The position numbers and the translations under genes were made by a program. From positions 1-54,410 of the forward strand of contig CANBXZ010000006.1 of NCBI GenBank assembly GCA_947373495.1: 54,410 nucleotides of DNA, given 5' to 3'. Shown here piece by piece: positions 1-54,410 of this stretch. The notes beneath the pieces are model-generated. The model had not been told where the DNA came from. It was given only the letters and a program-made list of their open reading frames with translations, and did not search any database. Each line of letters begins with the position of its first letter. Position 1 is the stretch's first letter. The DNA comes from Acetobacteraceae bacterium (GTDB lineage: Bacteria > Pseudomonadota > Alphaproteobacteria > Acetobacterales > Acetobacteraceae).

Positions 1-566
1 AGCGCCCGGCGGCGCAGCCGGCCCGGCGCCCGGCCCAGCCGGCGCAACGCCCGGCCCGCCCGGCCGCGCAACCGCCCGCCCCGGCGCCCGTGGCCCCGGT
101 GGTGCCGCCGCCGCTGGTGGTGGAACCCGGCAAGGGCAATGTCACCGGCCTGGCCATTCCGCGCTTCGCCGCGCTGCGGTCCAATGAAGTGAACCTGCGC
201 GTCGGGCCCAGCACCTCCCACCCGGCGGAATGGACCTATCGGCGGCGCGAATTGCCGGTGGAGATCGTCGGCGAGTTCCAGCAATGGCGGCAGATCCGCG
301 ACATGGAGGGCACCCTGGGCTGGGTGCATTCCGCCACGCTGACCGGCCGCCGCACCTTCGTGGTGCGCGCCAACGAAACCATGCTGCGCCGCCGCCCGGA
401 AGCCGATGCCACCCCGGTGGCCCGCCTGATGCCGGGCGTCGTCGGCCGCATCCGCACCTGCACCGCCGGGGCTTCCTGGTGCGAGGTGCAGGCCGGCGAG
501 TATCGCGGCTTCGTGCCCCGCAGCGCCATCTGGGGCGTGGCGGCGGATGAGACGGTGGGCGGCTGA
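1..566 (+). CDS. SH3-domain protein, C-terminal part (5' end outside window)
   Basis: The reading frame is open from base 3 and has no clear start in the window, so the gene begins upstream; about 187 codons are visible. The first 30-40 visible residues are a low-complexity Pro/Ala/Arg/Gln linker. Two bacterial SH3-like repeats follow: the first opens with an NLRVGPS motif and contains the W-R-I-R and GWVH strands, the second opens with the LRRRP motif and ends near GFVPRSAIWGV. This is the SH3_4 (DUF1058) arrangement of secreted or periplasmic proteins thought to bind cell-wall components. That role is family knowledge; nothing here identifies the ligand. The signal peptide, if any, lies outside the window. 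Confidence 0.75.
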   Translation, partial: RPAAQPARRPAQPAQRPARPAAQPPAPAPVAPVVPPPLVVEPGKGNVTGLAIPRFAALRSNEVNLRVGPSTSHPAEWTYRRRELPVEIVGEFQQWRQIRDMEGTLGWVHSATLTGRRTFVVRANETMLRRRPEADATPVARLMPGVVGRIRTCTAGASWCEVQAGEYRGFVPRSAIWGVAADETVGG

Positions 567-613
567 CCGCCTGCCGCTGGACGCCTGCCGCCTGGCGGCG
601 CTAGCTTTGCCGC

Positions 614-907
614 ATGAGCGAGACCGAACACACCCCGGCCATCCACGACATCGGCGGCATCCAGCGCTTCCACTGCACCCCGGTGGAACGTGACGAGGAG
701 CCGCCGGATGCCTTCGGCAAGCGCGTGGACGCGCTGCGCCAGTTGCTGGCGAAGAAGGGCTTCATGACCGTGGACGAGCTGCGCCGCGGCATCGAGAGCA
801 TTCCCGAGGCCGAGTATTTCGAGCTGACCTACTACGAGCGCTGGCTGCGCAGCATCACCACGCTGATGCTGGAAAAGGGCGTGGTGCTGCCGGAGGACCT
901 GGCATGA
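614..907 (+). CDS. Nitrile hydratase beta-subunit N-terminal half / thiocyanate hydrolase beta-like subunit
   Basis: A 97-residue protein. It has the IHDIGG motif that opens nitrile hydratase beta subunits and the helical YYERWLRSI...LMLEKGV segment that closes the helical half of that subunit. A normal beta subunit is about 220 residues; here only the N-terminal helical half is present, and the C-terminal half is the next gene, whose ATG at 904 overlaps this stop by 4 bases. The same split is known in thiocyanate hydrolase (beta plus alpha subunits) and in some three-subunit nitrile hydratases. It presumably forms part of a heterotrimeric unit with the next two products. The substrate cannot be assigned from sequence alone. 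Confidence 0.8.
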   Translation: MSETEHTPAIHDIGGIQRFHCTPVERDEEPPDAFGKRVDALRQLLAKKGFMTVDELRRGIESIPEAEYFELTYYERWLRSITTLMLEKGVVLPEDLA

Positions 908-1191
908 CCCCGCGCTTCGCCGCCGGCACCCAGGTGCTGGTGAAGAACGATTGGCCCGAGGAACGTGGCCCCTGCCACATCCGCACCCCGCATTATCTGC
1001 GCGGCCGCCCGGGCCGGGTGGAACGCGTGCTGGGCGCCTTCCGCAACCCGGAAGACCTGGCCTTCGCCCGCCCGGCGGAAACCCGCGTGCTGTACCATGT
1101 GGAGTTCGACCAGCCCGGCATCTTCCCGGACGGCCAGACCCCGGACAAGCTGCTGGTGGAAATCTTCGAACATTGGCTGGAGGCCGCCTGA
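904..1191 (+). CDS. Nitrile hydratase beta-subunit C-terminal half / thiocyanate hydrolase alpha-like subunit
   Basis: A 95-residue protein equal to the SH3-like barrel that ends nitrile hydratase beta subunits: F-A-A-G-T-Q-V-L-V near the start, then P-C-H-I-R-T-P-H-Y-L-R-G with G-R-V-E-R, and a Y-H-V-E-F-D strand. The motifs RTPxYxRGxxG and V-x-F are standard for the family and contribute to subunit contact next to the metal site. The ATG overlaps the upstream stop by 4 bases and the next gene starts 2 bases after this stop, so translational coupling is likely. An accessory protein of the NHase group is possible, but order and pairing favour a structural subunit. Confidence 0.8.
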   Translation: MTPRFAAGTQVLVKNDWPEERGPCHIRTPHYLRGRPGRVERVLGAFRNPEDLAFARPAETRVLYHVEFDQPGIFPDGQTPDKLLVEIFEHWLEAA

Positions 1192-1193
1192 GC

Positions 1194-1781
1194 ATGTCCA
1201 CGCCCGCCCGCGCCGAAAGCGTCGCCCATCTTGAACGCCTGATCACCGCGCTGACCGCCAAGGGGCATGTCAGCGAGGATGAACTGGCCTTGCAGCAGGC
1301 CAGCACCGACAAGGCCAGCCCCGAGGTGGGCGCCCGCATGGTGGCCCGCGCCTGGCTGAACCCGGAATGGCGCGCCATGATGCTGCGCAGCGGCACCGAG
1401 GCGGTGGAGGCGCTCGGCATCTCCATGGCCGGCGCCCCGCCGCTGGGGGTGCTGGAGGATACCGCGAAGCGCCACCACCTGATCGTCTGCACCCTGTGCA
1501 GCTGCTACCCGCGCGCCGTGCTGGGCTACCCGCCCTACTGGTACAAAAGCTTTTCCTACCGCAGCCGCGTGGTGCGCGAACCGCGCGCGGTGATGGCGGA
1601 ATGGGGCAGCGAACTGCCCGACGACATTGAACTGCGCGTGGTGGACAGCACCGCGGACTACCGCTGGATGGTGCTGCCGCGGCGCCCGGCCGGCACCGAG
1701 GGCTGGAGCGAGGATCAATTGGCCGCCCTGGTCACCCGGGACGTGCTGGTGGGCGTAGCCCTGCCGAAGCTGCCCGCCTGA
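1194..1781 (+). CDS. Cobalt-type nitrile hydratase alpha / thiocyanate hydrolase gamma-like catalytic subunit
   Basis: A 195-residue protein of normal length for a nitrile hydratase alpha subunit. The metal-binding claw motif V-C-T-L-C-S-C-Y-P-R lies near residues 100-109. Threonine after the first cysteine is the signature of the cobalt (not iron) class, where the second and third Cys are oxidised to sulfinate and sulfenate. The downstream G-Y-P-P-Y-W-Y-K-S-F-S-Y-R-S-R-V-V-R-E-P-R stretch and the late RPAGTEGWSEDQL...LVTRD block are both highly conserved. It hydrates nitriles to amides, or hydrolyses thiocyanate to carbonyl sulfide and ammonia if the complex is of the SCNase type. It is the third gene of the operon; an MFS gene follows, overlapping its stop. 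Confidence 0.88.
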   Translation: MSTPARAESVAHLERLITALTAKGHVSEDELALQQASTDKASPEVGARMVARAWLNPEWRAMMLRSGTEAVEALGISMAGAPPLGVLEDTAKRHHLIVCTLCSCYPRAVLGYPPYWYKSFSYRSRVVREPRAVMAEWGSELPDDIELRVVDSTADYRWMVLPRRPAGTEGWSEDQLAALVTRDVLVGVALPKLPA

Positions 1782-3130
1782 GCCACACCGCCGAAGCCGC
1801 CGACGGGCTGCCACAGCCCCGCCGGCGCTGGGCCATCGTCGCCATCATCGGGTCCATCGCCATCACGGTGATGGACACCGCGATGCTGAACCTGGCGCTG
1901 CCAACCATCACCCGAGACCTGGGCATCGACCCGGCCATGGCCACGTGGCTGCCCAACGCCTACCTGCTGGCGGTGGTCACCACGCTGCTGCCCGCGGCCT
2001 CGCTGGGGGAGATCCTGGGGTTCCGCCGGGTGTTCCTCGGCGGCATGCTGGTGTTCTCGCTGGGCGGTATCGCGGCGGCCATGGCGCCGGACTTCTGGGT
2101 GCTGCTGGCCTGCCGCGTGGTGCAGGGGGTGGCGTCCTCGGCCGTGCAATCGCTGACCGCGGGGCTGGTGCGCTACACCTACCCGGCGGCGCATCTGGGC
2201 CGCGCCATCGGGGTGAACGCCACCGCGGTGGCGGTCTCCGCCGCCATGGCGCCAACCCTGGCCGCCGCCATCCTGGCCTTCGCCGCCTGGCCGATGCTGT
2301 TCGCCGTCATCGCCCCGATCGGCCTGGTCTGCTGCGCCATCGGCTGGAAGGCGCTGCCGCACACGCCGCGCAGCACCCGCGCCTTCGACGCGCCCAGCGC
2401 CTGGCTGAACGTGCTGGCCTTCGGGCTGCTGTTCCTCGGCGTGGACCTGCTGCTGCCGCGCACCGGGCTGGCGCTGGTGCTGCTGGCGCTGGCCGGGCTG
2501 GCCTGCTGGCTGCTGGTGGCGCGGCAGTTGACCCAGCCGGCGCCGATGCTGCCGCTGGACCTGCTGCGCAACCGCACCATCGGCCTGGCGGTCTGCGCTT
2601 CGGTCTGCGGCTTTTCCGCCTGGGCGGTCAGCTATGTGGCGCTGCCCTTCCTGCTGCAATCCGCCGGCTGGAGCCAGGTGCAGACCGGCCTCATCATGAC
2701 GCCCTGGCCGCTGGCGCTGGGCGTGGCCGCGCCGCTGGCCGGCCGGCTGTCGGACCGGGTGCCCACCGCCTTCCTGTGTGCCGGCGGCATGGTGGTGTTC
2801 GCGGTCGGGCTGCTGCTGGTGGAGGGGCTGGGCGGGGCGGCGCCGATGGTGCTGCTGGGCGCCAGCCTGGCGCTGTGCGGCGCCGGCTTCGGCTTCTTCC
2901 AAACCCCCAACAACCGCACCATGCTGAGCGCGGCGCCCAAGGCACGCAGCGGCGGGGCCGGCGGCATCCAGGCCACCGCCCGGCTGCTGGGCCACACCAA
3001 CGGCACCACCATCATGGCGCTGAGCTTCCAGGTGGCCGGCACCGGCGGCCCGCGGCTGGCGCTGGGCTTCGGTATTCTGTTCGCGCTGCTGGCCGCCGGG
3101 TTCAGCCTGTTCCGCGGCCGGCCCCGATAG
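1778..3130 (+). CDS. MFS transporter (DHA2-like), probable CTG start
   Basis: A drug:H+ antiporter-like membrane protein of about 450 residues. The first in-frame ATG/GTG (1868-1871) falls inside the first membrane helix, cutting off the basic PRRRW lead and the helix start. No ATG, GTG or TTG lies between the last in-frame stop and 1868. A CTG at 1778, sharing four bases (CTGA) with the stop of the hydratase gene, restores a normal N terminus followed by a full helix 1 with the DHA2-type motif V-M-D-T-A-M-L-N-L-A-L-P. Roughly 12-14 hydrophobic segments follow. It may export or import a compound linked to the upstream hydratase (inference). Start confidence is moderate, family confidence high. 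Confidence 0.8.
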   Translation: MSHTAEAADGLPQPRRRWAIVAIIGSIAITVMDTAMLNLALPTITRDLGIDPAMATWLPNAYLLAVVTTLLPAASLGEILGFRRVFLGGMLVFSLGGIAAAMAPDFWVLLACRVVQGVASSAVQSLTAGLVRYTYPAAHLGRAIGVNATAVAVSAAMAPTLAAAILAFAAWPMLFAVIAPIGLVCCAIGWKALPHTPRSTRAFDAPSAWLNVLAFGLLFLGVDLLLPRTGLALVLLALAGLACWLLVARQLTQPAPMLPLDLLRNRTIGLAVCASVCGFSAWAVSYVALPFLLQSAGWSQVQTGLIMTPWPLALGVAAPLAGRLSDRVPTAFLCAGGMVVFAVGLLLVEGLGGAAPMVLLGASLALCGAGFGFFQTPNNRTMLSAAPKARSGGAGGIQATARLLGHTNGTTIMALSFQVAGTGGPRLALGFGILFALLAAGFSLFRGRPR

Positions 3131-3155
3131 CGCCAGCCGGCAGCGCCAGCGGGTT

Positions 3156-3980
3156 CTAGCGCCGCAGCGGGCCGGCTTCGTTCAGCGCCAGGTTCTGCTG
3201 CGCCAAATCGGCCGTGGCGCTGTCCGGCGCCAGGGTGATGGCGCGTTCCCAGTCTTCCCGGGCGCCGGTGGTGTCGCCCTTCAACTGGCGGACGATGCCG
3301 CGTTCCAGCAGCGCCTCGGCATTGTCGGGGTCGGCTTCCAGGGCGCGGATGATGTCGCGCTCGGCCTGGTCCACCTGGTCCAGGTGGCGCCAGCTGGCGG
3401 CGCGGAACACCCAGGCATCGGCCCGGTCCGGGTCCAGCCCCAGGGCGCGGTTCAGATCCTCGACCGCCTCGTTGTAGCGGCCGAGCGAGCCCAGCGCCAC
3501 GGCGCGGTCCACCAGCAGATCCACATCGGTCGGGGTCAGGGTCAGCGCCATGGTGGTGGCGGCGAAGGCGCGGCCGGCCTGCCCGGCCATCAGCCAGGCC
3601 TGCCCGGCCTGGGCGAAGACCGCGGCGCGGGCCGGGCCGCTGCCACGGCTGCGGCTGGCCAGTTGCTCCAGCCGTTCGGCCGCCTTGTCCGGCTCCCCCA
3701 GGCCCAGCACGGCCAGGGCGCCGCAATGCTGCGCGCCCTCGCCACCGCCGGTGGCCTCCCAGGCCTCGGCCAGGGAAAGTGCGCCGGTCGGGTCGGTGCG
3801 AAGCGCCAGCAGGCAGCGCTCATACTCCTCACCTTCGGCCAGGCGCACGGGTTCCGGCGGCACCGGAAGCACCTCGGCACTCGGCGACATGTCGGTGCGC
3901 AGCAGGAACCAGGCGCCACCGGCAGCCGCCAGCATGACGGCGGCGAAGACACCAAGCAGCATGGGACGGGGGGTTTTCAC
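3156..3980 (-). CDS. Membrane-anchored TPR protein
   Basis: A 274-residue protein with one N-terminal hydrophobic segment (about residues 8-26, after the basic MKTPRP lead) acting as signal anchor or signal peptide. The C-terminal half carries tetratricopeptide repeats: three consecutive 34-residue units begin near the LGSLGRYNEAVEDLNRAL stretch and show the typical A-x-x-x-L-x-x-D-P-D-x-A spacing. TPR proteins mediate protein contacts; no enzymatic domain is visible and the partner is unknown. It converges on the MFS gene with only 25 bases between and is divergent from the epimerase gene. Confidence 0.75.
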   Translation of the reverse strand: MKTPRPMLLGVFAAVMLAAAGGAWFLLRTDMSPSAEVLPVPPEPVRLAEGEEYERCLLALRTDPTGALSLAEAWEATGGGEGAQHCGALAVLGLGEPDKAAERLEQLASRSRGSGPARAAVFAQAGQAWLMAGQAGRAFAATTMALTLTPTDVDLLVDRAVALGSLGRYNEAVEDLNRALGLDPDRADAWVFRAASWRHLDQVDQAERDIIRALEADPDNAEALLERGIVRQLKGDTTGAREDWERAITLAPDSATADLAQQNLALNEAGPLRR

Positions 3981-4137
3981 CAGGACAGTCTAAAGCAATC
4001 CTGGCCTGGGCGGAATCGCCCGAGTGCCGAATTTCCATGCTGAATGCAGCCATCTGCACCGCCACCCTGGCGGGCGGGCGGCGGCGGTGCCAGATCAGCC
4101 CGGCACAGCACCGCGAACCCAGGGTAAGGCGAGCCAC

Positions 4138-5031
4138 GTGACGAAACATCTGCTGATCGCCGGGCTGGGCTATAGCGGCATGGCGGTGGCGCGGGCGGCG
4201 CTGGCGGCCGGCTGGCGCGTCACCGGCACGGCGCGGGACCCTGCCCGGGCCCGGCCGCCGGCCGGCGCCGACGTGGTGGGGTTCGACGCCGCCGGCCCGG
4301 CCCTGCGCCAGGCCAGCCATGTGCTGGTCACCGCCGCCCCCGGCCCGGCTGGCGACCCGGTGCTGGCCAGCCATGCCGCGGCGCTGCGGGACAATGCCGG
4401 GCTGGCCTGGCTGGGCTACATCTCCACCACCGGCATCTATGGCAACCGCCATGGCGGCTGGGTGGAAGAGAGCACCGCCCCGGCGCCGACGCAGGACCGC
4501 ACCCGCCGGCGGCTGGCGGCGGAACAGGCCTGGGCGGCGCTGGCCGGCCGCCACGCGGTGGATGTGCTGCGCGCCGGCGGCATCTATGGCCCCGGGCGCA
4601 GCGTGTTCGACGAGCTGCGCGACGGCACCGCCCGCCGCACGGTGAAGCCGGGCCACGCCTTCAGCCGCATCCACCGCGACGACATCGCCGTGGCGGTGCT
4701 GGCGGCCATGGCCACGGCGGCGCCCACCGGGCTGCGGCTGCTGAACCTGGTGGACGACGAGCCGGTGGAGAGCGCCGTGGTGGTGGAACACGCCGCCGCG
4801 CTGCTGGGCGTGCCGCCACCCCCGGCGGTGCCCTTCGCCACGGCGGAGGCCGGCATGTCGCCGATGGCGCGCAGCTTCTGGAGCGAGAATCGCCGGGTGG
4901 CCAATGCCGCCACCAAGGCGGCGCTGGGCCTGGCCTGGCGCTACCCCAGCTACCGCGAGGGGCTGGCGGCGATCCTGGCCGAGGAACAGGCCATGGCGGC
5001 GGGCCACCCCACCCCAGGCGGCCCTGCCTGA
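4138..5031 (+). CDS. NAD-dependent epimerase/dehydratase family protein (extended SDR)
   Basis: A 297-residue Rossmann protein. The GTG at 4138 is chosen because the dinucleotide-binding strand begins at once: H-L-L-I-A-G-L-G-Y-S-G, a G-x-x-x-x-G type loop. S-T-T-G-I-Y-G-N matches the YGxxK/S-T-x-x-Y region of extended short-chain dehydrogenases of the YeeZ-like group, and a G-G-I-Y-G-P-G-R motif follows. There is no conventional Y-x-x-x-K tetrad, which is usual in this subgroup. A more upstream ATG (4024) would add an unsupported, low-quality N-terminal extension. Substrate unknown. Confidence 0.8.
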   Translation: MTKHLLIAGLGYSGMAVARAALAAGWRVTGTARDPARARPPAGADVVGFDAAGPALRQASHVLVTAAPGPAGDPVLASHAAALRDNAGLAWLGYISTTGIYGNRHGGWVEESTAPAPTQDRTRRRLAAEQAWAALAGRHAVDVLRAGGIYGPGRSVFDELRDGTARRTVKPGHAFSRIHRDDIAVAVLAAMATAAPTGLRLLNLVDDEPVESAVVVEHAAALLGVPPPPAVPFATAEAGMSPMARSFWSENRRVANAATKAALGLAWRYPSYREGLAAILAEEQAMAAGHPTPGGPA

Positions 5032-5056
5032 AGGCGCCATCGGCCCGCTGGGGCCT

Positions 5057-5812
5057 TCACCCCAGCAGCCCGGCCACCTCCTGCCGCAGCAGCGCCAGGT
5101 CGCGCGGGGTGGAAAGCCGGTGGTCGCCATCCTTCACCAGCCGCACCTGCACGTCGGGGCTTTCCAGCCGGGCGGCGATGGTCAGCGCCAATTGCCAGGG
5201 CACGTCCGGGTCCTGCTGGCCATGCAGCAGCCGCACCGGCATCGCCAGGGGAATGGGCTTGTCCAGCAGCAGGTGGTCATGGCCCTCGCGCACCAATTCG
5301 CGGGCGATGGGATAGGGCGCGCCATATTGGCTCGGGCGCAGCCATACCCCGGTGCGGTCCATCTCGGCGCGGGCTTCGGCGGTCAGGCCGGCCTCGATCC
5401 GGGTGACGAAGTCCGGCGCCGCGGCCACGCCCACCAGCCCGCGCACCCGGCCGGGCCGGCGCAGCGCCAGCAGCAGCGCCAGCCAGCCGCCCATGGAGGA
5501 GCCGACCAGCACCTGCGGCCCCGCGGTCAGCCGGTCCAGCATCAGCGTGGCGTCGTCCAGCCAGCGGCCGATGGTGCCTTCGGCGAAGACCCCGCCGCTG
5601 GCGCCATGGCCGGAATAGTCGAAGCGCAGGAAGGCGCGGCCCTGTTCGGCGCAGAAGGCCGAGAGGTCCTCGGCCTTGCTGCCGGTCATGTCGCTGTTGA
5701 AGCCGCCGAGGAAGACCACCCCCGGCGTGGCCCCGGCCCGGTGGCGGTAGGCCAGCAGCACGCCATCGCCGCGGTCCAGCGTGCCGGCCTGCTCAACCAC
5801 GGGTTCAACCAC
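5057..5812 (-). CDS. Alpha/beta hydrolase
   Basis: About 251 residues from a GTG at 5812 that overlaps the stop of the FAH-family gene by 8 bases, with a G-rich Shine-Dalgarno-like stretch just upstream; a second GTG at 5800 is possible, since a short direct repeat (TCAACCACGGG) duplicates the start region. Fold markers: F-L-G-G-F-N-S-D-M oxyanion strand, F-D-Y-S-G-H-G-A-S-G, nucleophile elbow G-S-S-M-G-G with Ser as nucleophile, and the late K-D-G-D-H-R-L-S giving the catalytic His; the acid is probably the Asp in G-Q-Q-D-P-D. Likely a soluble esterase or C-C hydrolase acting with the coupled FAH-family enzyme; substrate not determined. Confidence 0.8.
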   Translation of the reverse strand: MVEPVVEQAGTLDRGDGVLLAYRHRAGATPGVVFLGGFNSDMTGSKAEDLSAFCAEQGRAFLRFDYSGHGASGGVFAEGTIGRWLDDATLMLDRLTAGPQVLVGSSMGGWLALLLALRRPGRVRGLVGVAAAPDFVTRIEAGLTAEARAEMDRTGVWLRPSQYGAPYPIARELVREGHDHLLLDKPIPLAMPVRLLHGQQDPDVPWQLALTIAARLESPDVQVRLVKDGDHRLSTPRDLALLRQEVAGLLG

Positions 5813-6974
5813 GGGGCAGCCCCCGCGCCGCCAGGCTGGCGAACAGCGCCCCGGTGCCGAAGCGCCAGGGCGGGCATTGGTCGGTCGGCAGCACCGTGTT
5901 CTGCAGGGCACCCAGCTTCGGCGTGGAAATCCGCACCACGTCGCCCGGCTTGTGGGTGAAGCCCAGGCCCGGCGCGCCACGGTCCTTGGCCGGGCTGAAC
6001 GGGGTGCCAAGGAACAGCACCACGCCATCCGGGTACTGGTGATGCGGCGAGACGAGTTGCGCCACCAGCTCCTCCGGGTCCCGGCTGATGGCGCCGACCG
6101 CGCCGGTTTCCTCCAGCACGAAGCCATCCGTGCCGGTAATGGCCATGGTGGTGATGCTGCGGCGCACGTCGTCCAGGCCATAGGTGGCGTCGAACAGCCG
6201 CACCAGCGGGCCGAGCGCGCAACTGGCGTTGTTGTCCTTGGCGCGGCCCAGCAGCAGGGCGGACCGGCCCTCGATGTCGCGCAGGTTCACGTCGTTGCCC
6301 AGCGTGGCGCCGATGATGCGCCCGGCGGCGTTCACCACCATCACCGCTTCCGGCTCCGGGTTCGACCACTGGCTGGCCGGATGCACCCCCACCGCCGCGC
6401 CGGGGCCCACGGCGGCCATGGGCTGGCACTTGGTGAAGATCTCGGCATCGGCGCCGATGCCCACTTCCAGGTACTGGCTCCACCAGCCCTTCTCGACCAG
6501 CGCGGCCTTGATCCGCATCGCCTGCGGGCTGCCCGGCTTCACCGCCGAAAGGTCGTCGCCCCCGGCGGCAGCGCCGCCATTGGCCCCGGCGGCAGCGCCG
6601 CCATTGGTCAGCACGGCCCGCACCTCGGCCCGCACCGCCTCGGCCTGGCTGGCATCGCCACGGCAGCGTTCCTCGATCACCCGTTCCAGCATGGAGCGCA
6701 CATAGGTGACGCCGGCGGCCTTGATGGCCTGCAGGTCCACCGGCGCCAGCAGTACCGCATCCGCCGGCAGCACCAGCGGCACGCCGCGGGCGGTGATGGC
6801 GGCGATCGGGTCGGCCTGGTTCAGCCAGGCGGAGACGGTGCCGAAGGCCGGCGTCATGTCGAAGCAGGCGCCGCCCAGCCAGGCCACGGCGATGGGGCCG
6901 GCCGGGGTCTGCACCCGCCCGGCATAACTGCCCGCGGGCCAATCGGTCGGCAGCAGGCTGGGGTCCAGGGCCAT
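5805..6974 (-). CDS. Fumarylacetoacetate hydrolase (FAH)-family protein
   Basis: A 389-residue protein; the ATG at 6974 follows a GGAGG ribosome site 9 bases upstream. The C-terminal two thirds is the FAH domain: E-V-G-I-G-A-D-A-E-I-F-T-K, H-P-A-S-Q-W-N-P-E-P-E (metal-binding Glu residues), then G-N-D-V-N-L-R-D-I-E-G-R. This longer FAH type with the G-D-D-L-S-A-V-K-P-G-S segment resembles 2-keto-3-deoxy sugar acid dehydratases and 5-oxo-acid hydratases. Function is therefore hydrolase or dehydratase on a 2-keto acid, not more precise. Residues near 140 contain an in-frame 8-residue duplication. It is divergent from the Ldh-type dehydrogenase at 7073, which suggests one pathway. Confidence 0.8.
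   Translation of the reverse strand: MALDPSLLPTDWPAGSYAGRVQTPAGPIAVAWLGGACFDMTPAFGTVSAWLNQADPIAAITARGVPLVLPADAVLLAPVDLQAIKAAGVTYVRSMLERVIEERCRGDASQAEAVRAEVRAVLTNGGAAAGANGGAAAGGDDLSAVKPGSPQAMRIKAALVEKGWWSQYLEVGIGADAEIFTKCQPMAAVGPGAAVGVHPASQWSNPEPEAVMVVNAAGRIIGATLGNDVNLRDIEGRSALLLGRAKDNNASCALGPLVRLFDATYGLDDVRRSITTMAITGTDGFVLEETGAVGAISRDPEELVAQLVSPHHQYPDGVVLFLGTPFSPAKDRGAPGLGFTHKPGDVVRISTPKLGALQNTVLPTDQCPPWRFGTGALFASLAARGLPRG
6561..6608. repeat. 24-bp tandem repeat (x2) inside the FAH-family gene
   Basis: Two adjacent 24-bp units (6561-6584 and 6585-6608) are identical except for the last base. They encode an in-frame duplicated N-G-G-A-A-A-G-x octapeptide, probably in a surface loop between the N-terminal domain and the FAH core. 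Confidence 0.9.
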
Positions 6975-7072
6975 GGGGGATTTCCTCCGGTTCTGGGGGC
7001 AGGATAGGCGGGCCGGTTGCCGGCGCGAAGCCCGCCGGGCACCATCCGGCAAACGCCCCGACGGAAACCGCC

Positions 7073-8125
7073 ATGACCGACCGCTATCGCGACACCGAAT
7101 TGCGCGCCTTCGCCGCCACCCTGTTCACCCGGGCCGGGATGGAGGCGGACAAGGCCGCGGTGGTGGCCGATGTGCTGGTGGAAGGCGACCTGCTGGGCCA
7201 CGACACCCACGGCCTGGCCCACCTGCCGCCCTACCTGGATGCCCTGGCCAGCGGTGCCATGCAGGGCGTGGGCGAGCCGGAATTGCTGGCCGAGACCCCG
7301 GTGGTGCAGACCTGGAACGGCCGCAAGCTGCCCGGCCCCTGGCTGGTGCGCCGCGCCAGCGACTGGGCCAGCGAGGCCGCGAAGACCTTCGGCATGGGCG
7401 CGGTTTCCATCCAACGCTCGGGGCATATCGGCTGCCTGGCGGCCTACCTGCAACGCATCGCCGAACGCGGCCAGGTGCTGCTGCTGCTGTCCAGCGACCC
7501 TTCCACCGCCTCGGTGGCGCCCTGGGGCGGCACGCGGCGGCTGTTCACCCCCAACCCCATCGCCGCCGGCTGGGGCCAGGGCGGTTCCAGCGTGATGATG
7601 GACATCTCCATGTCCATCACCACCAACGCCATGACCGCGCGCAAGCGCGGCGAGGGCAGCCGCTTCCCGGCGCCGACGCTGCTGACCGCCGAGGGCGCGC
7701 CGACCGACGACCCGAACGCCTTCTTCAGCGAACCGGGCGGCACGCTGCTGCCGCTGGGCGGCACCCAGGCCGGCCACAAGGGCGCCGCGCTCGGCATGCT
7801 GGTGGAGGCATTGACCGCCGGGCTTTCCGGCCATGGCCGCAAGGACCCGAACCCGGGCTGGGGCGCCGCCCTGCTGGTGCTGGTGCTGGACCCGGCGCGC
7901 TTCGGCGGCGCCGCGGCCTTCACCGCCGAGACCCAGTGGATGGCGGATGCGGTGCACGGCAACCCGCCGCCCCCTGGCGCCCCGCCGCCCCGCCTGCCGG
8001 GCGAACGCGGCCTGGCCCGCAAGGCGGAACAGCGCTTCAACGGCGTGGCGCTGCACCCCAGCATCGCGCCGCTGCTGCGGGCGCGCGGCGACCAGGCCGG
8101 GGTGGCTTTTCCGGCGCCGTTGTAG
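7073..8125 (+). CDS. Malate/L-lactate dehydrogenase-type oxidoreductase (Ldh family)
   Basis: A 350-residue protein of the Ldh_2 (MDH/LDH type 2) family, which uses NAD(P)H without a classical Rossmann fold. Visible signatures: L-G-H-D-T-H-G-L-A-H-L-P-P-Y (the D-x-H-G-x-x motif with catalytic His), G-A-V-S-I-Q-R-S-G-H-I-G, F-T-P-N-P-I-A-A-G, and the late L-G-G-T-Q-A-G-H-K-G-A-A-L-G-M-L-V-E substrate/cofactor block. Family members act on malate, lactate, ureidoglycolate, 2,3-diketo-gulonate or delta1-piperideine-2-carboxylate; which one applies is not clear. It is transcribed divergently from the FAH/hydrolase pair, and a repeat hairpin begins 14 bases after its stop. Confidence 0.85.
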   Translation: MTDRYRDTELRAFAATLFTRAGMEADKAAVVADVLVEGDLLGHDTHGLAHLPPYLDALASGAMQGVGEPELLAETPVVQTWNGRKLPGPWLVRRASDWASEAAKTFGMGAVSIQRSGHIGCLAAYLQRIAERGQVLLLLSSDPSTASVAPWGGTRRLFTPNPIAAGWGQGGSSVMMDISMSITTNAMTARKRGEGSRFPAPTLLTAEGAPTDDPNAFFSEPGGTLLPLGGTQAGHKGAALGMLVEALTAGLSGHGRKDPNPGWGAALLVLVLDPARFGGAAAFTAETQWMADAVHGNPPPPGAPPPRLPGERGLARKAEQRFNGVALHPSIAPLLRARGDQAGVAFPAPL

Positions 8126-8138
8126 GGCATTCCCTGCC

Positions 8139-8240
8139 CTGGAGCGTGCTCGGCACTGACTGAAGCGCCGAGCACGCTCCAGGTTATTGCTTCATCGCGT
8201 GATTCACGCCGTTCGGTGACTCCACCTCCGGCGATCACGC
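8139..8240 (+). repeat. Two-hairpin extragenic repeat, copy 1
   Basis: Hairpin A: arms CTGGAGCGTGCTCGGC (8139-8154) and its perfect reverse complement (8167-8182) around the loop ACTGACTGAAGC. After a 14-nt linker comes hairpin B (8197-8240, 44 nt), whose ends GCGTGAT and ATCACGC pair. A second copy with the same loop, linker length and element order lies inverted at 31819-31913, and hairpin B alone is at 42434-42477. It starts 14 bases after the dehydrogenase stop and abuts the stop of the convergent Arg-rich gene. There is no T-run, so it is not a standard terminator. Confidence 0.85.
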
Positions 8241-8241
8241 T

Positions 8242-8505
8242 CTAGTACCGGCGGCCCGGGGGGCGATGGCGCGCTTCCCATTCGCGGCGCAATTCCTCGC
8301 GGCGGCGGCGTTCCCACAGGGCGCGTTCGCGGCGTTCCTGCCAGCGTTCCTGGCGCTGCGCCTCGGCGCGGCGGCGCCATTCCAGTTCCCGGTGCTGCTC
8401 GTACTCCCGCTGCCGGTCGCGCGGGTTGCCCCAATAGGGCTGGGCCGTGGCGGGCAGCGCCGGCAGGGTGGCAAGGGCAAGCACGAGGAAGCGGCGGGGC
8501 AGCAT
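8242..8505 (-). CDS. Small secreted Arg/Glu-rich protein
   Basis: An 87-residue product with a good ribosome site (AGGAG upstream of the ATG at 8505). Residues 1-21 form a cleavable signal peptide (basic M-L-P-R-R, hydrophobic core, A-T-A cleavage motif). The predicted mature part of about 66 residues is strikingly charged: 22 Arg plus many Glu, in a heptad-like R/E/W pattern suggesting a long charged helix. No family recognised beyond short Arg-rich periplasmic proteins of Acetobacteraceae. The wide open frame on both strands here is due to GC content; the signal peptide and ribosome site favour this frame. Confidence 0.6.
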   Translation of the reverse strand: MLPRRFLVLALATLPALPATAQPYWGNPRDRQREYEQHRELEWRRRAEAQRQERWQERRERALWERRRREELRREWEARHRPPGRRY

Positions 8506-8644
8506 GGCAAGCTCCTGTTCGGGCTGACGCAACGCCGGCGGCGGGGCGCGGTTGTGCCCGGCGCCATCGCTTCGGCGCAACCCGGCGTGGCCCGGCGCGC
8601 TGTGGCCCCAGGACCGCGGGGACACGAACGGAGACGTGCCGCTG

Positions 8645-9046
8645 ATGAAACCGCTGCTGATGCCGCTTTGCCTGGCCGCCGCCCTGCTGGCCGGCTGCGA
8701 CAAGCCACCGCCGCAACCGGCCGAGGCCACCCCGCCCGCACCGCCAACCCAGGTGGGCGAGGCGAGCTACTACGGCCCGCAGTTCAACGGCCGCCGCACC
8801 GCCAGCGGCGAACGGTTCAACCCGGAATCCAACATCGCCGCGCATCGCCACCTGCCGCTCGGCACCACCGCGCGGGTGACCAACCTGGAAAATGGCCGCA
8901 GCGCCGAGGTTCGGGTGGGGGATCGCGGCCCCTATGCGCACGGCCGCATCATCGACCTGTCGCCGACCACGGCGGAGCAGCTGGGCATGCGGCAACAAGG
9001 CACGGCGCAGGTGGCGGTGCAGCCGCTGCGGAACGCGGAACGGTAG
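8645..9046 (+). CDS. RlpA-like double-psi beta-barrel lipoprotein
   Basis: A 133-residue lipoprotein: a hydrophobic leader ending in the lipobox L-L-A-G-C near residue 19, a short Pro-rich linker, then a complete double-psi beta-barrel. Markers are G-E-A-S-Y-Y-G, F-N-G-R-R-T-A-S-G-E, the A-A-H-R-H-L-P-L-G-T block and V-R-V-G-D-R-G-P-Y, the last two carrying the His and Asp conserved in RlpA transglycosylases. RlpA cuts denuded glycan strands at the septum; this protein lacks the C-terminal SPOR domain of the long form, so septal targeting is not evident. A GTG 9 bases upstream is an alternative start. Confidence 0.82.
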   Translation: MKPLLMPLCLAAALLAGCDKPPPQPAEATPPAPPTQVGEASYYGPQFNGRRTASGERFNPESNIAAHRHLPLGTTARVTNLENGRSAEVRVGDRGPYAHGRIIDLSPTTAEQLGMRQQGTAQVAVQPLRNAER

Positions 9047-9155
9047 CCCCGGCCGGAGCATCCCGTGCTCACCGTGCGGCGCGGAAGCTGCCCTGGCCCA
9101 CGGTTTCGGCGCGCCCCTGCTGCCGAGCGGGCACACCGCCCTGCCGGCGCTTGCG

Positions 9156-9518
9156 CTACAGCCGCCGCCCCAGCCAGAAGCACAGCGCGAAGGCGGCCAG
9201 CCCCAGCGCCAGGCTGGCCAGCACATAGACCACCGCCAGCCACCAGGCGCGTTCGAACAACAGCCCGGTTTCCAGGCTGAAGGCGGAAAAGGTGGTGAAG
9301 CCACCCAGCAGGCCGGTGACCAGCAACAGCCGCCATTCACCGCCCAGCCCGGCGCCCCCGGCCAGCCCGATGGCGGCACTGCCGAGGATGTTCACCGCCA
9401 GCGTCCCCCAGGGGAAACCGCCGCCGAGCCATTCAACCGCCAGCGTGCTGACCGCGTAGCGCAGTACCGAACCGGTGGCGCCACCCAGCGCCACCAGCAG
9501 GGCCCCGAGCCAGGTCAC
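9156..9518 (-). CDS. crcB: Fluoride channel CrcB/Fluc
   Basis: A 120-residue, four-helix membrane protein of exact family length. Signatures: the early G-G-x-x-G-S-V-L-R-Y motif, G-T-L-A-V-N-I-L-G-S in helix 2, and G-L-L-G-G-F-T-T-F-S-A-F-S-L-E in helix 3, which supplies the Phe and Thr/Ser residues lining the fluoride pore. It works as a dual-topology homodimer exporting fluoride. Its ATG overlaps the rarA stop by 4 bases, so it is the second gene of a rarA-crcB operon. No fluoride riboswitch is visible ahead of either gene. Confidence 0.93.
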   Translation of the reverse strand: MTWLGALLVALGGATGSVLRYAVSTLAVEWLGGGFPWGTLAVNILGSAAIGLAGGAGLGGEWRLLLVTGLLGGFTTFSAFSLETGLLFERAWWLAVVYVLASLALGLAAFALCFWLGRRL

Positions 9519-10867
9519 CGCCGGGCCTTCTTGTCGCGGATCGCCGCCCAGCGTTCCATCCGCTCACGCACCGCGGCCTCGGCGCCGCGGTCGCTGGGTT
9601 GGTAGAACGCCTGGCGCTGCATCTCGTCCGGGAAGTAGTTGGCGCCGGAGAACGCCTCGTCCTGGTCATGGTCGTAGGCATAGCCGGCGCCGTAGCCGAT
9701 TTCCTTCATCAGCTTGGTCGGGGCGTTCAGGATGTGCTTCGGCGGCATCAGGCTGCCGGTGGCCCTGGCCGCGCGCATCGCCGCATTGAAGCCGGCATAG
9801 ACGGCATTGGACTTCGGCGCCGTGGCCAGGTGCACCACCAGCTGCGCCAGCGCCAATTCGCCCTCGGGCGAGCCCAGCCTTTCGTAGGTGGCCCAGGCGG
9901 CCACCGCCAGCGGCAGGGCGCGCGGGTCCGCCATGCCGACATCCTCGGCGGCGAAACGGGTCAGGCGGCGGGCGATGTAGCGCGGGTCCTCGCCGCCGGT
10001 CAGCATGCGGGCGAACCAGTACAGCGCCGCATCGGGGTCGCTGCCGCGCATGGATTTATGCAGCGCACTGATGAGGTTGTAGTGTTCCTCGCGGTCCTTG
10101 TCGTACAGCGTGGCGCGCTTGGCCAACAGCTTGCCCAGCGCCGCCGGGTCCAGCGGGGTGCTGCCGTCCGGCAGGGCGAGCAATTGCTCGGTCAGGTTCA
10201 GCAGGTAGCGGCCATCGCCATCGGCCATCGCGCGCAGCGTGGCGCGGGCGGGCTCGTCCAGCGGCAGCGGGTGGCCGGCCTCGGCCTCGGCGCGGGAGAG
10301 CAGCAACTCCAGCGCCGCATCGTCCAGCCGGCGCAGCACCATCACCTGGCTGCGCGACAGCAGGGCGCCGTTCAACTCGAAGGACGGGTTCTCGGTGGTG
10401 GCGCCCACCAGCACCACGGTGCCGTCCTCCACCACCGGCAGGAAGCCATCCTGCTGCGCGCGGTTGAAGCGATGGATCTCATCCACGAACAACAGCGTGC
10501 CCTGGCCATTGCGGCGGCGCAGCCGCGCCTCGTCGAAGGCGCGCTTCAGGTCCGCCACGCCGGAGAACACCGCCGAAATCGCCACGAAGGTCAGCCCGGC
10601 GCGTTCGGCCAGCAACCGGGCGATGGTGGTCTTGCCCACGCCGGGCGGGCCCCACAGCACCATGCTGGCCAGCGAACCGCGTTCCAGCATGCGGATGATG
10701 CTGCCTTCAGCGCCCAGCAGATGGTCCTGGCCCACCACCTGGTCCAGCGTGGCCGGGCGCAGCCGGTCCGCCAGCGGCTGGTTGGCCGCCGGCGGCAGGT
10801 CCGGTTCAGGCGCGGGGCCGCCGAACAGGTCGGCGGCGGGGGAGGCTGGGGTGCGGCGAGCGGCCAT
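9515..10867 (-). CDS. rarA: Replication-associated recombination ATPase RarA (MgsA)
   Basis: A 450-residue AAA+ ATPase of the clamp-loader clade. Walker A is G-P-P-G-V-G-K-T-T, Walker B is L-F-V-D-E-I-H-R-F-N, and sensor 1 lies in V-G-A-T-T-E-N-P-S-F. The C-terminal tetramerisation domain has the usual H-K-S-M-R-G-S-D-P-D-A-A-L-Y-W and A-E-D-V-G-M-A-D-P blocks. RarA acts at stalled forks with SSB. The N-terminal 25 residues are a loose Ala/Pro segment, normal for the family. It is coupled to crcB by a 4-base overlap. Confidence 0.95.
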   Translation of the reverse strand: MAARRTPASPAADLFGGPAPEPDLPPAANQPLADRLRPATLDQVVGQDHLLGAEGSIIRMLERGSLASMVLWGPPGVGKTTIARLLAERAGLTFVAISAVFSGVADLKRAFDEARLRRRNGQGTLLFVDEIHRFNRAQQDGFLPVVEDGTVVLVGATTENPSFELNGALLSRSQVMVLRRLDDAALELLLSRAEAEAGHPLPLDEPARATLRAMADGDGRYLLNLTEQLLALPDGSTPLDPAALGKLLAKRATLYDKDREEHYNLISALHKSMRGSDPDAALYWFARMLTGGEDPRYIARRLTRFAAEDVGMADPRALPLAVAAWATYERLGSPEGELALAQLVVHLATAPKSNAVYAGFNAAMRAARATGSLMPPKHILNAPTKLMKEIGYGAGYAYDHDQDEAFSGANYFPDEMQRQAFYQPSDRGAEAAVRERMERWAAIRDKKARR

Positions 10868-10889
10868 GCCCCATCCTACCCCGGCTTGT

Positions 10890-12107
10890 TCAGGTGCGCA
10901 CCAGGGCGCAGCCGCCCTCGCTCAGCGGGCGCCAGGCCTCGTTCGGGGCGATGTGGGTGATGAGGTTGCAGAAGTCGTAGCGGCTGGTCGCCTCACGCTC
11001 CGGCTTCACCTGCCACAGGTTCATCACGTGCATGCAGCGGCCATCCTGCCGCAGTTCCACGTTGCTGTTGTAGAAGTCGTTCACCGGGGTGGACTTCATC
11101 TTCGCCGCCACCAGGTCGGCGTCGAAGCTGCCCACTTCCTTCACCGCCTTCAGCCAGTGGGTCACGCCGGTGTACATGGCGGCGTGCTGCAGGCCGGGCG
11201 GGGCGTTCATGCGCTGGATGTAGCGGGCCGCCCAGGCGCGGGTGGCGTCGCTGCTATTCCAGTAGAAGCTGTCGGTGAAGACCATGCCCTCGCAGGTCTT
11301 GTGGCCCAGCGCCACGATGTCCGTCACCTGGATCAGCAGCGTGGCGATGCGCGCGCCGCCGCGCGTGAGGCCGAACTCGCTGGCCTGCTTGATGCAGTTC
11401 TGCAGGTCGGTGCCGGCCAGGGCGAAGCCGATGACCTTGGCGCCGGAAGCGCGCGCCTGCAGCAGGAAGCCGGAGAAATCGCTGTTGTTCAGCGGCGCCC
11501 GCACCGCGCCCTTCACCTCGCCGCCATTGGCGCGCACCGCGGCCATGGTGTCACGCTCCAGCGCATGGCCGAAGGCGTAGTCGGAGGTGATGAAGAACCA
11601 GCTGTTGCCGCCGGACTTGGTCAGCGCCGTGCCGGTGCCATGCGCCAGGGCGTAGGTGTCGAAGCCGAAATGCATGCCATAGGGCGAGCACTTGGCGCCG
11701 GTGATGTCGGACGTCGCCGGGCCGGTGACGATGTACATCCGCTTCTTCTCGCGGCAGACCTCCTGCATCGCCAGGCCGGAGGACGAGGCCGCGCCATCGG
11801 CCAGGGCTTCCACGCCGCTGTCCAGCCATTCGCGCGCCAGGGCGCCGGCGACATCGGCCTTGTTCTGGTTGTCGGCCTGGCGGGTGACGATGGGCCGGCC
11901 CAACACGCTGCCGCCGAAATCGGCGATGGCCATTTCGGCCGAAACCTTGTTGCCGGGGCCGCCGACATCCTTGAACGGCCCGCTCATGTCGCTCAACAGG
12001 CCGATCTGCACCGGGCGGGAGACGGTTTGCGCGCGCAGCAGGCCGGGGGCGGCCAGCGGCAGGGTGGTGAGGCCGGCCAACAGGGCGCGGCGGTCGAGGT
12101 GGTTCAT
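10890..12107 (-). CDS. ABC transporter substrate-binding protein (branched-chain amino acid / Liv type)
   Basis: A 405-residue periplasmic type I binding protein. The ATG at 12107 has GGAGAT upstream, and the signal sequence begins D-R-R-A-L-L-A-G-L, a twin-arginine-like motif, ending at L-R-A-Q. The body starts V-Q-I-G-L-L-S-D-M-S-G-P, the standard opening of Leu/Ile/Val- or amide/urea-binding proteins (Peripla_BP_6). No Liv permease or ATPase gene is adjacent, so it is an orphan or uses a transporter encoded elsewhere. A longer frame upstream would run through the neighbouring divergent gene and is rejected. Ligand unknown. Confidence 0.85.
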   Translation of the reverse strand: MNHLDRRALLAGLTTLPLAAPGLLRAQTVSRPVQIGLLSDMSGPFKDVGGPGNKVSAEMAIADFGGSVLGRPIVTRQADNQNKADVAGALAREWLDSGVEALADGAASSSGLAMQEVCREKKRMYIVTGPATSDITGAKCSPYGMHFGFDTYALAHGTGTALTKSGGNSWFFITSDYAFGHALERDTMAAVRANGGEVKGAVRAPLNNSDFSGFLLQARASGAKVIGFALAGTDLQNCIKQASEFGLTRGGARIATLLIQVTDIVALGHKTCEGMVFTDSFYWNSSDATRAWAARYIQRMNAPPGLQHAAMYTGVTHWLKAVKEVGSFDADLVAAKMKSTPVNDFYNSNVELRQDGRCMHVMNLWQVKPEREATSRYDFCNLITHIAPNEAWRPLSEGGCALVRT

Positions 12108-12204
12108 GGCGTCGATCTCCCAATTCGGCGGACGATGCCAGAGCGCGGCGCCGACGACAAATGCCGCCATGGCGGCTAGGGTGCCGGCAGACGGAGATCC
12201 TGCC

Positions 12205-13164
12205 TTGTCCCTTACCCGCCGTGCGGCCCTGGCCGCGCTTGCCCTTCCCAGCCTGGCCCGGGCGCAGGCCGAATATCCCAGCCGGCCGGTGCGCATCATC
12301 ATCGCCTGGACCCCGGGCGGTGGCGTGGACGTGCCGGTGCGGCTGCTGCTGCCGCGCCTGCAGGAAGCCCTGGGCCAGCCGATCGTGGCGGAGAATCGCG
12401 GCGGTGCCAGCGGTTCCATCGGCGCCACCGCGGTTTCCCAGTTGCCGGCCGATGGCTACACCATTTTGGCCGACGCGGCGGCGCATGCCTCCAACAACCT
12501 GTTGATGAACCTGCCCTTCCAGTACGCCCAGGCGTTCACCCCGGTGTCCCAGGTCTCGGTGTTGCCGCACATGCTGGTGGTGGCGCCCAGCTTTCCGGCG
12601 CAGACGCTGGCGGAGCTGATCGCCATGGCCAAGGCGAAGCCGGGGGAGCTGACCTATGCCTCCTCCGGCATCGCCGCCGGGCCGCATCTGGCCGCGGCGG
12701 CGCTGCTGCGCCAGGCCGGCGCCACCGCCACGCATGTGCCGTATCGCGGCAGTGCCGGCGCCATGGCGGATGTGCTGGCGGGCAATGTCAGCTTCACGTT
12801 TTCCACCATCCCGGCGGTCTCCCCGCTGGTGAAGGAAGGCCGGCTGCGGGCGCTGGCGGTTTCCACCAGCCATCGGCTGGAAAGCTTCCCCAACGTGGGC
12901 ACCGTGGCCGAGCAGGGCTATCCGGGCTTCGAGCTGAACGAATGGGTGGCGCTGTGGGCCCCGGCCGGCACGCCGCCCGCCGTGGTGGCGAAGCTGCACC
13001 AGGCGGTGGCGCATGCGCTGGCAGACCCGGCGGTGCGGCAGCGCTATGCCGATATCGGCATTCTGCCGGTGGGCAGCAGCCCGGCCGAACTGGCCAGCTT
13101 CGTCGCCCGCGAACGCCAGCGCCTGGGCGAGCTGATCCGCGCCGAGAATATCCGGCTGGACTGA
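12205..13164 (+). CDS. Bug/TctC-family tripartite tricarboxylate binding protein 1
   Basis: A 319-residue protein from a TTG at 12205, which sits 8 bases after an ACGGAGAT ribosome site and opens a twin-arginine-like signal (S-L-T-R-R-A-A-L) ending L-A-R-A-Q. Family markers: Y-P-S-R-P-V-R-I-I-I-A-W-T-P-G-G-G-V-D, E-N-R-G-G-A-S-G-S-I-G-A, V-P-Y-R-G-S. Bug proteins bind carboxylates in the periplasm and pass them to TctAB; no tctA or tctB is near. It is divergent from the Liv-type binding protein and followed after 35 bases by another Bug gene, probably in one operon. Confidence 0.88.
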   Translation: MSLTRRAALAALALPSLARAQAEYPSRPVRIIIAWTPGGGVDVPVRLLLPRLQEALGQPIVAENRGGASGSIGATAVSQLPADGYTILADAAAHASNNLLMNLPFQYAQAFTPVSQVSVLPHMLVVAPSFPAQTLAELIAMAKAKPGELTYASSGIAAGPHLAAAALLRQAGATATHVPYRGSAGAMADVLAGNVSFTFSTIPAVSPLVKEGRLRALAVSTSHRLESFPNVGTVAEQGYPGFELNEWVALWAPAGTPPAVVAKLHQAVAHALADPAVRQRYADIGILPVGSSPAELASFVARERQRLGELIRAENIRLD

Positions 13165-13199
13165 ATGCCGTTATCCTTCGCCCAAACGGAGGATAACGC

Positions 13200-14183
13200 A
13201 TGAACATCACCCGCCGCGCCACGCTGGCCCTGCCCGCGCTCGCCCTGCCCTCGCTGGCCTTGCCCAAGCTGGCGCGGGCGCAAGCGCCATGGCCAGACCG
13301 CCCGGTGCGGGTGCTGGTGGCCTGGCCGCCTGGCGGCAGCACGGATGTGACCACACGCCTGGTGATGGGCGCGGTGCAGTCGGCGCTGGGCCAGCCCGCC
13401 GTCATCGAGAATCGCGGCGGCGCCACCGGCGCGGTGGGCTCGGCCGCCTTCGCCAGCGCCCCGGCCGATGGCTACAACTGGCTGGTGGATGCCTCCGGCC
13501 AGGCGGTGAACCAGTTCATGCTGCCCAACCTCAGCTTCGACTACGCCACCGCCTTCACCCCGGTGACGCAGTTCGTGGTGCTGCCGACGCTGCTGCTGGT
13601 GCGCGCCGGCTCGCCGATCCGCAGCCTGGAGGCGCTGGTGGCGCATTTGAAGGCCAACCCGGGCCGCGAGAGCTACGGCAGTTCCGGCGTCGGCACCGCC
13701 TCCCACCTCTCGGCCGCCATCCTGATGCAGCGCGCCGGGCTGGACGCGCAGCACGTGCCCTATCGCGGCGGCGCGCAGCAGATCCAAAGCGTGCTGACCG
13801 GCGAGACGCTGTTCACCTTCTCCACCATCCCGACCCCGGCGCCGCTGATCCGCGACGGCCAATTGCGGGTGCTGGCGATTTCCACCGCCCAGCGCAGCAC
13901 CGCCTTCCCGGACGCCGTGCCGGTGGCCGAACAGGGTTTCCCCGGGTTTGCCCTGGCCGACTGGAACGGCCTGCACGCCCCCGCCGGCACCCCCCCGGCG
14001 CTGATCCTGCGCATGGCCGACCTCTGCGAGGCGGCGCTGAAGAAGCCGGAGTTGCGCGAACGCTTCACCCTGCTGGGCGCCGAGCCGGTGGGCGGCGGGC
14101 CGGAACGCTTCGCCAGCTTCATCGCGCAGGAACGCACCCGGCTGGGCGCCTTCATCCGCGCCCAGAACATCAGGGCCGAGTAG
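13200..14183 (+). CDS. Bug/TctC-family tripartite tricarboxylate binding protein 2
   Basis: A 327-residue protein with a GGAGGATAA ribosome site directly upstream. The signal peptide starts I-T-R-R-A-T-L-A-L-P, again twin-arginine-like, and ends A-R-A-Q. The conserved blocks P-D-R-P-V-R-V-L-V-A-W-P-P-G-G-S-T-D, E-N-R-G-G-A-T-G-A-V-G and V-P-Y-R-G-G are present. It is closely similar in pattern to the preceding Bug protein, suggesting tandem duplication and divergence. Ligand not predictable; acidic organic anions are typical. Confidence 0.88.
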   Translation: MNITRRATLALPALALPSLALPKLARAQAPWPDRPVRVLVAWPPGGSTDVTTRLVMGAVQSALGQPAVIENRGGATGAVGSAAFASAPADGYNWLVDASGQAVNQFMLPNLSFDYATAFTPVTQFVVLPTLLLVRAGSPIRSLEALVAHLKANPGRESYGSSGVGTASHLSAAILMQRAGLDAQHVPYRGGAQQIQSVLTGETLFTFSTIPTPAPLIRDGQLRVLAISTAQRSTAFPDAVPVAEQGFPGFALADWNGLHAPAGTPPALILRMADLCEAALKKPELRERFTLLGAEPVGGGPERFASFIAQERTRLGAFIRAQNIRAE

Positions 14184-14189
14184 TCCCGG

Positions 14190-14214
14190 CGGCACGAGAC
14201 GTCGACTCGTGCCG
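14190..14214. terminator. Inverted repeat between convergent genes (terminator-like, no T-run)
   Basis: A perfect 9-bp inverted repeat (CGGCACGAG / CTCGTGCCG) around a 7-nt loop, 7 bases after the Bug 2 stop. With no uridine tract, intrinsic termination is uncertain; Rho-dependent termination or mRNA 3' protection are alternatives. Confidence 0.5.
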
Positions 14215-14297
14215 AGGCCGCGATGGCGGCCCGCGGCTCAGGCCGCGAAGCCAAGGGCCACGGCGGCGGCCCGCCCGGCGCTTGAAGGCCTGGAACA

Positions 14298-14338
14298 GCT
14301 GAGATCAGCAGCCAAGGGATTTGGCTCTTGATCTCAGC
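14298..14338. other. 41-nt extended hairpin spanning the methyltransferase stop codon
   Basis: Outer arms GCTGAGATCA (14298-14307) and TGATCTCAGC (14329-14338) pair perfectly; inside, AGCCAA pairs with TTGGCT. The methyltransferase TGA (complement of 14305-14307) is inside the outer arm, so the hairpin is partly coding. It may act as terminator for one or both convergent transcripts, although no T-run follows. Confidence 0.6.
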
Positions 14339-15528
14339 ACGAACAGCACGCCCGGCACCGGGGCGCCCTTTTCGGTGCGCAGCGTCACCTCCCGCCGCGT
14401 CACCTCGGTGAAGCCGGCGGCGGCGGCCAGGGTGGCGACATGGTCGGGGTGGTGGCGGAAACGCATCGCCTCGCCCAACTGGTAGGGCGCCACCGCCCCG
14501 GCCTCGATCGAAAAGCCCAGCCAGCCGCCCGGCGCCAGCGCCCCATGCATGGCGGCAAAGGCCGGGGCCAGGTCGCCCAGGTAGTTCAGCACATCGGCCG
14601 CCGCCACCAGGTCGAACCCGGCGGGGCGCGCGGGCAGCCAAGCTACCAGTTCCGCTTCGTGCAGCGCGGCGTAGAGGCCACGGTCGCGCGCCGCCGCCAG
14701 CATGCGCGGGGACAGGTCCAGCCCTTCCAGCCGGGCGGCAAAGGGCGCCAGCGCCGCGCCGGAAAGCCCGGTGCCGCAGCCCAGGTCCAGCACCCGCAGC
14801 CCGCCCGGCACGCCGGCTTCGCGCAGCACCTCGGCCAGGGCTTCCGGCGTCCGGTAGGCCAGCCGGCCGGTCAACTCGGCTTCGAAGCGCGGGGCGAATT
14901 GGTCGAACAGGTCGCGCACATAGGCCGCCGGCGCCCGGTCCGGCGTGGCGCCCTGGCCCAGCGCCGCCAGCAGGAAGCGCGCCTGCTCGGCCAGCCCGGC
15001 ATCGCCATGCGCCAGGGCGGCCGCGGCGGCCTGGATGGCGCCCGGGTGGTCGCCGGCTTCGCGCAGCGCATGCGCCAGCGCCAACCACGGTTCGGCCGCG
15101 GCGGGTTGCACCGCCACCGCCTGGCGCAGCGGGGCCAGCGCGCCGGCCGCGTCGCCCAGCGCGCACAGCGCCTGGCCCAGGTTGCGCAGGCTCACCGCAT
15201 CCTCCGGCCGGGCCGCCACCGCCTGGCGCAGCACGCGCACCGCTTCGGGCAGGCGCCCGGCCTCGGCCAGGGCGCCGCCATGGCTGGCCAGGAACACCGG
15301 CTGGCCGGGGCGCAACGCCAGCGCCGCCGCGGTGTGGCGCAGCGCCGCGGCGCTGTCACCGCGCTGGCGCGCCAGCAGGCCCAGCAGGTTATGGGCATCG
15401 GCCAGGGTCGGGTCGCGCTTCAGCGCCTGGCGGTACAGCCGCTCGGCCGCCACGGCATCGCCCTGCCGATGGCAGGCCACGGCCTGGCGCAGCAGCGCCA
15501 TCGGGTTATCTCGGGCGGGGTTTCGCAT
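14305..15528 (-). CDS. TPR-containing SAM-dependent methyltransferase
   Basis: A 407-residue two-domain protein. Residues about 10-200 are tetratricopeptide repeats (for example A-x-x-L-Y-R-Q-A-L-K-R-D-P-T-L-A-D-A-H-N-L-L-G). Residues about 240-400 form a class I methyltransferase: motif I V-L-D-L-G-C-G-T-G-L-S-G, then L-E-G-L-D-L-S-P-R-M and a later D-L-V-A-A-A-D-V-L-N-Y. Such fusions occur in alphaproteobacteria near protein or glycan modification genes; the acceptor is unknown. The long open frame continuing upstream to 16119 is antisense to nepR and is not used. Confidence 0.85.
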   Translation of the reverse strand: MRNPARDNPMALLRQAVACHRQGDAVAAERLYRQALKRDPTLADAHNLLGLLARQRGDSAAALRHTAAALALRPGQPVFLASHGGALAEAGRLPEAVRVLRQAVAARPEDAVSLRNLGQALCALGDAAGALAPLRQAVAVQPAAAEPWLALAHALREAGDHPGAIQAAAAALAHGDAGLAEQARFLLAALGQGATPDRAPAAYVRDLFDQFAPRFEAELTGRLAYRTPEALAEVLREAGVPGGLRVLDLGCGTGLSGAALAPFAARLEGLDLSPRMLAAARDRGLYAALHEAELVAWLPARPAGFDLVAAADVLNYLGDLAPAFAAMHGALAPGGWLGFSIEAGAVAPYQLGEAMRFRHHPDHVATLAAAAGFTEVTRREVTLRTEKGAPVPGVLFVLRSRAKSLGC

Positions 15529-15609
15529 GCCGGGCAATGTGGCCAGCCGGGCGACAGCTGGCAACCGCAGCGGTGCAACCCCTGGCCCCTCCACGGCATT
15601 CTGGTGGCC

Positions 15610-15945
15610 ATGTATGCCAAGATGTTCCCCTCCGCCCATCCCGGCAACGCCCCTACCGGCACGGCCCGCCCAGGCGCGGCCCATCCAGGCGCTGGCCATC
15701 CCGGCCCGGCCCACGCCACCGGCCCGCAGCAGGCCCCAGTGGCGGCTCCGATGGCGGCCCCAGTGGTCGCCCCAGTGGTCGCCCCAGTGGTCGCCCCGGT
15801 GGCGGCCACCCTTTCCACCCCCCAGGCCGCGGCCTTCGACCACTGGCTGCATGACCGATTGAGCAGGCTCTACGCCGGGGTGTTGCAGGAACCGTTGCCG
15901 GAGAGCCTGCGCGCCGTGCTGGAGACACCGCGCGGCCAGGCCTGA
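15610..15945 (+). CDS. nepR: NepR-family anti-sigma factor
   Basis: A 111-residue protein. The first 70 residues are Pro/Ala/His/Gly-rich and disordered, including a tandem A-P-V-V repeat. The last 35 residues carry the NepR signature: W-L-H-D-R-L-S-R-L-Y-A-G-V-L-Q-E-P-L-P-E-S-L, matching the L-x-x-L-Y-x-x-V-x-x-E-P-x-P-x-x-x core that binds the EcfG sigma factor. NepR holds EcfG until phosphorylated PhyR takes NepR away. The ecfG gene is immediately downstream but convergent (35 bases between stops), unlike the usual nepR-ecfG operon; no phyR is in the window. Confidence 0.8.
   Translation: MYAKMFPSAHPGNAPTGTARPGAAHPGAGHPGPAHATGPQQAPVAAPMAAPVVAPVVAPVVAPVAATLSTPQAAAFDHWLHDRLSRLYAGVLQEPLPESLRAVLETPRGQA
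15757..15804. repeat. 12-bp tandem repeat in nepR (3 exact units plus a degenerate fourth)
   Basis: Units GCCCCAGTGGTC at 15757, 15769 and 15781 are identical and a fourth at 15793 differs at three bases. They encode A-P-V-V units in the disordered N-terminal tail, away from the sigma-binding core. Slippage could alter tail length without shifting frame. Confidence 0.9.
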
Positions 15946-15980
15946 GCCGCCCCGCGCCCCGGCCACCGGCCACCGGCCAC

Positions 15981-16499
15981 CTATTCCTCCCGCGGCATGC
16001 CGATGGCGCGGCGCAGGCTTTCCCGGGCGCGGGACAGGCGAGAGCGCAGCGTGCCCGGCGGTACCCGCATCAGCGCGGCGGCCTCGGCGTAGTCCATGCC
16101 CTCCACCACCACCAGCCACAGCGCCTCCCGCTGGACCGGCGGCAGGGCGTTGAAGCGGTTGGCCAGTTCCCGCATCGCCTCGCGCTCCTCCTGGCCGCCG
16201 GAGATCACCGCCTCGGGCAGTTCGGTGCGCGCCACCACCGGGCTGCGCGCGTCCCGCCGGGCCCCGGCGGCGCGGGCGTGACGCAATATGGTGAACAACC
16301 AGGCGCGCAGATTGGTGCCAGGGGCGAATTGGCTTCGCGCGACAATGGCGCGCAGCAGGGTTTCCTGCACCAGGTCGTCGGCCGCATCCGCCCCGCCGAT
16401 CGGGCGCAGCAGCACGCGGGCAAACCGGCGCAGGCGCGGAATTTCAGCCGCCACGGCCAGCGTGAAGGCATCCGCCCCCGGGGAGTTCTGTTCAGCCAT
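15981..16499 (-). CDS. ecfG: ECF sigma factor, EcfG-type (general stress response)
   Basis: A 172-residue sigma-70 family protein of ECF length. Region 2: F-A-R-V-L-L-R, D-D-L-V-Q-E-T-L-L-R-A and L-R-A-W-L-F-T-I-L-R-H. Region 4: L-P-P-V-Q-R-E-A-L-W-L-V-V-V-E-G-M-D-Y-A-E-A-A-A-L and V-P-P-G-T-L-R-S-R-L-S-R-A-R. Similarity to the EcfG group (ECF15) is by pattern, backed by the neighbouring nepR. It would direct RNA polymerase to general stress promoters. The ATG at 16499 starts at the conserved N terminus; the frame upstream has no better start. Confidence 0.85.
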   Translation of the reverse strand: MAEQNSPGADAFTLAVAAEIPRLRRFARVLLRPIGGADAADDLVQETLLRAIVARSQFAPGTNLRAWLFTILRHARAAGARRDARSPVVARTELPEAVISGGQEEREAMRELANRFNALPPVQREALWLVVVEGMDYAEAAALMRVPPGTLRSRLSRARESLRRAIGMPREE

Positions 16500-16622
16500 A
16501 CCGCGCCGGCCATCCTTTCGGCAGCACTCGCGGTCCCGCCGGCAGGCTAGCCCATTCGCGGCGGTGACGCCGTCGGGGCGGCTACAACCTCGCGTGTGGC
16601 AGCGGGTTCAGGTGGCCAGGGT

Positions 16623-18290
16623 TCAGAACAACCCCTGGATCGCGCCCTCCGCATCCAGGCCGATGGTCTCGGCCGCCGGGCGGCGCGGCAGGCCGGGCAT
16701 GGTCATGATCTCCCCGCAAACCGCCACCACGAAGCCGGCGCCGGCGGAAAGCCGCACTTCACGCACCGGCAGCACATGGCCTTCCGGGGCGCCCAGCTTG
16801 GTCGGGTCCGAACTGAAGCTGTACTGGGTCTTGGCCACGCAGACCGGCACATGGCCGAAGCCCTGCTCCTCGAACTTCGCCAGCCGGGCGGCGATGGCGG
16901 GCGGGATCTGCACCTCGGTGGCGTGATAGATCTCCCGCGCGATGGTGCGCAGCTTGTCGGCCAGCGGCAGCGCCGGTTCATACAGCGGCTTGAACCTGGC
17001 ATGGCCCTCGTCCAGCAGCTTCTGCACCGCGCGGGCCAGGTCGGCGGCACCGGCGGCGCCCTCGCCCCAATGGGTGCAGAGGAAGGCCTCGGCGCCGATC
17101 CGCGCCATGGCGTGCTGCACCGCCTCGATCTCGGCATTGGTGTCGCTGGTGAAGCGGTTCAGCGCCACCACCACCGGCAGGCCGAACTTGCGCAGGTTCT
17201 CCACATGGCGGGCCAGGTTGACCACACCGCGCTCCACCGCGGCCACATCCTCGGGGCCGAGCGCATTCTTGGCCACGCCGCCATGCATCTTCAGCGCCCG
17301 CACCGTGGCGACAACCACGGCGGCATCCGGCGCCAGCCCGGCAGCGGGGCACTTGATGTCGAGGAACTTCTCGGCCCCCAGGTCGGCGCCGAAGCCGGCT
17401 TCCGTCACCACCACATCGGCCAGCGCCAGCCCCAGGCGGGTGGCGATGACGCTGTTGCAGCCATGCGCGATATTGGCGAACGGCCCGCCATGCACCAGCG
17501 CCGGGCTGCCTTCCAGCGTCTGCACCAGGTTGGGCTGCAACGCGTCCCGCAGCAGCGCCGCCATGGCGCCATCCGCCTTGATGTCCTTCGCGGTGATGCT
17601 GACCCCTTCCCGCGTGGCGCCGACGATGATGCGGCCGAGTCGGGCCTGCAGGTCGTCCAGGTCGCGCGCCAGGCAGAAAATGGCCATCACCTCGCTGGCC
17701 ACGGTGATGTCGAAGCCATCCTCCCGCGGTACGCCCTGCACCGCGCCACCCAGGCCGACGACCATGTTGCGCAGATTGCGGTCGTTCATGTCCATGGCGC
17801 GGCGCCAGGTTACCCGGCGCGGGTCCAGCCCCAGGGCGTTGCCCCAGTACAGGTGGTTGTCCACCATGGCCGCCAGCAGGTTGTTGGCGCTGGTGATGGC
17901 GTGGAAGTCGCCGGTGAAATGAAGGTTGATGTCCTCCATCGGCGCCACCTGGGCGCGGCCGCCGCCGGTCGCGCCGCCCTTCACCCCGAAGCATGGCCCC
18001 AGGGAAGGCTCGCGCAGGCAGATCATGGTGCGGGTGCCCAGCGCGTTCAGCGCATCCCCCAGGCCGATGGTGGTGGTGGTCTTGCCCTCCCCGGCGGCGG
18101 TGGGGGAGATGCCGGTGACCAGCACCAGCTTGCCCTGCTTTTGGCCGGCAGCCGCCAGCACGCCGAAATCCACCTTGGCCTTGTGGCGGCCGAACGGGAT
18201 CAACCCATCCTCGGGAATGCCGGCACGGGCGGCGATTTCCTGAATCGGGCGAAGTGGGGTGGCGCGGGCAATCTCAAGGTCGGTGGCCAT
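16623..18290 (-). CDS. fhs: Formate--tetrahydrofolate ligase
   Basis: A 555-residue enzyme of exact family length that makes 10-formyl-THF from formate, THF and ATP, feeding one-carbon metabolism. Visible: the starting [13 protein letters not shown], the P-loop [34 protein letters not shown], and [16 protein letters not shown]. The ATG at 18290 has a G-rich ribosome site. It is divergent from the DUF1289 gene. Such genes serve purine synthesis and formate assimilation. Confidence 0.97.
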
Positions 18291-18390
18291 GGCGCTGCGC
18301 TCCCCCTGGGTTGGCTGTGTCGCGATTATCGCCCCATCGTTCCAGGCGCAAGCCGGGGAACTTCCGCGGGCGTAGCGGCTTCGGTGCCGC

Positions 18391-18597
18391 ATGGCCTCCC
18401 CTTGCATCAAAGTTTGCCAGTACGACGCAAAAACCGGCTGGTGCCTGGGCTGCGGCATGACCAAGGCCGACCGCAGGGCCTGGAAGCACCAGGCCGCGCG
18501 GCGGGAAGGCATCCGGGCCGAACTGCCGGCGCGACTCGCCACCCTGGCTGGCATTGGCCATGTCATCGGCAAGGCGGCCAAGCGGCGGCACGGCTAG
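18391..18597 (+). CDS. DUF1289 small Cys-rich protein
   Basis: A 68-residue protein. [10 protein letters not shown] with W-C-L-G-C-G-M-T supplies four cysteines in the C-x3-C ... C-x2-C pattern of DUF1289, thought to bind iron-sulfur or zinc. Many family members sit beside oxidoreductase or folate genes, as here (fhs is divergent, 100 bases away). Its biochemical role is unknown. Below the usual size cut, but the cysteine signature is decisive. Confidence 0.85.
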
Positions 18598-18609
18598 CCG
18601 CCCCATCCC

Positions 18610-18650
18610 GTCGCACCGGCGCTCCTGTTGCTTTCGGGCAACAGTGCGAC
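18610..18650. other. Bulged stem-loop ahead of the OmpW-like gene
   Basis: An inner stem CTGTTGC / GCAACAG (18625-18631 with 18638-18644) around TTTCGG, extended after a 9-nt one-sided bulge by GTCGCA / TGCGAC (18610-18615, 18645-18650). It begins 13 bases after the DUF1289 stop. It may be a terminator without T-run or the head of the porin leader. Confidence 0.5.
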
Positions 18651-18737
18651 TTGCGCCATCTCAAGGACGAGGCAGCGCCAGCGGCCTACCCCGGACCTCG
18701 CGGTGGCAAGGGCCACCAGAGCATGGAAGCTGAAGCA

Positions 18738-19418
18738 ATGAGCAAGATCGGGAAGGTTACCGGCGCCCTGGCCCTCGCGGCCCTGATGGGTGCGACCCCG
18801 GCCCTGGCGCAGGACAGTGGTATTCGCGGCAAGCAGGCCGGCGACCTGGTGGTTGGCCTGGGTGCCATCGGCGTGCTGCCGGAAAACGGCCGCAACAGCC
18901 GGGTGGAACTGGTGGGCGGCCGCGTGCGCGCCAGCAATGCCTATACCGGCCAGGTTGATTTCACCTACTTCCTGAACCGCAACATCTCGCTGAACCTGAT
19001 CGTGGCCAGCACGCAGCATGACCTCACCGCCAAGGGCACCGCCCTGGGCAATGTGGCGCTGGGCAGCGTCTGGGCGCTGCCGCCGACGCTGACCCTGCAG
19101 TACCACCCGCTGCCGAACAGCCGCTTCAGCCCCTATGTCGGCGCCGGCCTGAACTACACCTTCTTCTACGGCTACGGCCATTCGGGGGCGAACCCGGCCA
19201 TCCGCAACGTGGCGGTCAACGGCGCCCCGGGCTTTGCCCTGAACGCCGGCCTGGATGTCGAGATCTCCGGCCCCTGGGGCCTGAACCTGGACGTGAAGAA
19301 GATCTGGCTGTCGCCGAACGCGGCGGTTGGCACCAACCTGGGCGTGAAGCTGCATGCCCGCACCGAACTGAACCCGCTGGTTATCGGTGCCAGCGTGCGC
19401 TACCGCTTCTCGCTGTAA
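18738..19418 (+). CDS. OmpW-family outer membrane protein
   Basis: A 226-residue protein: signal peptide (residues 1-23, ending P-A-L-A-Q) and an eight-stranded OmpW-type barrel. Signatures are G-D-L-V-V-G-L-G-A-I-G-V-L-P-E, the T-L-T-L-Q-Y-H-P block followed by R-F-S-P-Y-V-G-A-G-L-N-Y-T and the C-terminal Y-R-F-S-L ending in the aromatic/hydrophobic pattern read by the BAM complex. OmpW proteins pass small hydrophobic molecules. The ATG at 18738 starts the signal peptide; an in-frame ATG at 18723 would add five residues. A strong terminator follows at 19448-19479. Confidence 0.88.
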   Translation: MSKIGKVTGALALAALMGATPALAQDSGIRGKQAGDLVVGLGAIGVLPENGRNSRVELVGGRVRASNAYTGQVDFTYFLNRNISLNLIVASTQHDLTAKGTALGNVALGSVWALPPTLTLQYHPLPNSRFSPYVGAGLNYTFFYGYGHSGANPAIRNVAVNGAPGFALNAGLDVEISGPWGLNLDVKKIWLSPNAAVGTNLGVKLHARTELNPLVIGASVRYRFSL

Positions 19419-19447
19419 TCAGCGTCAAGCCCGCGTTGAAAAAGCAG

Positions 19448-19479
19448 GCGCCGCCCGGGCAACCGGGCGGCGCTTTTTT
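19448..19479. terminator. Rho-independent terminator of the OmpW-like gene
   Basis: A 10-bp GC-rich stem GCGCCGCCCG / CGGGCGGCGC with a GGCAAC loop, followed by six T on the + strand (19474-19479). On the other strand A-rich sequence flanks it, so it may also serve the convergent phnW transcript. It is the clearest intrinsic terminator in the window. Confidence 0.92.
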
Positions 19480-20603
19480 CATGCCGAACGGCGGCGCACC
19501 TGCAACGCGGCCAGCGTCTCATCCACCGCCACCACCGCGCGGGCCATGTCCTCGGGCGTGACGGTGCCGATGCAGCCGACGCGGAAGGTGGGCACCGGGG
19601 TGTTGTAGAAGTTGCTGATCAGCACGCCGCGCCGCTTCAGCTCATCGATGAAGTTCTGCAACTGGAAGCCTGCATCCGGCGGCTGGTGGACGATGTTGAT
19701 GATCGGCCCCTGCACCGACTCGTCCAGGTAGGGCCGCAGCCCGATCCGCCGCATGCCCTGGTGGAACACCCGCGAATTTTCCTGGTAGCGCGCCAGCCGC
19801 GCCGCCTGGCCCTCGGCCGCGTGGAAGTCCAGCGCCACCTTGAAGGCGGCCAGCACCTGCACCGGCGGGGTGAAGCGGAAATTGCCCCAGCCGACGCGCT
19901 GCGCATGGCCGTACACATCGGTCAGGTCGAAGCTCCAGCTGCCGGCATTGCCCGCCGCCGCCACCACCCGCGCCACGTTCACCACGGCGAAGCCGATGCC
20001 CGGCAAGCCTTCCAGGCACTTGCCGGAGGTGAACATCACCGCATCGCATTCCGGGTGCTCGGCCAGGTTGAACGGCAGCGCGCCGAAGCCGGAAACCGCA
20101 TCCAGAATCAACCGCCGCCCGGCCGCTCGCACCACCGCGCCAATGGCCTCGGCGTCGTTGACGATGCCGGCGCCGGTTTCGCTGTACACCATGGCGACAT
20201 GGGTGATGTCCGGGTCCGCCGCCAATGCCGCGGCCACTTCCTCGGGCGCCGCGGGGCGGGTTTCGGGCAGCGCCAGCGTCACCACCTGGCGGCCGGCTTC
20301 CCGCGCCAGGCGTTCCACCCGGCCGGCATAGGTGCCGTTCAGCGGAATGAGGATCTTGCCCGGCGCCGCCGCGGTGGCGGCCGGCACGAAGGTGCGCAGT
20401 GCCGCTTCCATGATGAAGTGGCCGCAGCCCTGCAACGCCAGCGTGGCGTGCTCGCCCGGAATGCCACCGGCAATGCCCAGCACCCGCTCGCGGATCTCGG
20501 CGAAGACGCTTTTGAACTCGTTGTCCCAGGGCGCGATATCCTGCGCCAGGGCGGCGCGCACCTCCGGGCGGGTCTGCACCGGGCCGGGGATCAGCAGCAG
20601 CAT
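19479..20603 (-). CDS. phnW: 2-aminoethylphosphonate--pyruvate transaminase (PhnW-like)
   Basis: A 374-residue class V aminotransferase. The start L-L-L-I-P-G-P-V-Q-T-R-P-E-V, the catalytic Lys in T-S-G-K-C-L-E-G-L-P-G, the D-A-V-S-G-F-G-A Asp that binds the PLP pyridine, and V-G-C-I-G-T-V-T-P-E-D-M near the C terminus fit PhnW. It would convert 2-aminoethylphosphonate and pyruvate to phosphonoacetaldehyde and alanine. No phnX or phnA is adjacent, so another class V aminotransferase role is possible. It is preceded on the same strand by the DUF1194 gene (14 bases). Confidence 0.8.
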   Translation of the reverse strand: MLLLIPGPVQTRPEVRAALAQDIAPWDNEFKSVFAEIRERVLGIAGGIPGEHATLALQGCGHFIMEAALRTFVPAATAAAPGKILIPLNGTYAGRVERLAREAGRQVVTLALPETRPAAPEEVAAALAADPDITHVAMVYSETGAGIVNDAEAIGAVVRAAGRRLILDAVSGFGALPFNLAEHPECDAVMFTSGKCLEGLPGIGFAVVNVARVVAAAGNAGSWSFDLTDVYGHAQRVGWGNFRFTPPVQVLAAFKVALDFHAAEGQAARLARYQENSRVFHQGMRRIGLRPYLDESVQGPIINIVHQPPDAGFQLQNFIDELKRRGVLISNFYNTPVPTFRVGCIGTVTPEDMARAVVAVDETLAALQVRRRSA

Positions 20604-20617
20604 CGTCTTTCCTTCCT

Positions 20618-21241
20618 TCAAACCGTCAGCCCGCCGCGCAATTCGCGCCGCAGCTTGTCCCGTATCGCCGCCGCGAAGGCGGCATAGTCCGGGCAGTCCA
20701 TGGCAAAGCTGCCGGGGCCGCCGACAACCTCCGCCAGGTAGTGCGCCAGCAGGTCGGGCTCCTCGTTCAGCACCGCCAGCGCGTTGATGGTGACGCCGGC
20801 GGCCACGCCCACATCCCGCACCGCGCCGGGCGCGCGGCCCTGGTTGTGCCGCCCGTCGCCCGAGACGTCCAGCACCAGACGCGTGGCCGGCGCCGGGCAT
20901 TGCGCCAGCAGCGCCAGCCCGGCCACCATGCCCTGCCCCAGCGCGGTGGCGCCCGGTGGCGGCAGGCGGGGTGCGTCCTCCATCGCCTGGGCCAGGGCCT
21001 CGGCGGTGGCGGCGCTGTCCAGCCGGGTCCAGGGCACCGCCACCTCCGCCGGGGTGGCGGCGGCGGACCAGAACAACACCGCCACCGCCACCGCGCCCTG
21101 CGGCCCCGCGGTACAGGCCGCCACCACCGCCGCATCCCGGAAGGCGGCGGCATAGCCGCCCACCATCAGCCCGAATTCGGCGAAATCCACGCTGGCGGAA
21201 ACATCCACCGCCAGGCACAGCGCGATATCAACAGGTTGCAT
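20618..21241 (-). CDS. DUF1194 protein (von Willebrand factor A-like)
   Basis: A 207-residue protein starting with an ATG at 21241, 4-5 bases after a GGAAGGT ribosome site. The opening D-I-A-L-C-L-A-V-D-V-S-A-S-V has the D-x-S-x-S metal (MIDAS) site of VWA folds; a later V-L-D-V-S-G-D-G-R-H-N-Q-G is characteristic of DUF1194. Function is unknown; VWA domains bind proteins through a divalent ion. No secretion signal is visible. It probably shares a transcript with phnW. Confidence 0.85.
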   Translation of the reverse strand: MQPVDIALCLAVDVSASVDFAEFGLMVGGYAAAFRDAAVVAACTAGPQGAVAVAVLFWSAAATPAEVAVPWTRLDSAATAEALAQAMEDAPRLPPPGATALGQGMVAGLALLAQCPAPATRLVLDVSGDGRHNQGRAPGAVRDVGVAAGVTINALAVLNEEPDLLAHYLAEVVGGPGSFAMDCPDYAAFAAAIRDKLRRELRGGLTV

Positions 21242-21293
21242 GCGCACCTTCCAACCGCGGTAAGCTGCACCGCGACAATGGCGGGAGCATGAC

Positions 21294-22304
21294 ATGCGGC
21301 GGCGAGACATTCTGGCTGGCGCGACGGGGCTGGCTGGCGCAACCGGGCTGGCTGGCGCGACCGGGCTGGCCTCCTTGCGCCAGGCCCGGGCGCAGGCGGC
21401 CCCGGCCGCCTGGCCGCAGCACCCCATCCGCATGGTCATCCCCTATACCCCCGGCGGTGCCACGGATGCCATGGCCCGGCTGGCGGCGCAGAAGCTGGCG
21501 GAACGGCTGGGGGTGAATGTCACGCCGGAAAACCGCGCCGGCGGCAATGGCACGGTGGGCGGCATGGCGGTGGTGCAGGCCCCGGCGGATGGCACCACGC
21601 TGCTGTTCACCGCCTCCATCCACGTGATGGCGCGGCAGGTGATGAGAGCGCCGCCCTATGACCCGCTGACGGATTTCACCCCGGTGGCCCGGGTGGGGCG
21701 TGGCCCGCTGCTGCTGGTGGCGCCGCCGCGGCTGGCGCAGAACACCATCGCCGAGGTGGTGGCCGCGGCGCGGCGCGAGCCGGCGAAATGGACCTTCGCC
21801 ACCTCCTCCCTCGGCAGCGCCGGGCACCTGGCCACGCTGGAGTTCAACCGCCTGGCCGGCCTGGACATTCCCATCGCGCCGTATCGCGGCAGCGCGCCCG
21901 GCCTGGCGGATGTGGCGGCGGGCAACATCCAGTTGATGCTGGACCCCATCCTGGCCACGCTGCCGCTGGCCCGCGGTGGCCAGGTGAAGGCGCTGGCCAT
22001 CACCACCGCGCAGCGCAGCGCCATCGCGCCCGACATTCCGACCGCGGCGGAGGTGGGCATGCCGGGGCTGGAATTCGCCAGTTGGTACGGCATTTGGGGC
22101 CCGCGCGGCCTGCCGGCGCCGATCGTGGCGCGGATCAATGCCGAAATGCGCCTGGCCATGGCGGAACCCGCCGTGGTGCGCCGCCTGACGGAATTGGGGT
22201 TCGAGCCGGTGGCGGAAAGCCCGGAGGACTTCACCCGCTTCATCGCCGCCGATGTGGCGCAAAATGCCGCCTTGTTGCGCGCCGCCAATTTCCAGCCGGA
22301 ATAG
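21294..22304 (+). CDS. Bug/TctC-family tripartite tricarboxylate binding protein 3
   Basis: A 336-residue protein, slightly long because the hydrophobic part of its signal peptide contains a tandem G-A-T-G-L-A repeat (three units). The leader starts R-R-R-D-I-L, twin-arginine-like, and ends A-R-A-Q. Family blocks: I-P-Y-T-P-G-G-A-T-D, E-N-R-A-G-G-N-G-T-V-G-G and A-P-Y-R-G-S-A-P-G. No membrane components are adjacent; it is divergent from DUF1194/phnW, so its ligand could be linked to that unit (speculative). Ribosome site GGGAG is upstream of the ATG. Confidence 0.87.
   Translation: MRRRDILAGATGLAGATGLAGATGLASLRQARAQAAPAAWPQHPIRMVIPYTPGGATDAMARLAAQKLAERLGVNVTPENRAGGNGTVGGMAVVQAPADGTTLLFTASIHVMARQVMRAPPYDPLTDFTPVARVGRGPLLLVAPPRLAQNTIAEVVAAARREPAKWTFATSSLGSAGHLATLEFNRLAGLDIPIAPYRGSAPGLADVAAGNIQLMLDPILATLPLARGGQVKALAITTAQRSAIAPDIPTAAEVGMPGLEFASWYGIWGPRGLPAPIVARINAEMRLAMAEPAVVRRLTELGFEPVAESPEDFTRFIAADVAQNAALLRAANFQPE
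21315..21368. repeat. 18-bp tandem repeat (x3) in a Bug signal peptide
   Basis: Three contiguous 18-bp units (21315, 21333, 21351) differ by one to three bases and encode G-L-A-G-A-T units. Each unit lengthens the signal hydrophobic core by six residues in frame. Confidence 0.9.
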
Positions 22305-22391
22305 GCTTGCGTCAGGTCAAGGTGCCCGGGCCTGCCACGGGCGCAAGCTTCAGGATGCAACAGCACCACACCCAGCGGGGAGGATGCCGCC

Positions 22392-22814
22392 ATGACCAAC
22401 CGGCCCATGCATGAAGTGATGCATCGCCGCAGCCCGGTAACCCTGCGGCCGGAAGCCTCGGTGCATGAGGCATGCCTGGTGATGCGCGACCATCGGGTTG
22501 GGGCGGTGCTGGTCACCAGCCCGGCCGGCGGGTTGCTGGGCATCTTCACCGGGCGGGACGCGGTGGCGCGGGTGCTGGCCGAAGCCCGCGACCCCCACAC
22601 CACCAGGCTGGAGCAGGTGATGACAGCCCGGCCGGAATGCCTGGGGCCGCACTGTACCGCCATCGAGGCCTTGCGCCTGATGCGCGACAGCGGCTTCCGC
22701 CACGTGCCGGTGGTGCATGGCGAGAGGCTGCTGGGCATCGTCTCCCGCGGGGATTTCCACGGCCTGGAAACCGCGCGGCTGGAAGCCGAATCCAGCCTGT
22801 GGGAACGGCTGTAG
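22392..22814 (+). CDS. Tandem CBS-domain protein
   Basis: A 140-residue protein made of two CBS domains and little else. Domain 1: M-H-R-R-S-P-V-T-L-R-P-E-A-S with D-H-R-V-G-A-V-L-V-T and G-I-F-T-G-R-D-A-V; domain 2: T-A-R-P-E-C-L-G with G-F-R-H-V-P-V-V and L-G-I-V-S-R-G-D-F. Such pairs bind adenosyl nucleotides and act as energy or redox sensors of a partner protein; the partner is not evident. The ribosome site GGGGAGGA is strong. Confidence 0.9.
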   Translation: MTNRPMHEVMHRRSPVTLRPEASVHEACLVMRDHRVGAVLVTSPAGGLLGIFTGRDAVARVLAEARDPHTTRLEQVMTARPECLGPHCTAIEALRLMRDSGFRHVPVVHGERLLGIVSRGDFHGLETARLEAESSLWERL

Positions 22815-22911
22815 CCAGGCCGGCGGTTGCGCCCTGCCGCGGGCGGTTTTCCCTGTGGCGTTCGGCCCCGGCTTTGTTCCAGGCTGCGGCGTCCCGCACA
22901 GGAAAGCCGCC

Positions 22912-23307
22912 ATGCCCAAACAGGCCGTCACCTCCCCCAGGCTGCCCGCGCCCAGCGGCCATTTCGCCCAGGCCACCATCGTGGAGGCCAAGGGCCGCCT
23001 GCTGTTCATCTCCGGCATGCTGGCCAAGGGGGCGGATGGCCAGATGGTCGGCATCGGCGACATCGAGGCCCAGACCCGCCAGGTATGCGAGAACCTGAAG
23101 GCCGCGGTGGAAGCCGCCGGCGGCACGCTGGAGGATATCTGCCGGGTGGATGTCTATATCCGCAACATGGAGCAATTCCCGCAGATCCATAAGGTGCGGC
23201 GGGAATACTTCACCGGCGTCGCCCCTGCCTCCACCATGGTGGAGGTCAGCAAGTTCACCACGCCGGACGCGCTGATCGAGATCAACGCCATCGCCGCGCT
23301 GGCCTGA
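22912..23307 (+). CDS. RidA-family protein (Rid/YjgF/UK114)
   Basis: A 131-residue protein of the RidA fold, starting at an ATG after AGGAAAG. The L-F-I-S-G-M-L-A, V-C-E-N-L-K-A-A-V-E-A-A-G-G and I-E-I-N-A-I-A-A-L blocks are clear. True RidA imine deaminases have an Arg in the P-A-R-S-x-V-x-V motif; here that motif reads P-A-S-T-M-V-E-V, so the Arg is replaced by Ser. It may belong to a Rid subfamily with another role. It may be cotranscribed with the CBS gene 97 bases upstream. Confidence 0.85.
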   Translation: MPKQAVTSPRLPAPSGHFAQATIVEAKGRLLFISGMLAKGADGQMVGIGDIEAQTRQVCENLKAAVEAAGGTLEDICRVDVYIRNMEQFPQIHKVRREYFTGVAPASTMVEVSKFTTPDALIEINAIAALA

Positions 23308-23318
23308 AGCCGGGCTCT

Positions 23319-23342
23319 CCCGGGCGCACCATGCCGCCCGGG
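23319..23342. terminator. GC-rich inverted repeat between convergent genes
   Basis: Perfect 8-bp arms CCCGGGCG / CGCCCGGG around an 8-nt loop, between the RidA-family and glycosyltransferase stops. No T-run follows, so it is a bidirectional terminator candidate only. Confidence 0.5.
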
Positions 23343-23344
23343 TG

Positions 23345-25045
23345 TCAGGCAGGCACCGGCCGGCGCAGCAGCAACCGCGCCCGGCAGGCGCCCTGGCCCG
23401 GGGTGGCCACCTCGCCGCCATCGCTGAAGCCGGCGGCCAACAGCCGCGCCACCTGGGCCGGGGTGGCCAGCGCCAGCCGTGCCTCGCCGCTTTCCGGCAC
23501 CTGGCGGAAGTAGCGCCGGTAATGCGCCACGTCGCGCTCATCCGCCGCCTGCAGCGCCAGCACCGCATCCATGCCGGCCGCCTGGGTCAGCGGGTCGGCG
23601 CCGTGGGTGGCTTCGGTCACCTCCACCGCGCGGCCGCTGCGATGGAAGGCGTAGCGCAACTGCACCTGGTTGAAGCCATCCGCATTGCCCAGCAGCAGCA
23701 GGCGCGGCGCGGCGCCGGGCAGCAGCGGCAGCGCCACCCGCCAGTCGCAGTCCAGCGCCGGCCGGGCCTGGGCGGCGCGCAGCCCGGCCAGCGGCGGCGG
23801 TGCGGCCCAGGCCGCCACCGCCAGCAGCAGCAGCGCCTGCCCCGCCACCAGCCCGGCCAGCACCGGCAGCAACCGGCCATGCCAGGCGGTGGCCCCGAAG
23901 GCCAGCGCCACCGCCAGCGCCGGCAGCGCCGCCAGCAGGAAGCGCGGATTGTGGTTGGAAGCGAGGAAATGCCCCGCCACCGGCGGGCCCGCCAGCAGCA
24001 GCGCGAAGCTCACCACCAGCAGCCGGGAAGCCGCCTCCTGCCCCGCCCAGGGCCAGGGCCAGCGGGCCGACTGCCGTCGCGCCCGCCAGGCCCGCACCGC
24101 CACCCCGGCCAGCCCGAGCAGCAACGCCAGCAGCAGCAGCGGCCCGAAGGCCCAGTCCGCCACGAAGGCCAGCCATTGGCCGGGGTAGCCCAACGGGCCC
24201 TCGGCGCTGATTTCATGCGTGTGCCAGTCCGCCAGCGCGTAGCGGGCATAGCCGACGTAGCGGCCGCCATTCAGCGCCCAGTGCGGCCAGGCCAGCAGCA
24301 GCGCCACCCCACCGGCCTGCAGCAGCCGCGGCCAGGCGCCCGGGCGCAGCGCCAGCAGGGCGGCGGCCAGCAGCAGCGCGGGCAGCACCTGGGGCAGGAA
24401 GCTCAGGCGGGCCAGCAGCCCGGCGCCCAGGCACAGCCCGGCCAGCAGCGCATTCCAGCGCGGCGGCCGCGGCCGGCATTCGCGGGCCAGGCACCACAGC
24501 AGCCCAGCCAGCGCCGGCAGCAGCAGCACCTCGCTCATCCAGTCCTGCGCCGCCGGCAGCGTCACCGGCGCCACCAGGAAGCCGGCCGCCGCCACCAGGG
24601 CCGGGCCACGGCCGGCCACCTGCCGCGCGGTGGCGAAGACCAGCCAGGCGGTCAGCGCCACGCTGGCGCAGGCCAGCAGCCGCAGCGCGCCCATGCCGGC
24701 CAGCCCGGCCAGGCCCAGCGGCAAGCCCAGCAGACGCGCCCCGGGCGGATGATGGCGCGAGGTGAGGAACAGCGAATCCCGCAGGCCACCCCAGCCACCC
24801 TGCGCCTTGGCCAACAGGTCCAGCAGCAGTTCGTCGGCGTAGCCGATCTGGTCCCAGCCAGCCACTTCGGGGTGGGTCGCGATCCAGTGCAGCGCCGAGC
24901 CGCCCACCACCAGCGCCGCCAGCACCAGGCTGGCCGCCGGCAACCAGGCCAGCACCCAATGGCCAGCGGTGCGGCGGGCGGCGGGCAGGGCGGTGGCGGG
25001 CAGGGTGAGGGACACGGCACTGGCTCCGCGAAGTGGGCGCCGCAT
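23345..25045 (-). CDS. Polytopic membrane glycosyltransferase (GT39-like)
   Basis: About 566 residues from the ATG at 25045. Roughly ten hydrophobic helices (Leu/Ala-rich) with a large first loop containing G-W-D-Q-I-G-Y-A-D-E and S-R-H-H-P-P-G, the acidic loop expected of GT-C enzymes (ArnT/PMT type), which use lipid-linked sugars. The C-terminal 130 residues are soluble. Substrate and acceptor unknown. The extra upstream residues from earlier starts look unlike a real N terminus; a GTG near 25015 is an alternative start. Confidence 0.72.
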   Translation of the reverse strand: MRRPLRGASAVSLTLPATALPAARRTAGHWVLAWLPAASLVLAALVVGGSALHWIATHPEVAGWDQIGYADELLLDLLAKAQGGWGGLRDSLFLTSRHHPPGARLLGLPLGLAGLAGMGALRLLACASVALTAWLVFATARQVAGRGPALVAAAGFLVAPVTLPAAQDWMSEVLLLPALAGLLWCLARECRPRPPRWNALLAGLCLGAGLLARLSFLPQVLPALLLAAALLALRPGAWPRLLQAGGVALLLAWPHWALNGGRYVGYARYALADWHTHEISAEGPLGYPGQWLAFVADWAFGPLLLLALLLGLAGVAVRAWRARRQSARWPWPWAGQEAASRLLVVSFALLLAGPPVAGHFLASNHNPRFLLAALPALAVALAFGATAWHGRLLPVLAGLVAGQALLLLAVAAWAAPPPLAGLRAAQARPALDCDWRVALPLLPGAAPRLLLLGNADGFNQVQLRYAFHRSGRAVEVTEATHGADPLTQAAGMDAVLALQAADERDVAHYRRYFRQVPESGEARLALATPAQVARLLAAGFSDGGEVATPGQGACRARLLLRRPVPA

Positions 25046-25227
25046 GCTGCACCGCCACATCGCCGCCGCCTGCTCACAGCCCGGCCAGCACCACGCACCC
25101 TTGCGCGAGACGCAGCACCGCACCCCTGCGCGAGACGCCGTGCGGAAAGCGGCGCTGGGCGCGGCCACCCCCCTTTGCCCTCGGCCCGCACCGCGCCTAG
25201 TCTGCGCCGCGAGTTGGAGGAAGTCCC

Positions 25228-26439
25228 ATGCCCGAGAGCGTCGTGGATGCTAAATTGACCCAGGAAACGCGCCTGCCGCTGGCTGGCCTGCGCGTGCTGG
25301 ATCTCACCCTGGCCCGCGCCGGCCCAACCTGCGTGCGCCACCTGGCGGATTGGGGCGCCGAGATCATCCGCGTGGAACCCCCGGCGGCCGGGGACGGCCT
25401 GGGCGGCGCGCGCGACGGCTTCGACCAGATCAACCTGCACCGCAACAAGCGCGGCCTGGCGATCGACCTGAAGAACCCGGCCGGCCATGCCGCCTTCCTG
25501 AAGCTGGCGGCCACCGCGGACATCCTGGTCGAGAACATGCGGATGCAGGTGAAGCACCGCCTGAAGATCGCCTATGACGACCTGAAGGAGATCAACCCGC
25601 GGCTGATCTATGCGTCCATCTCCGGCTTCGGCCAGACCGGGCCGTACAGCAAGCGCGGCGGCGTGGACCAGATCGCCCAGGGCATGGGCGGGCTGATGAC
25701 CATCACCGGCGAACAGGGCCGCGGGCCGATGCGCGTCGGCATCCCCATCAACGACCTCACCGCCGGCAACCTGCTGGCGATGGGCATCATGATGAAGCTG
25801 TACGACCGCGAGCGGACGGGCAAGGGTGGCTATGTCCACACCAGCCTGCTGGAAGCGCAGGTCTTCATGCTGGACTTCCAGGACAGCCGCTTCCTGATGG
25901 ATGGCGAAGTGGCCGGCCAGGCCGGCAACGACCACCCGGTGAACATCCCGATGGGCGTGTTCCCCACCACCGACAAGCCGATCAACATCGCCGCTTCCAG
26001 CCCCAAGCTCTGGACCAATTTCTGCAAGGCCGCCGGCCATGAGGAATGGCTGGAGGTGGAGGAATGGAAGACCAATGGCGGCCGCAGCAAGGACCGCAAG
26101 CGCATCAACGAGGTGATCGCCAAGGTCACCGGCCAGCATTCCTCGGACTACTGGATCGACAAGCTTGAGGAAGCCGGCATCCCCTGCGGCCCGGTGAACA
26201 ACATCAAGGAAGTGTTCGAGGACCCGCAGGTCCAGCACCTTGAAATGGCGATGCCGATGAAGCATCGCACCCGCGGCGACATCCATGTTGTGGCGCAGCC
26301 GGTCAACATCGAAGGCGTGGAAACCGGCTTCTACCGGGACATTCCCGACCTTGGCGAACACAACGACGAAATCCTGGCCGAAGCCGGGCTTACCCCCGCG
26401 GAAATCGCGGATCTGAAGGCAAAGGGAGCACTCGGCTGA
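25228..26439 (+). CDS. CaiB/BaiF-type CoA transferase
   Basis: A 403-residue class III CoA transferase with ribosome site GGAGGAAG. Markers are L-A-G-L-R-V-L-D-L-T, L-A-D-W-G-A-E-I-I-R-V-E-P-P, N-K-R-G-L-A-I-D-L-K and S-G-F-G-Q-T-G-P-Y. It transfers CoA between acids or acts as a racemase-type relative; the substrate is unknown. First gene of a tightly coupled three-gene unit: its TGA overlaps the hydratase ATG by one base (TGATG). This suggests a short catabolic path: activation, hydration, and amide hydrolysis. Confidence 0.9.
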   Translation: MPESVVDAKLTQETRLPLAGLRVLDLTLARAGPTCVRHLADWGAEIIRVEPPAAGDGLGGARDGFDQINLHRNKRGLAIDLKNPAGHAAFLKLAATADILVENMRMQVKHRLKIAYDDLKEINPRLIYASISGFGQTGPYSKRGGVDQIAQGMGGLMTITGEQGRGPMRVGIPINDLTAGNLLAMGIMMKLYDRERTGKGGYVHTSLLEAQVFMLDFQDSRFLMDGEVAGQAGNDHPVNIPMGVFPTTDKPINIAASSPKLWTNFCKAAGHEEWLEVEEWKTNGGRSKDRKRINEVIAKVTGQHSSDYWIDKLEEAGIPCGPVNNIKEVFEDPQVQHLEMAMPMKHRTRGDIHVVAQPVNIEGVETGFYRDIPDLGEHNDEILAEAGLTPAEIADLKAKGALG

Positions 26440-27242
26440 TGGCCATGCAGGAACTCGCGGGCGGGAAGATCCTTGCCAGTCTCGAAGGCGGCGTTGGCAC
26501 CATCGTGTTCAACCAGCCGGAAAAGCGCAACGCCATGTCGGTGGACATGTGGGGCGGCATGGCCGACGCGCTGGACAGCTTCGAAGCCACCGGCACCGTG
26601 CGCTGCGTCATCCTGAAGGGCGCCGGCGACAAGGCCTTCGTCAGCGGCGCCGACATCTCCCAGTTCGAGAAGGTGCGCTCGGACGCCAATGCGCAGCAGG
26701 AATACGACCGCATCACCAGCGCCGGCCGGGTCAAGCTGGGCAACTACAAGTGGCCGGTCATCGCCCAGATCCGCGGCTTCTGCATGGGCGGCGGGCTTGG
26801 CATCGCCATGGGCACCGACATCCGCATCGCCTCCGATGACAGCCAGTTCGGCATTCCCGCGGCCAAGCTCAGCATCGCCTATGGCTTCGACATGGTGCGC
26901 GCGCTGGTCGACCTGGTCGGCCCGGCCCATGCCCACATGATCCTGATGACCGGCGAGCGCTTCGGCGCGAAGGAGGCCGAGCGCATCGGCCTGGTCAACA
27001 AGGTGGTGCCGGTGGACCAACTGGACGCGGAAGTGGCCAAGCTGGCCGCCACCATGGCCGGCAACGCCCCGCTGTCGCTGAAGACCAACAAGATGACGGT
27101 GAAGTCGGTCTGCAAGGACCGCAGCGACCGCGACATGGATGCCATCAAGGCCGCCATGGCCGCCTGCTTCGACAGCAACGACTACAAGGAAGGCCGCCGC
27201 GCCTTCATGGAAAAGCGCAAGCCGGCTTTCCAGGGCAACTGA
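26439..27242 (+). CDS. Enoyl-CoA hydratase/isomerase-family protein
   Basis: A 267-residue crotonase-fold protein. V-F-N-Q-P-E-K-R-N-A-M-S is the CoA-binding motif; the oxyanion-hole region A-F-V-S-G-A-D-I-S-Q-F and I-R-G-F-C-M-G-G-G-L-G-I-A are present. The catalytic region after it reads D-S-Q-F-G-I-P-A-A-K-L-S. Hydratase, isomerase or decarboxylase activity cannot be separated from sequence here. Overlaps neighbours by one base at each end, so all three genes are translated as a unit. Confidence 0.9.
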   Translation: MAMQELAGGKILASLEGGVGTIVFNQPEKRNAMSVDMWGGMADALDSFEATGTVRCVILKGAGDKAFVSGADISQFEKVRSDANAQQEYDRITSAGRVKLGNYKWPVIAQIRGFCMGGGLGIAMGTDIRIASDDSQFGIPAAKLSIAYGFDMVRALVDLVGPAHAHMILMTGERFGAKEAERIGLVNKVVPVDQLDAEVAKLAATMAGNAPLSLKTNKMTVKSVCKDRSDRDMDAIKAAMAACFDSNDYKEGRRAFMEKRKPAFQGN

Positions 27243-28654
27243 TGCCGAACGACGCGCTCGGCTGGCTGGGGGCGGCGGAACTCGCCGCCCTGTACCGCAG
27301 CAGGCAGCTCTCCCCGGTCGAGGTGGCCGCGGCGGTGCTGCGACGGATCGAGCGCGTCGACCCCGGCGTGAATGCCATGATGCGCCTGACGCCGGAGCAC
27401 GCCATGGCGGCGGCCCGGCACTCGGAAGCGGTGTTCCAGCGCGGCGAAACCCCGCGCCTGCTGGAAGGCATTCCCTTCACCATCAAGGACCTGCACGCCA
27501 CCAAGGGGGTGCAGACCGACTATGGCAGCCACACGCTGCAGGGCACCATCCCGGCCGTGGACACCCCTGGCGTCGCCCGGCTGCACGCCGCCGGCGGCAT
27601 GATGCTGGGCAAGACCACCTCCCCCGAATTCGGCTGGACCGGCGTCAGCCGCAGCCCGGTTTCCGGCATTACCCACAACCCCTGGGGCCATGGGCTGAAC
27701 GCCGGCGCTTCCTCCGCCGGCGCGGCGGTGGCGGCGGCCTGCGGCTTCGGCCCGCTGCATGAGGGCGGCGACGGCGCCGGTTCCATCCGCATGCCGGCGC
27801 ATTTCTGCGGCGTCTATGGCTTCAAGCCGACGCATGGGCGGATTCCGTGCTGGCCGATGTCCAACAACGACCTGGCGACGCATCTGGGCCCGCTGACCCG
27901 CGGCGTGCGCGACGCGGCGCTGATGGTGCAGGCCATGGCCGGGCCGCACCCTTGGGACTACACCAGCCTGGAAGCCCCGCCGCAGGACTACGCCAGCAAC
28001 CTGCACCTCGACCTGCGCGGCAAGCGGGTGGCCTATAGCGCCGACCTCGGCCATGCCCGGGTGGAGCCGGAAGTGGCCGCGCTGGTGGCCCGGGCGGTGC
28101 GGGTGTTCGAGGAGTTGGGCGCCATCGTGGAGCCGGTGACCCCGGCCTGGGGGCCGCTGGGGCCGGAGTTGGCGCGGTTCTTCTGGCCGGCCGCCTTCGC
28201 CGCCAAGCTGCGCCTGCTGCCGGAATGGGAAGACCGCATGGACCCCGGCTTCGTCGCGCTGCTGCGCGCGGCCGAGGGCCTGGGCGTGCCGCAGTTCATG
28301 CAGATGCGCGAACGCCGCTTCGCCTATGGCCAGGCCATCCATGCCTTCATGCAGGACTACGACTTCCTGCTCTCCCCGGCGGTCAGCGTGGCGGCCTTCC
28401 CGGCCACGCTGCTGCAACCGGCGGACTGGCCGCAGCACCCGTGGGACTGGTTGAGCTGGGCCGAGTTCTCCTACCCCTTCAACTGGTCCGGCAGCCCGGC
28501 GGCCAGCCTGCCCTGCGGCTTCACCGCGGCCGGCCTGCCGGTGGGGTTGCAGGTGGTCGGCCGCCGCTTCGACGACCTGGGCGTGCTGCAGGCCAGCGCC
28601 GCCTTCGAGGCCGCCCGCCCCTGGGCGCAGCACCGCCCGCCCCTGGCGGCCTGA
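27242..28654 (+). CDS. Amidase (amidase-signature family)
   Basis: A 470-residue amidase-signature hydrolase with the Ser-cisSer-Lys triad: Lys in F-T-I-K-D-L-H, cis-Ser in A-G-A-S-S-A-G-A-A-V, nucleophile Ser in G-D-G-A-G-S-I-R-M-P-A. The family cleaves aliphatic or aryl amides and Glu-tRNA amides; it is not GatA, since gatB/gatC are absent. Being coupled to CoA-transferase and hydratase genes suggests it frees the acid that enters that path. Its ATG shares one base with the hydratase stop. Confidence 0.88.
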   Translation: MPNDALGWLGAAELAALYRSRQLSPVEVAAAVLRRIERVDPGVNAMMRLTPEHAMAAARHSEAVFQRGETPRLLEGIPFTIKDLHATKGVQTDYGSHTLQGTIPAVDTPGVARLHAAGGMMLGKTTSPEFGWTGVSRSPVSGITHNPWGHGLNAGASSAGAAVAAACGFGPLHEGGDGAGSIRMPAHFCGVYGFKPTHGRIPCWPMSNNDLATHLGPLTRGVRDAALMVQAMAGPHPWDYTSLEAPPQDYASNLHLDLRGKRVAYSADLGHARVEPEVAALVARAVRVFEELGAIVEPVTPAWGPLGPELARFFWPAAFAAKLRLLPEWEDRMDPGFVALLRAAEGLGVPQFMQMRERRFAYGQAIHAFMQDYDFLLSPAVSVAAFPATLLQPADWPQHPWDWLSWAEFSYPFNWSGSPAASLPCGFTAAGLPVGLQVVGRRFDDLGVLQASAAFEAARPWAQHRPPLAA

Positions 28655-28844
28655 GCACGAGGTTGCCGCCGCTGGCGGTGGAAAACCCGGTTCGGGTTCA
28701 AGCCTGTCGACGGCAGCGGCTGCCCCGAAATTTTCGTGCGTCGGTGGTGCAATTTCCCTACCATGTCCGCTTGCTGCGTCGGTCGGTCAGAAGCCGCACC
28801 AGCGACATGGGCTCGCGCCAGGGCGTTAAGGACAAGTGCCGGGA

Positions 28845-29501
28845 ATGGATGGTAATATGGAAGGCCTCACCGGCCAGGTGCCGCATGGCACGTCGGACGA
28901 GGACGGGCATGGCGCGCCGATCTCGCGCATCGTGGCGGAAGTGGCCGCGCGCTTCCCGGGTGAACGCATCAGCCTCGGCGAAATGGCCGAAGCCTTTGGC
29001 GACCGCGCCTTTGGCCTGCTGATCCTGCTGCTGCTGCTGCCCTCGCTGCTGCCGGGCATGGCCTCGGTGTTCGGCACCCCGGTGCTGATCCTGGGGGTGC
29101 AGATGGGCCTGGGCCGGCGCACGCCGAAGCTGCCCGGCTTCATCGCCAAGCAAAGCATCAAGCGCGCCGACCTGCTGCGGCTTTCCGGCGCTTCTTCCAA
29201 GTGGCTGAAGCGGGTGGAGCAATACGTCAAGCCGCGCCCGGGCTGGTTCACCACCCCGGCGGGGGACAAGCTGTTCGGCTGGCTCACCGCCTATGTGGCG
29301 CTGATGCTCATTCTGCCCGGCCCCGGCACCAACGGCCCGCCCGCCTTCGGCAACCTGGTGATGGCGCTGGGCCTGGTGGAAAACGACAACCGCACCCTGG
29401 CCTGGGGCGTCGGCCTTACCGTGGCGGGCTGCGCCTTCGCCACCGCGGTGCTGGTGGTGCTGGGCTGGCTGGGCTTTGCCGCCCTGGGCATGCTGTTCTG
29501 A
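28845..29501 (+). CDS. ExoD-family membrane protein
   Basis: About 218 residues; candidate starts are GTG 28836, ATG 28845 and ATG 28857, of which I prefer 28845. The G-D-R-A-F-G-L-L-I-L-L-L-L-L-P-S-L-L-P-G motif and the later hydrophobic pair near the C terminus are the ExoD (PF06055) pattern. ExoD in rhizobia affects exopolysaccharide production and alkali tolerance; the mechanism is unknown. No exopolysaccharide genes are adjacent. It lies just upstream of the cobalamin riboswitch. Confidence 0.82.
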   Translation: MDGNMEGLTGQVPHGTSDEDGHGAPISRIVAEVAARFPGERISLGEMAEAFGDRAFGLLILLLLLPSLLPGMASVFGTPVLILGVQMGLGRRTPKLPGFIAKQSIKRADLLRLSGASSKWLKRVEQYVKPRPGWFTTPAGDKLFGWLTAYVALMLILPGPGTNGPPAFGNLVMALGLVENDNRTLAWGVGLTVAGCAFATAVLVVLGWLGFAALGMLF

Positions 29502-29514
29502 ACCTGCTAGGCCA

Positions 29515-29685
29515 CCGGCATGCGCCGGTGTCGGGAACGCGTGACGTGGGGCAACCCACCAATCCGCGGCTGCCCCCGCAACTGTAGGCGGTGAGCCTGG
29601 CCCCAGCATGCCATTGTGCGCCCCGGCGCATGAGAAGGCGGGGCCAGGCGTTGACCCGCGAGCCAGGAGACCGGCCGGCGCAGAG
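29515..29685 (+). promoter_or_regulatory. Cobalamin (B12) riboswitch
   Basis: Sequence after the ExoD stop carries the conserved landmarks: CGGGAA followed by GTG, the core G-C-C-C-C-C-G-C-A-A-C-T-G-T near 29570-29585, a long variable arm, and the closing A-G-C-C-A-G-G-A-G-A-C-C at 29661-29672 (B12-box and P3-P6 core). It lies 156 bases ahead of btuB on the same strand. Known effect: adenosylcobalamin binding lowers expression of the receptor. Edges are approximate. Confidence 0.92.
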
Positions 29686-29784
29686 TTGTCTCGCGCGCAT
29701 TGGGCGGGGTGCACCAATGTATCGGACCTTGGGGCCGGGGTAATTCCCTCGGCGCTTCCGCATGCGGGAACGACGCAAGCTGTT

Positions 29785-29806
29785 CCGTGCCGGGCAACCG
29801 GTGCGG
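29785..29806 (+). promoter_or_regulatory. Hairpin in the riboswitch-btuB expression platform
   Basis: Arms CCGTGCCGG and CCGGTGCGG pair through nine positions (two of them G-U) around a GCAA tetraloop, 35 bases ahead of the btuB start. No T-run follows, so translational rather than transcriptional control is more likely; a switch partner was not established. Confidence 0.45.
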
Positions 29807-29840
29807 GGCGTTTCGTCATGCGCTCAGGGGGAGATCTTCC

Positions 29841-31811
29841 ATGCGCACCACCCGACTTGCGACGCTTGCCTTGCTGGCGGCGTTGCCCTGCCATGTCCAC
29901 GGCCAAACCACCGCCTTGCCGGACACCATCGTCACCGCCACCCGCCTGCCGACCCCGGCCGAGCGGGTGCCCGCGGCCATCACCGTCATCACCCGCCAGC
30001 AGATCGAGGAGAGCGGCTACCAGTCGCTGGCCGAGGCGCTGGCCGTGGTGCCGGGCATGCGCCTGGCCGCCAGTGGCGGGCTGGGCCAGCAGGCCAGCGG
30101 CTTCCTGCGCGGCGCCAACAGCAGCCACACGCTGGTGCTGCTGGACGGCGTGCCGATCAACGACGCCTCCGGCCCCGCCAACGCCTTCGACTTCGGCCAG
30201 GATCTGCTGGGCACGGTGGAACGCATCGAGGTGGTGCGCGGCCCGGCTTCCTCGCTCTACGGCTCGGCGGCGCTGGGCGGGGTGGTCAACATCGTCACCC
30301 GCCGCGCCCCGGCGGACCGTGGCTTCGCGCCCTTCGGCGACCTGGCGGGCGGCACCCAGCGCACCCTGCGCGGCGGCCTGGGCGCCACCGGCACGGTGGG
30401 CGCGTTCGACTACCTGGTGGGGGGGCAATCCATCTCCACCCAGGGCTTCAACAGCATCGCCCGTCGCCTGCAGACCAGCACCGGCGAACGCGATGGCTTC
30501 CGCGGCCAGGCCGCCACCGCCCGGCTGGGCTACACCCCGCAGGACGGCACCCGGGTGGAGGCGCTGCTGCGCTGGCGGCAGAACCGCCTGGGGCTGGATG
30601 GCTACAACGACTTCTACCAACTGGCCGATGACCCGAATTACCACGGCCAGGACCAGCGCTGGACCGGCCAGCTGCGGGCCGAAACCCGGTTGCTGAACGG
30701 CGCCTGGACCACCGGACTGCGCGGCTTCAACAGCGAGGACCGGCGCCGCTACCTGAACCTGCCGGACGCGCTTTCCGTCACCACCGCCAACGACCTGTAT
30801 CGCGGCCGCCGGGCCGGGGTGGAATGGTCGAACACGCTGCGGCTGCCCAGCGTCGGGCCGCTGAGCGAAGGCGCCCTGGCCTTCGGCGTGCTGCACGGGC
30901 TGGAGGAAACCAACAGCCGCAGCGGCAACGAGGCCTACACCACCACCACCCGCGCCCAGCAGCACAGCACCGGCGGCCATGCCAGCCTGCAATATCGCTT
31001 GGGGGACCGGCTGGACCTGACCGGTGGCCTGCGGCACGACAGCACCACCGGCTTCACCGAGGCCACCACCTGGCGGGCCGGCGCGGTGCTGGCGGTGCCG
31101 GAGGTGGCCAGCCGGGTTCGGCTGGCCGCCGGCAGCGCCTTCCGCGCCCCGGCGCTGTACGAAAGGTTCGGCACCGCGCCGGGCTATATCGGCAATGCCA
31201 ACCTGCGGCCGGAACGCAGCCAGGGCTGGGAGATCGGCACCGAAACCGACCTCAGCCTGGGCGGCCGGCCGCGGCTGGCGACGCTGGGCTGGACCTTCTT
31301 CCAGTCCTCGGTGCGCAGCCTCATCAACTACACCGCGGTCAATGCCTTCACCTTCACCCAGTCCAATGTGGACCGGGCGAAGATCCAGGGGGCGGAACTG
31401 GGCGCCACGCTGCGGCCGTTCAGCTGGGCGGAAGCCACGCTGGCCTGGACCGTGACCGAGGCGTTCGACGCCACCACCCGGCAGCGGCTGGCCCGCCGGC
31501 CGGAACATGTGCTGAGCCTGACCGGCCGGGTGCAGCCGCTGGAACGCCTGGTGCTGGCGCCCACGGTGCTGCTGACCGGCCGCAGCCCGGAAGGCGCCTT
31601 CGCCAGCTATGCCAATAGCGGCGACGCCCGCGACACCCCGCGCAGCAACCGCGCCGGCGCGGTGCTGCACCTGACCGCGACCTACCAGGTGATGCCGCAG
31701 GTGGCGGTGTTCCTGGAAGGCCGCAACCTGACCAACAGCCGGTGGGAACCCATCAACGGCTACGCCACGCCCGGGCGCAGCCTGTTGTTCGGCACCCGCT
31801 TCGCGCTGTAG
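29841..31811 (+). CDS. btuB: TonB-dependent cobalamin receptor BtuB
   Basis: A 656-residue outer membrane receptor starting at an ATG with a GGGGAG ribosome site; signal peptide of about 21 residues (C-H-V-H-G-Q end). The TonB box region is L-P-D-T-I-V-T-A-T-R-L-P-T-P. The plug follows with V-P-G-M-R-L and V-L-L-D-G-V-P-I-N-D, then V-E-R-I-E-V-V-R-G-P-A-S-S-L-Y-G-S-A-A-L-G-G-V-V-N-I-V-T-R. The barrel ends in F-G-T-R-F-A-L. The cobalamin riboswitch upstream fixes the likely ligand as B12 or cobinamide. No BtuCDF transporter genes follow in this window. Confidence 0.92.
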   Translation: MRTTRLATLALLAALPCHVHGQTTALPDTIVTATRLPTPAERVPAAITVITRQQIEESGYQSLAEALAVVPGMRLAASGGLGQQASGFLRGANSSHTLVLLDGVPINDASGPANAFDFGQDLLGTVERIEVVRGPASSLYGSAALGGVVNIVTRRAPADRGFAPFGDLAGGTQRTLRGGLGATGTVGAFDYLVGGQSISTQGFNSIARRLQTSTGERDGFRGQAATARLGYTPQDGTRVEALLRWRQNRLGLDGYNDFYQLADDPNYHGQDQRWTGQLRAETRLLNGAWTTGLRGFNSEDRRRYLNLPDALSVTTANDLYRGRRAGVEWSNTLRLPSVGPLSEGALAFGVLHGLEETNSRSGNEAYTTTTRAQQHSTGGHASLQYRLGDRLDLTGGLRHDSTTGFTEATTWRAGAVLAVPEVASRVRLAAGSAFRAPALYERFGTAPGYIGNANLRPERSQGWEIGTETDLSLGGRPRLATLGWTFFQSSVRSLINYTAVNAFTFTQSNVDRAKIQGAELGATLRPFSWAEATLAWTVTEAFDATTRQRLARRPEHVLSLTGRVQPLERLVLAPTVLLTGRSPEGAFASYANSGDARDTPRSNRAGAVLHLTATYQVMPQVAVFLEGRNLTNSRWEPINGYATPGRSLLFGTRFAL

Positions 31812-31818
31812 GCGGGCT

Positions 31819-31913
31819 GGCCTGAGGCAGGCTCACCGAACAGCGTGAACCACGCCAAAAATCAATGAGCCGGAGCCTGGTCGGCGCTTCAGTCAGTGCC
31901 GATCAGGCTCCGG
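31819..31913 (-). repeat. Two-hairpin extragenic repeat, copy 2 (inverted)
   Basis: Read on the minus strand: hairpin A with arms at 31898-31913 and 31870-31885 around the loop ACTGACTGAAGC, identical to copy 1, then a 14-nt linker and hairpin B-like sequence containing GCGTGGTTCACGC and TTCGGTGA. The element begins 8 bases after the btuB stop. Compared with copy 1 the stem differs by two compensatory pair changes and one change that leaves a G-U pair on the + strand. Confidence 0.85.
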
Positions 31914-31959
31914 CGGCTGGTTGCCTGCGCCAGCAGGGCGCAGGCGCCGGGCGGGGGGG

Positions 31960-32088
31960 TCATTCCCACGTCAGGCGGGTTTGTTCCTGCTGGTCCAGTT
32001 CGGCGGCGCCGCGCGCGAAGGCGCGGGCCGCCACGACCAGGCCGATGCCGCCAAAGAAAATTCCACAGAACAGCCAAATGCCCAGCAT
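31960..32088 (-). CDS. Small membrane protein (hypothetical)
   Basis: A 42-residue product beginning M-L-G-I-W-L-F-C-G-I-F-F-G-G-I-G-L-V-V with a single membrane helix and an acidic, Gln-rich tail (E-L-D-Q-Q-E-Q-T-R). A GGGGAAA ribosome site precedes the ATG at 32088. Not recognised as a family; similar tiny one-helix proteins are common and often unannotated. It sits between the inverted repeat and the divergent enolase-superfamily gene. Confidence 0.45.
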   Translation of the reverse strand: MLGIWLFCGIFFGGIGLVVAARAFARGAAELDQQEQTRLTWE

Positions 32089-32324
32089 GGTGGTGTTTCC
32101 CCTCGCCGCGCCCGCCCGGCCCCGTGGCCGGCGGTTTTGGCGCCGCGAGGCCAGCTTCCGCCCAAGGCATGAACAGGGATTTGACGGCGACGAAATGAGA
32201 CCTGGCGATTGTGCGCCGCCGCCCCGCGCGCCAACATCGGCGCCAACGGGAGAAAAACGCCAATGCGGCAGCGAACACTCAGCCGGGAACTGCCGTGCAG
32301 GCATCGGCCCCAGGGGCACCGCTG

Positions 32325-33428
32325 ATGCGGATTGAACGCATCGAGGCCGTGCCGCTGCGCATGCCGCTGGCCCGGCCCCTGAAGGCAGCCACCGCCCTCA
32401 TCACGCATCGCTGCACCGTGCTGGTGCGGGTTCATGCCGGCGGGCTGATGGGCGAATGCTTCGCCAACAATGAGGAAATGGGCCAGGCCGAGATCATCCG
32501 CCTGATCGAGCAGGAGATCACCCCCCGCCTGCTGGGCCGCAGCGCCTGGCTGGTGGAGGATTGCTGGCAGGCCATGCACCCCACCACGCGGGACATCCTG
32601 CGCGACCGCCGCATGGCGCTGCGCGCCATGGCCTGCGTGGACGCGGCGCTGTGGGACTGGGTGGGCAAGGCGCTGGGCCAGCCGCTGCACCGGGTATGGG
32701 GCGGCGCGCGGGAGACGGTGCCGGTGGTGAGCATGGGCGGCTACTACCGCGCCGAGAACGACACCGCCGAACTGGCCAAGGAAATGGCCGCGCTGGCCGC
32801 GGCGGGCTTCGCCGGCTGCAAGGTGAAGGTGGGCGGGCTGAGCCCGGAAGCCGATGCCGCCCGGCTGCGCGCGGCGCGCGATGCCGCCGGCCCCGGCTTC
32901 AAGCTGATGCCGGACCCGAACCAGGGCTGGACCTATGACGAAGCCCTGCGCTTCGCCCGCCTGGTGCAGGAGTTGGACATCTTCTGGCTGGAAGAACCCT
33001 GCCGCTGGCACAACGACAAGCGCGAGCTGGCCCGGCTGCGCCAGACCGTGCCGATACCCATTTGCGCCGGCCAGAGCGAGATCAGCAAGGAAGGCTGCCG
33101 CGACCTGCTGGCCAGCGGCGCCATCGACTACTGCAACTACGACCCGGCCTGGGGCGGCGGCCCGACCGAATGGCGCAAGGTGGCGGTGCTGGCGGAAGCC
33201 TTCGGCGTGGGCGTGTGCAGCCACCTGGAGCCGCAGATGGGCGCCATGCTGGCCGCCAGCGCCAGCAATGGCGTGCATGTGGAAGTGATGCAGCCCAGCC
33301 GGGACCCGCTGTACCACGCGCTGGTGGCCAACAAGCCGGCGGTGAAGGATGGCGCCATGACGCTGCCGGACCTGCCCGGCTGGGGCCTGGTGTTGGATGC
33401 AACCGTATTGAGGAACCTGGCATGCTGA
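32325..33428 (+). CDS. Mandelate racemase/muconate-lactonizing (enolase superfamily) enzyme
   Basis: A 367-residue protein; the ATG at 32325 begins the conserved R-I-E-R-I-E-A capping domain. Catalytic elements: K-V-K-V-G-G (the K-x-K acid/base pair), metal ligands D in L-M-P-D-P-N-Q, E in W-L-E-E-P-C and E in C-A-G-Q-S-E, and H in V-C-S-H-L-E-P-Q of the mandelate-racemase subgroup. Such enzymes dehydrate or epimerise acid sugars. The next gene, a Bug protein, starts within its last 7 bases, so the Bug ligand may be its substrate. Confidence 0.9.
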   Translation: MRIERIEAVPLRMPLARPLKAATALITHRCTVLVRVHAGGLMGECFANNEEMGQAEIIRLIEQEITPRLLGRSAWLVEDCWQAMHPTTRDILRDRRMALRAMACVDAALWDWVGKALGQPLHRVWGGARETVPVVSMGGYYRAENDTAELAKEMAALAAAGFAGCKVKVGGLSPEADAARLRAARDAAGPGFKLMPDPNQGWTYDEALRFARLVQELDIFWLEEPCRWHNDKRELARLRQTVPIPICAGQSEISKEGCRDLLASGAIDYCNYDPAWGGGPTEWRKVAVLAEAFGVGVCSHLEPQMGAMLAASASNGVHVEVMQPSRDPLYHALVANKPAVKDGAMTLPDLPGWGLVLDATVLRNLAC

Positions 33429-34378
33429 CCCGTCGTTCCGCGCTGGCCCTGCCCGCGCTGCTGCTGGCGCGCGGCGCCATGGCGCAACCCGCCTGGCCGT
33501 TCCGCCCGGTGCGCTACATCGTGCCCTATCCGCCCGGTGGCGGCGCCGACACCATCGCCCGGATGTTCGTGCCGGTGTTCAACGAACAGCCCGGCGCGCC
33601 GCAGTTGGTCATCGACAATCGCGGTGGCGCCGGCGGCAATATCGGCGCCGAGATGCTGGCCAAGACCGCACCGGATGGTGCCACGCTGGGGCAGATCACC
33701 ATCGGCACCCATGGCACCAACCCGACGCTGTTCCCGCGCCAGGGCTTCGACCCCTTCACCGACTTCACGCCGATCGCGCTGATCGGCCAGCAGCCGGTGA
33801 CGATCTCGGTCCACAAGGACAGCCCGATCCGCACCCTGGCAGACCTGCTGGCGCAGCGCGGCGAACTGACCTGCGGCAGCAGCGGCAACGGCACCAGCGG
33901 CCACCTGACCACGGAAGTGGTGAAGGCGCGCAGCGGGCTGCAATTGCAGCACGTGCCGTATCGCGGCAGCGGGCCCTGCTGGGCCGACCTGGTGGCCAAG
34001 CGGATCGACCTGGTGGCGGAGAACATCCATGTCGCCCTGCCCTTCCACCGGGCCGGCGACACGCGGATCATCGCGGTGACCGGGCGCGGCCGGAACAGCC
34101 TGGTGCCGGAGGTGCCGGCGCTGATGGAAGTGCTGCCGGAAAGCGTGGTTTACAGCTGGAACGGCCTGGCCGGCCCGGCCGGGCTGCCGGCGCCGCTGGT
34201 GCGCCAAGCGGTGGCGGCGTGCAAGGCGGCCTTCGCCCAGCCCACGCTGCTGGCGCGCTACGCCGAGTTGGGGCTGGAGGTGACGGAGCCCGACCCGGAC
34301 GCCTTCGCCAGCTTCATCCGCAGCGAAATCGCCTTCTGGCGGAAGATCATCACCGAAGCCGGGATCAAGCTGGAATGA
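33422..34378 (+). CDS. Bug/TctC-family tripartite tricarboxylate binding protein 4
   Basis: A 318-residue protein. Its ATG lies inside the previous gene's end (7-base ATGCTGA overlap), implying coupled translation. The leader L-T-R-R-S-A-L-A-L-P is twin-arginine-like and ends G-A-M-A-Q. Blocks: I-V-P-Y-P-P-G-G-G-A-D, D-N-R-G-G-A-G-G-N-I-G, V-P-Y-R-G-S-G-P. The partner enzyme at 32325 suggests an acid-sugar-like ligand. A 12-bp-stem inverted repeat (34383-34411) follows. Confidence 0.88.
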   Translation: MLTRRSALALPALLLARGAMAQPAWPFRPVRYIVPYPPGGGADTIARMFVPVFNEQPGAPQLVIDNRGGAGGNIGAEMLAKTAPDGATLGQITIGTHGTNPTLFPRQGFDPFTDFTPIALIGQQPVTISVHKDSPIRTLADLLAQRGELTCGSSGNGTSGHLTTEVVKARSGLQLQHVPYRGSGPCWADLVAKRIDLVAENIHVALPFHRAGDTRIIAVTGRGRNSLVPEVPALMEVLPESVVYSWNGLAGPAGLPAPLVRQAVAACKAAFAQPTLLARYAELGLEVTEPDPDAFASFIRSEIAFWRKIITEAGIKLE

Positions 34379-34382
34379 GGCC

Positions 34383-34411
34383 CGGCCGCGGCGCTGGTGG
34401 CGCCGCGGCCG
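34383..34411. terminator. Bidirectional terminator candidate
   Basis: A perfect 12-bp inverted repeat (CGGCCGCGGCGC / GCGCCGCGGCCG) with a 5-nt loop between convergent genes. No T-run; a very stable hairpin in either transcript. Confidence 0.6.
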
Positions 34412-34418
34412 CCTCGGC

Positions 34419-34964
34419 TCACGCCGGGAAGGGGTACTTGTCCAGGTACTTCTGGTAGTCCGGCTCCACATCGATCGCCAGCGTCGCCAGGGTGCGCACC
34501 ACGGCGCAGTAGAAGGCGGCGGTGACGGTCAGGTCCACCATCTGCTCGTTGTTCAGGTGGGCCTGCAACGCGGCGAAGGTCTGGGCCGACATGCCGCCGG
34601 CATAGATCTCGCGCGCGCCTTTCAGCACCAGCAGCGTCAGCGCATCCAGGCCGGAAGGCTGGCCCGCCGTATCCGCGATCAGGCCCGCGATATCGGCATC
34701 GGTCACGCCGAAGTCGTAGCCGATCTTCACATGGTGCGACCATTCATAGGACGACCTGGCCAGCCAGCCGACCTGGAGGATGGCCAGTTCGCGCAGGCGC
34801 GGGTCGATCTTGGCCTTGAAGCGGATGTACTGGCCCAGCCCGCTGAAGGCACGCGCCGCGCCCGGGCTGTTCACCAGGCAGCGATGCAGCGTGATCATGC
34901 GCTTCAGCAGGTCCCGGTCGCCCTCGGCGAGGTCTTCCGGGTTGAGGTAGGGCAGGCGAGCCAT
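34419..34964 (-). CDS. Carboxymuconolactone decarboxylase-like (CMD/AhpD fold) protein
   Basis: A 181-residue all-helical protein of the CMD fold: D-P-R-L-R-E-L-A-I-L-Q-V-G-W-L and Y-E-W-S-H-H-V-K-I-G-Y-D. The C-x-x-C pair of AhpD peroxidases is absent (Y-E-W-S-H-H at that place), as in many CMD-domain proteins whose activity is unknown. Last gene of a four-gene minus-strand operon with Bug, AMP-ligase and metallo-hydrolase, so it probably processes the same compound. Confidence 0.8.
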   Translation of the reverse strand: MARLPYLNPEDLAEGDRDLLKRMITLHRCLVNSPGAARAFSGLGQYIRFKAKIDPRLRELAILQVGWLARSSYEWSHHVKIGYDFGVTDADIAGLIADTAGQPSGLDALTLLVLKGAREIYAGGMSAQTFAALQAHLNNEQMVDLTVTAAFYCAVVRTLATLAIDVEPDYQKYLDKYPFPA

Positions 34965-34975
34965 TTGGCGTTTCC

Positions 34976-35686
34976 TTACAGGGTGAACGAAGTGCCGACC
35001 TGCGGCACCAGAACCTTGGCCTTGGCGCCCTGCATGGCGTCGACGAAGCCCGAGGCGTCCGGCAGCAGCAGGCCGAAGGTGGCGAAGTGGCAGGGAATGG
35101 CGGTCTCCACGCTGGGCAGGAAGCGCCTCAGCGCCAGCGCCGCGTGCCTCGGCCCCATCGTGAAGCGGTCCCCCACCGGCAGAATGGCGACCTTGGGGCG
35201 GTAGAACTCATCGATCAGCGCCATGTCGCTGAACACCGCGGTATCGCCGGCGTGGTACACCACGGGCTCCGCGCTGTTCTTCGGCGAGATCACCAGCCCG
35301 GTCGGGTGGCCGAGGGATTGCGAGACGCCGTTCGCGTCGATCTCGGCGCTGGAATGGAAGGCGATGGTCATCGCCACGGTGAACTCGCCCTGGTCGGTTT
35401 CGCCGCCGCTGTTCATCGGGTCCAGGTTGGTCAGGCCCTGGCGGGCCAGGAACATCGCCAAATCGTAGTTGGTCACCAGCTTGGCGCCGGTGGCCTGGCA
35501 GATCGCCACCGTGTCGCCCACGTGGTCGGCATGGCCATGGGTCAGCAGCACATGGGTGGCGCCGGCGCTGGCGGTGGCCACATCGCCCTTGAACACCGGG
35601 TTGCCGGTCAGGAAGGGGTCGACCAACACCACGCTTGTGCCGAATTCCAGCCGGAAGGCGGAATGCCCGAACCAGGTCACCTTCAT
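34976..35686 (-). CDS. Metal-dependent hydrolase, UPF0173 (MBL fold)
   Basis: A 236-residue metallo-beta-lactamase-fold protein of UPF0173 type: F-G-H-S-A-F at the start, T-H-G-H-A-D-H-V-G-D (H-x-H-x-D-H zinc motif), H-A-G-D-T-A-V-F-S-D and I-P-C-H-F-A-T-F. Family function poorly known (ester or lactone hydrolysis likely). Its ATG overlaps the ligase stop by 4 bases and the CMD gene follows after 11 bases. Confidence 0.88.
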   Translation of the reverse strand: MKVTWFGHSAFRLEFGTSVVLVDPFLTGNPVFKGDVATASAGATHVLLTHGHADHVGDTVAICQATGAKLVTNYDLAMFLARQGLTNLDPMNSGGETDQGEFTVAMTIAFHSSAEIDANGVSQSLGHPTGLVISPKNSAEPVVYHAGDTAVFSDMALIDEFYRPKVAILPVGDRFTMGPRHAALALRRFLPSVETAIPCHFATFGLLLPDASGFVDAMQGAKAKVLVPQVGTSFTL

Positions 35687-37326
35687 GCGTCGCTCTCCTT
35701 TTGCGTCTCGCGGTCCTGCAACTCGCGCCACAGGATTTTCCCTACCGGCGATTTCGGCAAGGCCGCCACGAACTCGATGATGCGCGGCACCTTGTAGGCG
35801 GCCATCTGCTGCCGCGCCCAGGCGATGATCGCGGCCGCGTCGGCCGGGGCGCCGTCGCGCAGCGCGATCACCGCCTTCACCGTCTCGCCGCGATAGGCGT
35901 CCGCCGTGCCGATCACGCAGGCTTCGCGCACGCTGGGGTGTTCGTACAGCTTGGCCTCCACCTCGGCCGGCCAGACCTTGAAGCCGGAGGCGTTGATCAT
36001 CCGCTTCAGCCGGTCGGTCATGAAGAAGTAGCCTTCCGCATCCACCCGGCCGATATCGCCGCTGCGGTAGTAGCGCCGGCCGTCGATCTCGGCGAAGGCT
36101 TCCGCCGTGTCGCGCGGCTTGCCCCAATAGCCGCGGAACAGCTGCGGGCCGCTGATGAGGATCTCACCGCTCTCGCCCGGCGCCACCGGGGCAAGCGTGG
36201 CGGGGTCCACCACCAGCGCATGGGTGTTGAAGAACGGAATGCCGGCGCATTCCGGCTTCGGCCGTTCCACCGGGTTCAGCAGCGCCGTCGCCGCGGTTTC
36301 CGTCGCGCCATAGGCTTCGACGAACTCCAGCCCGGTCGCCGCCTTCAGCCGCTGCCACAGCGCCGCCGGCATGGTGGCGCCGCCGCTGGTGATGCGCTGC
36401 ACACTGGCCAGGTCGGCCGGGTTGAAGGCCGGGTTGGCCAGCATGTCGATGATGGCGGTGGGCGCCACGCCGAAATGCGTCACGCCGTAGTGCTTCACCA
36501 GGGCCGGCACCAACGTGCGGTCCCAGCGCGGCACCGGCACCACCATGCCACCGCTGTAGATGGGGCTGTGGACGCAGTGCATCAGCCCGCTGACATGGTA
36601 CATCGGCGGCAGCCCCAGGAAGACCGTGCCGGCGCTCATCCGGTGCCAGTGCAGCAGGCCCTGGATGTTGTGCTGGAAGCTGCGATGCGCGTGCTCGCAG
36701 CCCTTCGGCATGCCGGTGGAACCGCTGGTATAGGGCAGCAGCGCCAGGTCGTCCGGGCCGGCCAGGGGTTCCGGCGCGCGGGCGGTGCAGGCCACCACCT
36801 CGGCCCAGGGGGTGACGCCACTGCTGGCCCGGGCCGGCATGGTCAGCCATTCCGGCAGGGCGAAGACCGGCGCTTCCGGCAGGTAGTGGGCATAGCTCAC
36901 GCCCACCAGGCGCAGGCCACCGCCGGCCGCCTCCAGCGCCACCGGCAACAATTCCTGCGCCGCCACCAGCACCCGCGCGCCACTGTCCACCAGCACATGG
37001 CGCAGCTCGCCGGCGCGGCTCATCGGGCTGACCGGCACCGCGACGCAGTCGGCGCGCTGGGCGCCGTAATAGGCCACCAGCCAGTTCGGCGAGTTCTGCG
37101 CATACAGCGCCACCCGGTCGCCGCGCTGCAGCCCGGCCGGGCCGCGCAGCCAGCCGGCGAAGGCCTCCACCTGGTCGTTGAAGGCGCGCCAGCTCAACTC
37201 CCGGCCAAAGAAGCCGATGCCCGGCTGGGCGCCGAAGCGCGCCACCGTCACCCGCAGGTTATGCGCCAGCGTGCTCAGCATCGGCGGCAGGGTGCGCGGC
37301 AGATGCGCGGGCCAATAGGCGACCAT
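35683..37326 (-). CDS. AMP-dependent acyl-CoA synthetase/ligase
   Basis: A 547-residue ANL-family adenylating ligase. P-loop Y-T-S-G-S-T-G-M-P-K-G; Y-G-A-T-E-T; the Y-R-S-G-D-I-G Asp; R-M-I-N-A-S-G-F-K-V-W hinge; K in S-P-V-G-K-I-L-W-R as catalytic lysine. It makes an acyl-CoA from a carboxylate and ATP. The preceding Bug gene ends 5 bases upstream, so a transported carboxylate is probably its substrate. Confidence 0.9.
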   Translation of the reverse strand: MVAYWPAHLPRTLPPMLSTLAHNLRVTVARFGAQPGIGFFGRELSWRAFNDQVEAFAGWLRGPAGLQRGDRVALYAQNSPNWLVAYYGAQRADCVAVPVSPMSRAGELRHVLVDSGARVLVAAQELLPVALEAAGGGLRLVGVSYAHYLPEAPVFALPEWLTMPARASSGVTPWAEVVACTARAPEPLAGPDDLALLPYTSGSTGMPKGCEHAHRSFQHNIQGLLHWHRMSAGTVFLGLPPMYHVSGLMHCVHSPIYSGGMVVPVPRWDRTLVPALVKHYGVTHFGVAPTAIIDMLANPAFNPADLASVQRITSGGATMPAALWQRLKAATGLEFVEAYGATETAATALLNPVERPKPECAGIPFFNTHALVVDPATLAPVAPGESGEILISGPQLFRGYWGKPRDTAEAFAEIDGRRYYRSGDIGRVDAEGYFFMTDRLKRMINASGFKVWPAEVEAKLYEHPSVREACVIGTADAYRGETVKAVIALRDGAPADAAAIIAWARQQMAAYKVPRIIEFVAALPKSPVGKILWRELQDRETQKESDA

Positions 37327-37331
37327 GCGAC

Positions 37332-38309
37332 TTACTCCACCCGGATGTTGGCGGCGCGGATCACCGCCGCGTATTTCGTGCTCTCGGCGCGGATGAAGCT
37401 GGCGAAATCCTCGGGCGAGAGCCAATGCGGTACCGCGCCCACCGCCAGCAGGCGCGGCGCCAGCGCCGGCAATTCCTCGCGCAATGCCGCGCTCAGCCGC
37501 TGCACCACCGCGGCCGGGGTGGCCGCCGGGGCGATGAGCCCGAACCAGCCGACGCTGTCATAGCCGGGCAGCGCCGCCTCGCGCACCGTGGGCACGCCCG
37601 GCAACGCGGCCATGCGCCCGGCCCCGGTAACCGCCAGCGCCCGCAGCCGGCCGGATTCCACCAGCGCCTGGCAGGCGGTGATATCCACCATGCCCAGCGC
37701 GGCGTCGCCGGCCAGCACCGCCGTGGCCACCGGCGCGCTGCCGCGGAACGGCACCAGCGGCATGCGCAGCCCGGCCGATTGCAGCAGCAGCGCCGCGGCC
37801 AGGTGCATGCCGGTGCCATTGCCGCCATGGCCCATGGCGAAGCGTTCCGGGTTGGCACGCGCCGTCGCCAGCACCTCGGCCAGGCCGCCCGCCAGGGTGG
37901 GCGCGGCCACCAGCGCGAAGGGAATGTCCAGCGCCAGCCCCACCGGCGCCAGGTCGCGCGCCACGTCATACGGCATGGTGGGTTGCAGCACCGGGTTCAC
38001 GCTCAGCGCCCCGGCGGCGGCGATGCCCAGCACATGGCCATCGGGCGGCGCCTTGGCCACCGCATCCACGCCGATATTGCCGCCGGCGCCGGGGCGGTTT
38101 TCCACCACCACCGGCTGGCCGAAGCGGGCTTCCAGCCGGGGCGCCAGGGCGCGGGCGAAGAAATCGGCGCTGGCCCCTGGTGGGAAGCTGACGATCAGCC
38201 GTAGCGGCCGCTGCGGCCAGCCCTGGGCCTGCGCCGGCCTTGCTGCCAGGGCCGTGACCAAGGCCGGGGCCGCCAGCAGGGCCAACAGGGCACGGCGGTC
38301 TGGTATCAT
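37332..38309 (-). CDS. Bug/TctC-family tripartite tricarboxylate binding protein 5
   Basis: A 325-residue protein, ATG at 38309 after a strong GGGGAGGAAG ribosome site. Leader D-R-R-A-L-L-A-L-L with twin Arg, ending A-Q-A-Q. Blocks: I-V-S-F-P-P-G-A-S-A-D and E-N-R-P-G-A-G-G-N-I-G; the V-P-Y-R-G-S block reads V-P-F-R-G-S. First gene of an operon (Bug, ligase, metallo-hydrolase, CMD) and divergent from another Bug gene 185 bases away; the shared gap likely holds regulatory sites for both. Confidence 0.88.
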   Translation of the reverse strand: MIPDRRALLALLAAPALVTALAARPAQAQGWPQRPLRLIVSFPPGASADFFARALAPRLEARFGQPVVVENRPGAGGNIGVDAVAKAPPDGHVLGIAAAGALSVNPVLQPTMPYDVARDLAPVGLALDIPFALVAAPTLAGGLAEVLATARANPERFAMGHGGNGTGMHLAAALLLQSAGLRMPLVPFRGSAPVATAVLAGDAALGMVDITACQALVESGRLRALAVTGAGRMAALPGVPTVREAALPGYDSVGWFGLIAPAATPAAVVQRLSAALREELPALAPRLLAVGAVPHWLSPEDFASFIRAESTKYAAVIRAANIRVE

Positions 38310-38494
38310 CGCTTCCTCCCCGCTTTCATTGGCACCGAGCCTGCGGGCTTCCCGCCGCTTTGACCAGAGCGGAAAAGCGCCGCAGATTGCGCGCCGCCTG
38401 GCTGGCAGGCGCGCCATGTCCACCACGCCCGCCGGCGTTGCGGCTGGGTGCGCCGGTGGGCACGACGCCGACGAAACCAAAGGGGAAACGCATC

Positions 38495-39478
38495 ATGGCC
38501 GCAGCCACCACCTTCACGCGCCGTACCGCGCTGGCTGGGCTGGGCGTGCTCGCGGCGCCGAGGTTGGCGCAGGCCGCCTTCCCGGACCGCACCATCCGCC
38601 TGCTGGTGCCCTATGGCGGCGGCGGGCAGACCGACATCGTCAGCCGCATCACCGCCCAGGCGCTGGGCGAACGGCTGGGCCAGACCGTGCTGGCCGACAA
38701 TCGCCCGGGCGGCGCCGGCAACCTGGCCGCCGAGGCACTGGCCCGCAGCCCGGCCGATGGCTACACCATCATGGTCGGCACCATGGGCACCAACAGCGGC
38801 GTCAACGCGCTGCTGTACCGCCAGCTGGGCTACAACTGGGAAACCGACTTCGCCCCGATCGGCCAGTTCTGTTCCACCAGCAACGTGCTGCTGGTGCACA
38901 CCAGCATTCCGGCCGCGACCTTCCCGGAACTGATCGCCTGGATCAAGGCAAACCCCGGCAAGTTCACCTATGCCAGCGCCGGCGTCGGCGCCATCACCCA
39001 CCTCATCATGGAGGACCTGGGCGCGCGGCTCGGCCTCGACATGGTGCATGTGCCCTACCGCCAGTCCACCCAGGCGATGACCGACCTGCTTTCGGGCCGC
39101 GTGCATGCCCGCTGCATCGGCATCCCCGAGGGCGATACCGTCCGCACCATGCCGACGATCCGCGCCCTGGCGGTGACCAAGGCCGAACGCAGCCCGATGT
39201 GGCCCGGCGTGCCGACCATGGCCGAGACGGTGCCCGGCTTCGTCGGCGCCGGCTATTTCGGCCTGGTCGCCCCGGCCCGCACGCCGGAGGATGTCATCAA
39301 CCGCATCAACGCCGCGCTGAACGAGGCGCTGCGCGATGACAAGCTGCGCGCCGGCTACGACCGCGTCGGCGCCGATATCGCCCCCCCGAACACCCCGGCG
39401 GAATTCCGCGCCCTGACCCGCGCCGACGCGGCGAAGTGGGGCCCGCTGATCCGCCGCCTGAACCTGGTTGCCGAGTAG
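38495..39478 (+). CDS. Bug/TctC-family tripartite tricarboxylate binding protein 6
   Basis: A 327-residue protein with A-G-G-G-G-A-A-A ribosome site. The leader T-F-T-R-R-T-A-L-A-G carries twin Arg; cleavage near A-Q-A-A. Blocks: L-V-P-Y-G-G-G-G-Q-T-D, D-N-R-P-G-G-A-G-N-L-A and V-P-Y-R-Q-S. It leads an operon with hydratase, CoA-transferase and lyase genes, suggesting it binds their dicarboxylate substrate. Confidence 0.88.
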   Translation: MAAATTFTRRTALAGLGVLAAPRLAQAAFPDRTIRLLVPYGGGGQTDIVSRITAQALGERLGQTVLADNRPGGAGNLAAEALARSPADGYTIMVGTMGTNSGVNALLYRQLGYNWETDFAPIGQFCSTSNVLLVHTSIPAATFPELIAWIKANPGKFTYASAGVGAITHLIMEDLGARLGLDMVHVPYRQSTQAMTDLLSGRVHARCIGIPEGDTVRTMPTIRALAVTKAERSPMWPGVPTMAETVPGFVGAGYFGLVAPARTPEDVINRINAALNEALRDDKLRAGYDRVGADIAPPNTPAEFRALTRADAAKWGPLIRRLNLVAE

Positions 39479-39489
39479 GAGACGCCGCA

Positions 39490-40362
39490 ATGGCCGAGGA
39501 TTTCGACACCGCCGTCGAGAAGGTGAAGCGCGAATGGCTGGGCCATGTCCGCATCACCGAGGATGATGTTTCCCCCAGCATGCTGCGCCGCATCGCCGCC
39601 ACGCTGGACCTGGACCCGGACGCCTTCCCGCGCGACACGCTGCTGCCGCCGCACTGGTTCAGCATGTTCTGCTGCGAAAGCGCCCGGCAGAGCGACATCG
39701 GCCCCGATGGCCACCCGAACAAGGGCGTGATCCTGCCGCCCATTCCGCTGCCGCGCCGCATGGGCGCCGGCCGCCGGGTGACCATTCCCGGTGAGCTGCG
39801 CGTGGGCGATGTGCTGGTGAAGAAGGCCGAGGTCGCGGCGATCTCCCCCAAGCTGGCGCGCACCGGGCAGATCTGCGTGCTGACCATGCGCCACACCTTC
39901 GAGGTGGCGGGCAAGGTGGTGGCGGTGGACGAGTTCGACGCGATCTATCGCGCCGCCGTGCCGCCGGGCACGAAAAGCCCGGTGAATGCCGGCACCCCGG
40001 CCCCGACCGGCGCGGCCTGGAGCGAGAGCAAGCACCTGAGCAACCCGCTGGTGTTCCGCTATTCCGCCATCACCTGGAACGCCCACCGCATCCACTACGA
40101 CGCCGATTATTCGCGCGATGAGGAAGGCTACCCGCAGATCGTGCAGAATGGCGGCCTGACCATGCAACTGCTGCTGGATGCCGCGGTGAAGAACGCCCCG
40201 GGCCACCGCCTGGTGGGGCTGAACGCCCGGCTGACCCGGCCGATCTATGTCGGCGCCACCGTCACGCTGAACGGCAGCGCGCTGGCCAACGGCAAGATGG
40301 CCGCCTGGGTGGCGGATGCCGAGGGCATGCTGTGCGGCGAGATGGAGCTGGATTTCTCGTAG
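39490..40362 (+). CDS. MaoC/HTD2-type (mesaconyl-CoA/itaconyl-CoA hydratase-like) enzyme
   Basis: A 290-residue double-hotdog protein of the FAS1-like dehydratase type. The second half has N-A-H-R-I-H-Y-D-A-D-Y followed by the Q-N-G-G-L-T-M-Q helix, the catalytic His/Asp region of HTD2 and of mesaconyl-C4-CoA hydratase (Meh). Length and order match hydratases in C5-dicarboxylate pathways. Ribosome site GGAGA is 11 bases after the Bug stop. Exact substrate inferred from neighbours. Confidence 0.82.
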   Translation: MAEDFDTAVEKVKREWLGHVRITEDDVSPSMLRRIAATLDLDPDAFPRDTLLPPHWFSMFCCESARQSDIGPDGHPNKGVILPPIPLPRRMGAGRRVTIPGELRVGDVLVKKAEVAAISPKLARTGQICVLTMRHTFEVAGKVVAVDEFDAIYRAAVPPGTKSPVNAGTPAPTGAAWSESKHLSNPLVFRYSAITWNAHRIHYDADYSRDEEGYPQIVQNGGLTMQLLLDAAVKNAPGHRLVGLNARLTRPIYVGATVTLNGSALANGKMAAWVADAEGMLCGEMELDFS

Positions 40363-41564
40363 TGGCGGGCCCGCTGGATGGCGTGAAGGTGATCGACCTC
40401 ACCACCGTGGTGGTGGGGCCGATCTGCACCCGCACCCTGGCCGACCAGGGCGCCGACGTGGTGAAGGTGGAAGCGCCGGGGGGTGACATCCTGCGCTTCC
40501 TGGCCGCCGGGTCGCGCACCCCGGCGATGAGCGGCAAGTTCATCAACTTCAACCGCAACAAGCGCAGCATCGGCCTGAACATCAAACAGCCGGAGGGCTT
40601 GGCGGCACTGAAGGCCTTGATCGCCGAGGCCGATGTCTTCGTCTCCAACGTGCGGCCCGAAGCCTTGCTGCGCGCCGGGCTGGACCATGCCGCGCTGTCG
40701 GCCGCCAACCCGCGGCTGATCCATTGCAGCATCCTCGCCTTCGGTCGCGGCGGCCGCTACTACAACCGCCCGGCCTATGACCCGATCATCCAGTCGCTGT
40801 CGGGCGTGGCCGGCACCTTCCACCGCGCCATCGGCGAGCCGCGCTTCGTGCCGATGGTGATGACAGACCACACCACCGGCCTGATCGCCGCGCAGAGCAT
40901 CGGCTTCGCGCTGTACCGGCGCGAGAAGACCGGCATGGGCGAGGCGATCGACGTGCCGATGTTCGAGAACATGGCCAGCTTCGTCACCAGCGAACACCTG
41001 GGCGCGGCCACCTTCGAGCCGGCGGAAGGCCCGACCGGCGACGCCCGGCTGCTTTCGCCCGACTATCGCCCGCTGCCGACGCTGGACGGCTACATCACCG
41101 TGGGGCCCAACAACAACGCGCAGGCGTTTGCGTTCTTCGCCGCCATCGGCCAGCCGGAGTTGAAGGACGACCCGCGCTTCAACACCGCCATCACCCGCAC
41201 GCAGAACGCCGAAGCTTTCTTCAAGGTGCGTGTGGATGGCCTGGCCAAGAAGACCACGGCCGAATGGCTGGAGATCTTCGCAGCAGTCGACGTGCCGGCG
41301 GCGCGCTACAACTCCATCGACGACCTGCTGGAAGACCCGCATCTGCTGGATGTCGGCTTCTGGAATTTCGACGACCACCCCACCGAAGGCCGCATTCGCC
41401 GCACCAGCGTGGCCAACAGGTTCAGCGGCGGCATGCGGGAGGAGACCCTGCCCGCGCCGCAACTGGGCCGGCAAACGCGCGAGGTATTGGCGCAACTCGG
41501 CTACGACCAGGCCCGGATCGAGGCGATGCTCGCCGCCGGTGCCGCATTCGAAGGACTGAACTGA
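40362..41564 (+). CDS. CaiB/BaiF-type CoA transferase (C5-dicarboxylate operon)
   Basis: A 400-residue class III CoA transferase starting at a GTG that overlaps the hydratase stop by one base (TAGTG). Markers: L-D-G-V-K-V-I-D-L-T, L-A-D-Q-G-A-D-V-V-K-V-E-A-P-G-G-D, N-K-R-S-I-G-L-N-I-K, A-I-D-V-P-M-F-E-N-M-A. It would activate a dicarboxylate such as mesaconate or itaconate using succinyl-CoA or another acyl-CoA. The upstream in-frame ATG-type start at 40332 would overlap the hydratase by 31 bases and adds non-conserved residues. Confidence 0.88.
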   Translation: MAGPLDGVKVIDLTTVVVGPICTRTLADQGADVVKVEAPGGDILRFLAAGSRTPAMSGKFINFNRNKRSIGLNIKQPEGLAALKALIAEADVFVSNVRPEALLRAGLDHAALSAANPRLIHCSILAFGRGGRYYNRPAYDPIIQSLSGVAGTFHRAIGEPRFVPMVMTDHTTGLIAAQSIGFALYRREKTGMGEAIDVPMFENMASFVTSEHLGAATFEPAEGPTGDARLLSPDYRPLPTLDGYITVGPNNNAQAFAFFAAIGQPELKDDPRFNTAITRTQNAEAFFKVRVDGLAKKTTAEWLEIFAAVDVPAARYNSIDDLLEDPHLLDVGFWNFDDHPTEGRIRRTSVANRFSGGMREETLPAPQLGRQTREVLAQLGYDQARIEAMLAAGAAFEGLN

Positions 41565-42424
41565 TGGCTGCCCCCAACTGGCGTTCGCTGCTGTTCGTGC
41601 CGGCCACGGCGCAGCGCTTCGTGGACAAGGCGCATACCCGCGGCGCCGATGTCATCATCCTGGACCTGGAGGACAGCATTCCGCCCAGCGAGAAGCTGGC
41701 CGCCCGCGCCGCGCTGCCGGCGGCGGTGAAGACCGTGGGCCAGGGCGGCGCGCAGGTCTGCGTGCGCATCAACCGCCAGCTTGAACTGGCGGTGCCGGAC
41801 ATCGAGGCCGCGATCATCCCGGGCGTGACCGTGCTGATGCTGCCCAAGGTGATGGGCCCCGAGCATGTGAAGCTGCTGTCCGAGGTGGTGGCGGTGCGCG
41901 AGGCCGCCATGGGCATGCCGGTGGGGCAGACCCGCTTCATCGCGCTGGTGGAAACCCCGGCGGCGCTGGCCAACCTGAACGCCATTGCCACGGCGGACCC
42001 GCGCATGGCGGCGCTGGGCGTGGGCAGCGAGGATCTCAGCACCGAGCTTGAAGCGGTGCCGGGCGGCGACACCATGTATGTCTTCGCCATGCTGGCGGTG
42101 GCCGCGGCGCGCGCCGCCGGCATCCTGCCACTGGGCAGCGTCGGTGCCTTCGCCGACTTCTCCGACCTGGAGGGCTATCGCACGTCGCTGCAACGCTCCC
42201 GCAAGCTGGGCTTCGGCTGCACCGCCTGCATCCACCCGCTGCACGTGCCGATCATCAACGAGGAGTACGGCCCCTCGGCCGCCGAGGTGGACCGCGCCCG
42301 CCGCCTCATCGCCTGCTTCGACGAGGCGCTGGCCCAGGGCCTCGGCGCCGTGGCCTTCGAGGGCGCGATGATCGACCTGCCGGTGGTGGACCGCGCCCGC
42401 AAGGTGCTCGCCCGGGCGCGCTGA
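41564..42424 (+). CDS. CitE-like CoA-ester lyase (HpcH/HpaI aldolase family)
   Basis: A 286-residue TIM-barrel lyase: R-S-L-L-F-V-P-A-T, D-V-I-I-L-D-L-E-D-S-I-P-P (metal-binding Asp/Glu), V-C-V-R-I-N and F-I-A-L-V-E-T-P-A-A-L. It fits citramalyl-CoA or malyl-CoA lyase (to pyruvate or glyoxylate plus acetyl-CoA). ATG overlaps the CoA-transferase stop by one base. Last gene of the operon; a solo hairpin B repeat starts 10 bases after its stop. Confidence 0.88.
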   Translation: MAAPNWRSLLFVPATAQRFVDKAHTRGADVIILDLEDSIPPSEKLAARAALPAAVKTVGQGGAQVCVRINRQLELAVPDIEAAIIPGVTVLMLPKVMGPEHVKLLSEVVAVREAAMGMPVGQTRFIALVETPAALANLNAIATADPRMAALGVGSEDLSTELEAVPGGDTMYVFAMLAVAAARAAGILPLGSVGAFADFSDLEGYRTSLQRSRKLGFGCTACIHPLHVPIINEEYGPSAAEVDRARRLIACFDEALAQGLGAVAFEGAMIDLPVVDRARKVLARAR

Positions 42425-42433
42425 AGTCCGGCC

Positions 42434-42477
42434 GCGTGATTAACGCCTTGCGGTAAGCGCACCTCAGGCGATCACGC
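42434..42477 (+). repeat. Extragenic repeat, solo hairpin B (copy 3)
   Basis: A 44-nt element with the same ends (GCGTGATT...GGCGATCACGC) and exact length as hairpin B of copy 1 (8197-8240); 36 of 44 bases agree. It starts 10 bases after the CitE-like stop. Hairpin A is absent. Confidence 0.75.
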
Positions 42478-42502
42478 TCCGGGCCGCAGCAGCCTGGCGG
42501 CG

Positions 42503-43360
42503 CTACAGGTACTTCTTGCGCCGCCAGCGCCGCGGATGGTCGCTCGGCATCGCCAGGCCGGAAACGTCGAGGCCGAGGTTCACCAGCGTCTTGGCCTGCT
42601 CGATCGCGCAGCGATAGCCTTCCAGCACCGGCGCTTCCCAGCCCAGCGCCGCCAGCCGGGCCTGCAGCACCGGCGCCAGCCAATAGGCCGCCGAGCAGCC
42701 GATGATGAAGACCTCGGCGCCGTCATTCTCGATAGCGTCCTCCGCGGCCGCCACCGCGGCTTCCACCATCTCGCTGCGCTCGCCACGGTCGTGCCGGGCT
42801 TTCTCGGCCGCCAGCGGCCGGTCGTTCGGCAGCACCGGGCGCGGCAGCGGGTAGTTCAGGTTGACGATGGAAGCGCAGTTCGGCGCGAAGCCATAATGCC
42901 GCACCAGCATGGCCATGTGCATGTTGTGCGCTTCCGAGATGTCCATCACCGTGAAGCGATGGCCCAGCAGCCGCGCCAGGTGCATCTGCGCATGGGCGCA
43001 GCTGGTGACGGGAATGCGGTGGCGCCGGCCGATCTCGCGCGCTTCCTCGAAGCCCGGGTCGCCGCCGCCCAGCAGCACGATGGCGTTGTACTGCCCGCTC
43101 TCGCAGGCTTCCCGCACCAGCTTCAGCCGGTTGACGCCGACGATGGCGAACTCCTCCCGTGTTTCCACCGGGTGGTTGCCATGCGTCGCCAGGGCGCCGT
43201 CATGCAGGTGCCAGTCCACATCGGCCAGCAGCGGGGCCAGGCTGGCGTGGTTCATCAGCCGCGCTTCCTTCGGCCCCCGGCTGGGTCGCAGGCCGTAGCC
43301 GGCCTCCTCCGGCAGGGCAAAGGCGTTGATGAGCAGGAAGCGGTAGCGTGCCGGCGGCAT
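42503..43360 (-). CDS. Asp/Glu racemase-family protein
   Basis: A 285-residue protein with the two-domain Asp/Glu/hydantoin racemase fold. Catalytic Cys pair: the first in V-T-S-C-A-H-A, the second in I-I-G-C-S-A-A-Y-W. This pattern also occurs in hydantoin racemases and maleate cis-trans isomerases; the subgroup is not fixed. It converges on the CitE-like operon and stands alone. Confidence 0.8.
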   Translation of the reverse strand: MPPARYRFLLINAFALPEEAGYGLRPSRGPKEARLMNHASLAPLLADVDWHLHDGALATHGNHPVETREEFAIVGVNRLKLVREACESGQYNAIVLLGGGDPGFEEAREIGRRHRIPVTSCAHAQMHLARLLGHRFTVMDISEAHNMHMAMLVRHYGFAPNCASIVNLNYPLPRPVLPNDRPLAAEKARHDRGERSEMVEAAVAAAEDAIENDGAEVFIIGCSAAYWLAPVLQARLAALGWEAPVLEGYRCAIEQAKTLVNLGLDVSGLAMPSDHPRRWRRKKYL

Positions 43361-43538
43361 GGCACTGTCCTGGGGCTGGCGGCCGGCGGAGCGCCGACCC
43401 GGCCAGTGCAGAGGAGAATGCCCCGCGGTTCAAGCCCAAGGATGGCGCAGGTCACGGCCGTTGGCGCTCGCGCGGCTGTCAGCGGCGGTGCTGGGCGGGT
43501 GAGCCCACATAGCGCCCCAGCAGCATGCGGGGGCTTGG

Positions 43539-43847
43539 ATGGCGGCGGACACGGCAACCTGGCCGGAAGGCTTCGACAGCTACATCACCGGCCTGCGCGA
43601 ACATGCCGCCCCCGAGGCACTGGGCCGGCTATGCCCCGGCGCGCCGCTGCGCCTGCGGCCGGGCCGGGGCCGCGGTTCCTGGCGGCTGGAGGTCTGCACG
43701 GTGCAGGGCGAACCGCTGGGCTGGCTGCCGCTGGAGGATTGCCTGGCGATGAGCGCGGCGGACGACCATTGCGACGCGCGGGTGACCGCGCTGGTGCCGG
43801 CGCGGATGCTGCCGCGGGTGCATATCCGCGTCTTTGCGCCAGGGTAG
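43539..43847 (+). CDS. Small hypothetical protein (HIRAN-like?)
   Basis: A 102-residue protein with a G-rich ribosome site before the ATG at 43539. Pattern L-C-P-G-A-P-L-R-L-R-P-G, then E-P-L-G-W-L-P-L-E-D-C and a C-terminal V-H-I-R-V-F suggests a small beta-barrel resembling HIRAN domains, but the match is weak. It converges on the regulator gene. Function unknown. Confidence 0.5.
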   Translation: MAADTATWPEGFDSYITGLREHAAPEALGRLCPGAPLRLRPGRGRGSWRLEVCTVQGEPLGWLPLEDCLAMSAADDHCDARVTALVPARMLPRVHIRVFAPG

Positions 43848-43871
43848 CACCGGGGTAGCAGCAGGGCGGGC

Positions 43872-44609
43872 TCAGGCCACCAGAAGCTGGGCGTCGGCGA
43901 AGCCGGCGAACATGTAGCCGGCGCCGCGCACGGTCTTGATGGCCTTTTCCTGGTCCGGCCCCAACTTGCGCCGCAACCGCAGCACCAGGTTGTCCACGGT
44001 GCGGTCTTCGGCCCGGAAGCGCCGGCGGAACACGGTGGCGGAAATGTCGTCGCGCGACACCGGCAGGTTGCCGGCCTCCACCAACAGGCGCAGCAGGTCG
44101 AATTCGGCCGTGGTCAGGTCGCATTCCACGCCATCCGGGCGCAGCAGGCGGCGATGCTGGGGTTGCAGGCGCCAGCCGCCCTGGGGCGCGCGCGCTTCCA
44201 CGAAGGGCATGGCCATGGCGGAGGCAGCCAGGCCGGAAGGCCATTCGGACCGCCGCAGCACCGCCCGGATCCGCGCCAGGATCGCCCGCATGGGCAGCGA
44301 GCGTTCGATGAAATCATCCGCGCCGGCTTCCAGCGTGACGATATGGCTGGTGTCGTTCGGCTCGGTCGCCAGCACGATGCAGGGCACGCGGGACATGTCG
44401 CGCAGGCGCCGCACCGCCGAGAGCATGGTGCCGCCGCCGCTGGATTCGCCCAGCACCACCATGCGCGGCGGATGTTCCTGCACCAGCAGGAACAACGAAG
44501 CCAGGTCGGGGATCAGCACAGCCTGCAAGCCTTGGTTGGCCAGGTAGCCAACCAATTGCTCGCCGTACTGCGTGTCCTGCTCGACGATGCTCAGACCGAG
44601 GGGTCGCAT
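43872..44609 (-). CDS. OmpR-family response regulator with degenerate receiver
   Basis: A 245-residue protein. The N-terminal receiver keeps the fold (start L-G-L-S-I-V-E-Q-D; I-V-L-A-T-E-P-N-D; A-G-A-D-D-F-I-E-R) but the phospho-acceptor position reads V-V-L-G-E-S instead of V-V-L-D-x-x, and the switch lysine is replaced (I-E-R-S-L-P). The C-terminal winged helix is intact: L-T-T-A-E-F-D-L-L-R-L-L, D-R-T-V-D-N-L-V-L-R-L-R-R-K-L, I-K-T-V-R-G-A-G-Y-M-F. It is probably a phosphorylation-independent DNA-binding regulator. The start at 44609 follows an AGGA site; an ATG at 44636 is an alternative. No histidine kinase is adjacent. Confidence 0.85.
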   Translation of the reverse strand: MRPLGLSIVEQDTQYGEQLVGYLANQGLQAVLIPDLASLFLLVQEHPPRMVVLGESSGGGTMLSAVRRLRDMSRVPCIVLATEPNDTSHIVTLEAGADDFIERSLPMRAILARIRAVLRRSEWPSGLAASAMAMPFVEARAPQGGWRLQPQHRRLLRPDGVECDLTTAEFDLLRLLVEAGNLPVSRDDISATVFRRRFRAEDRTVDNLVLRLRRKLGPDQEKAIKTVRGAGYMFAGFADAQLLVA

Positions 44610-44799
44610 CCCGTCCTCATGGCTCTGCCCACGCATGCTCCCACAGGGTTGATGACGATCATGCCGGCCAGTCACGGCCCGAAAGCCGAGGTTGGCGCTG
44701 CACTGCCACCGCCAAGGGAGCCTACCTTGCTGTCAACTATATGGCACCGCTTTATCAAAAATGCATTACAGGTCGCACCGTGCCTATTTTAGCGACAGC
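44610..44799. promoter_or_regulatory. Intergenic region with AT-rich patch ahead of the regulator
   Basis: 190 bases between the regulator start and the glycosyltransferase stop. From about 44733 it is markedly AT-richer than the rest of the window. Read on the minus strand it contains a TATAGT-like hexamer, but no convincing -35 at 16-18 bases was found, so a promoter for the regulator is likely but not placed. Confidence 0.4.
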
Positions 44800-46053
44800 T
44801 CACGGAAACAATGGCAATTTCGGTGGCAGCCGGCGGCTTGCAACCGCGTCGATCAAGGTCAGGTGCTGCGGCAGGCAGATGCTGCGCAGGTCGTAGCGGG
44901 CCTGCACGAAGCGGCGCGCCGTGCGCCGCATCTCCTTGTAATCCTCGGGTTTTTCCAGCACCCGAACCAGGGTGGCGGCCAGCTCGTCGGGATTGAAGAA
45001 ATCCACCAGCAGGCCGTTGTCACCGTGGCGGATAACTTCCTGCACCGGCGGCGTCGCGGAGCCAATTATCAGGCACTCGCTCGACATCGCCTCCAGCATC
45101 GACCACGACAGCACGAAGGGGTAGGTCAAATAAACGTGAGCCGCCGAGACGCTGTACAGCGCCTGCAACTGGCCATGCGGAATCTTGCCGGTGAAGTGCA
45201 GGCGGGACAGGTCAAGCTGCCCCTCCAGCTCGGCCAGCAGCTTCACCCGCCAGCTGGGCGAATCGGTGGGCTTGCTGCCGTAGTGCGGGTCGTCGCCACC
45301 CACCACCACCACCTGCGCCTGGGGCCGGGCGCGCATCACCTCCGGCAGGGCGCGCATGAACATGTGGAAGCCGCGATAGGGTTCCAGGCCGCGGCCGATG
45401 AAGGTCACCACCTCATCCCCCGGCGCCAGCACCGTGCCGTTGGGCAGCGTCACCCGCGCCTCCGGGTTCGGGCGGATGCTGCGGGTGTCCACGCCCTCAT
45501 GCACCGCGGAGATGCGTGGCCGCGCCCAGTCCGGGAAGCGGGAACGCTGCCATTCGGTCGGCGTCTGCCCCCAGTCCGCCACCTGCAATGAAAGCAGGTG
45601 GGTGCTGTTCAGCGTCCGCACCCGGCAGGCTTCATCCACGCTCACCGCGCGGCCAGGTGGCTCGAACCCCACATCGGCGCCGTGCGACTGGTAGAAGAAC
45701 TCGAAGTAGTAGAGCGTCCGCGCATCCGGCCAGACATCGCGCAGGAACAGGCCCTCGCCCCAGCCGGGATGGCAGCAGATCAGGTCGGGCACGAAGCCCT
45801 GGCCTTGCAGCGCCAGCGCCGCCCGCGCCACGGTCTGGCCCCGCCGCACCGCGGATTCGAAGCGCTTGATGTAGCGATGCGTTGCCTCGCCCGCCACCTC
45901 CGGCGGCTTGTAGCGCACGTGCTTCACCCCCGGCAGCGCCTCCCCGGGGTTTTCGCCCAACCCGATCACCTCGTAGCCCGGCCGGGCCGCCAGCGCGGGG
46001 GCCACATGCCGGTACTGCCCGGGGAAGTTCTGGTGGACGAACAGCACCTTCAT
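44800..46053 (-). CDS. Glycosyltransferase, GT4-type
   Basis: A 417-residue GT-B protein. [16 protein letters not shown] start; A-V-H-E-G-V-D-T hinge; [11 protein letters not shown]; the acceptor/donor domain with [10 protein letters not shown] (E-x7-E-like donor motif region) and [10 protein letters not shown]. Retaining GT4 enzymes use nucleotide sugars. Its ATG overlaps the prfB stop by 4 bases (ATGA), an unusual partnership; acceptor unknown. Confidence 0.88.
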
Positions 46054-47181
46054 CGGGCGTTGGCGCTCGCCTCGCTGCGGGTGGCGCCGACGCGCTGGGC
46101 CAGGGCGGCGGCCATGAAGTCGTCCAGGTCGCCGTCAAGCACGGCGGCCGGGTTGCCCTTTTCCAGGTTGGTCCGCAGGTCCTTCACCAACTGGTACGGT
46201 TGCAGCACGTAATTGCGGATCTGATGGCCCCAGCCGATATCGGTCTTGCTGGCCTCGATCCCGGCGGAGATCGCCTCGCGCTTGCGCAGTTCCAACTCGT
46301 ACAGCCGCGCCTTCAGCATGTTCATGGCGATGGCGCGGTTCTTGTGCTGGCTGCGGTCCTGGGTGGAGGCCGCGACCACGCCGGTGGGAAGGTGGGTGAA
46401 GCGCACCCCCGATTCCGTCTTGTTGACGTGCTGCCCACCGGCGCCGGAGGCGCGGAAGGTGTCGGTCTTGATGTCGGCCGGGTTGATCTCGATCTCGATC
46501 TTGTCGTCCACCACCGGGTAGACATAGACGCTGGCGAAGCTGGTCTGGCGCTTGTCGTTGCCGCCGAACGGGCTGATCCGCACCAGGCGATGCACGCCGG
46601 TTTCGGTCTTGGCCCAGCCGAAGGCGTTGTCGCCGGTGATCTGCAGCGTGGCGGACTTGATGCCGGCTTCCTCGCCGTCGCTCTGTTCGGTCAGCGTCAC
46701 CTTGTAGCCGCGCTTTTCCGCCCAGCGCTGATACATGCGCAGCAGCATCTCGGCCCAGTCCTGGGCCTCGGTGCCGCCCACGCCGGCATTCACTTCCAGG
46801 TAGGCGTCATTGGCATCGGCCTCACCCGACAGCAGGCTCTCGATCTCGCGGCGCTTGGCTTCGGTGGCCAGCAACACGAGGTCGGCCACCGCGGCATCGG
46901 CCGTGGCGGCATCGCCTTCCATCTCGGCCAGTTCCACCAGTTCCAGGCTGTCGCGCACCGCTTGTTCAAGCTTGTGCACGCCCTCGATCTGGTCGGCCAG
47001 CCGGCCGCGTTCCCGCATCAGCTTGTTGGCGGCCTCGGCGTCGTTCCACAGGCCGGGGTCCTCGGCCTTGGCATTCAGTTCGTCGAGACGACGGTTTGCG
47101 GCATCCCAGTCAAAGATGCCTCCTTAGCAGGGACACCGAGGCGGTGATCTGCTCATTCAGTTGTTCTGCATCTGCGCGCAT
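46050..47181 (-). CDS. prfB: Peptide chain release factor 2 (with programmed +1 frameshift)
   Basis: About 376 residues made from two frames. Frame 0 starts at the ATG at 47181 ([11 protein letters not shown]; an upstream ATG at 47199 is possible) and meets TGA at 47112-47110 after H-L. The +1 frame continues [13 protein letters not shown]. The site is AGGAGG-CAT-CTT-TGA-C. Downstream the G-G-Q mover is in [12 protein letters not shown]2 reads UGA and UAA; the frameshift lets RF2 autoregulate. In the other frames it looks truncated, but it is intact. Confidence 0.95.
47109..47124 (-). promoter_or_regulatory. prfB programmed +1 frameshift site
   Basis: On the minus strand: SD-like AGGAGG (47124-47119), then CAT, CTT, TGA, C. 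The 3-base spacer between the SD-like stretch and the CTT slip codon is as in Escherichia coli. Low RF2 lets the ribosome slip from CTT past T to GAC. Confidence 0.95.
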
Positions 47182-47245
47182 ATCGCCGAGGTAGGGCATG
47201 GCGGCGCGGGTGGCAAGCGCCGCGGCGAACCGGCATCATCCCGGC

Positions 47246-48592
47246 ATGACCGACGCCGCCCAAGCCTTCGCCACCCATGTGGCCGCCACCCGCTTCCACC
47301 ACCTGCCGGCCGCGGTGGTGGAACGCGCCAAGGTCTTCCTGCTGGACACGCTGGGCGTGGGCATTGCCGGCAGCACCGCCCAGGGCGCCGCCGAGACCCT
47401 GGTCGCCGCCCGGCAATGGGGCGCCGGGGCGCAGGCCAGCGTGCTGGGCGGCAGTGCCCGGCTGCCGGCGGCCCAGGCGGTGCTGGTCAACGCCTTCCAG
47501 ATCCACTGCCAGGAGTATGACTGCCTGCACGAGGGCGCCGTGCTGCACGCGCTGGCCACGCTGCTGCCGGTGCTGCTGGCGGAAGCCCAGCGCCGGCCCA
47601 TCAGCGGCCCGGCCCTGCTGACCGCCCTGGCCGTGGGCGTGGATGTCAGCTGCGGCCTGGGGCTGGCGGCGAAGCAGGGCATGCGCTTCTTCCGCCCGGC
47701 CACCTCCGGCGGGTTCGGCGCGGTGGCCGGGCTGGCCAGCCTGCGCGGCTACAGCGCGGCCCAGACCCTGGCGGCCTTCGGCCTGCACTACGGCCAGGTC
47801 AGCGGCACCATGCAGGCGCATGTGGAAGGCAGCCCGGTGCTGCCATTGCAGGTCGGGGTCAATGCCCGCGCCGCTTGGCAGGCCTGCGACCTGGCCGAGG
47901 CCGGGCTGCCCGGCCTGGCCGAGGTGTTCGAGGGCCGCTTCGGCTACCTGCCGCTGTATGAGGCCGAATGGGACCTGGCGCCGATACTGGCCGGGCTCGG
48001 CCGGCGCTGGCTGGTGGCGGAACTCAGCCACAAGCCCTTCCCCAGCGGCCGGGCGACGCATGGCGGGGTGGAGGGGGTGATGGCGCTGCGTGCCGCCCAT
48101 GGCTTCCATGCCGAGGAGGTGGCCGAGGTGGTGGTGCAGGGCCCGCCGCTGATCCTGCGGCTGGTGAACCGGCCCCTGCCGGCTGCACCCTCGGCCAACT
48201 GGGCGCGGCTGTGCATGCCCTTCGTGCTGGCCAAGCTGTTGCAGCACGGCGTGGTGGACCTGGCGCAGTTCCGCGGCGCCGCGCTGGTGGACCCGGTCAC
48301 CCACGCCCTGGCCGGACGCATCCGCATGGTGGACGACGGCAACCCCGACCCCAATGCGCTGGCGCCGCAGCGGGTGCAGGTGCGGCTGCGGGATGGCCGG
48401 GTGCTGGAACACGCCATGGCGGAAATGCTGGCTGCCCCGACCCGGCCGCTGGATGAAGCGCGGCACCTGGCGAAGTTCCAGCGCTGCCTGGAATTCGCCG
48501 CCCAGCCAGCCCCCTGGCATGGCGGCCTGGTGCAGGCGGTGGCGGATATCGAAGCCGCCACCGATGTGGGCGCCGCCCTGCTGGGCGGGTAA
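47246..48592 (+). CDS. MmgE/PrpD-family protein
   Basis: A 448-residue protein of the 2-methylcitrate dehydratase/cis-aconitate decarboxylase superfamily. Blocks: V-F-L-L-D-T-L-G-V-G-I-A-G-S near residue 30, N-A-F-Q-I-H-C-Q-E-Y-D (normally H-x-x-x-x-D-D), H-K-P-F-P-S-G-R-A-T-H. The N-A-F-Q-I-H-C-Q-E-Y-D reading keeps the His and Asp. Substrate not predictable; members act on methylcitrate, aconitate, tartrate-like acids. It is divergent from prfB. Confidence 0.82.
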   Translation: MTDAAQAFATHVAATRFHHLPAAVVERAKVFLLDTLGVGIAGSTAQGAAETLVAARQWGAGAQASVLGGSARLPAAQAVLVNAFQIHCQEYDCLHEGAVLHALATLLPVLLAEAQRRPISGPALLTALAVGVDVSCGLGLAAKQGMRFFRPATSGGFGAVAGLASLRGYSAAQTLAAFGLHYGQVSGTMQAHVEGSPVLPLQVGVNARAAWQACDLAEAGLPGLAEVFEGRFGYLPLYEAEWDLAPILAGLGRRWLVAELSHKPFPSGRATHGGVEGVMALRAAHGFHAEEVAEVVVQGPPLILRLVNRPLPAAPSANWARLCMPFVLAKLLQHGVVDLAQFRGAALVDPVTHALAGRIRMVDDGNPDPNALAPQRVQVRLRDGRVLEHAMAEMLAAPTRPLDEARHLAKFQRCLEFAAQPAPWHGGLVQAVADIEAATDVGAALLGG

Positions 48593-48617
48593 CCAGGCGC
48601 CGCTGAAAGGCGGGAGC

Positions 48618-49127
48618 TCAGCGCCCGCCAGTGGCGCGGTTGACGCAGTTCTCGATGGCGATGAACACCTCCTCCATCGGCGCGCCCGGCCATTCGCCCT
48701 GAACGTCGCCCACACGGGCGCGGATCGGGCCGCGGTGGCGCAGCAGGCTCTGCACCGTGGCGTTGTCCAGGTTGGCGCGAACCCGGTTGCCATCCGTCAA
48801 CGCTGCCAGGCCAACGGTCCCCTGCCGCCCCAGGTCCATGATGACCATCAGCGGGTTGGGGATGCGCGGCGGCGACGGCAAGGTGATGAGATAGGTGCGG
48901 TTGGCGCTGAAATGCAGGATGAAGTCGCCGCTGCGGCTGCGGAAGATCGCCCGGCACCGGTTGAAGCGGTTCGCCTCATACGCCCGGTCGATCATGATGG
49001 GCCCCACATTGCCGGCCGGTTCGGCGCGCAACTGCGCCGCGGCCTGGCCCGGCGCCAGCAGGCCGGTTGCTGCCACAAGGCAGGCAGCGGCCGCCAACCA
49101 GCCGGATTTCCCGTTCAACAACGCCAC
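48618..49127 (-). CDS. Secreted hypothetical protein
   Basis: A 169-residue product from a GTG at 49127 with GGGA upstream. Residues about 8-28 form a signal peptide (W-L-A-A-A-A-C-L-V-A-A-T ... A-A-A-Q). The mature part contains Y-E-A-N-R-F-N-R-C-R-A and a C-terminal I-E-N-C-V-N-R pair of Cys. No family recognised; likely periplasmic. It lies just downstream of mrcA on the same strand. Confidence 0.6.
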   Translation of the reverse strand: MALLNGKSGWLAAAACLVAATGLLAPGQAAAQLRAEPAGNVGPIMIDRAYEANRFNRCRAIFRSRSGDFILHFSANRTYLITLPSPPRIPNPLMVIMDLGRQGTVGLAALTDGNRVRANLDNATVQSLLRHRGPIRARVGDVQGEWPGAPMEEVFIAIENCVNRATGGR

Positions 49128-49225
49128 GCCTGATTCCCTTCGTCCCACCACAGCCCGGAACGGGCTGCGATCGAAAGGATAGACAACGCCGCCCGACCGT
49201 AAAGCGGCGTTGTTCGTGGCCCGCC

Positions 49226-51907
49226 TCAGTACAGCCCGCCCAGGCCGGAATCCACGCTGGCGGCGCTGCCGCCCTGGGTGGCTTCCTCGGTCGGCGGCAC
49301 GGCGCTGTTCTCGGTACCCGGGCGGAAGGCTTCCAGAATGGTCTGGCCGCCATCCAGGGTAATCCGCACCAGCGCCACCCCCGGCGGGGCGCGGAACGGC
49401 ACCGGCGGGCTGCCGCGCAACGCCGCTTCCAGGATGTCGTGGAAGATCGGCGCCGCGTTGCCACCACCGGTTTCGTTGTTGCCCAGGCTGCGCGGCTCGT
49501 CGAAGCCCAGCCACACCGCGATGACGATGTCGGGGGTGAAGCCGACGAACCAGTTGTCCACATAGTCGTTGGTGGTGCCGGTCTTGCCCGCCACCGGCCG
49601 GCCGAGGCCAGCGCCGGCCCGGCTGCCGGTGCCGCGCTGCACCGCGCCCTGCAGCAGGTTGGTCATCTGGTAGGCGGCGATCGGGTCGGTGATCTGGCGC
49701 CGTTCATCCGAAAGCCGCGGCGGCACGCCAGGCTCGGCGGCGTCGCAGCCGGCGCAGCGGCGCGCCTCGCTGCGCCAGACCACCCGGCCCAACTGGTCCT
49801 GCACGCTGTCGATCAAGGTCGGCGTCACCTGGCGGCCGCCATTGACGAAGCTGGCATAGGCCGCCGCCTGGCGCAGCACGGTGGTCTCGCCCGACCCCAG
49901 CGACATGGCCAGGAAGGGCGGCATGTTCGGAATCACCCCGAAGCGCGCCGCGGTTTCCGCCACCTTGTCCATGCCCACCTGCTGGGCGATGCGGATGGTG
50001 ATGAGGTTCAGCGACCGCTCCAGCGCGCCGCGCATGGTGAAGTACTGGTTGGAAACCGCATCGCCGTAATTGCCCGGCCGCCAGAGGCCCTGCGGCGTCA
50101 TCACCTCGATCGGTCCGTCCAGGTAGCGCTGGTTCGGCGGAATGCCCTGCTCCAGCGCCGTCAGGTAGACGAAGGGCTTGAAGGAGGAGCCCGGCTGCCG
50201 CATCGCCTGGCTGGCGCGGTTGAACTGGCTGCGCTCGAAGCTCCAGCCGCCGGCCATGGCCAGCACGCGGCCGGTGGCGGGGTCCAGCGCCACCACGGCG
50301 CCTTCCACCTGCGGCACCTGGCGCAGCGCCAGGCGTTCCGGCCGGGCCGGGGTGTTGCGGCCCTGGGCGGCGGTGGCGGGCAGCATGTCCACCAGCACCA
50401 CGTCGCCCACCGCCACCACGTCAGGCACCCGGCGCGGGTTGGGGCCCATGCGGCCGCCCTCCAGCGGGCGACGGGCCCAGGCCAGGTCCTCCAGGAACAG
50501 GGTGTTGGTCTTCACCTGCGGGGCACCGCGGAATTCGGGCCGTTCCACCCAGGCCAGCCGGGCGCTGCGGTCCGCCACCTCCTGCACCACGGCCAGCTTC
50601 CAGCCGGCCAGCGCGCCGGGCGGCCGGGCCACGGCTTCCAGTTGGGCGATCCAGTCCGTGGCCGTGGCGGTGATCCGCCCGACCGGGCCGCGCCAGCCGC
50701 CCCGGCGGCGGTCATATTGCATCAGCCCGTTGTGCAGCGCCGTCTCGGTGGCGGTCTGCAGGGGCGGCTCCAGGCTGGTGCGCACCACCAGCCCGCCCAT
50801 CTGGGTCTGTTCCGGGCCGAAGCGGGTCAGCAATTCGCGCCGCACTTCCTCGGTGAAGTGCTGGCCCACCGGCACCATCTCCGGCCGCCGCACCGGGCGG
50901 GGCACCAGCGGTTCCGCCTTGGCGACGCGGGCTTCCTCGGCGGTGATGGCGCCGTCGTCGGCCATGCGGTCCACCACCGAATCCCGCCGCGCCTTGGCGG
51001 CCTCGGGGAAGCGCAGCGGATTGTAGTTGTTCGGCGCCTTGGGCAGCCCGCCCAGGAAGGCGGCCTCGGCGATGCTGAGTTCGTCCAGGCCCTTGTTGAA
51101 ATAGGCCTGCGCCGCCGCGGCCACGCCATAGGCCTGGGCGCCGAGGAAGATCTCGTTCAGGTACAGCTCAAGGATGCGTTCCTTGGACAGCGCCTGTTCC
51201 AGCCGGGTGGCCAAAATCGCCTCCCGCAGCTTGCGCGTCATGGTGCGGTCGTTGCCGACCAGCATGTTCTTGGCCACCTGCTGGGTGATGGTGCTGGCGC
51301 CGGCCATGCGCCGGCCGGAGCCGTATTGCTCCACATTGCTCACCACCGCGCGCAGGATGCCGATGGGGTCCACGCCATGATGTTCCCAGAAACGCTGGTC
51401 CTCGGAACTGACGAAAGCCTGCTGCACCCGGCGCGGAATCGCCTCCAGCGGCACGAATACCCGGCGTTCGGTGGCCAGTTCCGCCATCAGGCGGCTGTCG
51501 GCGGCGTAGATCCGGCTCATCTGCGGCGGCTGGTAGTCGGCCAGCCAGCGATAATCAGGCAGGTCGCCAGCCACGCTCTGGAACAGGCCCCAGGCGGCAA
51601 CGGCGCCGCCCACCACCACCACGGCCACCAGCACCATCAGCATCCGCAGCAGGCCAAAGCCGCGGAAACGGCGGCGAGGCTTCGGCTTCGGCGCCGGCGG
51701 TTGACCCGGCGGCGTGGCACCGGCCTCGGGCGGCTCGGCCTGGCCCTTGGCGGGGCGGCGGTCGCGTGGCGCGGCGGCCTCGGCGCTCAGCCGCTGGCGG
51801 CGGCGCGGGGCCTCGTCGTCATGCACTTCGGGAACATGGGCGCCCGGCGGCCGGCGGGTCGGGCGGGGGGCCATGGGCTGGTCGGCACGGAGATCGGGCG
51901 GGGACAT
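49226..51907 (-). CDS. mrcA: Penicillin-binding protein 1A (bifunctional transglycosylase/transpeptidase)
   Basis: An 893-residue class A PBP. N-terminal cytoplasmic tail rich in Pro/Arg, membrane helix near residues 85-105, GT51 transglycosylase with S-S-E-D-Q-R-F-W-E-H-H-G-V-D (catalytic Glu), T-I-T-Q-Q-V-A-K-N, and E-L-Y-L-N-E-I-F-L-G. Transpeptidase: S-x-x-K in G-S-S-F-K-P-F, S-L-N and K-T-G-T-T. It polymerises and cross-links peptidoglycan. The start at 51907 avoids a longer non-conserved extension. Confidence 0.95.
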   Translation of the reverse strand: MSPPDLRADQPMAPRPTRRPPGAHVPEVHDDEAPRRRQRLSAEAAAPRDRRPAKGQAEPPEAGATPPGQPPAPKPKPRRRFRGFGLLRMLMVLVAVVVVGGAVAAWGLFQSVAGDLPDYRWLADYQPPQMSRIYAADSRLMAELATERRVFVPLEAIPRRVQQAFVSSEDQRFWEHHGVDPIGILRAVVSNVEQYGSGRRMAGASTITQQVAKNMLVGNDRTMTRKLREAILATRLEQALSKERILELYLNEIFLGAQAYGVAAAAQAYFNKGLDELSIAEAAFLGGLPKAPNNYNPLRFPEAAKARRDSVVDRMADDGAITAEEARVAKAEPLVPRPVRRPEMVPVGQHFTEEVRRELLTRFGPEQTQMGGLVVRTSLEPPLQTATETALHNGLMQYDRRRGGWRGPVGRITATATDWIAQLEAVARPPGALAGWKLAVVQEVADRSARLAWVERPEFRGAPQVKTNTLFLEDLAWARRPLEGGRMGPNPRRVPDVVAVGDVVLVDMLPATAAQGRNTPARPERLALRQVPQVEGAVVALDPATGRVLAMAGGWSFERSQFNRASQAMRQPGSSFKPFVYLTALEQGIPPNQRYLDGPIEVMTPQGLWRPGNYGDAVSNQYFTMRGALERSLNLITIRIAQQVGMDKVAETAARFGVIPNMPPFLAMSLGSGETTVLRQAAAYASFVNGGRQVTPTLIDSVQDQLGRVVWRSEARRCAGCDAAEPGVPPRLSDERRQITDPIAAYQMTNLLQGAVQRGTGSRAGAGLGRPVAGKTGTTNDYVDNWFVGFTPDIVIAVWLGFDEPRSLGNNETGGGNAAPIFHDILEAALRGSPPVPFRAPPGVALVRITLDGGQTILEAFRPGTENSAVPPTEEATQGGSAASVDSGLGGLY

Positions 51908-52119
51908 GGGGCCTTCATTACACCTGCCCGCAAGCCGGGGCGATGACAACGCAGCGCATGGAGCGTGACCACCTGGAACGGCATCGTCACCAGGCGTGAA
52001 GCACGTGGAAGATCAGCAACCTGCAACCTGGGCGCCACCCCTGGCGGTGGCTGCCCCATTCCAGGCCAATGGCGTGGCGGTTTTAGGGCCTTCGCCAGCG
52101 GGGGCAAGTGAAGCCGCCG

Positions 52120-53277
52120 CTAGGAAGGCCCCAGCGCCACCTGCTGCCGCGCCAGGTAGCCATGCACCGCCTGCACCAGCGCCGCCGCCAGCCGGGCCCG
52201 ATGCGCCGGCTTGCCCAGCGCCGCCTCGTCCTGGGGGTGGCTCAGGAAGCCCAGTTCCACCAGGGCGGCCGGCACGTCGGGTGCCTTCAGCACCACGAAG
52301 CCGGCCCGCCGATGGCTGTGCGGCAGCATCGCCACCTCGCCGTCCAGCGCCCCCACCACCAGCCGGGCCAGGCGTTCGCTGCCGGCGCGGGTTTCCTGGC
52401 GCATCAGGCTGAACAGGATGGACAGCACCTCCGGCGGCACGCTGGGCAGGCGCAGGCCGCCGGCGCGGTCGGCCAGGTTCTCCCGCCGGGCCAGCGCGGC
52501 GGCCAGCGGGTCGGTCGCGGTCTCGCCCAGGGTGTAGACGCTGGCGCCGCGGGCGGCATGGGCGCTTTCGGCCGGCGCGCTGTCGGCATGCAGGGAGAGG
52601 AACAGCGCCGCCTGCTGCCGCCGCGCCACCTCCACCCGGTCGGCCAGGGGAATGAACACATCGCGCGAGCGGGTCAGGCTGACCCGGCAGTGGCCGCCGG
52701 CTTCCAACTGGCGCTTCAGTTCATGCGCCACCGCCAGGGTGATGCGCTTTTCATGCGTGCCATGGGCGCCGATGGCCCCCGGGTCCCGCCCGCCATGGCC
52801 GGGGTCCAGTACCACCAGCGGCAGGCTGGCGGTCTGCCGCGCGGCGGGCCGGGCGGAGCTGGCGGCCAGCCGGCCGGCCGCGGCCATGCGGGCGAAGGCC
52901 GGCCCACCGCCGGGGCGCAGTTCCAGCACCAGCGCGCGGTCGTGCTGGGAGATGCGCGGCGTGGCGACGGGGCCGGTGAGCAGCAGCGTCAGCCGGGTAC
53001 CGTGGCGGCTGGCCGCCACCCGCAGCGCGGTGACGCAGCCGGCGCCGGGCAGGCTGGCGGCGCCGTGCCAGGCGTTGCGCGGCAGGTCCAGCAGCAGGGC
53101 GGGCGGTGCCGCCTGGGCGGAAAGCTGCCAGGGCAGCGCGCCATCCAGCGCCAGGGTCAGGCGGGTGTGATGCCCGGCCTGTGTCAGGCTGGCCTGGGTG
53201 ACCGCGGCGGCCTGCGCCAGGGCCGGCCACAGCAGGCCGCCGGCGCCCCATAACAGCAGGCGGCGCCCCGGCAGCAT
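52120..53277 (-). CDS. N-acetylmuramoyl-L-alanine amidase (AmiC-like, AMIN + Amidase_3)
   Basis: A 385-residue exported zinc amidase. Signal sequence M-L-P-G-R-R-L-L-L-W-G with a twin-Arg pair; an AMIN-type beta domain; Amidase_3 with zinc ligands in V-V-L-D-P-G-H-G-G-R-D-P-G, E (in H-E-L-K), H in L-F-L-S-L-H-A-D-S and the later L-V-E-L-G-F-L-S catalytic Glu. It cleaves the amide between MurNAc and L-Ala for daughter-cell separation. It sits next to mrcA, a common cell-wall pairing. An upstream ATG would give a longer leader; 53277 fits a normal signal. Confidence 0.92.
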   Translation of the reverse strand: MLPGRRLLLWGAGGLLWPALAQAAAVTQASLTQAGHHTRLTLALDGALPWQLSAQAAPPALLLDLPRNAWHGAASLPGAGCVTALRVAASRHGTRLTLLLTGPVATPRISQHDRALVLELRPGGGPAFARMAAAGRLAASSARPAARQTASLPLVVLDPGHGGRDPGAIGAHGTHEKRITLAVAHELKRQLEAGGHCRVSLTRSRDVFIPLADRVEVARRQQAALFLSLHADSAPAESAHAARGASVYTLGETATDPLAAALARRENLADRAGGLRLPSVPPEVLSILFSLMRQETRAGSERLARLVVGALDGEVAMLPHSHRRAGFVVLKAPDVPAALVELGFLSHPQDEAALGKPAHRARLAAALVQAVHGYLARQQVALGPS

Positions 53278-53905
53278 GTGCGTATCGCGTGCCTCGGTCC
53301 CCACGGCCTGGCCGAATTCCCCTGGAAGGCCGCCTCCCCCGAGGCTACCTGACCCTTGCCTATCATGTGCGGCCATGCAGTTGCCACGCAAACTTGAGAA
53401 ACCGGGTAAGCCGTAGCGGGGCGCTGGGACTTTGACTTGTGAAAGCCGGCAAGGGCGGCGTATGGTGACCCGCCCCGGCGGCGCCCGCTGCCGGTGGAGG
53501 TTCAGGGCGATCGCCCCGTTTCGGCCCGAGGGCCGGCGGGGCCTTCGGCGGCAGAGCCTGGCATGGGTGTCGTTCTCGGCACCACGCTTCGCCAGGCCCG
53601 ACCGGATTGCCCCCCTTCGCCCTTGCGGGACCGGACGCGCCACGGACCGTTAGACCTTTCGCCCCTCAATCCGGGTGGAAGGCCTGGTTGCAGCGTGACC
53701 GAACGCCGCCCCGCCCGCAGCCTGGCTGCCGGGCTGGCTGGGGCATGCACCCTGGGGTGCGCTGTGCGCGCAATGCGGCACCGCGCCCCGACGAGAGAAG
53801 GACGGATCGCCGCCATATGGTGCCGCGCTGCCCGCTCTCGGCCCATGCCACGCGTTTTTGCCGCAGGCGCGCCCGTTCGCGCCGCGGCGCGGAGCCCATG
53901 CTTCG
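53278..53905. promoter_or_regulatory. Intergenic region and probable long rne leader
   Basis: 628 bases between the divergent amidase and rne starts with no supported gene; open frames on both strands lack ribosome sites and family features. A possible promoter is TTGTGA (53437-53442), 18 bases, TATGGT (53461-53466). That would leave a 5' leader of roughly 430 nt full of GC-rich inverted repeats, consistent with the structured autoregulatory rne leaders known elsewhere. Promoter placement is tentative. Confidence 0.45.
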
Positions 53906-54410
53906 ATGACCAAGCGTATGCTGATTGACGCATCCCATAACGAGGAAACTCGCGTGGTGGTGCTGGATGGCAACCGGCTGGAGGAGTTCGACCTCGAGGC
54001 CGCCAATCGATTGCCGCTGAAGGGCAACATCTACCTGGCCAAGGTGGTCCGGGTGGAACCCAGCCTGCAGGCGGCCTTCGTGGAATACGGTGGCAACCGC
54101 CACGGCTTCCTGGCCTTCAGCGAGATCCATCCGGATTACTACCAGATTCCGGTCGCCGACCGGCAGCGCCTGCTGGAAATGCAGGCCGCCGAAGCGCGGG
54201 AGGATGAGGAGGACGACGACGACGTTGGCGCCGACTACGAGGCGCGCCAGCGGATCGCCGTGCCGGAGGAGCCGGGCCATGGCGAGGATGCCGCCCCGGC
54301 CGCCGCGCCCGAGACACAGATCGAATCGGCCGCGGAACCGGTGCTGCCCGCCGGCCTGCCCGCCGACGAGGTGGTGAGCGAAGCCTCCGCCGCCGATGCC
54401 GTGGACGTGG
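53906..54410 (+). CDS. rne: Ribonuclease E/G (5' part, runs off window)
   Basis: 168 residues are visible and the gene continues past the end. The start M-T-K-R-M-L-I-D-A-S-H-N-E-E-T-R-V-V-V-L-D, then L-P-L-K-G-N-I-Y-L-A-K-V-V-R-V-E-P-S-L-Q-A-A-F-V-E-Y-G and R-H-G-F-L-A-F-S-E-I, is the S1 domain start of RNase E. A long acidic insertion (E-D-E-E-D-D-D-D-V) follows within the S1 region, as in many alphaproteobacteria. It is the main mRNA decay endonuclease and degradosome core. An in-frame ATG at 53918 is an alternative start. Confidence 0.95.
   Translation, partial: MTKRMLIDASHNEETRVVVLDGNRLEEFDLEAANRLPLKGNIYLAKVVRVEPSLQAAFVEYGGNRHGFLAFSEIHPDYYQIPVADRQRLLEMQAAEAREDEEDDDDVGADYEARQRIAVPEEPGHGEDAAPAAAPETQIESAAEPVLPAGLPADEVVSEASAADAVDV

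Follow-up and report, generated by a model that had tools for sequence, protein, structure and literature searches.

An abundant two-hairpin intergenic repeat of Acetobacteraceae, most likely an IS630-type MITE with CIR-like anatomy

The window, meaning the whole stretch of 54,410 nucleotides analysed here, carries four copies of a repeat that codes for no gene (Table 1). The first has as neighbours the gene of an Ldh_2 dehydrogenase and an 87-aa frame that matched no Pfam family, the second meets the end of a TonB-dependent receptor gene, and the third is accompanied by HpcH/HpaI aldolase and Asp/Glu racemase genes. An Rfam scan of the window at gathering score assigned the repeat to no family and returned a sole match, an ordinary cobalamin riboswitch (RF00174, 87.7 bits) at 29493-29693 on the forward strand, 5' of the receptor gene.

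Table 1. Copies of the repeat in the window, their parts, and the stop codons located at their termini
Feature	Position	Strand	Remarks
Copy 1, full element, 107 nt	8139..8245	+	Model match 123.6 bits, E 3e-27
Copy 1 termini	8139..8245	+	Inverted repeats GAGCGTG.../...CACGCTC; right TA intact, left TA decayed to TG
Copy 1 hairpin A, 44 nt	8139..8182	+	Consensus stem 19 bp, loop GACTGA (6 nt); A-C mismatch close to the loop
Copy 1 linker, 14 nt	8183..8196	+	
Copy 1 hairpin B, 44 nt	8197..8240	+	Two GANTC sites: GATTC 8201-8205, GACTC 8218-8222
TAG stop codon of convergent 87-aa gene	8242..8244	-	Gene 8242-8505; stop made by right terminal CTA of copy 1
Copy 2, full element	31807..31913	-	Model match 91 bits
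Copy 2 hairpin A	31870..31913	-	
Copy 2 linker	31856..31869	-	
Copy 2 hairpin B	31812..31855	-	Degraded
TAG stop codon of TonB-dependent receptor gene	31809..31811	+	Gene 29841-31811; within right terminus of copy 2; one base off model register
Copy 3, right terminus and hairpin B only	42434..42482	+	50.2 bits; hairpin B proper 42434-42477
Copy 4, degenerate full-length copy	51958..52064	-	Covariance model 47.1 bits, E 2.1e-9

Folded as RNA, copy 1 reaches a minimum free energy of -62.7 kcal/mol (z -7.7), and none of 200 shuffles is equally stable. The perfect 16-bp stem around ACTGACTGAAGC, the 14-nt linker and the 44-nt hairpin B that a first-pass annotation had described for this copy are all present in the sequence, as is the solitary hairpin B of copy 3. 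For copy 2, said to be a full second copy of the same design, order and linker length are indeed the same; its hairpin A, however, is weaker and imperfect and its hairpin B is degraded. The annotation overlooked copy 4 and the TA-flanked terminal inverted repeats, which match an IS630-type insertion sequence, and its interpretation is supported in part.

The prediction of a modular, extragenic two-hairpin repeat spread over the genome with its stem pairing preserved is borne out. With at most one mismatch, ACTGACTGAAGC occurs 36 times in this genome, against 7 times for the reversed control. At E<=0.1 a covariance model, R1, gave at least 148 matches, of which three appear to mirror another match on the opposite strand; the figure is a lower bound, 150 of 6068 candidates having been scored. 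Per-genome counts in G000, G002, G005 and G030 are at or close to the maximum scored, about 97. Over 40 genomes at E<=0.01, R1 matched 18, all of them among the 24 same-family genomes and three with a single weak match, and it matched none of the 16 genomes of other families. The core pattern of hairpin B was found in at least 117 stretches of named genome contigs, whose titles, among the matches listed, point to Acetobacteraceae, Rhodospirillales, Acidisphaera, 'Asaia' and unplaced Alphaproteobacteria or Proteobacteria, mostly metagenome-assembled genomes. Tried as a class-wide feature, the same pattern appeared in two of 190 genomes, one of them the present genome; in exactly this form, then, the sequence family does not extend across the class. 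Plasmid and phage records searched at E 0.01 yielded no match, and no description of this repeat in Acetobacteraceae was found among the open-licence papers searched.

Alignments were built from 50 matches of this genome, some reflections and half copies among them, and then from 34 full copies (A1). The A1 consensus reads CTAGAGCGTGATCGGCGCT GACTGA AGCGCCGATCACGCTC(T/C)(A/G)G, followed by the linker and by GCGTGATTCACGCCTTTCGGTGA....CACCTCAGGCGATCACGCTCTAG. It turns what had been taken for a 12-nt loop into a longer structure, since the consensus GCTGACTGAAGC forms a 19-bp stem with a 6-nt loop, GACTGA, in which the A of the window copies is a mismatch. In A1, 89.2% of the paired cells are complementary (shuffles 86.2 +- 0.4) and 48 cells show two-sided changes (shuffles 21.4 +- 5.8), the structure having been drawn from the same sequences and relatedness being uncontrolled. 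Under the same lack of control for relatedness, such changes touch 9 of the 19 pairs of hairpin A and 3 of the 16 pairs of hairpin B. In hairpin B, GTGATTCA and CGGYGATTCCRCC are kept in most copies among those listed, while in hairpin A sequence and loop shift between genomes and pairing persists. An arm-matched, hypervariable 'barcode' in hairpin A of G030 was considered and dropped, as most copies listed there have one arm sequence and several have a common mismatch.

The loop had been called invariant, which it is not: the exact GACTGA is present in 35 of the 68 copies analysed in this genome, many others being near variants, GATAGG predominates in G030 (25/34) and GACAGA in G005 (14/24). 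Moreover, the loop is inverted in 3 of the 68 copies, exactly in one and nearly so in two. A loop that varies between genomes and can be inverted makes a protein or RNA reading a fixed loop unlikely, and the loop-binding factor once proposed is not supported. An apparently inverted hairpin A in G005 (L212) was not counted, being one hairpin common to two overlapping model matches on opposite strands.

The same annotation had mentioned a REP-type transposase. Extragenic position, hairpins and high copy number are indeed what the element has in common with REP/BIME repeats, and a RAYT (Y1 transposase) reading the loop or the hairpin foot could in principle have moved it. However, the RAYT profile PF01797 found nothing in nine same-family genomes (this one, five congeners and three others), while the Escherichia coli and Caulobacter controls matched; in addition, the element is longer than a REP, its loop is not conserved between genomes, and it ends in terminal inverted repeats with TA flanks. 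A survey lists the CGTC class of REPs as missing from Acetobacteraceae (PMC3733652). We find a REP/RAYT origin hardly credible, and the earlier statement that the repeat fits no classical REP and no simple terminator with a T-run holds.

The termini are best seen in G030, whose 34 copies are much alike and follow the scheme Y-TA-GAGC...GCTC-TA-R. There, TA is present at 31 left and 31 right ends, the outer base is a pyrimidine at every left end (C 28, T 6) and a purine at every right end (A 19, G 15), whereas the base in the corresponding inner position, where hairpin A has its foot, is G in all 34, so that the outer bases look host-derived. The outer bases are nearly as regular in G005 (Y 24/24, R 22/24) and in this genome (Y 66/68, R 61/68). 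TA is retained at 16 left and 18 right ends of the 24 copies in G005 and at 12 left and 36 right ends of the 68 here; with so few left TA intact in this genome, the duplication of TA is read from the relatives. Left and right ends agree as inverted repeats at 12 of 16 positions here, and at 11 of 16 in both G030 and G005. Neighbouring copies with one common CTAG occur at four G030 loci (L205, L229, L237 and L240), which is what insertion into the terminus of an existing copy should produce. At L237, two linker-plus-hairpin-B units precede a full copy, joined at CTAG, and hairpin B units can thus repeat in tandem.

Most relatives lack the element at the three window sites compared. The copy-1 junction has no model match in G003, G004 and G005 and a weak hairpin-B-like one in G002 (18.7 bits), and the locus was not found in G001. 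Other palindromes lie at this site, a tandem of CGGTCGTCC type in G004 (L402) besides the weak match in G002 (L403), and the site therefore seems repeat-prone. At the copy-2 site, the stretch fetched 3' of the receptor gene gave no model match in any of G001 to G005, and that gene keeps its TAG stop in G001, where the spacer measures 22 nt, and in G002, where 348 nt of other sequence are present. The copy-3 site is empty in G001, G003 and G004, where the spacers measure only 7-18 nt, and bears model matches of 43.6 and 44.8 bits in G002 and G005; it is occupied in three of six genomes, which could reflect separate insertions or one old insertion since diverged or lost elsewhere. What occupies the G002 and G005 loci (L442 and L443) is a tandem of hairpins with another sequence (CGCGATTCAGACCT...AGGTCATCGCGG), flanked by the same convergent genes. 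None of the window loci yielded an exact pre-insertion sequence bearing only one TA.

The position behind genes is governed by a precise register. With gene ends called by a purpose-made codon-model gene finder, the 68 copies of this genome face 98 gene 3' ends (46 of 67 on the left, 52 of 65 on the right), 34 of which stop exactly at the terminal TAG register (27 TAG, 6 TGA, 1 TAA); the next commonest offset accounts for 6 of the 98, and 12 further gene ends read into the element in the terminal-TAG frame. The exact register recurs in the relatives, at 15 of 50 gene ends in G030 and 10 of 33 in G005. The earlier remark that copies begin 8-14 bases after a stop codon overlooked the register: the opposite end of copy 1 supplies, with its terminal TAG, the stop of the convergent gene, and one terminus of copy 2 contains a TAG stop, the model boundary being one base off. 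The six gene ends at the next commonest offset, +21, belong to genes that enter hairpin A in the terminal-TAG frame and stop 21 nt in, around the loop.

Much of this placement is predicted by the distribution of YTAR. Outside the copy, the YTAR of 65 loci of this genome number 38 between genes, 17 within stop codons and 6 over 156 kb of gene sequence (other copies unmasked), which puts 55 of 61 in intergenic DNA or stop codons; the window, copies included, has 13 intergenic, 3 in stop codons and 1 in a gene. In a GC-rich genome whose YTAR are mostly intergenic or lie in TAG/TAA stops, copies would come to sit just behind genes. The relation is looser in G030, with 75 intergenic YTAR, 13 in stop codons and 59 in genes (88 of 147 outside genes), and since so many lie within genes, the target by itself does not account for intergenic placement there; insertions that break genes must also have been purged, or a second target preference must have been at work. 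We conclude that the position behind genes follows largely from the insertion target. A strong enrichment 'just after the stop codon' can stem largely from target choice, which calls for caution before such repeats are called regulators or terminators.

This bears on another explanation, that the repeat is an RNA 3'-end element, a terminator or exonuclease barrier, selected behind genes. Its hairpins are stable, a T-rich linker follows hairpin A, nearly half of the hairpin A pairs show two-sided changes, and most copies do face gene 3' ends. Yet genes show no preference for reading into hairpin A and its linker; stops in exact register are commoner at the other end, by 26 to 8 in this genome and by 12 to 3 in G030. 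In small groups, hairpin A pairing is the same across settings: 0.868 where genes converge (n=31), 0.874 where they diverge (n=5) and 0.875 in mixed cases (n=8). Added to what the YTAR distribution here already predicts, these results make an RNA 3'-end element very unlikely.

Candidate partners of the repeat were sought among transposase loci of the relatives. Of 60 such loci, 49 were scanned for TA-flanked 16-base ends and eight gave pairs; with ends over 24 bases instead, one IS emerged in the 60 loci. The best match to the element is a 1044-bp IS in G030 (L465), bounded as TTA-GAGCGTGATGACGTTT...(rc) GAGTCTGATGACATTA-TAA, whose ORF is an IS630 family transposase (NF033545, E 7.7e-47). The G030 element ends in GAGCGGGATGACGTCT and GAGCGTGATGACCGAA; the left end of the IS agrees with its left end at 14 of 16 bases and with its right end at 12 of 16, the first 12 being identical. 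At three further G030 loci (L475, L485 and L488), IS630 frames are flanked by TA-GAGCGGGATG, whose sequence after the TA equals the ten bases that open the element's left end in that genome. At L485, this end lies near a C-terminal transposase fragment only, possibly an internally deleted IS. The other seven IS reach 7 to 12 of 16 at best with one or other element set, and the G002 IS (L463) agrees at 7 and 9 of 16 with the G005 ends and at 10-12 with those of G030. IS630 is said to prefer CTAG, a finding attributed to Tenzen and Ohtsubo in 1991. For IS630 elements in general, the relevant part of one account has them insert at TA and duplicate it (PMC2170065).

We consider with good confidence that the repeat is a non-autonomous transposable element (MITE) of IS630 type. 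In favour of this origin, the unit is present in many copies, bears terminal repeats and TA flanks, keeps a register with stop codons, is missing at many orthologous sites and shares terminal-repeat sequence with an IS630-family IS; transposition would then have occurred in trans, and the copies of this genome would be fossils. An IS630-family transposase acting in trans would have recognised the ends GAGCGTGATC... and inserted the element at YTAR, mostly CTAG, duplicating TA, whereupon the element's own G behind the duplicated TA would recreate a TAG stop. Once inserted, the hairpins would stay as 3'-flanking structures and as carriers of CcrM-type GANTC sites, and any effect on RNA 3' ends would be secondary.

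Several observations weigh against the IS630-type MITE. This genome, the assembly of which is 85% complete, yielded no autonomous IS630 and no PF13340 transposase; the identity of IS and MITE termini is weaker in the congeners G002 and G005; the left TA has mostly decayed here and the window loci offered no exact empty site; the copy-3 site is filled in half of the genomes compared; and hairpin A pairing is kept better than shuffles predict. PF13358 matches number 0 here, 3 in G002, 8 in G005 and 20 in G030, and the element ends are decayed in this genome, where no transposase was found, and mostly intact in G030; over four genomes, a link of end decay to transposase absence is a hint only.

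Transposases of IS5/IS427 type (IS711-like) likewise insert at YTAR and duplicate TA, and might have mobilised the same MITE instead. Matches to PF13340, absent from this genome, number 9 in G002, 7 in G005 and 16 in G030, and there are IS with TA-flanked ends such as TTA-GAGGGCGTTGACATTC, which agrees with the left end of the G030 element at 11 of 16 bases. For IS711, both TA duplication at YTAR and an association with Bru-RS repeats have been described (PMC2266754). The IS630 end nevertheless fits better, with 14 of 16 bases on one side and its first 12 identical on the other, and a mover of IS5/IS427 type appears quite improbable beside an IS630-type one.

Repeats of comparable design are known from other bacteria, and all comparisons here are by description. 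RUP of Streptococcus pneumoniae, as portrayed in the section of a 2007 review devoted to it, is a MITE of IS630-Spn1 of 107 bp with about a hundred intergenic copies and a TA target (PMC2229807). The element has in common with RUP the 107-nt size, the many intergenic copies, the TA target and a terminal repeat shared with an IS630-family IS; unlike RUP, it consists of two separate hairpins with a linker and shows a stop-codon register. The palindromic repeats Bru-RS1 and Bru-RS2 of Brucella measure 103 and 106 bp according to the passage describing them (PMC10800456), and elsewhere, again in a limited passage, they are associated with IS using YTAR (PMC2266754). They resemble the element in size, palindromic nature and YTAR, although the hosts differ.

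A close anatomical counterpart is CIR of Caulobacter and Brucella, which the pertinent section of the 2007 review describes as an intergenic repeat of about 110 bp with two inverted-repeat arms and a linker, TA ends, and a GANTC that one of the arms bears in its terminal loop or at it (PMC2229807). Two inverted repeats with a linker, about 110 bp, an intergenic position and TA ends are equally found in the element. In that section CIR is listed without terminal inverted repeats and with its mobility left open, while the element has an IS630-type end, and GANTC is absent from a third of the copies of this genome.

The window contains 29 GANTC sites, two of them within copy 1, where 104 are expected, a 3.6-fold depletion that fits a CcrM host. 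The copies are dense in them, with on average 0.85 per copy against 0.04 per 107 nt of flank in this genome, 1.68 against 0.18 in G030 and 2.92 against 0.17 in G005. At site 2 of the element, compared with the apical GANTC of CIR, GANTC is present in 26 of 34 copies of G030 (25 GATTC, 1 GAGTC), in 15 of 24 of G005 and in at least 15 of 68 here. All five congeners, G001-G005, strongly match the N6_N4_Mtase methylase family; the G002 enzyme aligns with CcrM over 350 residues (PDB 6pbd, E 2.7e-144) and is closest to the CcrM equivalog, with a score below its cut-off (596.5 vs 830 bits). The depletion in the window, the density in the copies, the methylase matches of the congeners and the shared anatomy speak for a maintained regulatory DNA element of CIR type, in which CcrM-methylated GANTC in intergenic hairpins would be kept for a role and mobility would be incidental. 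Such a role is nonetheless improbable, given that GANTC is missing from 22 of the 68 copies here, that site 2 reads GAGCG in 16 of them, that the methylase family went unmatched in this 85% complete assembly, and that several orthologous sites have no copy.

On balance, the element is most likely an IS630-type MITE with CIR-like anatomy. An abundant repeat of the Acetobacteraceae thereby gains an origin, and IS630-type ends with a YTAR target offer a mobility route for alphaproteobacterial two-hairpin intergenic repeats, whose mechanism of movement the 2007 review, in its treatment of such repeats, left open (PMC2229807).

What the IS630-type MITE leaves unexplained, and what we regard as the part most worth pursuing, is that the arms of hairpin A change in concert, the supposedly host-derived outer TA included. 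In 27 of 62 copies of this genome, the outer dinucleotide on the left, which the insertion model takes to have begun as TA, forms Watson-Crick pairs with its inner counterpart at the hairpin A foot, against a mean of 13.0 and a maximum of 25 in 10,000 shuffles; with G-U allowed, the count of 37 is not extreme (shuffle mean 31.2, maximum 41). Left and right end dinucleotides of this genome show no such complementarity (8, mean 13.5). The arms may have changed through stepwise compensation or arm-templated DNA repair, or whole CTGG...CCAG units may have moved another way, a route that would make it less certain that the host supplied the outer TA in every copy. Tentatively, and knowing it to be somewhat unlikely, we suggest that a DNA-level process, rather than selection on RNA, actively maintains the complementarity of the inserted hairpin A palindrome, even in pairs that join the element to the host's TA duplication. 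Template switching or cruciform repair would copy one arm onto the other, sometimes inverting the loop, and the repeats would then serve as a natural record of how palindromes template mutation in a bacterial genome. Copies with TG/CA and with CA/TG do not form separate subfamilies: the identity of linker plus hairpin B is 0.733 and 0.783 within these small groups and 0.749 between them. In G005 the dinucleotides are complementary in 19 of 25 copies (mean 12.1; 14 of 10,000 shuffles reach 19), 13 of the 19 being unchanged TA/TA, and among the copies with a changed left end 6 of 8 are complementary.
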